Below, piece by piece: positions 1-45,658 of a stretch of 45,658 bases of DNA (position 1 is the stretch's first letter; each line of letters begins with the position of its first letter). This stretch comes from Zetaproteobacteria bacterium CG06_land_8_20_14_3_00_59_53. GTDB lineage: Bacteria; Pseudomonadota; Zetaproteobacteria; Mariprofundales; Mariprofundaceae. The notes below the pieces were generated by a model. It was not told the origin of the DNA and ran no database searches. It saw nothing but the letters and a program-made list of their open reading frames with translations. Both the position numbers and the translations under genes were made by a program. The stretch covers positions 1 to 45,658 of the forward strand of contig PEWE01000024.1 of NCBI GenBank assembly GCA_002779605.1, written 5' to 3'.

Positions 1-64
1 GACGGATTCAGGCTCTAAACTTCTCGCGAAAATGACTTGGCGCGACAACCCTGAGAGGTGTGGG

Positions 65-922
65 TTACCCGCTCACTGATTCAGGGCCGAGAAAGCGGCG
101 GAACTCCAGCCGGGTGAACAGGGCTTTCAGATGTTCGCGGTCGCCCTCGCGCACGGCCAGATCGTCGAGGCCGAGGGGCAGCGGCACGCCCTCTTCCAGA
201 GCCACCAGTTTATAGGCGAGGCGGGCATTTTCAGCGAACTCGATGAGATTCTCGCGGCGCTTGGTCTGCTTGATCTCCGGCGCATGGGCGAGCACGCCAT
301 CCAGATCGCCATAGGTGTTGAGCAGTTCCACAGCGGTCTTCGGACCGATACCGGGCACGCCGGGGATGTTGTCGGAGGAATCGCCGGTCAGGGCAAGCAG
401 GTCGTGGATACGTTCCGGTCCCACACCCCATTTTTCCTTTACTTCGTTGCTGCCGTAATCGATGCCCTTCATGGTGTCGCGCATCCAGATGCGATCCCCG
501 ACCAACTGCATCAGATCCTTATCGGTCGAAACAATGGTGACATCCCAGCCACTGGCATCCGCCTGCCGGGCCAGTGTGGCGATCACGTCATCGGCCTCGT
601 AGTCCTCGATACAGATGCGGTTCAGGCGGAAGGCATCGGTGATCTCCAGGACCGTCGGCCACTGCGCGGCAAGATCCTCGGGCATGGGCGGACGATGTGC
701 CTTGTAGTCCGCATAGATCCGGTTGCGGAAGGTGCCGCCCTTGGGGTCGAAGGCCACGGCCACATGCGTCGGGTTCAGATCCTTGAGCACGCTTCTGAGC
801 ATTTGCACATAGCCGAACACGGCATTGGTCGGCTCACCCTTCGAGTTGGTCAGGTTGTGGCGCACGGCATGAAAGGCGCGGAAGACATAATTCGGACCGT
901 CGATGAGGACCAGATGCGGCAT
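65..922 (-). CDS. Standalone 5'-3' exonuclease of the DNA polymerase I (PolA) N-terminal type
   Basis: A 285-residue protein that looks like the 5' nuclease domain of DNA polymerase I, the flap/primer-removing activity used in lagging-strand and repair synthesis. Visible landmarks are the N-terminal LIDGPNYVFRAFHA, the acidic metal-binding stretches AFDPKG and DYEADDVIA (about residues 107-115), STDKDLMQLV, and the helix-hairpin-helix DNA-binding segment with TGDSSDNIPGVPGIGPKTA. The protein then continues through the part that in full PolA closes the nuclease domain and stops at FRRFLGPES, just where the linker to the 3'-5' exonuclease and polymerase would begin. No polymerase motifs appear downstream within the 64 bases left in the window. 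Start ATG is preceded by GGAG at 8 bases. It may be a dedicated 5' nuclease or half of a split PolA; the sequence does not decide. Confidence 0.88.
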   Translation of the reverse strand: MPHLVLIDGPNYVFRAFHAVRHNLTNSKGEPTNAVFGYVQMLRSVLKDLNPTHVAVAFDPKGGTFRNRIYADYKAHRPPMPEDLAAQWPTVLEITDAFRLNRICIEDYEADDVIATLARQADASGWDVTIVSTDKDLMQLVGDRIWMRDTMKGIDYGSNEVKEKWGVGPERIHDLLALTGDSSDNIPGVPGIGPKTAVELLNTYGDLDGVLAHAPEIKQTKRRENLIEFAENARLAYKLVALEEGVPLPLGLDDLAVREGDREHLKALFTRLEFRRFLGPESVSG

Positions 923-973
923 TCGTGTTTTCTCCTGTTACGTATTGCGAAGGTTGTACCTACAAAAGCATGA

Positions 974-1060
974 ACCGCAAAGGACGCAAAAGACGCAAAG
1001 TAAAGCATAAGATGTATTGATTTACGTTTGTTTCTTGCCTTTCTCTGTGTCCTCTGTGGT
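974..1060. repeat. Imperfect inverted repeat in the exonuclease/recR gap
   Basis: Left arm 974-1000 is accgcaaaggacgcaaaaga followed by cgcaaag; right arm 1038-1060, read on the other strand, is accacagaggacacagagaa then agg. The arms match as C-R-C-A-R-A-G-G-A-C-R-C-A-R-A-R, that is, they differ almost only by purine swaps. Both arms also contain internal short repeats (acgcaaa twice; cacagag twice). AT-rich sequence separates them. The purine-rich ACCGCAAAGGACGCAAAG / ACCACAGAGGACACAGAG style is one I remember from intergenic regions of unrelated bacteria, but no function is known to me. Confidence 0.6.
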
Positions 1061-1083
1061 GAAAAGATTTCCGTGTTGCCGGT

Positions 1084-1701
1084 TCAGCCGAGTTGTTCCC
1101 AGATGACGCGCTGGTCCAGCGCGCGCGACAGGGTGAATTCGTCGAGGTATTCCAGTTCGCTGCCTTCAGGAACGCCGCGTGCGATGCGTGAAATTCGGAT
1201 GTTCTCGGCCTGATAGCGGCGGGCGATGAAGTGTGCCGTGGCCTCGCCGTCCACCGTGGCGCTGGTGGCCAGAATCATTTCCTTCACGCCCTCGGCGATG
1301 CGCTTATCCAGCGCCTTGATGCGCAGCTGTTCAGGGCCGATGCCGTCCACCGGGCTCAAGCGGCCGTGCAGCACATGGTAGCGCCCGGAGAAATGCCCGC
1401 TGCGCTCCAGCATCAGCACATCCACCGGCTGTTCGACAACGCACAGGGTCTCACTGCTGCGCCGGACATTGTCGCAGATGCCGCAATGTCCGTGTTCGGC
1501 AAAGCAGCCGCAGCGCTCGCAGAATGAGATGCTGTTATGCAACTCCCCGATGGCAGCGGCCATGTCGGCCACCTCGGATGCGGGCTTGTGCAGCAGGGAA
1601 AGGCTCAGGCGCAGGGCTGTTTTCGGGCCGATGCCGGGTAACGAGGCCAGCGTCTCGACAGTGCGCGCCAGCGGAGCCGGCATACCGGGGAAGGTTGTCA
1701 C
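1084..1701 (-). CDS. recR: Recombination protein RecR
   Basis: A 205-residue RecR, the ring-forming partner of RecO/RecF that loads RecA on SSB-coated gaps. Seen: helix-hairpin-helix near the N terminus (LASLPGIGPKTALRLSLSLL), a four-cysteine zinc site (CERCGCFAEHGHCGIC, about residues 57-72), a Toprim domain starting at ETLCVVEQPVDVLMLE and continuing through the glycine-rich HVLHGRLSPVDGIGPE, and the C-terminal ARGVPEGSELEYLDEFTLSRAL. Length is the usual ~200. The start is GTG at 1701, with AAGGAG 8-9 bases upstream. It is the last gene of dnaX-ybaB-recR, an arrangement conserved in many bacteria. The space before it carries a duplicated ribosome-binding segment (see 1711-1741). Confidence 0.97.
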   Translation of the reverse strand: MTTFPGMPAPLARTVETLASLPGIGPKTALRLSLSLLHKPASEVADMAAAIGELHNSISFCERCGCFAEHGHCGICDNVRRSSETLCVVEQPVDVLMLERSGHFSGRYHVLHGRLSPVDGIGPEQLRIKALDKRIAEGVKEMILATSATVDGEATAHFIARRYQAENIRISRIARGVPEGSELEYLDEFTLSRALDQRVIWEQLG

Positions 1702-1710
1702 AGGGAGGGC

Positions 1711-1741
1711 TCCTTCACAGTGAGGGTTCCTTCACAGTGAG
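1711..1741 (-). repeat. 17-bp tandem duplication spanning the ybaB stop and recR ribosome-binding site
   Basis: On the plus strand tccttcacagtgag occurs at 1711-1724 and 1728-1741, period 17. Read on the coding strand each copy is CACTGTGAAGGA(A/G)CCCT; one copy supplies the ybaB TGA stop, the other supplies AAGGAG for recR. A third, poorer copy (CCCTGTGA) holds the recR GTG start. The GTG inside the middle copy is 17 bases upstream and out of frame with recR. Confidence 0.8.
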
Positions 1742-2046
1742 AATCCGGGAGGCAGCGGCAAGCCACCCATCATGTCTTTCTTCTTTTCGGCACTGATCAG
1801 TTCGATCTGCTGCAGGGCGGCATTGCTGGCCGCCGCCATCAGGTCCTCGATCAGGCCCTTGTCGTTTTCCGCCCAAAGCGAATCTTCGATCATCACCCGG
1901 CGCACGCTGCGGTCGCCTCCCATGGTGACGCGAACCATGCCGCCGCCGGCCTCGCCGATCACTTCCATGCCGGCCATTTCTTCCTGCATCTTCTGCATGT
2001 TTTCCTGCATCTTGCGGGCCTGTTGCATGATCTTTCCAAGGTTCAT
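1732..2046 (-). CDS. ybaB: YbaB/EbfC family nucleoid-associated protein
   Basis: A 104-residue YbaB/EbfC family protein, a small dimeric DNA-binding, nucleoid-associated factor. Seen: N-terminal amphipathic helix with repeated QxxK/MQ pattern (IMQQARKMQENMQKMQEEM), then the typical GEAGGGMVRVTMGGDRSVRRV core and the conserved LIEDLMAAASNAALQQI helix, ending with the methionine/glycine/proline-rich tail MMGGLPLPPGF. Its ATG overlaps the dnaX stop (ATGA, 4 bases), so the two are translationally coupled, and recR follows 31 bases later. This dnaX-ybaB-recR linkage is conserved widely and is the main context evidence. The last two codons and stop lie in the downstream 17-bp duplication. Confidence 0.95.
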   Translation of the reverse strand: MNLGKIMQQARKMQENMQKMQEEMAGMEVIGEAGGGMVRVTMGGDRSVRRVMIEDSLWAENDKGLIEDLMAAASNAALQQIELISAEKKKDMMGGLPLPPGFSL

Positions 2047-3749
2047 CCTGCATCCTCCATCGATGGTTCATTGCCGGCTGCACCCGGTGCGCGCACGGCC
2101 TCGATGCGGGCATCGAAAGCCTGCATCAGCCCCTGCACATGCGGGTCGTTCTCGGCGGATTTTTCCAGTTGCTGCTGGCGTGCGGCAGCCTGTCTTTCAC
2201 GTTGGACCGATAGCGACTCGCCCTGCTGGCCGGCTTTCGGCTCCCAATGGATCTCGCGCCCCAGCCATTCTGAGAATGCCATGCGCTCGGCGCTTACGAT
2301 GGCCTTCTCCTGATGCGGGTCCAGCCCCAGTCGAACCTTCTCGCCATAACTCAGACAGAGCACGTGCTCCAGCATGGCGGCCACACCGGCGCGTACCTTG
2401 CCGTAGGCTGTGATGGCTTCTTCCCAGCTATTGAAGCCCCGGGATTCCTGAGCCGGATTCAAAACGGGCTCATCCTGCTCCTGTTGCAGCACGGGTGAAG
2501 GGCGCGCTTCCAGTGCTGCTTCAGGCTGTGCTTGCGGGGCATGGCTCCCTTCACGACGTGCAACGGGTGTTACAGTCGCCACCTGCGGCGGGCTGGCCTT
2601 CACTGTCGCCGGGCGGGGGGCGGCCTCGGGCGCGTCGTCGGCCGGAATACGCTGCGGCGGGCTGATGCCGTTCAATGCGCACAGGCGAATCAGCAGCATG
2701 TTCGCCGCCTGTCGTTCATCCACCAGCGACAGATCGCGGAGGCCCTGCAGCAATACCTGATAGCGCAGATCGAGGGACTGCGTATCCCAGCAGTCCAGCC
2801 GGTCCTGCAGCCAGGCACGCGCGGCCTCTCCAGGTTCGTGTTCCAGAAGCCCGGTATCCACCATCATGCAGGCCAGATCGTGCCACAGCTCGCTGACTCC
2901 GAGCAGGATGCTGCGCGGTGCATGCCCGTGGCCGGCGGCATCGCGCAGCGCTTCGATGGCGGCCTCCGCATCGCCGCGCAACACGGCATCGGAAAGACGC
3001 CTCAGGATATCCGGGCCGACAAGGCCCAGGGCATGGCGCACCTGTTCGCTGCCGAGGGTGTCGCCGCCATAGGCCAGCACGCGTTCGGTCAGGGAAAGCG
3101 CGTCGCGCACACTGCCGTCGGCCGCATGCGCGATGGCATGCAGTGCCTCGGCCTCATAGGCCAGCTTTTCCTCACCCAGCACCTGTGCCAGATAACGGCT
3201 GATCTCATCGGCACCCAGTCTGCGAAGATCGAAACGCTGGCAGCGCGAACGCACGGTGACCGGCAGTTTCTCCGCCTCGGTGGTGGCCAGCAGGAAAAGC
3301 ACGCGTGCCGGCGGTTCCTCCAGGGTTTTGAGCAGGGCATTGAAGGCGCTCTTGGAGAGCATGTGTGCCTCGTCGATGATATACACCTTGTAGGGCAAGG
3401 ATGTCGGCGGATAGCGCACGCCATCGAGGATCTCGCGGATATCGTCCACGCCGGTATGGCTGGCAGCATCCATCTCCTGCACATCGAGGTTGCTGCCGGA
3501 GGAGATCGAACTGCATGCCGCGCACTGTCCGCAGGGCTCGCCCTGTTCGGGAGAGGCGCAGTTGACCACCATGGCCATCAGACGGGCGATGGTGGTCTTG
3601 CCGGTGCCGCGGATGCCGGTGAGCAGGTAGGCATGCGCCATCTGATTGTTCTTCAGGGAATTCTGCAGGGTGCGGACAACCACATCCTGACCGATCAGGT
3701 CGGCGAATCGTTGCGGCCGCCAGCGGCGGGCGAGCACCATATAACTCAT
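2043..3749 (-). CDS. dnaX: DNA polymerase III subunit tau (DnaX), clamp-loader ATPase
   Basis: A 568-residue DnaX, the AAA+ motor of the clamp loader that opens and loads the beta clamp. Seen in order: the family start RRWRPQRFADLIGQ, Walker A GIRGTGKTTIAR (about 45-56), a zinc-binding cysteine cluster (CASPEQGEPCGQCAAC), Walker B YIIDEAHMLS, and the SRC motif VRSRCQRFDLRR. The AAA+ lid and collar domain follow (to about 360), then a low-complexity alanine/proline linker and a C-terminal domain that would bind polymerase in tau. I looked for an A-rich slippery heptamer that could yield a short gamma form and found none. ATG is preceded by AAGG at 7 bases. It lies just downstream of the SRP RNA gene. 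Confidence 0.96.
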   Translation of the reverse strand: MSYMVLARRWRPQRFADLIGQDVVVRTLQNSLKNNQMAHAYLLTGIRGTGKTTIARLMAMVVNCASPEQGEPCGQCAACSSISSGSNLDVQEMDAASHTGVDDIREILDGVRYPPTSLPYKVYIIDEAHMLSKSAFNALLKTLEEPPARVLFLLATTEAEKLPVTVRSRCQRFDLRRLGADEISRYLAQVLGEEKLAYEAEALHAIAHAADGSVRDALSLTERVLAYGGDTLGSEQVRHALGLVGPDILRRLSDAVLRGDAEAAIEALRDAAGHGHAPRSILLGVSELWHDLACMMVDTGLLEHEPGEAARAWLQDRLDCWDTQSLDLRYQVLLQGLRDLSLVDERQAANMLLIRLCALNGISPPQRIPADDAPEAAPRPATVKASPPQVATVTPVARREGSHAPQAQPEAALEARPSPVLQQEQDEPVLNPAQESRGFNSWEEAITAYGKVRAGVAAMLEHVLCLSYGEKVRLGLDPHQEKAIVSAERMAFSEWLGREIHWEPKAGQQGESLSVQRERQAAARQQQLEKSAENDPHVQGLMQAFDARIEAVRAPGAAGNEPSMEDAG

Positions 3750-3815
3750 GCCCGAACCTTACGGATGAATGCAGGGCGTAACAATGGAGGAGAGTTCGAC
3801 ACGGTGGAGAAAGAT

Positions 3816-3924
3816 GCCGCCCGGACCGGACGGTTCCGCAACGCGCGGCGCGCCCGCTGCCGCTGCTTCCTTCCGGACCTGACGGGGTTCACGGGGCTCC
3901 ACCGTGCGGGGCCCGACCCGGGCG
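3816..3924 (-). ncRNA. ffs: Signal recognition particle RNA (4.5S type)
   Basis: Read on the minus strand, the sequence contains the universally conserved SRP domain IV tip CAGGTCCGGAAGGAAGCAGC (plus-strand 3864-3883), with its GGAA tetraloop and asymmetric internal loops. Outer arms can pair (CGCCCGG near 3924 with CCGGGCGG near 3816), giving a ~109-nt single hairpin of the small bacterial type. The RNA binds Ffh and targets nascent membrane proteins to FtsY. Ends are estimated from pairing. A possible -10 (TATGTT, plus-strand 3941-3946) would start the transcript a few bases farther upstream, leaving a short 5' extension for processing; I see no convincing -35. An SRP RNA gene just before dnaX is a common arrangement. 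Confidence 0.93.
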
Positions 3925-3934
3925 ACACAGGGGA

Positions 3935-3954
3935 CCATGGAACATACTCCATGG
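3935..3954. promoter_or_regulatory. Perfect inverted repeat over the presumed SRP RNA promoter
   Basis: CCATGGA (3935-3941) and TCCATGG (3948-3954) are a perfect 7-base inverted repeat with a 6-base spacer, covering the TATGTT that could be the -10 of the SRP RNA gene. It could be an operator or chance; no matching site was noticed elsewhere in the window. Confidence 0.4.
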
Positions 3955-4005
3955 AAACTTGCATAATCACTGGAGCTGCAACTCGCTGTGATTACCAAAC
4001 TGACC

Positions 4006-4114
4006 GAGAGAGGGATTACTCGGGCTTTCAGCCCTCGCCCCTGTGGGGCCGCCCTTTCGGGCGTTCGCTGCGTGCCGCAGCGTCGAACCCGCGAGGGTTC
4101 TCATGCCCTCTCTC
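4006..4114. repeat. Five-hairpin element next to tRNA-Ser
   Basis: A 109-bp element bounded by perfect inverted 9-mers gagagaggg (4006-4014) and ccctctctc (4106-4114). Inside, five palindromes follow one another: 4022-4034 (gggc/gccc), 4037-4049 (gcccc/ggggc), 4050-4063 (cgccc/gggcg), 4067-4081 (gctgcg/cgcagc) and 4085-4100 (gaaccc/gggttc). Its left end, gagagagggatt (4006-4017), repeats exactly the acceptor/T-arm bases of the adjacent tRNA-Ser (4177-4188), and the right end also echoes the tRNA T-arm (gaaccc...). It lies between the tRNA 3' end and the SRP RNA. It has no coding potential. Confidence 0.75.
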
Positions 4115-4169
4115 TTACAATTCAATCAGAAGCTCGGCATAACGGCTTCGCTGCTGATCAAATTCAAAC

Positions 4170-4259
4170 TGGCGGAGAGAGAGGGATTCGAACCCTCGGT
4201 ACGGTTACCCGTACACACGCTTTCCAGGCGTGCTCCTTCAACCACTCAGACATCTCTCC
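4170..4259 (-). tRNA. tRNA-Ser (anticodon GGA)
   Basis: Acceptor stem GGAGAGA pairs with TCTCTCC; anticodon loop CTGGAAA gives GGA, reading UCC/UCU codons. A long variable arm (GTACGGGTAACCGTAC) is the class II feature expected of serine tRNAs. The T-arm is GAGGGTTCGAATCCCTC. Discriminator G is followed by an encoded CCA (4172-4170). Size is 90 nt. It follows prmC on the same strand and may be read through from that operon. Confidence 0.96.
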
Positions 4260-4336
4260 AGTCAAACCATGTCCGGATCGAACCGGACGGGCGGCGCATG
4301 GTACGGTCTGACCACGTCTCAGGCAAGAACGGGGAA

Positions 4337-5170
4337 TCAGCGCGTGTAGATACCGCCGCGCAGCCTGCCGGCCAGATCGGTGATGCGTTGCTTCAGTGGG
4401 AGGTCCTCGGTTCCTTCGGGCAGGCCGCACAGGCCGGTTTCTACGATCAGCAGACCGTCTTGTTTCAGTCGTGCACGCGAGCCCGCCACAAGTTCCGAAA
4501 GATAGCGAAGGCCGTCGACCCCGTCGGTGAGGGCACTCCTCGGTTCAAAGCCCAGTTCCGCTTCCAGCGCGGCCATTTCATGCTCTGCGACATACGGCGG
4601 GTTGGAAACAATGGCATCGAAGGCCTCCATGCTGCCTTTCAGCGCTCCAAAGATGTCGCCTTGAAAGAATTCCATGCGCTCTGCCACACCGTGGCGTTCG
4701 GCATTGGATGCTGCGACTGCAAGTGCTGCAGTGGAAATGTCGGTGGCAACGACATGCGCATTCGGATATTCGCAGGCAAGTGTCACAGCGATGATGCCCG
4801 AGCCTGTGCCGATGTCGCAGAAACGATGTGCGGCCCGCGTGTCGGGGAGATGTGTCAGCAGTGCTTCGATCAGGTGTTCGGTTTCCGGTCTCGGGATGAG
4901 CACATCGGGGGAGACATGGAACGGGCGCGACCAGAATTCCTTTTCTCCGGTGATATAGGCCACCGGTTCGCGAAGCCTGCGACGTTCCAGCAGTGTGAGG
5001 AAGATGTCGATGGTCGATGCATTGATGGCATCATCGGCATGTGCGATCAGCCAGCTGCGCCCCTTGCCGAGCACATGGCAGAGCAGAAGTTCGGCGTCCA
5101 GCTTCGGGCTTGTACAGCCGCTGAGGACCAGTGTTTTCACAGCCTGCGCCAGCAGGCGGCGCGGGCTCAT
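4337..5170 (-). CDS. prmC: Release-factor glutamine methyltransferase PrmC (HemK)
   Basis: A 277-residue PrmC/HemK, which methylates the glutamine of the GGQ loop of class I release factors using S-adenosylmethionine. Seen: an N-terminal helical substrate-binding domain (about 1-85), the linker motif [12 protein letters not shown] (91-102), SAM-binding [14 protein letters not shown] (119-132), and the catalytic NPPY at 190-193, which binds the glutamine amide. Its ATG overlaps the end of prfA by 4 bases, so enzyme and substrate are translated together, the classic hemA-prfA-prmC arrangement. Downstream on the same strand is tRNA-Ser. A small hairpin (gtccgg/ccggac, 4271-4288) lies between them without a T-tract. 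Confidence 0.96.
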
Positions 5171-6240
5171 CCGGCGTGTGCGGCGAGCAGTTCGGCCTGA
5201 TGGTGCGAGATCAGGGCGTCGATCAACTCGTCCATCTCGCCGCCCAGAACCTGTTCCAGCTTGTACAGCGTCAGGTTGATGCGGTGGTCGGTGATCCTGC
5301 CCTGCGGGAAGTTGTAGGTGCGGATACGTTCCGAGCGGTCGCCGCTGCCCACCATGCCGCGGCGCATATCGGCGCGCTCGTTGTGCGCCACCTGCTGTGC
5401 GGCATCGAACAATCGCGCCTGCAGCACCTTCATGGCCTTGGCCTTGTTCTTGTGCTGGCTCTTTTCATCCTGACAGATGACCACCAGTCCGCTCGGTATA
5501 TGCGTGATGCGCACCGCTGAATCGGTGGTGTTCACGCTCTGCCCGCCGGGGCCCGAGGATCGGAATACATCGATGCGCAGGTCTTCGGCATTGATCTGCA
5601 CATCCACCTCGTCGGCTTCAGGCAGTATGGCCACGGTGCAGGCGCTGGTGTGGATGCGGCCGCCGGCTTCGGTTTCCGGAACGCGCTGCACACGGTGCGT
5701 GCCGGATTCGAATTTGAACCGCGAGAAAGCATCGGGGCCGCTGATCATGGCCACGACTTCCTTGTAGCCGCCGATGCCGGTGTCGTTCGAGGACATCAGT
5801 TCGACCTTATAGCCCTTGCGTTCGGAGAAGCGGCAATACATGCGGAACAGATCTGCGGCGAACAGCGCGGCTTCGTCGCCGCCCGTGCCGGCACGTACTT
5901 CAAGGATGACGTTGCGCAGATCGTTCGGATCCTTGGGTAGCAGCAACACCCTGATCTGTGCATGCAGTTCGTCGGCTTCGGCGCGCAGGCAGTCGATATC
6001 GGATTGCGCCATATCGCGCAGATCCGCATCGCAGGCCGGGTCTTTGAGCATCTCGCGATTGTCCGCGATCTGCTGTTCCACCGATTTCATACGGACGACC
6101 ACATTGGCGATCGGCTCCAGCTCGGAAAACTCGCGCGATAAGCGGGCGAATTCCTTGGGGTCGGCGGATGTGTTCGGGTTGGAGAGGCGTGCGGTCAGTT
6201 CATCCCGGCGATGCAGGATGTCATCGAGTCGGTCGTTCAT
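5167..6240 (-). CDS. prfA: Peptide chain release factor 1
   Basis: A 357-residue RF1, recognising UAA and UAG stop codons in the ribosomal A site. The tripeptide anticodon is PET at 188-190 (family pattern PxT; RF2 would have SPF), inside [19 protein letters not shown]. The peptidyl-tRNA hydrolysis motif GGQ is at 232-234 in [17 protein letters not shown]. The N-terminal coiled helical domain (about 1-100) and C-terminal [12 protein letters not shown] are typical, and length matches the family. The gene starts inside the end of hemA (20-base overlap) and ends overlapping prmC by 4 bases; PrmC modifies this protein's GGQ glutamine. Confidence 0.98.
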
Positions 6241-7543
6241 CAGCTTCCTTTGCCGGAGTGCTTTTCACCACCGCCGCCTGGCGCGGTACCAGATCGAAAA
6301 GCTTGCGCGCAGCCCCCATGAACAGATCACCCTCGATATCCTCGGGCAGGGTTTTCAGTGCCTGCAGGGTCGGGTGCATAAAGCGTTTCATCAGCGCCTT
6401 GCTGAGCCGTTCGACGGCTTCAAGGTCTTCAGGGCTCAGGTGCTTGAGGTAGCGTGCCTTTTCCAGTTCGTCGCGGCGCAGGCCGTCCATGCGCTCCTGC
6501 AGGCTGCGGATCAGAGGGACGGATTCGAGCGACTTCAGCCATGACAGGAAGGCCTGCGATTCTTCATCCAGCAGTGCGCGAGCCGCACGCGCCTCAACCT
6601 CGCGGTGTTCCTTGTTGCCCTGCACAACCTGCTGCAGGTCGTCGATGTCGTACAGGTAAACCCCGTCGATATCGTTGATGCGCGGGTCGATGTCGCGAGG
6701 TACGGCGATATCGACCAGAAACATCGGCTGGCCGCCGCGTTTGTCCATGGCTGCCTGCACAGGTTCCGGCAGTAGCACATAGGTGTTCGCGCCGGTGCTG
6801 GAGATCAGGATATCCGCGGCATCCAGATATTTATCGAGTTCGTCGAGGGTCAGGGCATGGCCGTCGAATTCGCGGGCCAGATTTCGGGCACGCTCCAGCG
6901 TGCGGTTGGCGACCAGAATGCGTTTCACGCCATGGCCCTGCAGATGACGGGCGGCCAGCTCGGCCATTTCACCGGCGCCGATCAGCATCACGGTCTTGTC
7001 GCTCAGGCTGCCGAAGATACGCTGTGCCAATTCCACGGCACAGGAGGAGATGTTCACCGACTGCTTGCCGATCTCGGTTTCCGTACGCGCGCGTTTGGCT
7101 GCCTGGAAGGTGGCCTGATACAGGCGATGCAGAATATGTCCGGCAGTTCCCGCAGTCAGTGCATGTTCATAAGCCGATTTCACCTGACCGAGGATCTGCG
7201 GCTCGCCGAGCACCAGCGAATCAAGCCCGGAGGCCACGCCGAACAGATGGTTGACCGCTGCCTCGGAGGTGTGGGAATAAAGGTGGTCGATGATCTCTGC
7301 CAGCGGCATGCCGCTGGCATCCGCAAACCACTGGTGCACCAGTGCGATACTGGCATCAGGGTCGTGCGTCACCAGTGTGAACTCGACGCGGTTGCAGGTG
7401 GACAGCACGGCTGCTTCGCGGATCGGCTTGTGACTGACCATGCGCTGCAGCAGGGCCGGAATGTCGGCCTCGTTGACGGCAGCACGCTCGCGCAGCTCCA
7501 CCGGAGCCGTGCGATGATTCAGTCCAACATGACAGATGCGCAT
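6221..7543 (-). CDS. hemA: Glutamyl-tRNA reductase (HemA)
   Basis: A 440-residue glutamyl-tRNA reductase, which reduces glutamyl-tRNA(Glu) to glutamate-1-semialdehyde with NADPH, the first committed step of tetrapyrrole synthesis by the C5 route. Seen: N-terminal catalytic domain with [13 protein letters not shown] and the nucleophilic cysteine C50 in LSTCNRVEF; the conserved [18 protein letters not shown]; the NADPH-binding domain around [17 protein letters not shown] and [10 protein letters not shown]; and a C-terminal helical dimerisation domain. Downstream genes prfA and prmC overlap, forming the hemA-prfA-prmC operon; the upstream hypothetical gene ends 11 bases before it. Other haem genes of this window lie 8-12 kb away, so regulation of the two sets may differ. 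Confidence 0.98.
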
Positions 7544-7554
7544 GGCGCGGCAGC

Positions 7555-7995
7555 CTAGCCCCTATCCCGCAAAGGGTATAGTCCGCCGTCTTCCTGCATT
7601 TCCAGCATGCAGGCTCGGGGTGTGCCGTTCGTATCGCAGGCGAACAGGATGGCTTCGATGCGCCCGAGGGTGTCGGTGTTGATGATCAGTTGCGGTAGTT
7701 CGGCTGTCTCACCGCCCGGCAGGATGCCTGCGGCGGCCATGCTGCGGGCTGTCTCGCCGGAGCTGTAGGCGGCAAGCAGATGCAGGCCTTGTGCATGCCA
7801 TGCCCGGATCGCGGCGCGGATCTGCTCTGTGTCGTCATCGGGGCGCACAGCCAGTACACTTTCGACGCAATGCTCGCGACCGCCCAGCAGGCCGCGCACA
7901 GGTTCAGGGTTCTCATCAAGCGCCTGACGCAACAGTTGCTGCACGGCGTGGCGTCCGATAGAGAAGTTTCCGGATGGGGATGTCGGCTGGTTCAT
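7555..7995 (-). CDS. Hypothetical protein before hemA, possibly a metal-less JAB/MPN-like domain
   Basis: A 146-residue protein I do not recognise with certainty. An early stretch resembles JAB/MPN domains (a helix HAVQQLLRQAL then PEPVRGLLGGRE), followed by hydrophobic strands VESVLAV, LHLLAAYSS, PQLIINTD and RIEAILFAC. Active JAB proteases have H-x-H and a distant S/D at the position of AAYSSGE; those histidines are absent, so if it belongs there it is inactive. No signal peptide or membrane segment. I chose ATG at 7995 because a -35/-10 pair (TTGACC, CATCGT) ends 6 bases before it; a GTG at 8055 would add 20 residues but would put the promoter within the coding region. It is first in the hemA-prfA-prmC operon. 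Function unknown. Confidence 0.7.
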   Translation of the reverse strand: MNQPTSPSGNFSIGRHAVQQLLRQALDENPEPVRGLLGGREHCVESVLAVRPDDDTEQIRAAIRAWHAQGLHLLAAYSSGETARSMAAAGILPGGETAELPQLIINTDTLGRIEAILFACDTNGTPRACMLEMQEDGGLYPLRDRG

Positions 7996-8030
7996 GCCCG
8001 AACGATGGTGACAAATGTGACACGGGTCAA
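7996..8030 (-). promoter_or_regulatory. Promoter of the hemA operon, apparently leaderless
   Basis: On the minus strand: TTGACC (8030-8025), 17-base spacer, CATCGT (8007-8002), then six bases and ATG at 7995. No Shine-Dalgarno is present. The spacer carries TGTCAC twice (GTGTCACATTTGTCAC), a possible regulator site. Confidence 0.5.
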
Positions 8031-8114
8031 TGTTCAGGCGCGGTGTCTTGAGCACGATGGCGCGGTCGGAGCCCTTTGTTTATATGGGGCAGTGCCGTGA
8101 ACCATGCCGGAAAG

Positions 8115-8143
8115 TTGACAAATCAGGGTGTGCTGTTTAGCAA
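8115..8143 (+). promoter_or_regulatory. Candidate promoter of the M23 peptidase gene
   Basis: TTGACA (8115-8120), exact consensus, 17-base spacer, then a weak -10 TAGCAA (8138-8143). It would give a 5' untranslated region of about 60 bases before the TTG start at 8214. Confidence 0.4.
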
Positions 8144-8213
8144 GCATCCTGACGGGAAGTCGGCTTTGCAGATTGAGTATAGGGCGAAACCCAAGTTTGA
8201 CCGAGGAGTGGTT

Positions 8214-9152
8214 TTGAATAACAGGCGTTTTTCATTGATGTTGGTGCCCGATCAGGGGCGTGTCCGCAGTGTGCGGATCAGTGCCGCATCCCTGATCGCA
8301 TGCAGCATCACCCTGCTGTGTTTCCTCTCGCTCGGCATCTGGGGCGGCATGCAGATGTATCAGGCCGATCAGAAGCAGATGCAGATATCTTCCCTGCAGA
8401 ATCAGATCCAGATGGCACAAAGCCGCTATGCCGAACAGGCAGGTGAACTGCAGTCGCGTATTGACGCGGACCGCAAGCAGATGGCTGTCTATGCCCGCGA
8501 TGTGGGTGCCATTCAGGCCCGTCTTGCCCGTCTTGATGCACTTGGTTCCAAGCTGGTCGACAAGGCATCACTGGATAGCGCCGAGTTCAATTTCGGTCTG
8601 CAGCCGGCTTATGGTGGCCCGCGCCTGGCAACCTCCGATGTGGCGCTTGAAGGCCTTGATCTTTCCATCGATCGTCTGGATGCACGCCTTGCCGATCTTG
8701 ATGTGCAGCTGGCAGCCGTGGATTACCTGATGGAGCAGAAGCGTGAGGAAAAGGCGGCACGTCCGCATGCATGGCCCAGCGAGCATGGCTGGTTGAGCTC
8801 TAATTACGGTGTTCGCGCCGATCCGTTCACCGGTGAGAGTGCACGTCATAACGGCGTGGATATCGCCAACCGCTTCGGTGCGCCGGTGCTGGCAGCCAGC
8901 CGCGGCATCGTCACCTTTGCTGGCGAAATGAAGGATTTCGGCTACATGGTCGAAGTTGATCACGGCTACGGCTATGTCACCCGCTACGGCCACCTGTCGT
9001 CGATCGCGGTGCATATTGGCGATGAAGTGACCGATGGTGAGGTTGTCGGTCGTGTCGGCTCCTCCGGTCGCTCAACCGGTCCGCATCTGCACTACGAAGT
9101 TCACCGTTTCGGCCAGCATATGAATCCCGGGAAGTTCCTTCCGCGCGGATAA
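8214..9152 (+). CDS. M23 family metallopeptidase (LytM domain), membrane-anchored
   Basis: A 312-residue cell-envelope protein. An N-terminal transmembrane segment (about residues 22-45, rich in leucine and isoleucine) follows a short cytoplasmic arginine-rich tail; a coiled coil rich in Q and L follows (about 48-120); the C-terminal third is an M23/LytM domain. Zinc ligands visible are H212 and D216 in RHNGVDIAN and the H-x-H H291/H293 in GPHLHYEVH. Such proteins cut peptidoglycan cross-links or activate amidases; with all ligands present it is likely active. I chose TTG at 8214 because GAGGAG lies 5 bases before it; an in-frame ATG at 8076 would add 46 residues with no membrane-protein character. 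It is monocistronic, ending at the 9201-9230 terminator. Confidence 0.88.
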   Translation: MNNRRFSLMLVPDQGRVRSVRISAASLIACSITLLCFLSLGIWGGMQMYQADQKQMQISSLQNQIQMAQSRYAEQAGELQSRIDADRKQMAVYARDVGAIQARLARLDALGSKLVDKASLDSAEFNFGLQPAYGGPRLATSDVALEGLDLSIDRLDARLADLDVQLAAVDYLMEQKREEKAARPHAWPSEHGWLSSNYGVRADPFTGESARHNGVDIANRFGAPVLAASRGIVTFAGEMKDFGYMVEVDHGYGYVTRYGHLSSIAVHIGDEVTDGEVVGRVGSSGRSTGPHLHYEVHRFGQHMNPGKFLPRG

Positions 9153-9200
9153 TTGTTCAGGCAGCGCTATAGCAGCTAACTGATTCTCTTGCGTATAATG

Positions 9201-9230
9201 ATCAGGCGACGGTTTCCACCGTCGCCTGAT
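9201..9230. terminator. Bidirectional terminator between the M23 gene and maeB
   Basis: A perfect 12-bp stem, atcaggcgacgg and ccgtcgcctgat, with loop tttcca. Followed by tcattt on the plus strand and by CATTATAC on the minus strand, so U-tracts are short. It separates two convergent genes. Confidence 0.75.
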
Positions 9231-9234
9231 TCAT

Positions 9235-11514
9235 TTAACGGGCTGGTTTGGTATCTGCGGCGCGTGCCGCGGCAATCGCGGCGATATTGACGATATCGTC
9301 CACGCTGGCGCCGGTCTGCAGCACGTGCGCCTGCTTGGGCAGACCGAGCAGGATCGGGCCGATGGCCGTGCCGTTGCCCAGATCCCGCACCAGTTTGTAG
9401 GCGATATTGCCGGCCTGCATGGTCGGGAACACCAGTACGTTGGCAGTCTCCTTCAGGTGGTTGAACGGGTAGTGATCGAGCAGTTCCTGACGGATGGCTG
9501 TGTCGGCCTGCATCTCGCCGTCCACGACCAGTTCCGGATGCTCCTTGTGCAGGATGCGAACGGCATCGGCAACCTTGCGCGATTCACCGTGCGGTGCGCT
9601 GCCGAAGTTCGAGAACGACAGCATCGCCACGCGCGGCGAGAAGCCCAGCGAGGTGGCCGTCCTGGCTGCCAGCACGGCCAGTTCGGCCAGTTGAGACGCA
9701 TCCATATCCACATTCACACTGGTATCGCAGAAAAAGAAGGCCTTCTTCTCCATGATCATCATGTACAGGCCGTAAACATGGTAATGCCTGCCGGATTCGT
9801 TGTGTCCGAGCACTTGCAATACCGGACGCAGCACCGTCGGGTAGTGGGCGGTACGGCCGGAGAGCATGCCGTCGGCAAAGCCCTGCTTGACCATCATGGC
9901 TGCCAGCACATTGGTGTCGTGCTTCAGGGCCAGTTCGGCATCCTGATGCAGCACGCCCTGCCGCTTGCGGTCGAAGTAGTAGGCATCCACGAGGCTGGCA
10001 AAACGCGAGCCCTCTTCTGACGGGTCGAGGATGTCGAACTTCTCGTCTTCCAGTCCGAGCTCACGGATATGCGTATCGATCACGGATTTGCGTCCGATGA
10101 GGATCGGTTTGGCGATACCCTGCTCCCGCATGATGGAGGCGGCGCGGATGACGGTATCGTCCTCGCCCTCGGGCAGGGCCATGGTCAGCGGGTTGGCGCG
10201 GGCCTTGTCCATGATCAGGCGCATGAACAGGCGGGAGTGATCCACGCGTGCCGCCAGTTGCTGCTTGTAGGCGGCCATATCGGCCAGCGGCTTCTGGGCC
10301 ACGCCGGAGTCGGCAGCAGCCTTGGCCACGGCTGCCGGAACCACCTCGATCAGGCGCGGGTCGAAAGGCTTGGGCAGGATATATTCGGGGCCGAAGGACA
10401 GACGCTTGCTGCCGTAGGCCTTGAGTACCGTGTCCGGCACTTCCTGGCGGGCCAGTTCGGCCAGCGCTTTGACAGCGGCGATCTTCATTTCCTCGTTGAA
10501 GGTGGTGGCGCGGGCATCGAGTGCGCCGCGGAACAGGAAGGGGAAGCCCAGCACATTGTTCACCTGATTGGGATGATCCGAACGGCCGGTTGCCATGATC
10601 AGGTCCTTGCGCGTGGAAACGGCCAGATCGTAGGCGATCTCAGGATCGGGATTGGCCATGGCGAACACGATGGGTTTCTCCGCCATGGATTTCAGCATCT
10701 CCGGGGTGACCGAATTACCGGTGGACAGTCCGACGAACACATCGGCGCCGTTCATGGCGTCTTCCAGACTGCGCTCGGCACGGTCTGTGGCAAAGTAGGC
10801 CTTGTGCGACGGCATATCTTCGTCGCGGTCCTTGTGGATCACGCCCTTGCGATCGAGGAACAGGATGTTGTCGTGCGTCGCGCCCATCTCCTCCAGCAGC
10901 TTCATGCAGGCAAAGCCGGCGGCACCTGCGCCGAGACAGACGATCTTCACATCCTCGATCTTTTTGTTCTGCAGCAACAGGGCGTTGACCATGCCGGCGG
11001 CGAGAATCACGGCAGTGCCGTGCTGATCGTCATGCAGCACGGGAATCTTCATGCGCTTCTTCAGTTCCTGCTCGATGATGAAGCATTCCGGGGCGCGGAT
11101 GTCCTCCAGATTGATGCCGCCGAAGGTGGGCTCCAGCCGGGCTACTGTCTCCACGAAGGCCATCGGATCCAACTCGTCGATCTCCAGATCGAACACATCG
11201 ATATCGGCAAAGCGTTTGAACAGCACGCCCTTGCCTTCCATCACCGGCTTGCCGGCCAATGCGCCGATATTGCCGAGGCCGAGAACCGCCGTGCCGTTGG
11301 TGATCACGCCGACCAGATTGCCGCGCGAGGTGTACTCGTAGGACAGTTCCGGATGCGCCTCGATCTCAAGACAGGGCACGGCCACGCCCGGGGTATAGGC
11401 CAGCGACAGGTCGCGCTGCGTGATGCAGGGCTTGGTCGATTTGATGCTGATCTTTCCCGGCGTGGGCTCGCTGTGGTAGCGAAGCGCGTCCTCGCGCAAC
11501 TTATCCTTGGGCAT
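9235..11514 (-). CDS. maeB: NADP-dependent malic enzyme, MaeB type with phosphotransacetylase-like domain
   Basis: A 759-residue two-domain enzyme converting malate to pyruvate and CO2 with NADP, feeding gluconeogenesis or NADPH supply. The malic-enzyme half (about 1-425) shows [14 protein letters not shown], the metal/substrate segment [13 protein letters not shown] and the nucleotide-binding [17 protein letters not shown]. The C-terminal half (about 430-759) is a phosphotransacetylase-like domain ([15 protein letters not shown], then [10 protein letters not shown] and [14 protein letters not shown]), which in this family serves acetyl-CoA regulation rather than acetyl transfer. Length matches MaeB of E. 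coli. ATG at 11514 has GGAGAG 3-4 bases upstream. It is divergent from the panE-like gene. Confidence 0.97.
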
Positions 11515-11615
11515 GGTTCTCTCCGGTGGTTGGGGTGGTCTTTACAATGCAAGAATGACACGCATCCTACTCCGTATGAATGCCTTTGAGCAGGGGTCAG
11601 CATGAGGTGGCTTGT

Positions 11616-12527
11616 ATGAAAGTCGGTATCGCCGGAGCCGGAGCCGTCGGTTGCCATTACGGAAGCCTGTTGCAGCAGGCGGGAAACGAAGTGCGCTTTC
11701 TGGCGCGCGGCGCACATCTGGCCGCGCTGCGCAGCGACGGGCTGCTGCATGTATCCAACGGTACGGAAACGCGTCTGGCAGTTCAGGCCTCTGATAAACC
11801 CGCCCTGCTGGCCGATGCCGATGCACTGCTGCTGACCGGCAAGATGACGGACTTTCCCGACCTGCTGGCAACACTTGCCACGCATATCCGGGACGATGCC
11901 CTGCTGCTCACCCTGCAGAACGGCGTGGCGGCCCCCGATCTGACCAGCACGGCCTTTCCCGAACATGCCGTTGCTGCCGGCACGGCCTTTATCGGTGCGC
12001 GCATCGAGCGCCCCGGTGTGGTGGTGCATTCGGCGGCCGGAGGCATCCGTATGGGGTACTGGCAGGCCGGTCCCGGAGAACGATATTTCCAGCCCCTGCT
12101 CTCAGCCCTGCATGATGCCGGGGTGCCGGTGCGTGAAGAAGCGGATCCGAAGCTGATGCTGTGGCGCAAGCTGCTGTGGAATGTCGGTTTCAACCCGATC
12201 ACCGCCATCACCCGGTGTTTCGCCCGCGATATGGCCGCTGAGGCGGCCACGCTTCAACTGGTGACGGGTGCGATGCGGGAGGCTGTGGCCGTGGCACAGG
12301 CGGCGGGGGTGGCGATGGATGAAGAGGATATTGCCAAGCATGTGCAGGTCACGCTGCAGATGGGGCCGGTGAAAACCAGCATGTGGCAGGATGTCGAGCA
12401 CGGGCGACCGACGGAGATCGATTTTCTCAACGGCTTTGTCGTGCGGCAGGGGGAATCGCTTGGCGTACCGACACCGGTGAACTCGATGCTCAGCGCGCTG
12501 GTGCATGCCATCGAGGGCGGGCGATGA
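11616..12527 (+). CDS. panE: 2-dehydropantoate 2-reductase family protein (PanE/ApbA)
   Basis: A 303-residue ketopantoate reductase family protein. N-terminal Rossmann fold KVGIAGAGAVGCHYGSLL matches the family's GxGxxG; NGV appears in TLQNGVAAPD, and the C-terminal helical domain shows LWRKLLWNVGFNPITAIT with the conserved lysine and asparagine, then TSMWQDVEHGRPTEIDFLNG, the typical substrate-binding serine/glutamate segment. The expected reaction is NADPH-dependent reduction of 2-dehydropantoate to pantoate for coenzyme A; paralogues with other substrates exist, so the symbol is provisional. Start ATG at 11616 follows GAGGTGG; the frame is open upstream to 11580 but without family similarity. 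Pyrophosphatase follows 57 bases later. Confidence 0.88.
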   Translation: MKVGIAGAGAVGCHYGSLLQQAGNEVRFLARGAHLAALRSDGLLHVSNGTETRLAVQASDKPALLADADALLLTGKMTDFPDLLATLATHIRDDALLLTLQNGVAAPDLTSTAFPEHAVAAGTAFIGARIERPGVVVHSAAGGIRMGYWQAGPGERYFQPLLSALHDAGVPVREEADPKLMLWRKLLWNVGFNPITAITRCFARDMAAEAATLQLVTGAMREAVAVAQAAGVAMDEEDIAKHVQVTLQMGPVKTSMWQDVEHGRPTEIDFLNGFVVRQGESLGVPTPVNSMLSALVHAIEGGR

Positions 12528-12569
12528 CGGGTATTCCCGCATGATTCGTTTCGGGATGCGCGCGGGGCA

Positions 12570-12578
12570 TGGTATAAA
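12570..12578 (+). promoter_or_regulatory. Extended -10 promoter immediately before ppa
   Basis: TGG followed by TATAAA (12573-12578) is an extended -10; the ATG starts six bases later (CCGCCT between). No convincing -35 or Shine-Dalgarno is present, suggesting a leaderless transcript. Confidence 0.5.
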
Positions 12579-12584
12579 CCGCCT

Positions 12585-13196
12585 ATGAAAACATTCTCCC
12601 AATGGCGCCCGCATCCGTGGCACGGCCTGCAAAGCGGTAGCCAGCCGCCACGCAGCGTGCAGGCCTATATCGAAATCAGTCCGTTCGACATGGTCAAGTT
12701 CGAGGTTGACAAGCCTTCCGGTTATCTGCGCGTGGACCGCTCGGTGCGCTCATCCTCGCAGCACCCGACCCTGTACGGCTTCATCCCGCGCACCCTGTGC
12801 GGCGAGCGGGTCGGCGCGCTGATGCCGGATGCCAGACGTGGCGACGGCGATCCGCTGGATATCTGTGTGATCAGCGAGCGACCGATCTCGCGCGTCGAGA
12901 TTCTGGTCAATGCGCGCGTGGTCGGTGGCCTGCCGATGTGCGACCACGATGAGGCGGACGACAAGATCATCGCAGTCATCGAGGATGACCCGTTGTGGGC
13001 GAAGGTATCGGACATCTCCGAGCTTCCGCCGGCCATCATCGACCGGCTGATGCATTATTTCCTGACCTACAAATACGAGCCGGACAAACACAATAACGTT
13101 TCCATCGGTCAGCCCTATGGCTACGAGCATGCCGCGACCGTGATCCGGGCGGCGATTGACGATTACCGGGACGAGTTCGGAGTGCCGCCGGGCTGA
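12585..13196 (+). CDS. ppa: Inorganic pyrophosphatase, family I
   Basis: A 203-residue soluble pyrophosphatase that hydrolyses PPi to phosphate and drives biosynthetic reactions forward. Seen: [18 protein letters not shown], then [10 protein letters not shown], and the metal-binding motif [12 protein letters not shown] with the family's D-x-D-P-x-D pattern, plus later [14 protein letters not shown]. The first ~25 residues (HPWHGLQSG) and the C-terminal part differ from the E. coli enzyme but fit the longer variant of the family. ATG at 12585 has no Shine-Dalgarno; TATAAA lies six bases upstream. It is followed by a separate tRNA-Val transcription unit. Confidence 0.95.
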
Positions 13197-13214
13197 ACTT
13201 CGGCAGATCGTTTG

Positions 13215-13242
13215 TTGACCGGGCTTTCCCCCTCTGTTAGAA
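13215..13242 (+). promoter_or_regulatory. tRNA-Val promoter with GC-rich discriminator
   Basis: TTGACC (13215-13220), 16-base spacer, TTAGAA (13237-13242; TAGAAA with 17 bases is equally possible), then AGCGCCGCCC. The CGCCGCCC discriminator is shared with the rRNA promoters at 44144-44460 and is the kind expected for stringent control. Confidence 0.6.
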
Positions 13243-13296
13243 AGCGCCGCCCCGCAGCCGGGTGAAACGCGGCACGGGGTCATACGCAGGAAAAAT

Positions 13297-13371
13297 GGGC
13301 GATTAGCTCAGCGGGAGAGCACTGCCTTCACACGGCAGGGGTCGCTGGTTCAATCCCAGCATCGCCCACCA
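13297..13371 (+). tRNA. tRNA-Val (anticodon CAC)
   Basis: Acceptor GGGCGAT pairs with ATCGCCC; D-arm TAGCTCAGCGGGAGAGC; anticodon stem CTGCC/GGCAG with loop TTCACAC gives CAC, reading GUG; T-arm CTGGTTCAATCCCAG; discriminator A and encoded CCA. Length 75 nt. It is followed by a strong terminator at 13428. Confidence 0.96.
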
Positions 13372-13427
13372 TTTTTCCAATCCGGGCTTGTTTGCAGCAA
13401 GTCTGAACAATCGGAAGATTCAACAGC

Positions 13428-13456
13428 AACACCGCCACCGCGCGGTGTTTTTTCTT
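13428..13456 (+). terminator. Rho-independent terminator after tRNA-Val
   Basis: Stem aacaccgc (13428-13435) and gcggtgtt (13442-13449) with loop caccgc, then tttt-c-tttt. It ends the tRNA-Val transcript just before the convergent flavoprotein gene. Confidence 0.85.
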
Positions 13457-13463
13457 TTCCGGG

Positions 13464-14654
13464 TTACAGTGCCATGCCGCAGGCGTGTCCAGAGGACCAG
13501 GCCCACTGGAAGTTGAAGCCGCCGAGATGCCCGGTGACATCCACCACCTCACCGATGAAATACAGGCCGGGGACGCTTTTCACCTGCATATCTTTGGAGG
13601 ACAAGGCAGCTGTATCCACGCCGCCCAGCGTGACCTCCGCGGTGCGGTAGCCTTCGGTTGCTGCGGGCTTGAGCTGCCAACCATGCAGCTGTTGCGCGAC
13701 CAACTCGCGTTCTGCGGCGCTGATTTTTTCCATCTTTTTATCATGAATCAGGCTGCTATCGCAAAGCAGGCGCACCAGACGTCTGGGCAGCCAGTGCGAC
13801 AGGATGGTGGAAAGCTGGGCCTGCGGGTGCACGTTCTGCGCGTCGCCCAGTTCGGTTGCGATGTCGCGCCCCGGCAGCAGGTCCACACTGATGGCATCAC
13901 CCGGCTGCCAGTAGGATGATATCTGCAGGATGGACGGGCCGGAGAGGCCGCGATGCGTGAACAGCATGGCCCCGGTGAAGGCCGTTCCCCGGCAGCTTAC
14001 CGTCACATCAAGCGCAATACCGGCAAGCGCCTTGATGCTATCCACATCCGCACCGGTGAAGGTGAAGGGCACAAGGCCTGCGCGTGGCGGCACGATCGGT
14101 AAGTCGAACTTCTCGGCCAGTTTCAGGCCGAACGGGGATGCGCCGATCTTGGGCAGCGACAGCCCGCCTGTGGCCAGCACAAGTTGCCGGCAATGGTATT
14201 CACCGTGATTGGTGGACAGGGAGAATCCATCCTCTGTTCTCGAAACCGATGCTACTTCAGTTTTCATGCGCAGCGTCACGCCGGCCTCACTGCAGGCATC
14301 GAGCAGCATATCGACGATGTCGCGGGCCGAATCGTCGCAGAACAACTGGCCGTGGCTGCGTTCGTGGTAGGCGATACCGCGTGCCTCGACCATGGCGATG
14401 AAATCCGTAGCCGTGAAGCGCGACAGAGCGGATTTACAGAAATGCGGGTTGTGGCTCAGGTAGTTGTCATGGCTGGCGTAGAGGTTGGTGAAATTGCAGC
14501 GGCTGCCGCCTGAGATCAGGATCTTCTTGCCTGGCTTCTCGGCATGATCGAGCACCAGAACACTGCGGCTACGGCGACCCGCCACGGAGGCGCACATCAG
14601 GCCGGCCGCGCCGGCGCCGATGATGATGGCATCCCAGGATTGATGTTCGGACAT
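13464..14654 (-). CDS. BaiN/YhiN (HI0933) family FAD-dependent oxidoreductase
   Basis: A 396-residue flavoprotein of the HI0933/YhiN/BaiN family. Seen: an N-terminal dinucleotide-binding motif AIIIGAGAAGLMCASVAGRR, followed by KILISGGSRCNFTNL, the family signature, LVLATGGLSLPKIGASPFG, and a C-terminal FAD-binding segment GLYFIGEVVDVTGHLGGFNFQWA. BaiN homologues in gut bacteria act on bile acids, but most family members have no known substrate, so no symbol is given. The start ATG at 14654 has no Shine-Dalgarno; TTGCTG (14688-14683), a 16-base spacer and CACAAT (14666-14661) end six bases before it, so the mRNA may be leaderless. It converges with tRNA-Val and lies downstream of mscS behind a terminator. 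Confidence 0.9.
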   Translation of the reverse strand: MSEHQSWDAIIIGAGAAGLMCASVAGRRSRSVLVLDHAEKPGKKILISGGSRCNFTNLYASHDNYLSHNPHFCKSALSRFTATDFIAMVEARGIAYHERSHGQLFCDDSARDIVDMLLDACSEAGVTLRMKTEVASVSRTEDGFSLSTNHGEYHCRQLVLATGGLSLPKIGASPFGLKLAEKFDLPIVPPRAGLVPFTFTGADVDSIKALAGIALDVTVSCRGTAFTGAMLFTHRGLSGPSILQISSYWQPGDAISVDLLPGRDIATELGDAQNVHPQAQLSTILSHWLPRRLVRLLCDSSLIHDKKMEKISAAERELVAQQLHGWQLKPAATEGYRTAEVTLGGVDTAALSSKDMQVKSVPGLYFIGEVVDVTGHLGGFNFQWAWSSGHACGMAL

Positions 14655-14660
14655 CGGGGA

Positions 14661-14688
14661 ATTGTGTCAGGGAAACGAATGGCAGCAA
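14661..14688 (-). promoter_or_regulatory. Candidate promoter of the BaiN-family gene
   Basis: TTGCTG, 16-base spacer, CACAAT, then six bases to the ATG at 14654. The -35 overlaps the T-tract of the preceding terminator. Both boxes are imperfect. Confidence 0.35.
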
Positions 14689-14722
14689 GAAAAACCCACG
14701 GGAAGGTCGGCTCCCCGTGGGT
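14686..14722 (-). terminator. Terminator of the mscS gene
   Basis: On the minus strand ACCCACGGG (14722-14714) pairs with CCCGTGGGT (14702-14694), an 11-base loop between, followed by TTTTTCTT. A clear rho-independent signal. Confidence 0.8.
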
Positions 14723-14745
14723 CATGGCGTCAAAACACCGTATCG

Positions 14746-15561
14746 TTACTTGCTGTGCGTATGCACATCCATCTGCGGGTAGGGGATGGTGATGCCGGCA
14801 TCGTCGAAGGCCAGTTTGATCTTTTCGTTCAGATCGAAGCGCACGGCCCAGTAATCCGGGGTTGCGGCCCAGGGACGGACATTGAAGTTCACGCTGGACT
14901 CGGCCAGTTCTCCGACTGCAACCAGCGGGGCCGGCTCTTTGAGGATGCGTTCGTCGGCATCGATGACGGACTGGATGATCTCCTTGGCCTTGCGCAAATC
15001 GTCGTCGTAGCTGATGCCGAACACCATGTCGATGCGGCGGGTGGGGCGTGCCGAATTGTTGGTGATGTTGCCGCCGTAGATCGCGCCGTTCGGAACGATG
15101 ATTTCACGGTTGTCTCCGGTTTTCATACGCGTGCTGAAAATGCCGATTTCCTCAACCTCACCGATGGTGCCGGCGGCTTCGATGCCGTCACCGACTTTGA
15201 ACGGGCGGAAGATGATCAGCAGAACGCCGGCGGCGAAATTCTGCAACGAACCCTGCAGGGCCAGGCCGACTGCCAGGCCGGCGGCGCCGATCAGTGCGAT
15301 AAACGAGGTGGTATCCACGCCCAGTTGATCGAGAGAGGCGATGATGACAAAAAGCAGCAGGATGGCATTGGCGATGGAGGTGACAAAACCGACCAGAATG
15401 GGATCCACGCCGGTCTTTCTCATCAGTCGGGAAATCAGACTGACCAGCATGCGGACGACCCAGCGACCGATGATGAAGATGGCCAGCGCCATCACGATAT
15501 TGATGCCCCAGGGCAGGGCGTAGTCGTTGAGCAGGTTTTGCAGATTCAGGTTTTCAGGCAT
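14746..15561 (-). CDS. Small-conductance mechanosensitive channel (MscS family)
   Basis: A 271-residue MscS-type channel that opens under membrane tension to release solutes on hypo-osmotic shock. Seen: three hydrophobic helices in the first ~110 residues (ALPWGINIVMALAIFIIGRW; ILLLFVIIASL; the pore helix with alternating A/G/V in FIALIGAAGLAVGLALQG), followed by SLQNFAAGVLLIIFRPFKVGD, the family hallmark, then the beta domain VEEIGIFSTRMKTGDNREIIVPNG and a mixed C-terminal domain. Length is that of E. coli MscS (286). The ATG at 15561 follows AAGGAG at 7 bases; an upstream in-frame start at 15600 lacks such a signal. The gene appears to be monocistronic and ends at a strong terminator. Confidence 0.95.
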   Translation of the reverse strand: MPENLNLQNLLNDYALPWGINIVMALAIFIIGRWVVRMLVSLISRLMRKTGVDPILVGFVTSIANAILLLFVIIASLDQLGVDTTSFIALIGAAGLAVGLALQGSLQNFAAGVLLIIFRPFKVGDGIEAAGTIGEVEEIGIFSTRMKTGDNREIIVPNGAIYGGNITNNSARPTRRIDMVFGISYDDDLRKAKEIIQSVIDADERILKEPAPLVAVGELAESSVNFNVRPWAATPDYWAVRFDLNEKIKLAFDDAGITIPYPQMDVHTHSK

Positions 15562-15633
15562 ACAGGTCTCCTTATGTGTGCCGCATGTTTGCAGAAGCAT
15601 GCGGCTCAGTCAGGTGAAAATTATCACGCGCGC

Positions 15634-15987
15634 CTATCCGGTCGGGTTATCGATTCCGGCAGGGACATACAGGCGCCCGCCTTCTTCGCGTAGCGGGAGC
15701 ACACTCAGGCCGCGCGGGCAGGGGCCGGCAAGGCAGGCGCCGCTGCCGGGGGCGAACAGCGCGCCATGCGTCTGGCAGACGAGCAACTCCCCGTCTTCCG
15801 AAAAGAAGCGCTCGGGCACCCAGTCCAGTGGACTGCCGTTGTGCGGGCAGCGGTTGATATAGGCGAACAGTCCGGAATGGAAGCGGACCACAAAGCCTTC
15901 GTCGCACGCACCCGCCACGCTTAATGGAAAGCGGTTGGCGCATCCTTCATCCGGGGCTTCAATCGTCTGCCAGTCGGTCACGGTCAT
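15634..15987 (-). CDS. Rieske [2Fe-2S] domain protein
   Basis: A 117-residue single-domain Rieske protein. The cluster ligands are visible as C-P-H in YINRCPHNGSPLDW and C-Q-T-H in LLVCQTHGALFAPGSGACL, spaced as usual. There is no signal peptide or membrane helix, so it is a soluble electron carrier or a small redox accessory rather than the bc1 subunit. ATG at 15987 (MTVTDW) is chosen as the domain start; an in-frame upstream start at 16023 adds 12 residues that run through a palindrome. No oxygenase partner is adjacent; hemY is upstream on the same strand beyond a hairpin. Its electron acceptor is unknown. A second Rieske protein sits in the SUF operon. Confidence 0.88.
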   Translation of the reverse strand: MTVTDWQTIEAPDEGCANRFPLSVAGACDEGFVVRFHSGLFAYINRCPHNGSPLDWVPERFFSEDGELLVCQTHGALFAPGSGACLAGPCPRGLSVLPLREEGGRLYVPAGIDNPTG

Positions 15988-15995
15988 GCGCTGTA

Positions 15996-16017
15996 TTGCA
16001 GGCGAGAAAGCCTGCAA
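15996..16017. promoter_or_regulatory. Perfect palindrome just upstream of the Rieske gene
   Basis: ttgcaggc (15996-16003) and gcctgcaa (16010-16017) with spacer gagaaa. It lies 8 bases upstream of the ATG at 15987, where an operator or promoter would be. It lacks a T-tract on either side, so an operator is more likely than a terminator. Confidence 0.4.
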
Positions 16018-16051
16018 GTGCAAGAAGGTTGTGGGGAAGCCCCTGAATGAA

Positions 16052-16075
16052 GACGGCCGCCCGTCGGCGGCCGTC
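16052..16075 (-). terminator. Hairpin after hemY
   Basis: A perfect 10-bp stem gacggccgcc/ggcggccgtc with a 4-base loop, 30 bases past the hemY stop. The following minus-strand bases TTCATTC make only a poor U-tract, so termination is likely but not certain. Confidence 0.55.
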
Positions 16076-16104
16076 GGCAGCTCTGGAGAACTGCCTGTGT
16101 TCCC

Positions 16105-17295
16105 TTATGTAGATGTGCGCATGCTGTTTGTCAATGCAACCGGCGGACAGTCCAGTGCCTTGCGGTAGGCCTCGGCAGCACCCTGCCAGTCGCTGCTTTC
16201 CGAGCGCCACTGCCCCAGCATCTGCCATGCCTGTGGCGATGTCTGGCCGACAAGCAGGTGTTCCATATGCTCGTTTGCCAGACCTGACAGGCCCGCCAGA
16301 TGCGCCAGACCGGCACGCAGCAGGGCAAGGGCGGGTGTCATATCGGCAGCATCGCGCCTTTCCATGCGCCGGTAGCTCTTCATGGCATCCTCATGCATCA
16401 GCGGCAGCAGTTCGACGGCGACAACGGGATCGTTGTGCTTTTCAATATGCGCCAGCCATATCTTGCGGCATGCGGTTGCATCTCCGGCATCGATCAGGGC
16501 GCGGCCCAGCGCAAGCACCACATCATGCGATTCTACCTGCAGGCGATGCGCCTTGCGCAAATATGCCAATCTGGATTCCCTGCCTTCTGTTTCCGCGCCG
16601 GTAGCCGCTGCCAGCTGCATATAAGCGGTGGCGAGCTTGGGAGTGGCGCGTGAAGCGGAGTTGCCGCCGCGCTGCCAGGTTTCCTCCAGCATGCTGACCA
16701 GTGCCTTCCAGTCACCTGTTTCGCGCAGCAATCTGGCCTTGCGCTCCAGAGCCAGCGGGGCACCCGGATGGACCTCCAGCCAGGCGTCCAGATGCTTACC
16801 GCGTACCGCGGGATCAGGCTTTCGTGCGGCAACCGGATCAGTGGCGATGCGGGCGGACAAGGCAACAAGCAGAGGGTCGTCGCCTTCAGCAGGCAGCGGG
16901 ATATCGGTCGGCGCCAGCGGGAGACGGTCGAGCAGGCTATCGGCCCAGGCGGGAAGAAAGCCGCGACTTTTGCGGAAACTTTTCCGGCCGCGTTCACCGC
17001 GCATATCCACCCATTCGCACAGGCCATCATGCAGATGTGATTCGCGGCGTTTCTTGCGGCCGTTTCTCAGTACATGCAACAGCTGCCCGGGGCCTGCCAG
17101 AATCGCGAGCAGGATGCGGCGCAGCAGCCAGTACACAGCAAGCACCAGCAGTAGAGCCAGAATGAAAGGCCCCTGACGGGACTCGAAGACCCAGCCGAAT
17201 GCATGGATACTCAGGGTTTCGTCGGCGACTTCGGGGAACAGCGCGAACAGCACCGCAAGCCCCATGGCAAAGGCGAGAACGATAAAGGTGCGCAT
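16105..17295 (-). CDS. hemY: HemY-like membrane protein with TPR repeats
   Basis: A 396-residue protein of the proteobacterial HemY type (not the protoporphyrinogen oxidase of the same name in Gram-positives). Two N-terminal hydrophobic segments (MRTFIVLAFAMGLAVLFALF and FILALLLVLAVYWLLRRILL) separate a short periplasmic loop; the rest is alpha-helical, alanine/leucine-rich with TPR-like repeats (for example KALVSMLEETWQRGG, LAYLRKAHRLQ, WQGAAEAYRKALDCPP near the end). Its role in haem synthesis is inferred from genetic linkage in many proteobacteria and is not biochemically settled. The ATG at 17295 overlaps the hemX stop (TGATG), so the genes are coupled. Confidence 0.8.
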   Translation of the reverse strand: MRTFIVLAFAMGLAVLFALFPEVADETLSIHAFGWVFESRQGPFILALLLVLAVYWLLRRILLAILAGPGQLLHVLRNGRKKRRESHLHDGLCEWVDMRGERGRKSFRKSRGFLPAWADSLLDRLPLAPTDIPLPAEGDDPLLVALSARIATDPVAARKPDPAVRGKHLDAWLEVHPGAPLALERKARLLRETGDWKALVSMLEETWQRGGNSASRATPKLATAYMQLAAATGAETEGRESRLAYLRKAHRLQVESHDVVLALGRALIDAGDATACRKIWLAHIEKHNDPVVAVELLPLMHEDAMKSYRRMERRDAADMTPALALLRAGLAHLAGLSGLANEHMEHLLVGQTSPQAWQMLGQWRSESSDWQGAAEAYRKALDCPPVALTNSMRTST

Positions 17296-18362
17296 CAGAG
17301 GGTCTCCCTCCACTCGCTGGCCAGCCTGCGAGAGGCATCAATATCCATCATGATCTCGCCAAGTGATTCGGGCAGGCCGGTGTCGGTAAGCCCGCCGGAC
17401 TGGTCGTGAAGTGCGCCGAGCAGCTGGCGCCAGGTCTTGGGATCCGGCCAGTCCTCAATATCCAGCGCATGCGCCGTGTTCAGTAACAACTGACGCAGGT
17501 TGTTCTGATCCTGTTCCCGCGAACTGGCCGCCGGTCGCAGATGGAAGGTGCCAGCCAGCCAGGCAAAATAGGCGTTTCCGGGTTTGGGGATGATGTCCGT
17601 CTGTGAAGTCTCGGGAATGCCGTCAGCCAGCTGTTTGAGCGTCTTGCTCACGGTTCGGAGTTGATCCCTGTCCCGGTCGAGCAGGGCTGCCATACGGGCA
17701 GCCTTGTCTTTCCATGCCGCATCCAGCCTCGGGCGCGAGGCGAGATAGGCCCACATGCCGGCGCGCTGGCTAAGTCGCGTATCGGGGTTGATCAGCAGGC
17801 CCATCCACACATGCAACTCGATGGTTTGCGGACCTCTGGCTTGTTGCAGGAGTTGATCGCGCTCAGCTTGTATGCCGGTCAATTCGGCCTGCAGGCGATC
17901 GATTTCCTGTTGCAGGGAAGCGGTCGCATCCATCGCGGGTGCAGCTTCGCTGGCGATGTCTGCAGTGGCTTCAATGTTGGTTGTTTCTGCAGGCGTCTCG
18001 GCTGTCACGGGCTGAACATCGGCCTCGGGGGCGGGATACTCGGAAGGGGCCTCAGACACCATGCTTTCAGCGGGCGGGACGGTTGGCTGAGTCTGCTGTG
18101 TCGCATGCGGGGCAGGTTTGCCCGGGTTGATAAGCTGCATCGCCTGCTGACGCAACTCCGGCGGTGAATAGACCCACAGGACCGGCAGACCGATGAAGAT
18201 AAGCAGCAGAAACAGCCACGGGCCGATGCGGTGCTTTTTTGCAGCTGCGCCAGAGGATTTACTGTCGCTCTGGCCGGGCTGGATCTCATCCAGCTCCGCG
18301 TTGCTTACGGAAGCCGATTTAATGTCCTTGTCCTGAATCTCTTCCGGCTTGTTATCAGCCAT
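17295..18362 (-). CDS. hemX: HemX-like membrane protein
   Basis: A 355-residue protein in the hemX position between hemB and hemY. Layout: a charged cytoplasmic N terminus with KKHR, one transmembrane helix (about 48-68, WLFLLLIFIGLPVLWVY), a proline/glutamate/alanine-rich linker, a short coiled coil (LQQEIDRLQAELTGIQAERD, about 150-170), and a helical C-terminal domain with HVWMGLLINPDTRLSQRAG. This TM-linker-coiled-coil-helical plan is that of proteobacterial HemX, once annotated as a uroporphyrinogen methyltransferase but lacking such a domain. Sequence similarity is weak, so the name rests mainly on position. Its start overlaps the end of hemB by 8 bases. Confidence 0.65.
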   Translation of the reverse strand: MADNKPEEIQDKDIKSASVSNAELDEIQPGQSDSKSSGAAAKKHRIGPWLFLLLIFIGLPVLWVYSPPELRQQAMQLINPGKPAPHATQQTQPTVPPAESMVSEAPSEYPAPEADVQPVTAETPAETTNIEATADIASEAAPAMDATASLQQEIDRLQAELTGIQAERDQLLQQARGPQTIELHVWMGLLINPDTRLSQRAGMWAYLASRPRLDAAWKDKAARMAALLDRDRDQLRTVSKTLKQLADGIPETSQTDIIPKPGNAYFAWLAGTFHLRPAASSREQDQNNLRQLLLNTAHALDIEDWPDPKTWRQLLGALHDQSGGLTDTGLPESLGEIMMDIDASRRLASEWRETL

Positions 18363-19338
18363 GATTCAGCCAGCGGGCGATATCCATCGCGTGATAGGTG
18401 AGGATCATATCCGCTCCTGCGCGTTTGAATCCCAGCATGGTTTCCAGCACCACGCGGCGCTCGTCGATCCAGCCTTTTTCGGCAGCGGCCTTGATCATGG
18501 CGTATTCGCCGGAGACGTTGTACACGGCCATCGGCACATCGGTGGCCTGCTTCACGGCGGCGATGATGTCCATATAGGCCAGCGCGGGTTTGACCATCAG
18601 GATGTCCGCGCCCTCGGCGATATCCAGCATGGCTTCCTTGATGGCCTCGCGGGCATTGGCCGGGTCCATCTGGTAGCCGGAGCGGTCGCCGAAGGATGGT
18701 GCGGAATCGGCTGCATCGCGGAACGGGCCGAAATAGGCCGAGGCGTATTTCACCGCATACGACATCACCGGGGTGTTGGGAAAGCCGCTCTCATCCAGCG
18801 CCGAACGGATGGCACCGATCATGCCGTCCATCATGCCCGACGGGGCGATCATATCCACGCCGGCGCGGGCATAGGAGACGACCTCCTTCTGCAGGTTCTC
18901 CAGTGTGGCGTCGTTGTCCACATGCTCGCCATGCAGCACACCGCAATGCCCGTGGTCGGTGTATTCGCAGAAGCAGGAGTCGGCGATCACGCAGGTTTCC
19001 GGCGAGGCGTCCTTGGCCTCGCGCACGGCACGTTGCACGATGCCGTCGTCATTCCATGCCTCGGTGCCGATGGCATCCTTGTAGGCCGGGATACCGAAAA
19101 AGATCACGCCTGGGATGCCGGAGGCTGCAGCAGCCTTCACGGCCTTGCCGACATGCGACAGCGGCAGGCGGGATACTCCGGGCATGCTGGCGATGGGGCG
19201 CGGTTCACTGAGGGTCTCATCAACGAACAGCGGGTAGATCAAATCGTCTGTCGAGAGCGAGGTCTCGCGCACCATGCGACGCAGCGTCGGGGTGCTGCGC
19301 AGGCGGCGCGGGCGGATGGTCAGGTCGGGCAGACTCAT
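18355..19338 (-). CDS. hemB: Delta-aminolevulinic acid dehydratase (porphobilinogen synthase)
   Basis: A 327-residue HemB that condenses two 5-aminolevulinates to porphobilinogen. The Schiff-base lysines are K197 (MSYAVKYASAYFGPFRDA) and K250 (LMVKPALAYMDII). The active-site metal ligands are cysteines C122, C124 and C132 (ADSCFCEYTDHGHCGVL), so this is the zinc-dependent type rather than the magnesium type with aspartates. Length is standard. It overlaps hemD by 4 bases upstream and hemX by 8 downstream, giving the operon hemD-hemB-hemX-hemY; hemC is not in this window. Confidence 0.98.
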   Translation of the reverse strand: MSLPDLTIRPRRLRSTPTLRRMVRETSLSTDDLIYPLFVDETLSEPRPIASMPGVSRLPLSHVGKAVKAAAASGIPGVIFFGIPAYKDAIGTEAWNDDGIVQRAVREAKDASPETCVIADSCFCEYTDHGHCGVLHGEHVDNDATLENLQKEVVSYARAGVDMIAPSGMMDGMIGAIRSALDESGFPNTPVMSYAVKYASAYFGPFRDAADSAPSFGDRSGYQMDPANAREAIKEAMLDIAEGADILMVKPALAYMDIIAAVKQATDVPMAVYNVSGEYAMIKAAAEKGWIDERRVVLETMLGFKRAGADMILTYHAMDIARWLNHG

Positions 19339-20117
19339 GGGCGGTGTTCCTCCACAGCGGATCGGGATACGGTAAAATATTCAGCCAGTGCATCCAGCAT
19401 AGCAGCAAAACTAGCCTGTTTTGCCACAGCCTGCACGCTCAATCCTTCAGTCTCAGCCGCAGCGGCCACCTGCGGGCTGATCACGGCCACGGCCGGCCTG
19501 TCTGCCAGTTGTGTGTCTCCGATGCGCCGGAGGTAATGTTGTGCGGTACGGGAACTGCCGAGCAGTACGGCATCCACCTCACCCTGTCGCAGGGCGCATA
19601 GCACCGCGATCGGATTATCCTCAGGGCAGACTGTGCGATAGGCGTGCACCAGTCGGACCTCCACATCCTGCTGTCGCAGGGCATCCTGCAACACATCCCG
19701 TCCCTCTTCGGCACGCAGGAAGCAGATGCTGGCCGGCAAGCCGTGTTCCATGAAGCCCTGTATCAAGCCGTCTTGCGAGGTCTCATCGGCTACCCATGCA
19801 GCCTGAATGCCGTGGCCGCACAGCGCATCGGCTGTATGCGGGCCTACCACAATCACCTGATGCCGGCTGAACAGGGGGATGAAATCCTCGCCCAGGGCCT
19901 GCGCGGCGCAATGCACACCGTTGGTGCTGCTCATGATGATGGATGTGCCTGCCGGAAGATCACGAAGTGCGTCGCGGATATTGTCCGGGAGGCATTGTAC
20001 GGCCAGACAGGGGAAGGGCAGCGGCACGCCGCCGCGCTGTTCGATCAGTCGGGCAACGGCCTCGAATTGCTCCGCTGCACGCGTTACCAGAATGCGTTTG
20101 CCCGCAAGTGTATTCAC
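19335..20117 (-). CDS. hemD: Uroporphyrinogen-III synthase
   Basis: A 260-residue HemD that closes hydroxymethylbilane with inversion of ring D to uroporphyrinogen III. The family is poorly conserved; recognisable parts are the N-terminal KRILVTRAAEQFEAVARLIEQ, SIIMSSTNGVHCAAQAL (S/T-N-x-V-x-x), the mid-protein VVGPHTADALCGHGIQ, and the C-terminal VLLGSSRTAQHYLRRI. Linkage to hemB confirms it. The start is GTG at 20117; TTGGCG (20154-20149), an 18-base spacer and CATACT (20130-20125) place a promoter 7 bases before it with no Shine-Dalgarno. It is the first gene of the haem operon, divergent from recQ. Confidence 0.92.
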   Translation of the reverse strand: MNTLAGKRILVTRAAEQFEAVARLIEQRGGVPLPFPCLAVQCLPDNIRDALRDLPAGTSIIMSSTNGVHCAAQALGEDFIPLFSRHQVIVVGPHTADALCGHGIQAAWVADETSQDGLIQGFMEHGLPASICFLRAEEGRDVLQDALRQQDVEVRLVHAYRTVCPEDNPIAVLCALRQGEVDAVLLGSSRTAQHYLRRIGDTQLADRPAVAVISPQVAAAAETEGLSVQAVAKQASFAAMLDALAEYFTVSRSAVEEHRP

Positions 20118-20124
20118 ATCCGGC

Positions 20125-20154
20125 AGTATGCATCAGGCGTTTGTTTACCGCCAA
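20125..20154 (-). promoter_or_regulatory. Candidate promoter of hemD-hemB-hemX-hemY
   Basis: Minus strand TTGGCG, 18-base spacer, CATACT, then 7 bases to the GTG start. Box scores are moderate. Lies in the 137-bp gap divergent from recQ. Confidence 0.4.
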
Positions 20155-20197
20155 TGGCGGGATATCAGTCACATTTGCGATACAGATTCCTGTTATC

Positions 20198-20225
20198 TTG
20201 ATTTGCAGGGTCTGGCATGTAATAT
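20198..20225 (+). promoter_or_regulatory. Candidate recQ promoter
   Basis: TTGATT (20198-20203), 16-base spacer, TAATAT (20220-20225), about 30 bases before the recQ ATG. Confidence 0.5.
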
Positions 20226-20254
20226 GAATGGGTTTTGACAGGCAGGATAATGAC

Positions 20255-22426
20255 ATGGATGAGATGAACCAATCAATGAAGCAGGCCGAACGTATTCTGA
20301 AGAACACCTTCGGATATACTGCGTTCCGCTCCGTACAGAGGGATGTCGTCGAGGCGATCCTGGGTGGTGGCGATGCGTTCGTGCTGATGCCGACCGGTGG
20401 CGGCAAGTCGATGTGCTACCAGATCCCGTCCATCGTACGCAAGGGAACGGGCATCATCGTTTCCCCGCTGATCTCGCTGATGAAGGATCAGGTGGATGCA
20501 CTGGTGCGCTGTGGAGTGGATGCCGCCTATTACAATTCGTCGCTGAAGGTTGCCGAGGCAGCCGATGTGCTGGAGCGTCTCAAGGCCGGCCGGCTCGACC
20601 TGCTGTATGTCGCACCCGAACGCCTGCTTTCCGCCACCTTCACCAAGATCCTGCATGATATCGATTTGGCGCTGTTCGCCATTGATGAGGCGCATTGTGT
20701 GTCGCAGTGGGGGCATGATTTCCGTCCGGAATATGAAAAACTCGGCAGGCTGCGTGAGGAATTTCCCGGCGTGCCGATCCTCGCCCTGACCGCTACGGCC
20801 GATGAACATACCCGCAAGGATATCCTGCAATGCCTGCGCATCGAGGCGGCCAACCAGTTTGTTTCCAGTTTCGACCGACCGAATATCCGCTATCTGGTGG
20901 CCGAGAAGCGCAAGCCGATGCGCCAGTTGATCGATTTTCTCGACGACTGGAAAGGCGAGTCGGGCATCATCTACTGCATGTCCCGCAAACGCGTCGAAGA
21001 GGTGGCGGTGCACCTGCAGCGCCAGGGTATCCGTGCTGCGGCCTACCATGCCGGCATGCCTGGTCGAAGGCGCGATCAGGTGCAGGACGATTTCCTGCAT
21101 GACCGTATCCGTGTGATTGTGGCCACCATCGCTTTCGGTATGGGTGTGGATAAGCCGAACGTGCGCTACGTGGTGCATCACGATATACCGAAGAGTGTGG
21201 AGAGCTATTATCAGGAAACCGGCCGCGCCGGCCGCGACGGGATGGAATCCGAGGCCCTGCTGCTGTACAGCTCCGGCGACGTGAATCTGGTTCGCCGCCT
21301 GATCGACAATGTGGAAAGCAAGGAACAGAAGCGCATCGAGATCCACAAACTGAACAGCATGATCGGCTTTTCCGAGGCCCTGACCTGCCGCCGCCGTGTG
21401 CTGCTCGGCTACTTCGGCGAGCAGTTGAAACAGCCCTGCGGTAATTGCGACATCTGCCTCGATCCGCCGGAAACCTACGACGCTATCAAGCCGGCCCTGC
21501 TGGCCATCGAGTGCATCCGCGAGTTGGAAGAGAACTACAGCAAGGGCTATGTGATCGATGTGCTGCGCGGCTCGAATGCGGCGCGCATCATCGAGCGCGG
21601 GCATGACAAGCTGAAGAGTTACGGCGCCGGAACCGATATGACTGCTGATGAATGGACCTCCATTCTGCGCCAGCTGGTGCATCAGGGATACTGCAATCCG
21701 GATATCAGCCATCGCTCGGCTTTGAAACTGACCGATGAGGTTGCCAAGCTGGAGAAGCGCAATCATCTGATGCTGGCGCATTTCCATCAGGGTGTGCATC
21801 GCGGTCTGAAGCGGCCTGCGGTGAATCGCGCCGATCCGGTGTTTGTCGAGCTATCCGATCTGCGCCGCGAGATGGCCGAAAAGGAAGGCGTTGCACCGCA
21901 TGTGCTGATGAATGACGCCACGCTGGCCGAGATGAGCAAGCAGCGTCCGCAGTCGCTCGACGATCTGTCGGCCATCGATGGCATGGGTCAGAAAAAGGTG
22001 CAGACCTACGGTGATTCGTTTCTCAAGCTGCTATTGCAACATGGTGCTGTGGATGAGGCCGGGCAGGCCGCTGCTGCGGCCGCCGAAAAGACCCAGAAGC
22101 TGCGTGTTTCCGGCCCGCCGCCCAACGATGCGCAGATGTTCACCTGGCAGCTCTACAAGGGTGGCGAAGATCGTGAAGGCATAGCCGCACAGCAGGGTAT
22201 CAGCGACGAAACCGTGCTCAAACATTTCGTCGCGCTGGTCAAAGCCGGTTATGACATCAATGTGCGCGAGGTGCTGGGCGAAGAGTTCGACGAGGTGACT
22301 GCTGCAGTGGAAGCGGCAGATGAATACACCTCGCTGTCCGACATCAAGCGCAGCATGGATACGCCGGTGAGCAATGAAACATTCCGCTTGGTGCTGGCCT
22401 GGCGCGAAGCAGCCGGTATCACTTAA
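20255..22426 (+). CDS. recQ: ATP-dependent DNA helicase RecQ
   Basis: A 723-residue RecQ, a 3'-5' helicase in recombination and stalled-fork repair. Seen: motif 0 YTAFRSVQRDVVEAIL, Walker A LMPTGGGKSMCYQIP, motif II DEAHCVSQWGHDFRPEY, motif IV-VI with QETGRAGRDGMESEALL, the zinc cysteines TCRRRV...PCGNCDIC, the winged-helix (RQC) region, and an HRDC domain (SDLRREMAEKEGVAPHVL to KVQTYGDSFL). A further C-terminal region of about 110 residues contains a helix-turn-helix (GIAAQQGISDETVLKHFVAL), an extension known in some RecQs, making it longer than E. coli RecQ (609). ATG at 20255 follows an AGGA; an in-frame start at 20228 is less likely. Confidence 0.97.
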   Translation: MDEMNQSMKQAERILKNTFGYTAFRSVQRDVVEAILGGGDAFVLMPTGGGKSMCYQIPSIVRKGTGIIVSPLISLMKDQVDALVRCGVDAAYYNSSLKVAEAADVLERLKAGRLDLLYVAPERLLSATFTKILHDIDLALFAIDEAHCVSQWGHDFRPEYEKLGRLREEFPGVPILALTATADEHTRKDILQCLRIEAANQFVSSFDRPNIRYLVAEKRKPMRQLIDFLDDWKGESGIIYCMSRKRVEEVAVHLQRQGIRAAAYHAGMPGRRRDQVQDDFLHDRIRVIVATIAFGMGVDKPNVRYVVHHDIPKSVESYYQETGRAGRDGMESEALLLYSSGDVNLVRRLIDNVESKEQKRIEIHKLNSMIGFSEALTCRRRVLLGYFGEQLKQPCGNCDICLDPPETYDAIKPALLAIECIRELEENYSKGYVIDVLRGSNAARIIERGHDKLKSYGAGTDMTADEWTSILRQLVHQGYCNPDISHRSALKLTDEVAKLEKRNHLMLAHFHQGVHRGLKRPAVNRADPVFVELSDLRREMAEKEGVAPHVLMNDATLAEMSKQRPQSLDDLSAIDGMGQKKVQTYGDSFLKLLLQHGAVDEAGQAAAAAAEKTQKLRVSGPPPNDAQMFTWQLYKGGEDREGIAAQQGISDETVLKHFVALVKAGYDINVREVLGEEFDEVTAAVEAADEYTSLSDIKRSMDTPVSNETFRLVLAWREAAGIT

Positions 22427-22563
22427 CGCCGCGCCCCGAATGCCGCCATCCGGCGTTGCGATTCGGTCACCGCAGATAGCAAACTCCCTCATCGCGCCTT
22501 GGCTGGCGACATTCGTGACTGCGGCTCTTTCTTTGCACTCCGCAGGGTGTTTTATCAGGAGAT

Positions 22564-22821
22564 TTATTTAAGCCAGTTGTCGAGTTCGTTGCGTTTTTCG
22601 AGCGCGTACAGGCCGTCGCAGCCGCCGAGCACGTGGCGGTCGTTGATGAAGATCTGCGGTACGGTGCGTGCGCCTTCGCTGCGTTCGAGCATCTCTTCGC
22701 GGCGGGCGGGATCTGTCTCGATGTTGTATTCGGTGAATTCCAGCCCCTTCTTCTGCAACAGGGCCTTGGCCCGCACGCAATAGGGGCACCAGGAACTCGA
22801 ATAGATTTCTATCTTCGGCAT
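22564..22821 (-). CDS. grxC: Glutaredoxin 3 (GrxC type)
   Basis: An 85-residue dithiol glutaredoxin reducing protein and glutathione mixed disulfides. The active site is C12-P-Y-C15 in SSSWCPYCVRAKALL; glutathione-binding segments TVPQIFIND (the TVP cis-proline motif) and GGCDGLYAL are present. Size and motifs match GrxC. ATG at 22821 follows GAGGAG at 5 bases. It lies 12 bases after comF on the same strand, so the two are probably one operon. It is convergent with recQ; the 137-bp gap between them contains only a weak ctgcgg/ccgcag hairpin. Confidence 0.96.
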   Translation of the reverse strand: MPKIEIYSSSWCPYCVRAKALLQKKGLEFTEYNIETDPARREEMLERSEGARTVPQIFINDRHVLGGCDGLYALEKRNELDNWLK

Positions 22822-22833
22822 GTTGTCTCCTCG

Positions 22834-23607
22834 TTAATCCCGGCCTGCCAGCCGGGTCAGTGAAAATGCGCCGGCTGTGATGCCGGCGCGACGCAGCGTG
22901 CGGCATGCGTAGTGCATCGTAGCGCCCGTGGTCATGATGTCATCCACCACCCAGACCTGTATGCCGTCGCCCTGCTGTATCGCAGGCAGGTGGTCGCTGT
23001 CCACGCTGAAAGCCTTACATAGATTCTTCCAGCGTGCCCGCCCGTTCAGGCTGGATTGACGTTGCTGTTCGCCTGTGCGGCGCAGTAACTGCCAGTCGAA
23101 TGCGGCACCTGTCCGGTTGGAAATGGCGCGACAAAGGTCTGCGGCGTGATGCCGGCCTGCATGGCGCATGCGGGAGAGTGGCATGGGCACCGGTAGCAGC
23201 AGGCTTTGCGGGTCGAAGATATTGTTCAGGCGGGGGGTAGCACGATCCAGCAGCCAGAGTACACCGGCATCGCTGCCTTGCAGCTTCCAGTCGAGGATGG
23301 CGTTACGCACTGGTCCATCACGGTATAGATAAAGGCTATGGGTGACACTTTGCGGTGGTGGGCGGCGCAGGCAGGAGCCGCACGGGCCGGGGCTCAGATG
23401 TTCGGGCATCACACGCCCGCAGTGCATGCAGTGGTGATGCGGCCAGATACGGATATCGGCAGCACAGCTGTCGCAGATGCTGCTGTCTGTCGCAAGCGGC
23501 GTGCGGCAGAACACACAGGCCGGCGGGAACAGCAGATTCCTGCAGTGGTTAACGCAAGCCGAAAGTGTTGTTGACAGAGCCCCCATGCAACCCAGCATGC
23601 CTGACAT
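22834..23607 (-). CDS. comF: ComF family phosphoribosyltransferase-like protein
   Basis: A ComF/GntX family protein of about 257 residues. Seen: a zinc-finger-like N terminus (PPACVFCRTPL ... SICDSCAAD ... CMHCGRV ... PGPCGSCLRRPP) and a C-terminal phosphoribosyltransferase-type loop IQVWVVDDIMTTGATMHYACRTL (PRPP-binding DD-x(2,3)-TTGAT). ComF proteins are needed for DNA uptake or gluconate-linked processes in various bacteria; the exact activity is unsettled. The start is uncertain: ATG at 23607, 23598 or 23586 are all possible. I prefer 23607, since an extended -10 (TGC-GACTAT) lies five bases upstream; 23586 would share its CATG with bioF. Confidence 0.82.
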   Translation of the reverse strand: MSGMLGCMGALSTTLSACVNHCRNLLFPPACVFCRTPLATDSSICDSCAADIRIWPHHHCMHCGRVMPEHLSPGPCGSCLRRPPPQSVTHSLYLYRDGPVRNAILDWKLQGSDAGVLWLLDRATPRLNNIFDPQSLLLPVPMPLSRMRHAGRHHAADLCRAISNRTGAAFDWQLLRRTGEQQRQSSLNGRARWKNLCKAFSVDSDHLPAIQQGDGIQVWVVDDIMTTGATMHYACRTLRRAGITAGAFSLTRLAGRD

Positions 23608-24760
23608 GCCCGATAGTCGCAATTGGTTCACCCCGCCCCCCGAGGTTCGTCGTCGCCGCTTCAACAGCGGTGTGCGTCATGGCATGCACATCGCCATGCA
23701 GGGCAGGGATTTATTGAACTTCGCGGGCAATGATTATCTGGGTCTTAGCGTTCATCCGGCAGTGACGGCCGCGGCACGTCAGGCGCTTGAAAAGTCCGGC
23801 ACCGGTAGTGGTGCATCGCGTCTGGTCAGTGGTGACGATCCGCTGATGCATGTATTGGAATGCGGGCTGGCGGAATGGAAAGGCTTTGAAGCCTGCCTGC
23901 TGGCAGGTTCCGGCATGCTGGCCAATCTCGGCCTGTTGCAGGCCCTTGCGGGTCGCCATACCGCCCTGTTCTGCGATAAGCTGAATCACGCCTCGCTGGT
24001 GGACGGTGCGCGTCTTTCCGGCGGCAGGGTGAAGCGTTATGCGCATCTCGATACAGGGCAGTTGCAGCTGATGTTGCAGGATACCGGAGAAGCACGTCGC
24101 ATCATCGTTTCCGACGGCGTATTCAGCATGGACGGCGATTGCGCCGATATATCCGGCCTGATCGGGTTGGCGGAGCGGCATGATGCGCTGCTGCTGCTCG
24201 ATGATGCGCATGGATTCGGTGTGCTGGGAGAATGCGGGCGCGGGCTGAGCTCGTCCGCCGGGGTGGCAGGGCATGCACGGCTGATCGAGGTCGGCACATG
24301 CGGCAAGGCGCTGGGTTCTTACGGCGCATTCATCCTCGGCACGCATGAAGTGATCGAAGGACTGCGCCAGAGCCTGCGCACCATGACCTATTCGACAGCG
24401 CTGCCGCCTGCCGTTATCGCGGCCAGCCTTGCCGCGCTGAATGTCATCCGGCAGGGCGATGTGGTGCATGCGCTGCATGCCAATATCGAGCTGTTCCGCG
24501 GACTGGCTGCGCAGCAGGACCTGCAACTGATGCCCTCGATCACGCCGATTCAACCTCTGCTGCTGGGTGCCGAGTCTGTTGCGCTCGATGCTTCCGCTGC
24601 ACTTAAATGTGCGGGCTTTTTCGTGCCGGCCATCCGTCCGCCGACGGTCCCGGAAGGGACATCACGCTTGCGCATCACGCTGTCGGCGGCGCATGGAGCG
24701 GGCGACATCGAGGCGCTGGTGGATGCGCTGTGCGATATGCAGAGGGGTATTCCGGAATGA
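23585..24760 (+). CDS. bioF: 8-amino-7-oxononanoate synthase (BioF)
   Basis: A 391-residue PLP enzyme condensing pimeloyl-ACP (or CoA) with alanine to 8-amino-7-oxononanoate, the first step in biotin ring assembly. Seen: LLNFAGNDYLGLSVHP, GSGASRLVSGDDPLMHVLE, ILDDAHGFGVLGECG-type segment (LLLLDDAHGFGVLG), and the PLP lysine K241 in EVGTCGKALGSYGAF. Start is uncertain: ATG at 23585, 23597 or 23606. No start has a Shine-Dalgarno; TTGACA (23571-23576) is a good -35 but no -10 fits convincingly. It is divergent from comF and begins the bioF-bioH-bioC-bioD operon; its TGA overlaps the bioH ATG by four bases. Confidence 0.94.
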   Translation: MQPSMPDMPDSRNWFTPPPEVRRRRFNSGVRHGMHIAMQGRDLLNFAGNDYLGLSVHPAVTAAARQALEKSGTGSGASRLVSGDDPLMHVLECGLAEWKGFEACLLAGSGMLANLGLLQALAGRHTALFCDKLNHASLVDGARLSGGRVKRYAHLDTGQLQLMLQDTGEARRIIVSDGVFSMDGDCADISGLIGLAERHDALLLLDDAHGFGVLGECGRGLSSSAGVAGHARLIEVGTCGKALGSYGAFILGTHEVIEGLRQSLRTMTYSTALPPAVIAASLAALNVIRQGDVVHALHANIELFRGLAAQQDLQLMPSITPIQPLLLGAESVALDASAALKCAGFFVPAIRPPTVPEGTSRLRITLSAAHGAGDIEALVDALCDMQRGIPE

Positions 24761-25512
24761 GCAGGCCTGCGCTGGTGTTCGTGCACGGCTGGGCGCAGTC
24801 AGCAAAGACCTGGCATGCGCAGGTGGCGCATTTCGCGCCACATTTTGCTGTGCATACGCCGAATCTTCCCGGTCACGGCGGTGCCCCGGATATGCCGCTG
24901 GAAACATGGCAGGATGCGCTGCTCTCAGCCCTGCCGGACGGGCCGGTGATGCTTATCGGCTGGTCGCTGGGCGGCATGCTCGGCCTGCAACTGGCCACAC
25001 ACCATCCCGAACGACTGACCGGTCTGGTGCTGCTTTCCAGCACCCCGTGTTTCCGGCAGCAGGCGGACTGGCAGCACGGCTGCGAGGATGCGGTGTTCGA
25101 GCGCTTCGCAGAGGCGCTGGCCACGGATGCACCGCGTCTGCTGGATCGTTTCTTTGCACTGATGATGCAGGGCGATGAGCTGTCGCGCCGGCAGTATGTG
25201 GATATTGCGCGGCATGCGGTGGATAAGCGTCACCCCGCCTCGCCGGCAGGATTGCAAGACGGCTTGCGGCTGCTGGACGAGCTGGATTTGCGTGCATCGC
25301 TTGCTGCTGTCCGCGTCCCGACGCTGATCGTGCACGGCGAGCATGATGCCGTGACGCCGGTAGGCGCGGCGCGCTTTATGGACGGGGCGATACCGGATGG
25401 GGACTTGAAGGTTCTGCCGTCCGGGCATGCGCTGCACCTGTGCCATGCGCAGGCCTTGAATGAACTTCTGGAGGAATGGTGTCTGAGCAACATATCAACA
25501 CACGACAGGTAG
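24757..25512 (+). CDS. bioH: Pimeloyl-ACP methyl ester carboxylesterase (BioH)
   Basis: A 251-residue alpha/beta hydrolase that removes the methyl ester from pimeloyl-ACP methyl ester. Seen: oxyanion region FVHGWAQSAKTWHAQ, nucleophile S70 in LIGWSLGGMLGLQL (G-W-S-L-G as in E. coli BioH), and the catalytic histidine in LPSGHALHLCHAQAL, with a probable acid in LIVHGEHDAVTP. Length matches. ATG overlaps the bioF stop (ATGA) and the gene overlaps the start of bioC by 37 bases. It gives the cell a complete BioC-BioH pimelate route together with bioC. Confidence 0.95.
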   Translation: MSRPALVFVHGWAQSAKTWHAQVAHFAPHFAVHTPNLPGHGGAPDMPLETWQDALLSALPDGPVMLIGWSLGGMLGLQLATHHPERLTGLVLLSSTPCFRQQADWQHGCEDAVFERFAEALATDAPRLLDRFFALMMQGDELSRRQYVDIARHAVDKRHPASPAGLQDGLRLLDELDLRASLAAVRVPTLIVHGEHDAVTPVGAARFMDGAIPDGDLKVLPSGHALHLCHAQALNELLEEWCLSNISTHDR

Positions 25513-26363
25513 GGCGCTCCTTCGGGCGCTCCGCCGGAACCTACGATGCACATGCCGTGTTGCAGCGCGAGGTGGGCGACCGGCTGATCGCGCATCTTGA
25601 ATTCAGCAAGATCGCGCCCACCCGCATGCTGGATATCGGTTGCGGCACAGGCTATATCACCCGCCTGCTGCACAAGCACTTCCCCAAGGCAGGTCTGACC
25701 GCCATTGATATCGCACCCGGTATGCTGCTCTCGGCACGCGCCGCACAGCCGCGCCGCATGCCCTGGGTGGGGCGCACCAGCTATGCATGCTGTGATGCCG
25801 TCCGCCTGCCGTTCTCTGATGGTTCTTTCGATCTGGTGGCCTCGAATCTGGCCATGCAGTGGGTGCGCGAGCCTGAGAAGATGCTCTCCGAGATGCGCCG
25901 CGTGCTGGCACCGGGCGGGCTGATGCTGCTCTCCACCTTCGGGCGGCGAACGCTGGGCGAATTGCGCCAGTCGCTGGCTGGCTTCTCGCATGAATATGCA
26001 GGATTGGTGCTGCCTTTCCCCGATGTCACCAGTCTGGGCGATGCCCTGATGAAGATGCCCATCGAGGTGCCTGTGACCGATACGGATTTGTTCACCCTCA
26101 CCTATCCCGACCCGATGGCGCTGATCCGCGAGCTCAAAGGTCTGGGGGCTTCGTCCAGTGCCATCAAAAACCGCCCGACCGGCCTGTATGGCCGTCGCCT
26201 GCTGCGCCATATCGAGGCCGACTACGCCGCCAATCATCGTGATGAGGACGGGCGCATCCGTGCCACCTTCGAGGTGCTGTATGCGCAGGCCTGGTATGCC
26301 GATGGGTCGCGTCAGTACGACGATGTGATACCGATCCGTATGGAGAATCAGCTTGGGCTGTAG
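25476..26363 (+). CDS. bioC: Malonyl-ACP O-methyltransferase (BioC)
   Basis: A 295-residue SAM-dependent methyltransferase that masks the malonyl-ACP carboxyl so fatty acid synthase can build pimeloyl-ACP methyl ester. Seen: FGRSAGTYDAHAVLQREVGDRL (typical BioC start), motif I MLDIGCGTGYITRLLHKHF, LTAIDIAPGMLL, the DLVASNLAMQWV motif (family LxxSNLAxQW) and RVLAPGGLMLLSTFG. Close match to BioC throughout. ATG at 25476 follows GGAGG closely, though GTG at 25479 is an alternative; both lie inside the end of bioH. bioD begins within its last codons. Confidence 0.95.
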   Translation: MVSEQHINTRQVGRSFGRSAGTYDAHAVLQREVGDRLIAHLEFSKIAPTRMLDIGCGTGYITRLLHKHFPKAGLTAIDIAPGMLLSARAAQPRRMPWVGRTSYACCDAVRLPFSDGSFDLVASNLAMQWVREPEKMLSEMRRVLAPGGLMLLSTFGRRTLGELRQSLAGFSHEYAGLVLPFPDVTSLGDALMKMPIEVPVTDTDLFTLTYPDPMALIRELKGLGASSSAIKNRPTGLYGRRLLRHIEADYAANHRDEDGRIRATFEVLYAQAWYADGSRQYDDVIPIRMENQLGL

Positions 26364-27051
26364 TGTATTTATCACCGCCACCGATACCGATGCGGGCAAG
26401 AGCTATCTCACCGCATCACTGAGCCGTGCGCTGCTGGCCAGGGGTGTGGATGCCTTTGCCCTGAAGCCCGTCAGTTGCGGCTATGAAGCCGGGGAAATGA
26501 ACCCGGACATTGCCAGCCTGCTGGATGCGCAGGACATGGGTTCCGGGCTGGCGGACGAGATCAATCTTTATCATTTCGAAGCGTATGCAGCGCCCATGTT
26601 TGCTGCTCAGGCCGAGGGCGAGTCGGTTGATGTCGAAGAGCTCGCTGATTGGTGCGACAGGCGCTCGCAGCAGCATGACCTGACTCTGATCGAAGGGGTT
26701 GGTGGCTTGATGGTTCCTCTGGCTGAAGGTGTATTGGTGTCCGACTGGTTGCAGCTCATGCCGCACGCCAAGGTGCTGCTGGTGGTGCGTGCACGATTGG
26801 GCGGCATCAATCAGGCCCTGCTCAGTATCGATAAACTGCAGCGCATGGGCAGAGGTCCGGATTGGGTGGTGGTCAATGCTGCTGATGAGCATGGTGGTGT
26901 GTGGCTTGCCGACCACTGCGCGGCGATTGCGCCTTATCTGGGAAGCGAAACCTGCCTGTATGAAATGCCATGGTTGCCCGGGCAGGATGATGCCGAGGCT
27001 TTCCTGAGCGAGAGCGAGTTATTCGCAGTGCTTGAAGCAATGGTATTGTGA
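26353..27051 (+). CDS. bioD: Dethiobiotin synthetase (BioD)
   Basis: A 232-residue enzyme using ATP and CO2 to close the ureido ring of 7,8-diaminononanoate. Seen: P-loop VFITATDTDAGKSYLTASLSR (T-D-T-x-x-G-K-S/T), LKPVSCGYEAG, LTLIEGVGGLMVPLA (E-G-x-G-G) and LLVVRARLGGINQALLSI. A TTG start at 26353 with GGAG seven bases upstream is the only start consistent with the P-loop; it overlaps bioC by 11 bases. It ends the bio operon here. bioA and bioB are not in the window, so they must be elsewhere if biotin synthesis is complete. Confidence 0.93.
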   Translation: MGCSVFITATDTDAGKSYLTASLSRALLARGVDAFALKPVSCGYEAGEMNPDIASLLDAQDMGSGLADEINLYHFEAYAAPMFAAQAEGESVDVEELADWCDRRSQQHDLTLIEGVGGLMVPLAEGVLVSDWLQLMPHAKVLLVVRARLGGINQALLSIDKLQRMGRGPDWVVVNAADEHGGVWLADHCAAIAPYLGSETCLYEMPWLPGQDDAEAFLSESELFAVLEAMVL

Positions 27052-27083
27052 ATGCATGCTCCGCTTTCCGGGACGGGGGTTTC

Positions 27084-27458
27084 ATGCGGGCATTGATAGT
27101 TGAAGACGACGAGGTTGTGCAGGGCGTACTTTCTGCCTATCTGACGCACTACGCCACCGATCTCGATGAACAGATAGACATCCAGCAGGCATCGAGCGCA
27201 TCCAAGGCTCTCTCTATACTCAGCATGCGCACGGATCTGTTCGATGTGGTATTCCTCGATGTGCGCATGCCGCAAATAAGTGGCGACGAGATTTACAGCC
27301 AGCTGATGCAGATTCGCCCCAGGATGCTCGGTCGCATCATTTTCATCACCGGCTACCGCGACGATCTGACCGCCCGCTTTCCCGGCCTTGACCTGAACAT
27401 CCTCGACAAACCCTTCCGCTACGTGCAACTCATCGAAGCCATGGCCGCCATTGCTTAA
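27084..27458 (+). CDS. Single-domain response regulator (receiver only)
   Basis: A 124-residue protein made of one CheY-like receiver domain. Seen: acidic pair in RALIVEDDEVVQGVL (E9/D10/D11), phosphoacceptor aspartate in VVFLDVRMPQISGDE, the switch threonine in IIFITGYRDD and the invariant lysine in LNILDKPFRYVQL. It has no output domain, so it must act by protein binding or as a phosphate relay/sink. ATG at 27084 is chosen as receivers begin there; an upstream in-frame start at 27048 would overlap bioD. It lies 32 bases after bioD. An RpfC-like kinase with its own Hpt lies 2.5 kb away; partnership is conceivable but unsupported. Confidence 0.9.
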   Translation: MRALIVEDDEVVQGVLSAYLTHYATDLDEQIDIQQASSASKALSILSMRTDLFDVVFLDVRMPQISGDEIYSQLMQIRPRMLGRIIFITGYRDDLTARFPGLDLNILDKPFRYVQLIEAMAAIA

Positions 27459-27501
27459 CCATAAGGATTATTTGAACTGTTTGCGGAGGACATGACTGAT
27501 G

Positions 27502-27530
27502 TTTTTGCTTGCGGGGTTTTCGGATACTAT
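27502..27530 (+). promoter_or_regulatory. Candidate gltX promoter
   Basis: Good -10 TACTAT (27525-27530) with a weak -35 TTTTTG (27502-27507) at 17 bases. About 50 bases before gltX. Confidence 0.4.
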
Positions 27531-27580
27531 GCGCCGCATTGAGATTGCAGGCTAAAAAAGATCATCCCCATGGAGCTCCA

Positions 27581-28972
27581 ATGACCATTCGCACCCGTTT
27601 CGCCCCTTCGCCGACAGGCATGCTGCATATCGGTGGTGCGCGCACCGCGCTGTTTTCCTGGCTTTATGCCCGCCATCTGGGCGGTGAATTCGTGCTGCGT
27701 ATCGAGGATACCGATCTGGAGCGCTCGACCGACGAGGCCACGCAGGTGATTCTCGACGGCCTGAAATGGTTGGGACTGGACTGGGACGGCGAGCCGGTGT
27801 TCCAGGGTTTGCGCAAGGCCGAGCACGTGGTCGCTGCCGAGCAGTTGATCGAAGAAGGCCATGCCTACCGCTGCTATTGCAGCCGGGAAGAGCTGGATGC
27901 GATGCGCGAGGAGCAGCGCGCTAACGGTGAGAAGCCGAAGTATGACGGCCGCTGCAGGCATCGCTCGGATCGCCCTGAGGGTGCACCCTTCGTGGTGCGG
28001 TTCCGCTCGCCCGACGAGGGCGAGACCGTGGTGCGCGACATGGTGCTGGGTGATGTGGTGTTCAATAATGCCGAGCTCGACGATCTGATCATCCTGCGCT
28101 CCGACGGCAGCCCGACCTACAATCTGGCCGTGGTGGCCGATGATGCGGCCATGGGTATCACGCATGTGATCCGCGGTTCGGATCATCTGAACAACACGCC
28201 GCGCCAGATCCAGCTGTATCAGGCGCTCGGCCTCACACCGCCGCAGTTTGCGCACATTCCGCTGATTCACGGCCCGGACGGTGCCAAGATGAGCAAGCGC
28301 CATGGCGCGGTGGCCATCACCGAATACCGTGAGGCCGGTTTCCTTCCGGATGCCGTGGTCAATTATCTGGCCCGTCTGGGCTGGTCGCACGGCGACGACG
28401 AGGTGTTCAGCCGCGCGCAACTGATCGAGCTGTTCGATGTCGCGCAGGTGGGCAAGACCGCATCGCGTTTCGATCAGCAGAAGCTGGACTGGCTCAATGC
28501 GTATTACCTGCGCGAGGCTTCCCCCGAAGCTTTGGCAGCAGAGCTTGCAGATCTGATGGGTGTCGATATTGCAGGCGGCCCTGATCTGGCGGCGGTGATC
28601 CCGAGCCTGCAGGAACGCAGCAAGAACCTGCTCGAGCTGGCAGCCGGCGCGCGCTTTTTCTATCAGCGTCCGGAGAACTTCGATGAAAAGGCGGTCGCCA
28701 AGAACTTCAAGCCGGAAACCGGCGCACTGCTGGATGCCTTTGTGCAACAGGTCGAAGCTCTGCCCGAGTGGACGGCGGAAGCCATCCATGCGCTGATCTC
28801 CTCGGTCTGCGAGCAGTTCGAGGCCGGCATGGGCAAGCTTGCCCAGCCCATCCGCATTCTGGTGTCCGGCGGCTCGGTATCGCCGCCGATCGATGCCACG
28901 CTGGCTCTACTGGGCCGCGAAGAAACCCTGACCCGCCTTCGTGAGGGCCGTTCGAAGCTTATCTCAGGATAA
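27581..28972 (+). CDS. gltX: Glutamyl-tRNA synthetase
   Basis: A 463-residue class I aminoacyl-tRNA synthetase charging tRNA(Glu), the substrate also used by HemA in this window. Seen: TRFAPSPTGMLHIGGARTALFSWL (HIGH-type motif HIGG), SREELDAMREEQRANGEK, RGSDHLNNTPRQIQLYQALG, and KMSKRHGAVAI (KMSKS motif), then an alpha-helical anticodon-binding domain. Length is standard (~470). ATG at 27581 follows GGAG; an in-frame ATG at 27509 is upstream of the likely promoter -10 and is rejected. It is a single-gene unit between the receiver gene and rpfF. Confidence 0.98.
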   Translation: MTIRTRFAPSPTGMLHIGGARTALFSWLYARHLGGEFVLRIEDTDLERSTDEATQVILDGLKWLGLDWDGEPVFQGLRKAEHVVAAEQLIEEGHAYRCYCSREELDAMREEQRANGEKPKYDGRCRHRSDRPEGAPFVVRFRSPDEGETVVRDMVLGDVVFNNAELDDLIILRSDGSPTYNLAVVADDAAMGITHVIRGSDHLNNTPRQIQLYQALGLTPPQFAHIPLIHGPDGAKMSKRHGAVAITEYREAGFLPDAVVNYLARLGWSHGDDEVFSRAQLIELFDVAQVGKTASRFDQQKLDWLNAYYLREASPEALAAELADLMGVDIAGGPDLAAVIPSLQERSKNLLELAAGARFFYQRPENFDEKAVAKNFKPETGALLDAFVQQVEALPEWTAEAIHALISSVCEQFEAGMGKLAQPIRILVSGGSVSPPIDATLALLGREETLTRLREGRSKLISG

Positions 28973-28994
28973 TTCTCAATCGGGTGTCGGTTCA

Positions 28995-29024
28995 TTGACC
29001 CCGGCTCACCCCATGGACTAGAAA
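28995..29024 (+). promoter_or_regulatory. Promoter of the RpfF-like gene
   Basis: TTGACC (28995-29000), 18-base spacer, TAGAAA (29019-29024), giving a 5' untranslated region of about 50 bases before the ATG at 29084. It is the best-scoring promoter I see for a protein gene in this part. Confidence 0.55.
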
Positions 29025-29083
29025 GACATCGCGCCGGCTGTGAATTCGCAGTCGGTGACATTTCTAACTCCATGGAGGAAACC

Positions 29084-29935
29084 ATGAACACAGTACGATC
29101 GCTGAAGACGGACGAGGTGCGTCCGTATACGCAAATCAAGATCGAGCATGACACCGGTCACGCGATGGCCTGGCTGTATATGAATGCCAGGCCGAGGCCC
29201 TGTTTCTCAAGTGAGCTGACGCACGAGATTCAGGACTGGTATGCGAAGGTTTGCAACGGTACGGCCGAGCATGCCGGGGATATCCGCTATGTTGCATCCA
29301 CCTCGAACCTGCCGCAGGTGTACAACCTCGGCGGCGACATGGAATTGTTCTGCGATATGATCGAAAGGCAGGATCGTGAAGGGCTGCTTGAATACGCAAC
29401 GGCCTGCAACGATATCCTGTACAGCAATCACATCGGCATTAACGGCAATATTACCACCATTGCCGTGGTGCAGGGAGATGCGCTGGGAGGCGGTTTCGAA
29501 GGAGCGGTATCCAGCGAGGTGGTGATTGCCGAGCGCAGTGCCAAGATGGGCCTGCCGGATATTCTGTTCAATCTCTTCCCGGGGGCCGGCGCCTACAGTG
29601 TGTTGTCACGCAAGATCGGTGCGGTGCAGGCCGAGCGCATCATTCTCAGCGGCAGGCTGTATTCGGGCGAGGAAATGCACGCGCTCGGAGTCGTGGATAT
29701 TCTGGCCGAGGACGGATGCGGCAGAGAAGCGGCTTACGAATACATCGCGAAGGAGGAGAAGATGCGTAACGGTGTGCGGGCGTTCCGCGCAGCGAAACGC
29801 TGCACCAATCCGCTGACCTTCGACGAACTGCTTGCCGCGGCCAATATCTGGGTGGATGCAGCCATGCGCCTGGGCGGCAGGGATATCCGCATGATGCAGC
29901 GGCTGGTGAAAAGGCAGTTGAGTAGAAGCGCCTGA
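29084..29935 (+). CDS. rpfF: RpfF-like DSF synthase (crotonase-fold enoyl-CoA hydratase/thioesterase family)
   Basis: A 283-residue crotonase-superfamily protein resembling RpfF, which in Xanthomonas makes the diffusible signal factor, a cis-2-unsaturated fatty acid, from acyl-ACP. Matching landmarks: NLGGDMELFCDMIERQDREG, VVQGDALGGGFEGAVSSE, KMGLPDILFNLFPGAGAYS, and the C-terminal IWVDAAMRLG and LVKRQLSRS. In RpfF the catalytic glutamates are E141 and E161; here the first is kept (E139) but the second is D159 (codon 29558-29560). That aspartate could keep, shift or lower activity. GGAGG lies 5 bases before the ATG at 29084; an in-frame ATG at 29072 sits within that signal. It is convergent with the RpfC-like kinase, 52 bases apart, as reported for rpfF/rpfC of Xanthomonas. 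Identification of the family is firm, the product is inferred. Confidence 0.88.
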   Translation: MNTVRSLKTDEVRPYTQIKIEHDTGHAMAWLYMNARPRPCFSSELTHEIQDWYAKVCNGTAEHAGDIRYVASTSNLPQVYNLGGDMELFCDMIERQDREGLLEYATACNDILYSNHIGINGNITTIAVVQGDALGGGFEGAVSSEVVIAERSAKMGLPDILFNLFPGAGAYSVLSRKIGAVQAERIILSGRLYSGEEMHALGVVDILAEDGCGREAAYEYIAKEEKMRNGVRAFRAAKRCTNPLTFDELLAAANIWVDAAMRLGGRDIRMMQRLVKRQLSRSA

Positions 29936-29956
29936 CAGGAGGGGGGGGACGCAGTG

Positions 29957-29979
29957 CGCGGGGCGGCAGCCGCCCCGCG
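29957..29979. terminator. GC-rich hairpin between convergent rpfF and rpfC
   Basis: A perfect 10-bp stem cgcggggcgg/ccgccccgcg with loop cag in the 52-bp convergent gap. There is no U-tract on either side, so it may be a weak or rho-assisted terminator. Confidence 0.5.
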
Positions 29980-29987
29980 TTGCTGTA

Positions 29988-32528
29988 CTACTGTTTGGGT
30001 TGTTCCGGCAGTTCGGCGGCGAAGGCCTTCAATGCGGTGCAGCCCTCCCGGTAGATATCTGCAAACTGTTTTGCAAATGTCAGCAGCAGGGTCTGACTCA
30101 GGGTGTTCTTCTGCGCTTCAACGGCCTGATAGGGCCGGGTGGCGCGGTGCAGCCCCATGGTGCCGGCCGAGCCCTTGAAGGCGTGCGCGGCTCTGGCAAA
30201 GGCCTTGGCATCGTTATCTTTTGCAGCCTTTTCAAGTTTGCTGATATGCCCGGCGGCGGTGCTTTCGAACAGCGCGATGAATTCATTCAGCTTGGCGGCA
30301 GAGCCGCAAATCCAAACCAGTTCCTGCAACATCTCGGTATCGAGGATACTATCGTTATCTTCCTGCGGTGCTGACTTCGCGGAATGAACGACTGTTGCTG
30401 GCGTGACGATCGGTACTTTGACCTGTTTGTCGGCTCCGTAACGGGCCACGGTTTGCAGCAGTCGGGTGATTTCCACCGGCTTGGTCAGATAATCATTGGC
30501 GCCTGCATCGCGGCACTGGCGGATGGTTTCGGGCATGGCGTCGGCGCTGAGCATGACCACCGGGGTGCTGCCGCTGGTGTCAACGAAACGGAACTGCTTG
30601 AGTACATCCAGACCGCTGACCTCGGGCATGTTCATGTCCAGCAGCACCAGATCGAAATGCGCATCGCCGATCAGGGCATCCAGCGCCTTTTCGCCATCCT
30701 CGGCCAGTTGCACGGAGTGCCCGGCACGCTGCAGGATTTCGCCGATCACCTCCTGGTTCACCGGGTTGTCCTCGGCCAGCAGAATCTTCAGCGACTTGAT
30801 GTCCTGCTTGCGCTGGTAGATATCTGCAATGGTAATCACCTCGCCCGGCGACTGGCGCACCACGCTTGCGGCATGCAGGGCATTGAACAGCAGCGATTCC
30901 TCGATCGGAGGATGCAGCACTGCATTGAAACCGGCCGCATATCGCATGCTGTCGGCCCCCTGATTGGCCTCGTTGTCGAGCAGGATCAGGTCCATAAATT
31001 CCAGGCCCTGCTTGCCGCGCACCGCCTGCGCCAGCAACTCGGGTTTGCAGTTCAGCAGGGGACGGTCGATGATCAGCGCATCGAAGGCCTGACCCGTGGA
31101 CTCGGCATCAACCAGTACCGAGAGAAGCGGGGCATCGTCCTCGATACAAACGCTATGTACATCCCAGCGCTCCAGGGTATCGGCAATGCGCCGGGCCATG
31201 TCCCGGTTGCACAGCAGCAGGGCGCGCATCGATGCGAGGCGTCGTTCCCCGCCGGCCTTTTCCTGCCTGCGGAAGGGCAGGATGATGGTAAAGGTGCTGC
31301 CCTGACCTTCCGTGCTTTGCAGTTCGATGCGCCCGCCCATCAATTCCACCAGCTGCCGGGCGATGGTGGTGCCCAGGCCGCTGCCGCCATAGCGGCGGGT
31401 CACGCTGTTGTCCGCCTGCGTGAACTGGTCGAAGATTTTCTGCTGCGCGGCTTCCGAGATGCCGATCCCCGTATCGCTGATGCTAATGCGAAGCATGGCT
31501 TTCCCGTCGGCATCGAAATGCAGCGATACATGCGTGGAGACATGGCCGCGCTCGGTGAACTTGACGGCATTGCCGATCAGGTTGATGAGCACCTGTTTGA
31601 TTTGCTGCGGATCGCCGATCAGCGCGAAGGGCACATCCGGATCGATACGTATCTCGACGCTGATGTCCTTCTTGCGTGCCAGCGGCTCGAAGATGGCGAC
31701 AACGTTGTGCACCAGTTGATGCAGGTCGAAGGGCTCCTGTGCCACCTCAAGCTTGCCTGCCTCGATGCGCGACAGATCGAGAATGCGCTCGATCAGGCCC
31801 GCCAGATGGGTGCCCGATTTTTTGATGACATCGGCGAAGCGTTTCTGCTCCTTGGTCAGCCGGGTGCTGGCCAGCAGATCGCTCATGCCGATGATGCCGT
31901 TGAGCGGGGTGCGCAGTTCGTGGCTCATATTGGCGAGAAACTGTGATTTGGCGATACTCGCGGCTTCCGCGGCGGCGATCGCATGATGCAGCTTGTGGAT
32001 CAGGGCGGCCATGAACAGTGGCACCACGGCAATCACGATCAACTGCCCGAGCACCAGAAACATGTGATCATGCCAGTAGGGCGAGTAGATCATGATCAGC
32101 ACGAAACAGAACACCGACAGGACGGTGGCGTACAGCAGGTAGCGGATGCCGAAACGGAAGCCGTTGCCGGTGATCACCCAGAGATACAAGGCCTCGAACA
32201 AAAAGGCCTCCTCGCCGTTGGCCAGCATCACGCCGAGCGAAATCATGCCGATGTCGGCGGAGATGCCGAGCAGTCGGCGAAGCGGGTTGATGCCGGGCGA
32301 GAGATATACCCAGAGCAGGATTCCCAGCGATACGGGCAGGTAAAGCAGGCTGAGCAGGAAGGGCAGACTGGCCCCCGCCATATGGAAATACATGCAGATG
32401 CTTCCCGCAATCAGCAGGCGGAACAGGGTTTGCTCGTGCTCCGAGTCCGGACGTGCGGCAAATTTGGCCCAGATGAGCGCTGGCAGCGTCGGGTTGCGCT
32501 GATGGTCAGGGTCGTTTCGGTTTATCAC
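29988..32528 (-). CDS. rpfC: RpfC-like hybrid sensor histidine kinase
   Basis: An 846-residue membrane kinase resembling RpfC, the receptor for DSF in Xanthomonas. The N-terminal sensor has five or six hydrophobic segments (about 35-180), with [27 protein letters not shown] and YSPYW close to remembered RpfC text. Then: phosphoacceptor H203 in [15 protein letters not shown], ATPase domain with [18 protein letters not shown] and [10 protein letters not shown], a degenerate receiver-like region (about 434-555) lacking the acidic pair, a proper receiver with D631 ([13 protein letters not shown]) and K683 (LTKPVE), and a C-terminal Hpt domain with H782 in [14 protein letters not shown]. RpfC has no extra receiver, so this is longer. 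The GTG at 32528 lies six bases after TATAGT and has no Shine-Dalgarno. Confidence 0.9.
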
Positions 32529-32534
32529 GGCGCC

Positions 32535-32562
32535 ACTATAGCACTGTCATGGCCGATGTAAT
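32535..32562 (-). promoter_or_regulatory. Candidate rpfC promoter, apparently leaderless
   Basis: Minus strand ATTACA (32562-32557), 16-base spacer, TATAGT (32540-32535), six bases to the GTG at 32528. If used, translation starts at or next to +1. Confidence 0.45.
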
Positions 32563-32574
32563 GGTGAACGATAA

Positions 32575-32889
32575 TCAGGTATCTATATCCAGCTGAATGA
32601 CACCGGCTTCAACACGCAGCGGGAAGGTTTCGATGTTCTCGAAGGCCGGCGGAGTCAGTGCACGGCCGTCGCGGATGCAGAAGCGGGCGCCGTGGCGCGG
32701 GCAGATGATCTGGTCGCCCACGCACTTGCCGCTGGCCAGTTCGCCGCCGTCGTGCGTGCAGACATCAGCCAGGGCATACAATTCGCCATCGAGATTGAAC
32801 ACGGCAATCGGGCCGATCTCGGTTTCAACGACGCATCGGTCTCCCGGTGTGAGCGCCTCCTCTGGCGCGACATCGATCCATTCAGACAT
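32575..32889 (-). CDS. Rieske ferredoxin-type protein of the SUF operon
   Basis: A 104-residue Rieske-type [2Fe-2S] ferredoxin related to the ferredoxin components of non-haem iron oxygenases. Cluster ligands: C-T-H in ALADVCTHDGGEL and C-P-R-H in IICPRHGARFCIRDG. No membrane segment. ATG at 32889 (MSEWIDV) is the natural domain start; an in-frame upstream start at 32937 overlaps sufT. It ends the suf operon (16 bases after sufT), so a role supplying electrons to, or being matured by, the SUF machinery is plausible but unproven. No oxygenase is adjacent. Confidence 0.9.
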   Translation of the reverse strand: MSEWIDVAPEEALTPGDRCVVETEIGPIAVFNLDGELYALADVCTHDGGELASGKCVGDQIICPRHGARFCIRDGRALTPPAFENIETFPLRVEAGVIQLDIDT

Positions 32890-32905
32890 GCAATCCCTCC
32901 TGTTT

Positions 32906-33472
32906 CTAGAACATGCCCAGTTGCAGGCGTGCTTCATCCGACATCATGCTGCGATCCCAGGGGGGGTCGAACACCAGCTCTACATCCACCTCGGTCACAT
33001 TGTCCACATCCAGCAGGCGGGAGCGCACATCCTCGACAAGGATCGGGCCCATGCCGCAACCGGCGGCGGTCAGGGTCATCACCACATCCACTTGGTTGCC
33101 GACCTGGGAACCGTCGATCTCGATGGGTTTGATATCGCAGTGGTAGATCAGGCCGAGATCCACGATGTTCACCGGAATCTCCGGATCGAAGCACTGCTCC
33201 ATGGCTTCCCACAGTGCATCCTCGTTCACAGGGCCGTCCGCCTTGCTGCTCTTTTCAGTTTCCTGCGGCGTGCTTTCAAAGCCCAGTGCATCGGCATTGC
33301 TGCTTTCGATTCGCGCCAGATTACCGTTGATGTTCACGGTATAGGAGCTACCCAGCGCCTGCGTGATCATCACGCGGCTGCCTTCGGGGATGGTCACCGG
33401 TGTGCCCATCGGGATAAGCAGTGCATCGCAGTCGCGCAGCACGGTGATGTTTTCTCCGATATGCAGGTCCAT
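32906..33472 (-). CDS. sufT: Fe-S cluster assembly protein SufT
   Basis: A 188-residue protein whose C-terminal half is a MIP18/DUF59 domain (DALWEAMEQCFDPEIPVNIVDLGLIY, then MTLTAAGCGMGPILVEDVRSRLL), the signature of SufT-type Fe-S cluster carriers/maturation factors. The N-terminal ~85 residues (ALLIPMGTPVTIPEGSRVMITQ) are the SufT-specific part. The conserved cysteine in AGCGMG is the presumed cluster-handling residue. I chose ATG at 33472, as the reading frame is open much farther upstream through sufU but that part is not protein-like. It follows sufU by 11 bases and precedes the Rieske gene. Confidence 0.93.
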   Translation of the reverse strand: MDLHIGENITVLRDCDALLIPMGTPVTIPEGSRVMITQALGSSYTVNINGNLARIESSNADALGFESTPQETEKSSKADGPVNEDALWEAMEQCFDPEIPVNIVDLGLIYHCDIKPIEIDGSQVGNQVDVVMTLTAAGCGMGPILVEDVRSRLLDVDNVTEVDVELVFDPPWDRSMMSDEARLQLGMF

Positions 33473-33483
33473 ATGAGGTTTCC

Positions 33484-33939
33484 TTACTCTGTTTTGGCCG
33501 GTTCGGCGCTGTCTTTCAGGGCTGCGTGCAGGGTGTGCCAGCAAAGCGTGGCGCATTTGATACGGCTGGGGAATTCGCGCACCCCGGCCAGTACGGTCAG
33601 CTTGCCGAGCACCTCCTCGTCCGGCGCTTCGGCGAGATCGGAGGTGGCCATGTGCTGGAATTGTCCGAACATCTCCTCGCACTGCTGCATGGTCTTGCCC
33701 TTCAGCGCATCGGTCATCAGCGAGGCGCTGGCTACCGAGATGGCACAGCCTTCTCCCTCGAAGGAGACGTTCTCGATGACGCCTGCATCGCTCACCTGCA
33801 GATAGATGTGCAGCTTGTCGCCGCACAACGGGTTGTAGCCGTCCGCGTCGTGGTTGAACTCGGTCAGTTTGCCGAAATTGCGCGGGCGCTTGTTGTGATC
33901 GACGATCACCTGCTGGTATAAATCTCTTAGATCGAACAT
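33484..33939 (-). CDS. sufU: SufU/IscU-type Fe-S cluster scaffold
   Basis: A 151-residue IscU-fold protein on which [2Fe-2S] clusters may form, or which acts as a zinc-dependent sulfur acceptor for SufS as SufU does in Bacillus. The three conserved cysteines are in YNPLCGDKLHIYL, SFEGEGCAISVASASLM, and RIKCATLCWHTLHAAL. The insert between the second and third (about 20 residues with MFGQFQHMA) fits the SufU subtype rather than IscU. It is translationally coupled to sufS (TGATG) and followed by sufT, supporting a SufS-SufU pair. Confidence 0.95.
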   Translation of the reverse strand: MFDLRDLYQQVIVDHNKRPRNFGKLTEFNHDADGYNPLCGDKLHIYLQVSDAGVIENVSFEGEGCAISVASASLMTDALKGKTMQQCEEMFGQFQHMATSDLAEAPDEEVLGKLTVLAGVREFPSRIKCATLCWHTLHAALKDSAEPAKTE

Positions 33940-35156
33940 CAGCCGAATATCTCCTGTGCCCTGGTAAGGGCGGCGAACAGGGCATCCACCTCGGCTTCGC
34001 TGTTGTACACCGAGAACGAGGCACGCGCCGTGGCCGGCACTTTATAGAACTGCATGACCGGCATCGCGCAATGATGACCGGCGCGGATGGCCACACCCTC
34101 GCGGTCCAGGATCGTGCCCAGGTCGTGCGGATGGATACCCTTGAGCACAAACGACAGCACGCAGGCTTTATCTTCGGCCGTGCCGATGGGTGTCAGACCA
34201 TCGAAGTCCGCTGCTTTTGCGGTGGCATAGGCCAGCAATTCTTTTTCGCGTTTCTCAATGGCATCAAATCCGATGCCCCGGATGAACTCCAGCGCCTTGC
34301 CGAAGCCGATGGCTCCCGCGATGTGCGGCGTTCCGGCCTCGAACTTGTAGGGCAGGTCGTTGTATTCGGTTTTCTCGAAGGTGACCATGCGGATCATATC
34401 GCCGCCGCCCTGATACGGAGGCATCTCCCTGAGCAGCGACTCCCTGCCGATGAGCACGCCGATGCCAGTCGGGCCGTACATCTTGTGCGCACTGGTCACA
34501 TAGAAATCGCAGTCCAGTGCCTGCACATCCACCGGCAGATGGGCTGCGGCCTGTGCCCCGTCGATCAGCACCTTCGCACCCGCGGCATGGGCTCGCCGCA
34601 CGATATCCGCGACCGGATTGACGGTACCCAGCGCATTGGACATGTGCACCACGCCGACCAGCTTCGTGCGTTCGGTCAGCAATGCATCGAACTCGTCCAT
34701 GAGCAGCTCGCCTGCCTGATTGATCGGCACGACCTTCAGGATTGCGCCGGTCTGCTCGCAGAGCATCTGCCAGGGCACGATATTGGAGTGGTGCTCCATG
34801 TGGGTGATGAGGATCTCGTCACCGGCCTTGATATTGGCCCTTCCCCAGCTCGATGCGACCAGATTGATGGCTTCGGTGGTGCCGCGCGTGAAGACCACCT
34901 CGCGAACACTGCGCGTGTTGAAGAATCCGCCGACGGTCTTGCGCGCTCCTTCATAGGCGGCGGTGGCACGCTCGGAAAGGGCATGCACGCCGCGATGCAC
35001 ATTGGCGTTGTCCTCTTCGTAATAGCGGCGGACGGCATCGATCACGCTTTGCGGTTTCTGTGTGGTGGCCGCATTGTCCAGATAGGCCAGCGGCCTGCCG
35101 TGGATCTGCTGGCTCAGGATCGGAAACTCCGCCCGGATCTTTTCGATATCAAACAT
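33939..35156 (-). CDS. sufS: Cysteine desulfurase SufS
   Basis: A 405-residue group II cysteine desulfurase, PLP enzyme passing persulfide sulfur from cysteine to SufU or SufE. Seen: AYLDNAATTQKPQSVIDAV, RGTTEAINLVASSWG, MEHHSNIVPWQ, the PLP lysine in VTSAHKMYGPTGIGVLIG, and the catalytic cysteine in AIRAGHHCAMPVMQF. The ATG at 35156 is the usual family start; the frame is open back to 35285 without similarity. The gene lies between sufD (16 bases upstream) and sufU (overlapping). No SufE gene is present, in keeping with use of SufU. Confidence 0.97.
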   Translation of the reverse strand: MFDIEKIRAEFPILSQQIHGRPLAYLDNAATTQKPQSVIDAVRRYYEEDNANVHRGVHALSERATAAYEGARKTVGGFFNTRSVREVVFTRGTTEAINLVASSWGRANIKAGDEILITHMEHHSNIVPWQMLCEQTGAILKVVPINQAGELLMDEFDALLTERTKLVGVVHMSNALGTVNPVADIVRRAHAAGAKVLIDGAQAAAHLPVDVQALDCDFYVTSAHKMYGPTGIGVLIGRESLLREMPPYQGGGDMIRMVTFEKTEYNDLPYKFEAGTPHIAGAIGFGKALEFIRGIGFDAIEKREKELLAYATAKAADFDGLTPIGTAEDKACVLSFVLKGIHPHDLGTILDREGVAIRAGHHCAMPVMQFYKVPATARASFSVYNSEAEVDALFAALTRAQEIFG

Positions 35157-35172
35157 AAAATAAAACTCCGGA

Positions 35173-36432
35173 TCAGCCCAGCATGGCTTCGGCGTCCGCG
35201 CCGAGCGGCAGCTTGGAGAATGCACGTTTTTCGATGAAGCGGCGTACGGCCGGCACACGCATGCCGGTGAGCACGCTATCGGCAAAGGCGAAGGTCAGCA
35301 TCTGACGTGCCTCCTCGTCCGACATGCCGCGCGTCTTCAGATAAAACAACTGCTTGTCGTCCAGCTGGCCGACGGTGCAGCCATGCGCGGCTTTCACATC
35401 GTCGTGATGGATCACCAGTTCCGGCTTGGCATCGACCTCTGCTTTATCGGATAACAGTAGATTGGCATTGCTCTGCGCCGAGTCGGTGCCGGAAGCGCCC
35501 TGATGCACCACCACCTTGCCGTTGAACACGCCGTGCGCGCGTCCGTCGAGCACGCCGCGGTAATGCTCACGGCTGATGCAGTGCGGTGCGCTGTGGTCGA
35601 TCTGCGTATGGTGGTCGCAATGCTGCCGGCCGGTCGGCATGTACAGGCCGTTGAGGATGCACGAAGCACCCGGTGCAGCCAGATCGACGGCGAGATCCAG
35701 CCGGGACAGGGATGCGCCGAGGCCGACGGCATGCGAGCTCAGCATGCTGTCGCGGCCCTGTGTGGCATGCAGCCGTCCGAGGTGGAAATGCTTCGGTGAT
35801 TCGTCCTGCAGGCGGTCATGATAAAGATGCGCGCCAGCACCGAGGTGCACCAGTGTGACCGCATGGGTCAGGCCGGGTTCTTCATTTACCCCGGCATAGT
35901 GTTCGATGACATGCGCTTCACTGTTCTTTCCGAGCCACAGACCGTGCCTCAGATGCGAGGCACCGCCGTTGCCGGCGATGTGTAGCATGTACACCGGCTT
36001 GTCGAGTTTCACGCCGTCGGTCAGGCACAGGCACAGGCCGTCTTCGGCCAGCGCGCTGTTGGCGGCCAGTGTGCCGTTGAACAGCGGGGCATCGTCCTGC
36101 CATTGCAGGGCGACGGCGGCCTGTTGTGCATTGCCGGTCAGCAGTTCGGACAGCGGTGAAAGGGTCAAGCCGTCGGGCAGATGCGTTGCGCCCCTGATCA
36201 GGCGGCCATTGGCAAACACCACGCGCCATGCATCGAGCTCCGGGATGGCCAGTGCCTCTATGTCGGCGTCATCGAGTGAGGCCGGATCGGCAGCTGTCCA
36301 CCATGCCTCGCCCAGCGTGCTGCCGATGCGTGCCAGTGAAGTGTATTTCCACTCCTCCTGACGCGTGGTCGGCAGGCCGGCCTGCTCGAATGCGTCCCAC
36401 GCTTGTTTGCGGAGTGCAGCGATATCAGGCAT
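35173..36432 (-). CDS. sufD: SufD, Fe-S cluster assembly protein
   Basis: A 419-residue SufD, which pairs with SufB in the SufBCD scaffold and supports iron acquisition. Seen: N-terminal [13 protein letters not shown], then the beta-helix core, [19 protein letters not shown], and the family's C-terminal block [46 protein letters not shown] (in particular [19 protein letters not shown]), and [15 protein letters not shown]. Its ATG at 36432 overlaps the end of sufC by 8 bases; the upstream in-frame start at 36480 would extend well into sufC and is rejected. Confidence 0.96.
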
Positions 36433-37183
36433 GGGCTGCTTCCTCGCGGACCCAGTCGTAGCCGCGCTTTTCCAATTCAAGGGCCAGTGTACGATCGCCG
36501 CTCTTCAGGATCTTTCCATCGGCCAGCACATGCACCACGTCAGGCTCGATGTAGTCGAGCAGGCGCTGGTAATGCGTCACCATGATGATCGAGCGCTCGG
36601 GCGAGCGCAGCTTGTTCACGCCGCCGGCCACCACGCGCAGGGCGTCGATATCCAGTCCCGAATCGGTTTCATCGAGAATCGCGAGGCTGGGCTCCAGTAC
36701 GGCCATCTGGAAGATCTCGTTACGCTTCTTCTCGCCGCCGGAGAAGCCTTCGTTCACGCCGCGCGACAGAAAGGCCTGATCCAGCTCGACCAGCCTGGCC
36801 TTTTCGCGTACCAGCTGCATGAACTCCATGGCGTCCAGTTCTTCCAGTCCCAGATGGCGGCGGCGCGCGTTCACGCCGGCCTTGAGCAGGTAGACATTGT
36901 TCACACCGGGGATCTCCACCGGATACTGGAAAGCCAGAAACACACCCGCCCAGGCGCGCTCCTCCGGCTGCATGGCCAGCAGATCCTTTCCGTGGAAGGA
37001 AATGGAACCCGCGGTGACTTCATAACCGTCGCGTCCGGCGATTACATTGGACAGTGTGCTCTTGCCCGAGCCGTTCGGGCCCATGATGGCATGCACCTCG
37101 CCGGGCTTGATGGTCAGATCAATGCCTTTGAGGATCTTTTTGCCGTCCACGGAGGCGTGCAGGTTTTCAATCTTCAACATCAT
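36425..37183 (-). CDS. sufC: SufC, Fe-S assembly ATPase
   Basis: A 252-residue ABC-type ATPase that powers the SufBCD complex. Seen: Walker [19 protein letters not shown]-loop [16 protein letters not shown], signature [17 protein letters not shown], Walker [20 protein letters not shown] and the switch histidine in [14 protein letters not shown]. The DETDSGLD wording is typical of SufC rather than general ABC transporters. It lies between sufB and sufD and overlaps sufD by 8 bases. Confidence 0.98.
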
Positions 37184-37205
37184 TCAGTCCTCTTTTCCAG
37201 TTTCC

Positions 37206-38651
<1,446 letters not shown>

Positions 38652-38656
38652 CACAT

Positions 38657-39124
38657 TTATCCTTGTGTTACCGGCATGCGTGTATCGGCATAGCGCTTTT
38701 CCAGTCGCAGCACCGGCGTGAATCCCGGCTCGATCATATCGGCCAGCGAAATATCGCCGAGCGTGCCGCGCACCACCTGATTGATCAGGTTCCAGTTGCC
38801 CCGCGTGTTGCAATGTTCCTGCTGCTCGCAGCTGCTGTGATCGAGGCTGCATTCGGTCAGCGCAATCGGGCCCTCAAGCGCCACGATGATGTCTCGGATC
38901 GAGATTTCGGAGGCATCGCGGGTCAGACGGTAGCCGCCACCGGCACCGCGTACCGATTCAAGCATGCCATTGCGCAATAAAAGCTGGAGAATCTTGCTCA
39001 CAGAGGGGGCGGGCAGGTGCGAGCGCGTGGCAAGTGCAGCGGCATTGAGTACGGGTTCTTCTGCCTGGGCCATTTCGGTCATCAGCATGACTCCGTAGTC
39101 GGTCAGTCGCGTAATGCGGAACAT
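38657..39124 (-). CDS. Rrf2 family SUF operon regulator (IscR/SufR-like)
   Basis: A 155-residue Rrf2 family transcription factor. The winged helix is [18 protein letters not shown] through [29 protein letters not shown] cysteine cluster C92, C99, C105 follows ([19 protein letters not shown]), spaced almost as the C92/C98/C104 ligands of the [2Fe-2S] cluster in IscR, so it is likely to sense cluster status. As first gene of the suf operon it probably represses it while clusters are abundant. ATG at 39124 follows GGAAAGG at 9 bases; an alternative GTG at 39133 adds three residues. An IscR-type box overlaps its promoter (39140-39166). Confidence 0.94.
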
Positions 39125-39139
39125 CAGAAGCACCTTTCC

Positions 39140-39179
39140 ATAAGTCGGACTATTCTAGTCCAGTATAAAGAATGTGCAA
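39140..39179 (-). promoter_or_regulatory. suf operon promoter with IscR-type operator
   Basis: On the minus strand -35 TTGCAC (39179-39174), 16-base spacer, -10 TAGAAT (39157-39152). Over the -10 lies the inverted repeat GGACTA-gaa-TAGTCC (39161-39147), within ATACTGGACTAG then AATAGTCCGACTTAT, close to the remembered class I IscR site (ATAC-y-y-GAC-TA ... TAGTC-r-GGTAT). Suggests autorepression of the operon. Confidence 0.7.
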
Positions 39180-39272
39180 CCGCAATAGCCCATTCCGTTC
39201 TAATGGGTTTGCCGGTGGCGGACTGTCATCCGTCGGAAACTGCCGCTACGATGGGCTTTTACGGAGGTGAAT

Positions 39273-40004
39273 ATGCAGTTGGCACTGAGCACATGGCAGG
39301 AGGTGGAGCGATACCTTGAGCGTTCCACCGGCATCATCATCCCCATCGGTTCCACCGAGCAGCACGGGCCGAACGGCCTGATCGGCACCGATGCCATCTG
39401 TCCGTTGCGCATTTCGCAGCACATCGAAACCTTGCAGGACGTGCTGATCGCACCATCCATCAACTACGGCATGTCGGCGCATCATATGGCCTTTGCGGGA
39501 TCGGTGACGCTGAAGCCCTCCACGCTGGTTCAGGTGATCATCGACGTGGTCGGATCGCTGCGCCGCCACGGCTTCACGCACTACTATTTCCTCAACGGTC
39601 ACGGCGGCAATATTCCTGCTGTGACAGCGGCCTTCTCCGAGTTGTACGCAGATGTATCCGAGGGGGATTTGTCGCTGCGTTGTCGCATGGCCAACTGGTG
39701 GCGGGATGCTGCTGTGAAACAACTGGCCGCAGAGCTGTACGGAGAGGCCGAGGGCTTCCATGCCACGGTCAGCGAGGTGGCGCTGAGTTACTACGCCTAT
39801 CCCGAAGCGGTGAAGGATGTACCTCTTTCCCCCGAGGTCGCCCCGACCGGCGAGTTCTTCGATGCCTTCGATTTCCGCCAAAAATTTCCCGACGGTCGTA
39901 TCGGCTCAAGCCCGCAACTGGCGACAGTAAAGGACGGCGAACGCTTTTGCAGGCTGGCCGCCGATGCGTTGCTGGCCGATTATCTGGAGTTTCTCTCCGC
40001 ATAA
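39273..40004 (+). CDS. Creatininase family protein
   Basis: A 243-residue metal-dependent amidohydrolase of the creatininase/MftE family. Family motifs: IIPIGSTEQHGPNGLIGTDA (E, H, D metal ligands) and YFLNGHGGNIPAVTAAF (H-G-G-N), plus ligands in SEVALSYYAYP. Members include creatininase, FAPy-type deformylases (ArfB) and the mycofactocin maturase MftE, so substrate cannot be given. I see no mycofactocin genes near it. ATG at 39273 has GGAGG five bases upstream; a GTG at 39267 is also in frame. It is divergent from the suf regulator and monocistronic, ending in the 40008-40031 hairpin. Confidence 0.9.
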   Translation: MQLALSTWQEVERYLERSTGIIIPIGSTEQHGPNGLIGTDAICPLRISQHIETLQDVLIAPSINYGMSAHHMAFAGSVTLKPSTLVQVIIDVVGSLRRHGFTHYYFLNGHGGNIPAVTAAFSELYADVSEGDLSLRCRMANWWRDAAVKQLAAELYGEAEGFHATVSEVALSYYAYPEAVKDVPLSPEVAPTGEFFDAFDFRQKFPDGRIGSSPQLATVKDGERFCRLAADALLADYLEFLSA

Positions 40005-40007
40005 AAA

Positions 40008-40031
40008 AGAAGCCGGCAAAAGCCGGCTTCT
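40008..40031. terminator. Bidirectional terminator between the creatininase gene and leuA
   Basis: A perfect 10-bp stem agaagccggc/gccggcttct with loop aaaa. On the minus strand it is followed by TTTTTTAT, a proper U-tract for leuA; on the plus strand the tail is weaker. Confidence 0.85.
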
Positions 40032-40054
40032 GTCTATCCATGGTTTAGGGTCGA

Positions 40055-41596
<1,542 letters not shown>

Positions 41597-41667
41597 CGGT
41601 TTCTCCTGTTGGCTCTTCGGAGCCGGTTGTGTTTGCGGGTGGTGCGGGTGAAGCGTTGCGGCCTGCC

Positions 41668-41704
41668 TACAAACAACAAGGCCGCAGGGTATAGCTGCGG
41701 CCTT
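41668..41704 (-). terminator. Attenuator hairpin upstream of leuA
   Basis: On the minus strand AAGGCCGCA pairs with TGCGGCCTT (9 bp, 41704-41678), loop of 9, followed by GTTGTTTGT. It lies about 80 bases before leuA and after the leader peptide at 41743-41826. In the leader RNA CCTGC (in the Leu codons) can pair with GCAGG nearby, and that GCAGG could instead pair with CCTGC within this hairpin, the sort of switch used in attenuation, though only five base pairs long. Confidence 0.6.
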
Positions 41705-41742
41705 GAGGGAAAACTATGGAATCATTATTCCGGATGAATACC

Positions 41743-41826
41743 TCAGAAGTCACGCTCAATCCTGCCTAGCAGCAGTGCAGGCATGGATAGGTTCAAGATG
41801 GCATCAAAGTCGCGCTTGGTGTTCAT
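41743..41826 (-). CDS. Leucine-rich leader peptide of leuA (leuL-like)
   Basis: A 27-residue open frame, MNTKRDFDAILNLSMPALLL then GRIERDF, ending in TGA. It carries five leucine codons (TTG, CTA, CTG, CTG, CTA), three in a row at the end, and two of them CTA, a codon uncommon in this GC-rich DNA; E. coli leuL likewise uses rare leucine codons. It is followed by the attenuator hairpin and leuA. The ATG is seven bases after a -10 box (TTTACT), so the transcript starts at or very near the ATG and this would be a leaderless leader peptide. Confidence 0.72.
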   Translation of the reverse strand: MNTKRDFDAILNLSMPALLLGRIERDF

Positions 41827-41833
41827 GCGGCGG

Positions 41834-41862
41834 AGTAAAGCACTGCCCGTCGGGGGTGTCAA
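41834..41862 (-). promoter_or_regulatory. leuA operon promoter
   Basis: Minus strand TTGACA (41862-41857), consensus -35, 17-base spacer, TTTACT (41839-41834) then CCGCCGC and the leader ATG at 41826. Confidence 0.72.
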
Positions 41863-41884
41863 TCATACCGCTTTGGCTGCGTGT

Positions 41885-42646
41885 TCAGTTGGCCGGTTCG
41901 TCTACTGGGGGCTGGCCGCCGCTGTGCCCGTCATCCTTCCTGCTGCGACCGGTGATGCCAAGCAACACGCCGTGGATGACGTAGGCCAGCACCAGGATGA
42001 ACAGGCAGGTATGCGGATTGGTCATCACGAAGGCGATCGCCACCAGCATGACAAGCAGGATGATCGCCGGCTTGCGTTGCTTGAGGTCCACATCCTTGCC
42101 GGCAAAGAACGGTACATTACTGACCATCAGCCAGGCCAGAGCCACGGAGATGGCGAACCACAGCCAGGCTATCGGGTCGAGCCCGGCATCTTCATGGAAC
42201 AGTACGGCTGTGGCGATCAGCATGGCCGAGCCCGGGGTGGGCAGGCCGTTGAAGTATTTCTTGCTTTGCGTATCCAGTTGCACATTGAAACGTGCCAGAC
42301 GCAGTGCTGCACCGGCCGCCAGCAGAAAGGCAGCCATCCAGCCTGCCTTGTGCAGGGGGGCCAAAGCCCACATATACATCAGCACGGCAGGCGCGATGCC
42401 GAAGGAGAGCATGTCGCACATCGAGTCGTACTGTGCACCGAAATCAGACTCGGCATGCAGCAGGCGGGCCACACGCCCGTCCAGGATATCGAAAATGGCG
42501 GCGGCGATCAGCGCCCAGGCAGCCAGTTCGAAGCGCCCCTGCACGGCGGCGATCAGCCCGTAAAAGCCGGCAAACAGGCCGGCCGTGGTGAACAGGCTGG
42601 GCAGGATATAGATGCCGCGTTCGCGAACCGAATTAGGCTTGCTCAT
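41885..42646 (-). CDS. pssA: CDP-diacylglycerol--serine O-phosphatidyltransferase
   Basis: A 253-residue integral membrane enzyme forming phosphatidylserine from CDP-diacylglycerol and serine. Its CDP-alcohol phosphotransferase motif, D-G-x2-A-R-x8-G-x3-D-x3-D, is seen in FDILDGRVARLLHAESDFGA followed by QYDSMCD. Several hydrophobic helices (FTTAGLFAGFYGLIAAV, AWLMVSNVPFF, ILLVMLVAIAFV, LFILVLAYVI) make it the membrane (type II) PssA. It overlaps psd by 14 bases; the two genes give the route to phosphatidylethanolamine. Its end is 22 bases before the leuA promoter. Confidence 0.95.
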   Translation of the reverse strand: MSKPNSVRERGIYILPSLFTTAGLFAGFYGLIAAVQGRFELAAWALIAAAIFDILDGRVARLLHAESDFGAQYDSMCDMLSFGIAPAVLMYMWALAPLHKAGWMAAFLLAAGAALRLARFNVQLDTQSKKYFNGLPTPGSAMLIATAVLFHEDAGLDPIAWLWFAISVALAWLMVSNVPFFAGKDVDLKQRKPAIILLVMLVAIAFVMTNPHTCLFILVLAYVIHGVLLGITGRSRKDDGHSGGQPPVDEPAN

Positions 42647-43340
42647 CGTCCTTTCCCCCCGGCTGCTGTTTCGCAGTATCCAGTTCGGCCAGCACCGTCA
42701 GGCCTGCGCTGACCATGTCACCGACCTTCACCTTGAGAGCAAAGCCTGCCGGCAGTTCACAGTTAACCCTGGAGCCGAAGCGGATCATACCAATGCGCTG
42801 ACCGGCTTTGACCTGATCGCCGACCGCCACATAAGAAATAATGCGGCGTGCAATCAGGCCGGCTATCTGCGTATAGCGAACCACAGGGCCTGCATCGGCC
42901 TGCTGCTCGAAAAGGTTGCGCTCATTGTGCTCGCCTGCGTCCTTGTGGGCGGCGTTGATGAAGCTGCCCCGGGTGTAGGCGATGTGGCTGATGCGTCCGG
43001 CCATCGGGGCACGGTTCACATGCACATTGAAGACATTCATAAAGATGTCCACGTGCACGCCGTCGGCAGTCTGTTCGGCGGTCACCACCTTGCCGTCGGC
43101 AGGGGAGATGAACAGCCCCTCGCCCTGCGGGGTGGCGCGCTCCGGGTCGCGGAAGAAATTAAGCATAAACAGAAACAGGATCAGCAGGATGACCGCCAGT
43201 GCGGTCCAGCACATCAGCCATGCGCCAACAGTGAGGGCCGCGCCGCCGATCAGGAACGGCCAGCCCTGCGGTGAGATGGGGATGCCGCCGCGCGGTTTTC
43301 CGGAAATGGCTTGTGCTGGGGTGGTGGTCGTGTCGTTCAT
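42633..43340 (-). CDS. psd: Phosphatidylserine decarboxylase proenzyme
   Basis: A 235-residue Psd that decarboxylates phosphatidylserine to phosphatidylethanolamine. The short bacterial type shows hydrophobic N-terminal helices (about 28-62), RDPERATPQGEGLFISPADGK, VDIFMNVFNVHVNRAPMAG, and the self-cleavage site G189-S190 in IGMIRFGSRVNCELP, at which the pyruvoyl cofactor forms from the serine. Length and the FGS cleavage motif indicate the type II family. ATG at 43340 has no Shine-Dalgarno, but TTGGCA (43374-43369), a 16-base spacer and TAACCT (43352-43347) end six bases upstream. It begins a psd-pssA operon. Confidence 0.95.
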   Translation of the reverse strand: MNDTTTTPAQAISGKPRGGIPISPQGWPFLIGGAALTVGAWLMCWTALAVILLILFLFMLNFFRDPERATPQGEGLFISPADGKVVTAEQTADGVHVDIFMNVFNVHVNRAPMAGRISHIAYTRGSFINAAHKDAGEHNERNLFEQQADAGPVVRYTQIAGLIARRIISYVAVGDQVKAGQRIGMIRFGSRVNCELPAGFALKVKVGDMVSAGLTVLAELDTAKQQPGGKDDEQA

Positions 43341-43346
43341 GGCGAC

Positions 43347-43374
43347 AGGTTACATGCATCCTGCGTCTTGCCAA
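43347..43374 (-). promoter_or_regulatory. psd-pssA promoter, apparently leaderless
   Basis: Minus strand TTGGCA, 16-base spacer, TAACCT, six bases to ATG. It sits in the 53-bp gap after lipB. The -35 is good, the -10 is poor. Confidence 0.42.
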
Positions 43375-43393
43375 TACATCGTCCTGCGGCCGG

Positions 43394-44026
43394 TCAGCCC
43401 CCGGGGCCGGGAAACAGGGCTGCGGCATGCGGCAGCAGGCGGACTTCCACCTCGTCCCGGCTTACCATAACCCCCTCGGCATGTATCGAGGTAACAGGGG
43501 CATCACGCATGCCGCAGGGCACGATGCCCGAGAAATGGCGCAGGTTCGGATTGATATTCAGCGCAATGCCGTGGAAGGTGATCCACTTTCGGCAGCGCAC
43601 GCCGACTGCGGCGATCTTGTTGCCCTTCACCCATACGCCGATGCCGCGCTGGCTGCGTACCCCCTCGATGCCGAAATCAGCGAGCGTGAGGATCACCATC
43701 TCTTCAAGCCGGTGCACATGTTGATGCAGGTCGGGATCGTTGCGCAGATCGGCCAGAACATACATCACCAGTTGTCCGGGCCCGTGATAGGTCACCTCAC
43801 CACCACGACCACTGGCGAACACGGCAATACTTTCGCCATCAATCTCGCGGCTGAGGATATCCCCCTCGCGGCCCGAGGTGCCGACGGTGTAGAGCGGCGG
43901 GTGTTCAGTCAGGATGAGGCAGGGCTTGTGTGTGCCAATGATGATGCCTGCGACACGCTCTTCCTGTTCGCGCATGGAGTCAGGGTAATCCTGCTGCTGA
44001 TGGCGGATGACTTCTTGGGTGAACAT
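43394..44026 (-). CDS. lipB: Octanoyltransferase (LipB)
   Basis: A 210-residue LipB, transferring octanoyl from acyl-carrier protein to lipoyl domains of 2-oxoacid dehydrogenases and GcvH. Seen: LILTEHPPLYTVGTSGRE, the signature FASGRGGEVTYHGPGQLVMY, catalytic lysine K137 in GNKIAAVGVRCR, and nucleophile C171 in FSGIVPCGMRDAPVTS. Length is standard. The start ATG lies 118 bases from the first rRNA promoter repeat, divergently. It has no obvious Shine-Dalgarno; a weak TAGCCT lies six bases before the ATG, without a good -35. No lipA is visible here. Confidence 0.96.
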   Translation of the reverse strand: MFTQEVIRHQQQDYPDSMREQEERVAGIIIGTHKPCLILTEHPPLYTVGTSGREGDILSREIDGESIAVFASGRGGEVTYHGPGQLVMYVLADLRNDPDLHQHVHRLEEMVILTLADFGIEGVRSQRGIGVWVKGNKIAAVGVRCRKWITFHGIALNINPNLRHFSGIVPCGMRDAPVTSIHAEGVMVSRDEVEVRLLPHAAALFPGPGG

Positions 44027-44091
44027 GGCACAAGGCTAGTCCGCTGCAGCCCCATATGCCATGTGCCGGAGGGTGATACATGCAATATACA

Positions 44092-44106
44092 ATCTATTAT
44101 ATAGAT
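44092..44106. promoter_or_regulatory. AT-rich palindrome upstream of the rRNA promoters
   Basis: atctat-tat-atagat, perfect 6-base arms, in an AT-rich tract (about 44075-44110), 38 bases before the first rRNA -35. It could be a site for a nucleoid protein or part of an upstream activating region. Confidence 0.35.
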
Positions 44107-44143
44107 GGCTGTTTGCGGATATCCAGAAAGCATGAATAAAGTG

Positions 44144-44171
44144 TTGACGCAGGCGGTCACATCACTATGTT
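44144..44171 (+). promoter_or_regulatory. rRNA promoter copy 1
   Basis: TTGACG (44144-44149), 16-base spacer, TATGTT (44166-44171), then TCGCCGCCC. Least conserved of the four. Confidence 0.68.
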
Positions 44172-44236
44172 TCGCCGCCCTCCGGGGTGTGAACCAGGTC
44201 TGATTCAGGCTGAGTTCACAGGGCGACAAAAGGGTG

Positions 44237-44264
44237 TTGACGCAGAAGATTGCACCCCTATAGT
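44237..44264 (+). promoter_or_regulatory. rRNA promoter copy 2
   Basis: TTGACG (44237-44242), 16-base spacer cagaagattgcacccc, TATAGT (44259-44264), then TCGCCGCCC discriminator. A-rich bases lie just upstream of the -35. Confidence 0.8.
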
Positions 44265-44329
44265 TCGCCGCCCTCCGGGGTGTGAACGAGGCCTGATTGA
44301 GGCTGGATTCGCAAGGCGAATAAAAGGTG

Positions 44330-44357
44330 TTGACGCAGAAGATTGCACCCCTATAGT
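44330..44357 (+). promoter_or_regulatory. rRNA promoter copy 3
   Basis: TTGACG (44330-44335), the same 16-base spacer as copy 2, TATAGT (44352-44357), then TCGCCGCCC. Preceded by gaataaaagg. Confidence 0.8.
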
Positions 44358-44421
44358 TCGCCGCCCTTCGAGGTGTGAGCGAGGCCTGATTGAGGCCGGA
44401 TTCACAAGGTGAAAAAAGGTG

Positions 44422-44449
44422 TTGACGCAGAAGATTGCACCCCTATAGT
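44422..44449 (+). promoter_or_regulatory. rRNA promoter copy 4 (nearest 16S)
   Basis: TTGACG (44422-44427), identical spacer, TATAGT (44444-44449), then TCGCCGCCC, about 260 bases before the 16S 5' end. Preceded by gaaaaaagg. After it the repeat stops and the unique leader begins. Confidence 0.82.
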
Positions 44450-44542
44450 TCGCCGCCCGTCAGTCAAATGTTGCATAACGATGACAGGCGGTAGTTAAAT
44501 CCGGTGTTGCATTTCCCTTTGGGGGCAATATGATTCCGGTCC

Positions 44543-44570
44543 CCGCGGAAAGCGCGGTCGCTCTTTACAA
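44543..44570 (+). promoter_or_regulatory. rRNA leader boxB-boxA antitermination site
   Basis: A boxB-like hairpin ccgcg-gaaag-cgcgg (44543-44557) is followed at once by cgctctttacaa (44559-44570), close to the E. coli rrn boxA TGCTCTTTAACAA. The boxB-boxA order is as in E. coli rrn leaders and suggests NusB/NusE-dependent antitermination. Confidence 0.72.
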
Positions 44571-44712
44571 TTTGTGGTTTTTGCTTGAGCTGTGAACGTG
44601 TCGGGTCATCTTGATTTGATGGAGACCTCTGACACGAACGCAATCAAGTGTACGTGAAATGAGTAATTTCCGTCAATTAATCGGATGAGTTTTAACATAT
44701 AGGTAATAACTT

Positions 44713-45658
<946 letters not shown>

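Follow-up and report, generated by a model that had tools for sequence, protein, structure and literature searches.

The leader of leuA in a zetaproteobacterial genome was identified, with high confidence, as a ribosome-mediated transcription attenuator that senses charged tRNA-Leu and that carries a very probably leaderless leader peptide, here called leuL. Leucine attenuation is classical. The family described here is new in being zetaproteobacterial, conserved across most of the class and absent from Rfam. At the level of sequence and comparison, the parts of the leader, their order, their conservation, the codon bias and the competing pairings are established.

Promoter, leader frame and terminator upstream of leuA

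The leader was located on the minus strand of the window (the whole 45,658-nt stretch of DNA that was analysed), which derives from a zetaproteobacterial genome of 2.37 Mb in 33 contigs. On the same strand, psd and pssA are followed by leuA. The closest leuA genes were zetaproteobacterial, with CG1_02_55_237 (92% identical) followed by other Mariprofundaceae and Ghiorsea. A search of plasmid DNA with the locus gave matches confined to the coding part of leuA. Features of the locus are given in Table 1.

Table 1. Positions of leuA and its leader elements in the window
Feature	Position	Strand	Basis
-35 element TTGACA	41857..41862	-	sequence; TTGACn in 35/35 leaders
-10-like element TTTACT, TGC in the extended -10 place	41834..41839	-	sequence; position kept in relatives
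leuL leader peptide frame, 27 codons + stop, with ATG 7 nt past the -10, probably leaderless	41743..41826	-	
9-bp hairpin AUCC-UGCCU / AGGCA-GGAU around the Leu codon run	41759..41788	-	predicted fold
Antiterminator segment 2: frame end and stop codon	41741..41755	-	imperfect predicted pairing with 41708-41697
Segment 3: terminator 5' arm and preceding CCU, common to antiterminator and terminator	41695..41708	-	predicted fold
Intrinsic terminator hairpin, 11 bp	41677..41705	-	predicted fold; U-rich tail 41676-41670
Shine-Dalgarno site AGGAG of leuA	41603..41607	-	anti-Shine-Dalgarno energy scan
leuA, 2-isopropylmalate synthase, 513 aa	40055..41596	-	TIGR00973, 737.7 bits (cut-off 598.7)

The promoter consists of TTGACA, a 17-nt spacer and TTTACT, and is separated by CCGCCGC (7 nt) from the ATG at 41826-41824. 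This arrangement, with a 27-residue frame containing five Leu codons ahead of leuA, had been described in the first-pass annotation and was found in the sequence as described. The -10 element is weak, with 4 of 6 consensus matches and T instead of A at position 2; because of this T the leader promoter was not listed by a sigma-70 consensus scan of the window. The leuL frame translates as MNTKRDFDAILNLSMPALLLGRIERDF and ends with TGA at 41745-41743. Its Leu codons are, in order, TTG, CTA, CTG, CTG and CTA, so that, as judged from sequence, the biosynthetic gene is preceded by a small frame in which regulatory codons stand consecutively. CTA, previously annotated as rare, indeed made up 1.1% of the Leu codons in the 32 long frames of the window. 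Short leader frames of this kind usually escape gene callers.

An intrinsic terminator is predicted between frame and gene. Its stem, previously given as 9 bp, was found to be 11 bp (8 G-C pairs, -19.8 kcal/mol, tail TTGTTTG). The separate 9-bp hairpin predicted around the Leu codon run may be a pause or protector hairpin.

At the far end of the window (44171-44458, plus strand), upstream of the 16S rRNA at 44713, approximately three tandem copies of a 93-bp unit were observed that are 91% alike. Each unit contains a near-consensus promoter, TTGACG-16-TATAGT, and the units are probably a tandem rRNA promoter array.

Conservation of the leader in Zetaproteobacteria

DNA upstream of leuA was compared at 50 loci, comprising the window and 49 other zetaproteobacterial loci. 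The full leader layout (TTGACn, a spacer of 16-18 nt, a -10-like hexamer and ATG) was present at 35 of the 50, with leader frames of 23-32 codons and 4-9 Leu. A looser filter found the pattern at 36 of 50 loci vs 5.6% of dinucleotide-shuffled upstream regions; the match at L070 was rejected as false, being inside pssA. The 15 loci without the leader (L040, L050, L051, L052, L055, L057, L059, L061, L063, L068, L069, L070, L073, L078 and L080) mostly have leuA directly after pssA. The attenuator seems to have been lost or bypassed at these loci, perhaps more than once. Two leuA genes, one with the leader (L049) and one without (L063), were observed on contigs of a single MAG (JALUXZ). This may be contamination; the genome with two such leuA places (G078) is 8% contaminated. 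No Rfam family matched the window or 20 related loci at gathering score, and RF00512 (Leu_leader) gave no match here even at E values up to 10.

In a search that permitted 4-11 nt between the -10 element and the ATG, 31 of the 35 leaders had a gap of 7 nt and the other 4 a gap of 6 nt. The strict promoter-plus-ATG pattern occurred once in the 2.37 Mb genome, at the leuA leader, and 0 times in a reversed control. Anti-Shine-Dalgarno energies averaged -8.1 kcal/mol at the leuA starts, where all 35 were at or below -4, and -1.6 kcal/mol at the 35 leader starts. The strongest values at leader starts (L045 and L047) reflect consecutive Gs within the promoter spacer. The leader thus has the absence of a Shine-Dalgarno site before the start codon that characterises leaderless mRNA. 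For comparison, the -10 to start distance in Streptomyces lividans averages 6.3 nt (PMC8079986). The constant 6-7 nt gap and the absent Shine-Dalgarno site together indicate that transcription would start at the A of the ATG or within ~2 bases of it. Owing to this constancy, a leaderless start could be tested directly in Mariprofundus cultures.

A leucine attenuator with an ordinary, non-leaderless peptide was also considered, in which transcription starts at least 5 nt further upstream or reads through from psd-pssA, and the ribosome initiates on a normal 5' untranslated region that has no Shine-Dalgarno site. The position of psd and pssA immediately upstream on the same strand means that read-through RNA may exist, and the weak -10 of the window also favours this arrangement. 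It is nevertheless improbable, given that TTGACn and a -10-like hexamer 6-7 nt from the ATG were found in 35/35 leaders, that the genome has no second copy of the strict pattern, and that the leader start has no convincing Shine-Dalgarno site.

The leader frame is under selection as a frame, as judged from codon usage and substitutions. CTA accounted for 18.3% of Leu codons in the leaders vs 1.3% in leuA of the same genomes, a 14-fold enrichment (Fisher p 1e-21). Leu accounted for 24% of frame 0 codons across the 35 leaders; the two alternative frames gave 6% and 11%, and shuffles 12%. Frames 1 and 2 were interrupted by stops in 31/35 and 17/35 leaders, frame 0 being stop-free by construction. 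Single-base codon changes within the Mariprofundus group were 120:87 (synonymous:nonsynonymous) in frame 0, compared with 25:156 and 37:157 for the two alternative frames. For the Ghiorsea-like group dS exceeded dN, and the synonymous excess did not distinguish frame 0 (155:241) from frame 1 (146:235). Peptide sequences vary widely among genera except for the Leu run and the RNA-constrained end. Comparison of L060, L074, L076 and L077 with L062 and L066 revealed an indel that shifts the end of the leader frame and retains the terminator-pairing RNA. The alignments suggest that the frame end is constrained by RNA pairing and not by peptide sequence.

Competing RNA structures and proposed mechanism

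The terminator hairpin was present in 35/35 leaders. The antiterminator was assessed from the fold of the RNA that extends from downstream of a ribosome halted on the Leu codons through the terminator 5' arm, against 100 shuffles for each leader. 18/35 leaders beat all 100 shuffles, and in 29/35 no more than 4 shuffles were as good; L034, L045 and L074 were no better than chance in this test. Segment 2, which as a rule begins 18 nt upstream of the frame end, pairs at most loci with the terminator 5' arm, and the antiterminator is often lengthened in relatives by a stop-codon hairpin. The pairing site keeps this place in most loci and covaries among lineages across three strands: GGCCUG-CAGGCC, GGCUCG-CGAGCC and GGCUUG-CAAGCC, with the terminator 3' arm reading GGCCU or GGCUU.

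In the window, GCGUGACUUCUGAGG is predicted to pair imperfectly with CCUCAAGGCCGC, with 9/11 arm bases paired, and there is no perfect 6-nt match between the frame end and the terminator arm. The folded stretch has an energy of -15.6 kcal/mol, equalled by 6/100 shuffles. The overlap of an antiterminator with frame end and terminator 5' arm is therefore weaker in the window and clear in most relatives, through which the switch of the window is best understood. The stability of the terminator (-19.8) exceeds that of the antiterminator (-15.6), so that switching must be under kinetic control, as in other attenuators. The interpretation of the leader as a leucine attenuator, already put forward in the first-pass annotation, gained support from both of the proposed checks that sequence analysis can address: frame and Leu codons are conserved in relatives, beyond the hairpin alone, and a competing antiterminator and terminator can form in the leader RNA of most of them.

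A second explanation takes the hairpin as a plain terminator of the psd-pssA operon, preceded by a small frame that arose by chance, with leuA transcribed from a separate promoter. The end of pssA is just upstream, followed by the hairpin, and a promoter-like GTGACT-18-AATAAT is found at 41753-41724, between the frame end and the hairpin. This site is however still upstream of the hairpin, and the promoter scan listed nothing promoter-like between hairpin and leuA. With the frame, Leu codons, rare codons and pairing of frame end with terminator all kept class-wide, this explanation is very unlikely.

For the attenuator with a leaderless peptide, we infer as follows the precise start of transcription, initiation without a leader, ribosome stalling and the response to leucine. 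RNA polymerase would start at the leader ATG or within ~2 bases, and a ribosome would load directly at the 5' end, unaided by a Shine-Dalgarno site, to translate the 27 codons of leuL. With sufficient leucine, the ribosome would get to the stop codon and cover segment 2, leaving the terminator 5' arm free to form the 11-bp hairpin, and transcription would end before leuA. With charged tRNA-Leu scarce, the ribosome would stall on the CTG-CTG-CTA run; segment 2 would then pair with the terminator 5' arm and leuA would be transcribed. After read-through, leuA would be translated from its own Shine-Dalgarno site. A main action in trans of the peptide or of the released attenuator RNA, as reported for both products of leaderless trpL in Sinorhizobium, has in its favour a similar anatomy and the trans role described for peTrpL (PMC7298713), but is extremely unlikely, as the peptides diverge among genera outside the Leu run and RNA-constrained end, against a conserved peptide target.

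Occurrence elsewhere and comparison with known systems

The looser leaderless-leader pattern occurred 4 times in the whole genome, no more than in the reversed control. In this genome, no terminator was found within 350 nt upstream of ilvB, leuC, hisG or two trpE/pabB-type genes. When 61 genomes of the family were searched, matches to the strict pattern comprised leuA leaders, ordinary genes and chance matches, and no second amino-acid leader family was found among the loci examined from this search. Two loci (L148 and L149) encode regulator-like proteins with a TetR-like N-terminus, whose genes look leaderless behind TTGACGTTCA promoters; similar promoters precede short frames at L146 and L147.

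Outside the class, Leu-rich frames starting 6-8 nt past a -10-like hexamer were found before leuA in Acidithiobacillus-type and several other bacteria (L081, L082, L084, L096, L097, L083, L086, L093, L094, L098, L164 and L170). These are mostly without a clear intrinsic terminator; L194 and L200 combine an outside-class Leu-rich frame with a clear one. The Acidithiobacillus-type and other Pseudomonadota candidates may represent a different mode of leuA control. At L195, L197, L202, L205-L207 and L210, from other Pseudomonadota, the Leu-rich frames have a Shine-Dalgarno-like site instead. A broader proposal is that leaderless initiation is itself part of the sensor. As leuL would be read exclusively by ribosomes that can initiate at a bare 5' AUG, leuA would respond to the state of the ribosome pool as well as to charged tRNA-Leu, both in Zetaproteobacteria and in scattered Pseudomonadota of similar layout outside the class; within this part of the phylum, leaderless leuA leaders would be an old type. 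We regard this as speculative and, on balance, unlikely.

The enterobacterial leucine leader has a Leu-codon frame and an antiterminator that competes with an intrinsic terminator, followed by leuA, and its peptide initiates from a Shine-Dalgarno site. The zetaproteobacterial leader shares the Leu frame, the antiterminator and terminator and the adjacent leuA with this enterobacterial Leu_leader (RF00512), and differs from it in the Shine-Dalgarno start used there.

Campylobacter jejuni LeuL is of similar size (28 residues), precedes leuABCD and contains rare Leu codons including CUA; it gives a Ribo-seq initiation signal, but its orthologues were predicted by location and ribosome binding site and it appears leadered (PMC3847290, PMC11955535). 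In Corynebacterium glutamicum, a leuA leader containing a run of four Leu codons has been proposed (PMC4046766), and leuA leaders of Actinobacteria form a pseudoknot, the LEU element (PMC1262725). leuA does not feature in the main text of Naville and Gautheret 2010, and no relevant paper on attenuators or leader peptides in Zetaproteobacteria was found among the papers searched.

Sinorhizobium meliloti trpL is likewise a leaderless peptide of a biosynthetic attenuator in Pseudomonadota, with translation observed by Ribo-seq, but concerns tryptophan and trpE in Alphaproteobacteria (PMC10117765). Leaderless Leu leader peptides are described in S. lividans before leuA (LeuL1) and leuS (LeuL2) (PMC8079986). 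As in Zetaproteobacteria, these are small leaderless frames with a run of Leu codons, followed in LeuL2 by a hairpin and U stretch; they differ in belonging to Actinobacteria, in their peptides of 12-15 residues and in the lack of a typical terminator in LeuL1 (PMC8079986). The novelty suggested in the first-pass annotation therefore does not extend to leaderless leucine leaders as such, which S. lividans already provides, and holds for the zetaproteobacterial family. Zetaproteobacteria thereby gain a well-supported leucine attenuator with ~35 natural variants in which three-strand covariation is visible, and leaderless leader peptides gain a class-wide comparative case beyond Actinobacteria and the trp leader of Sinorhizobium.
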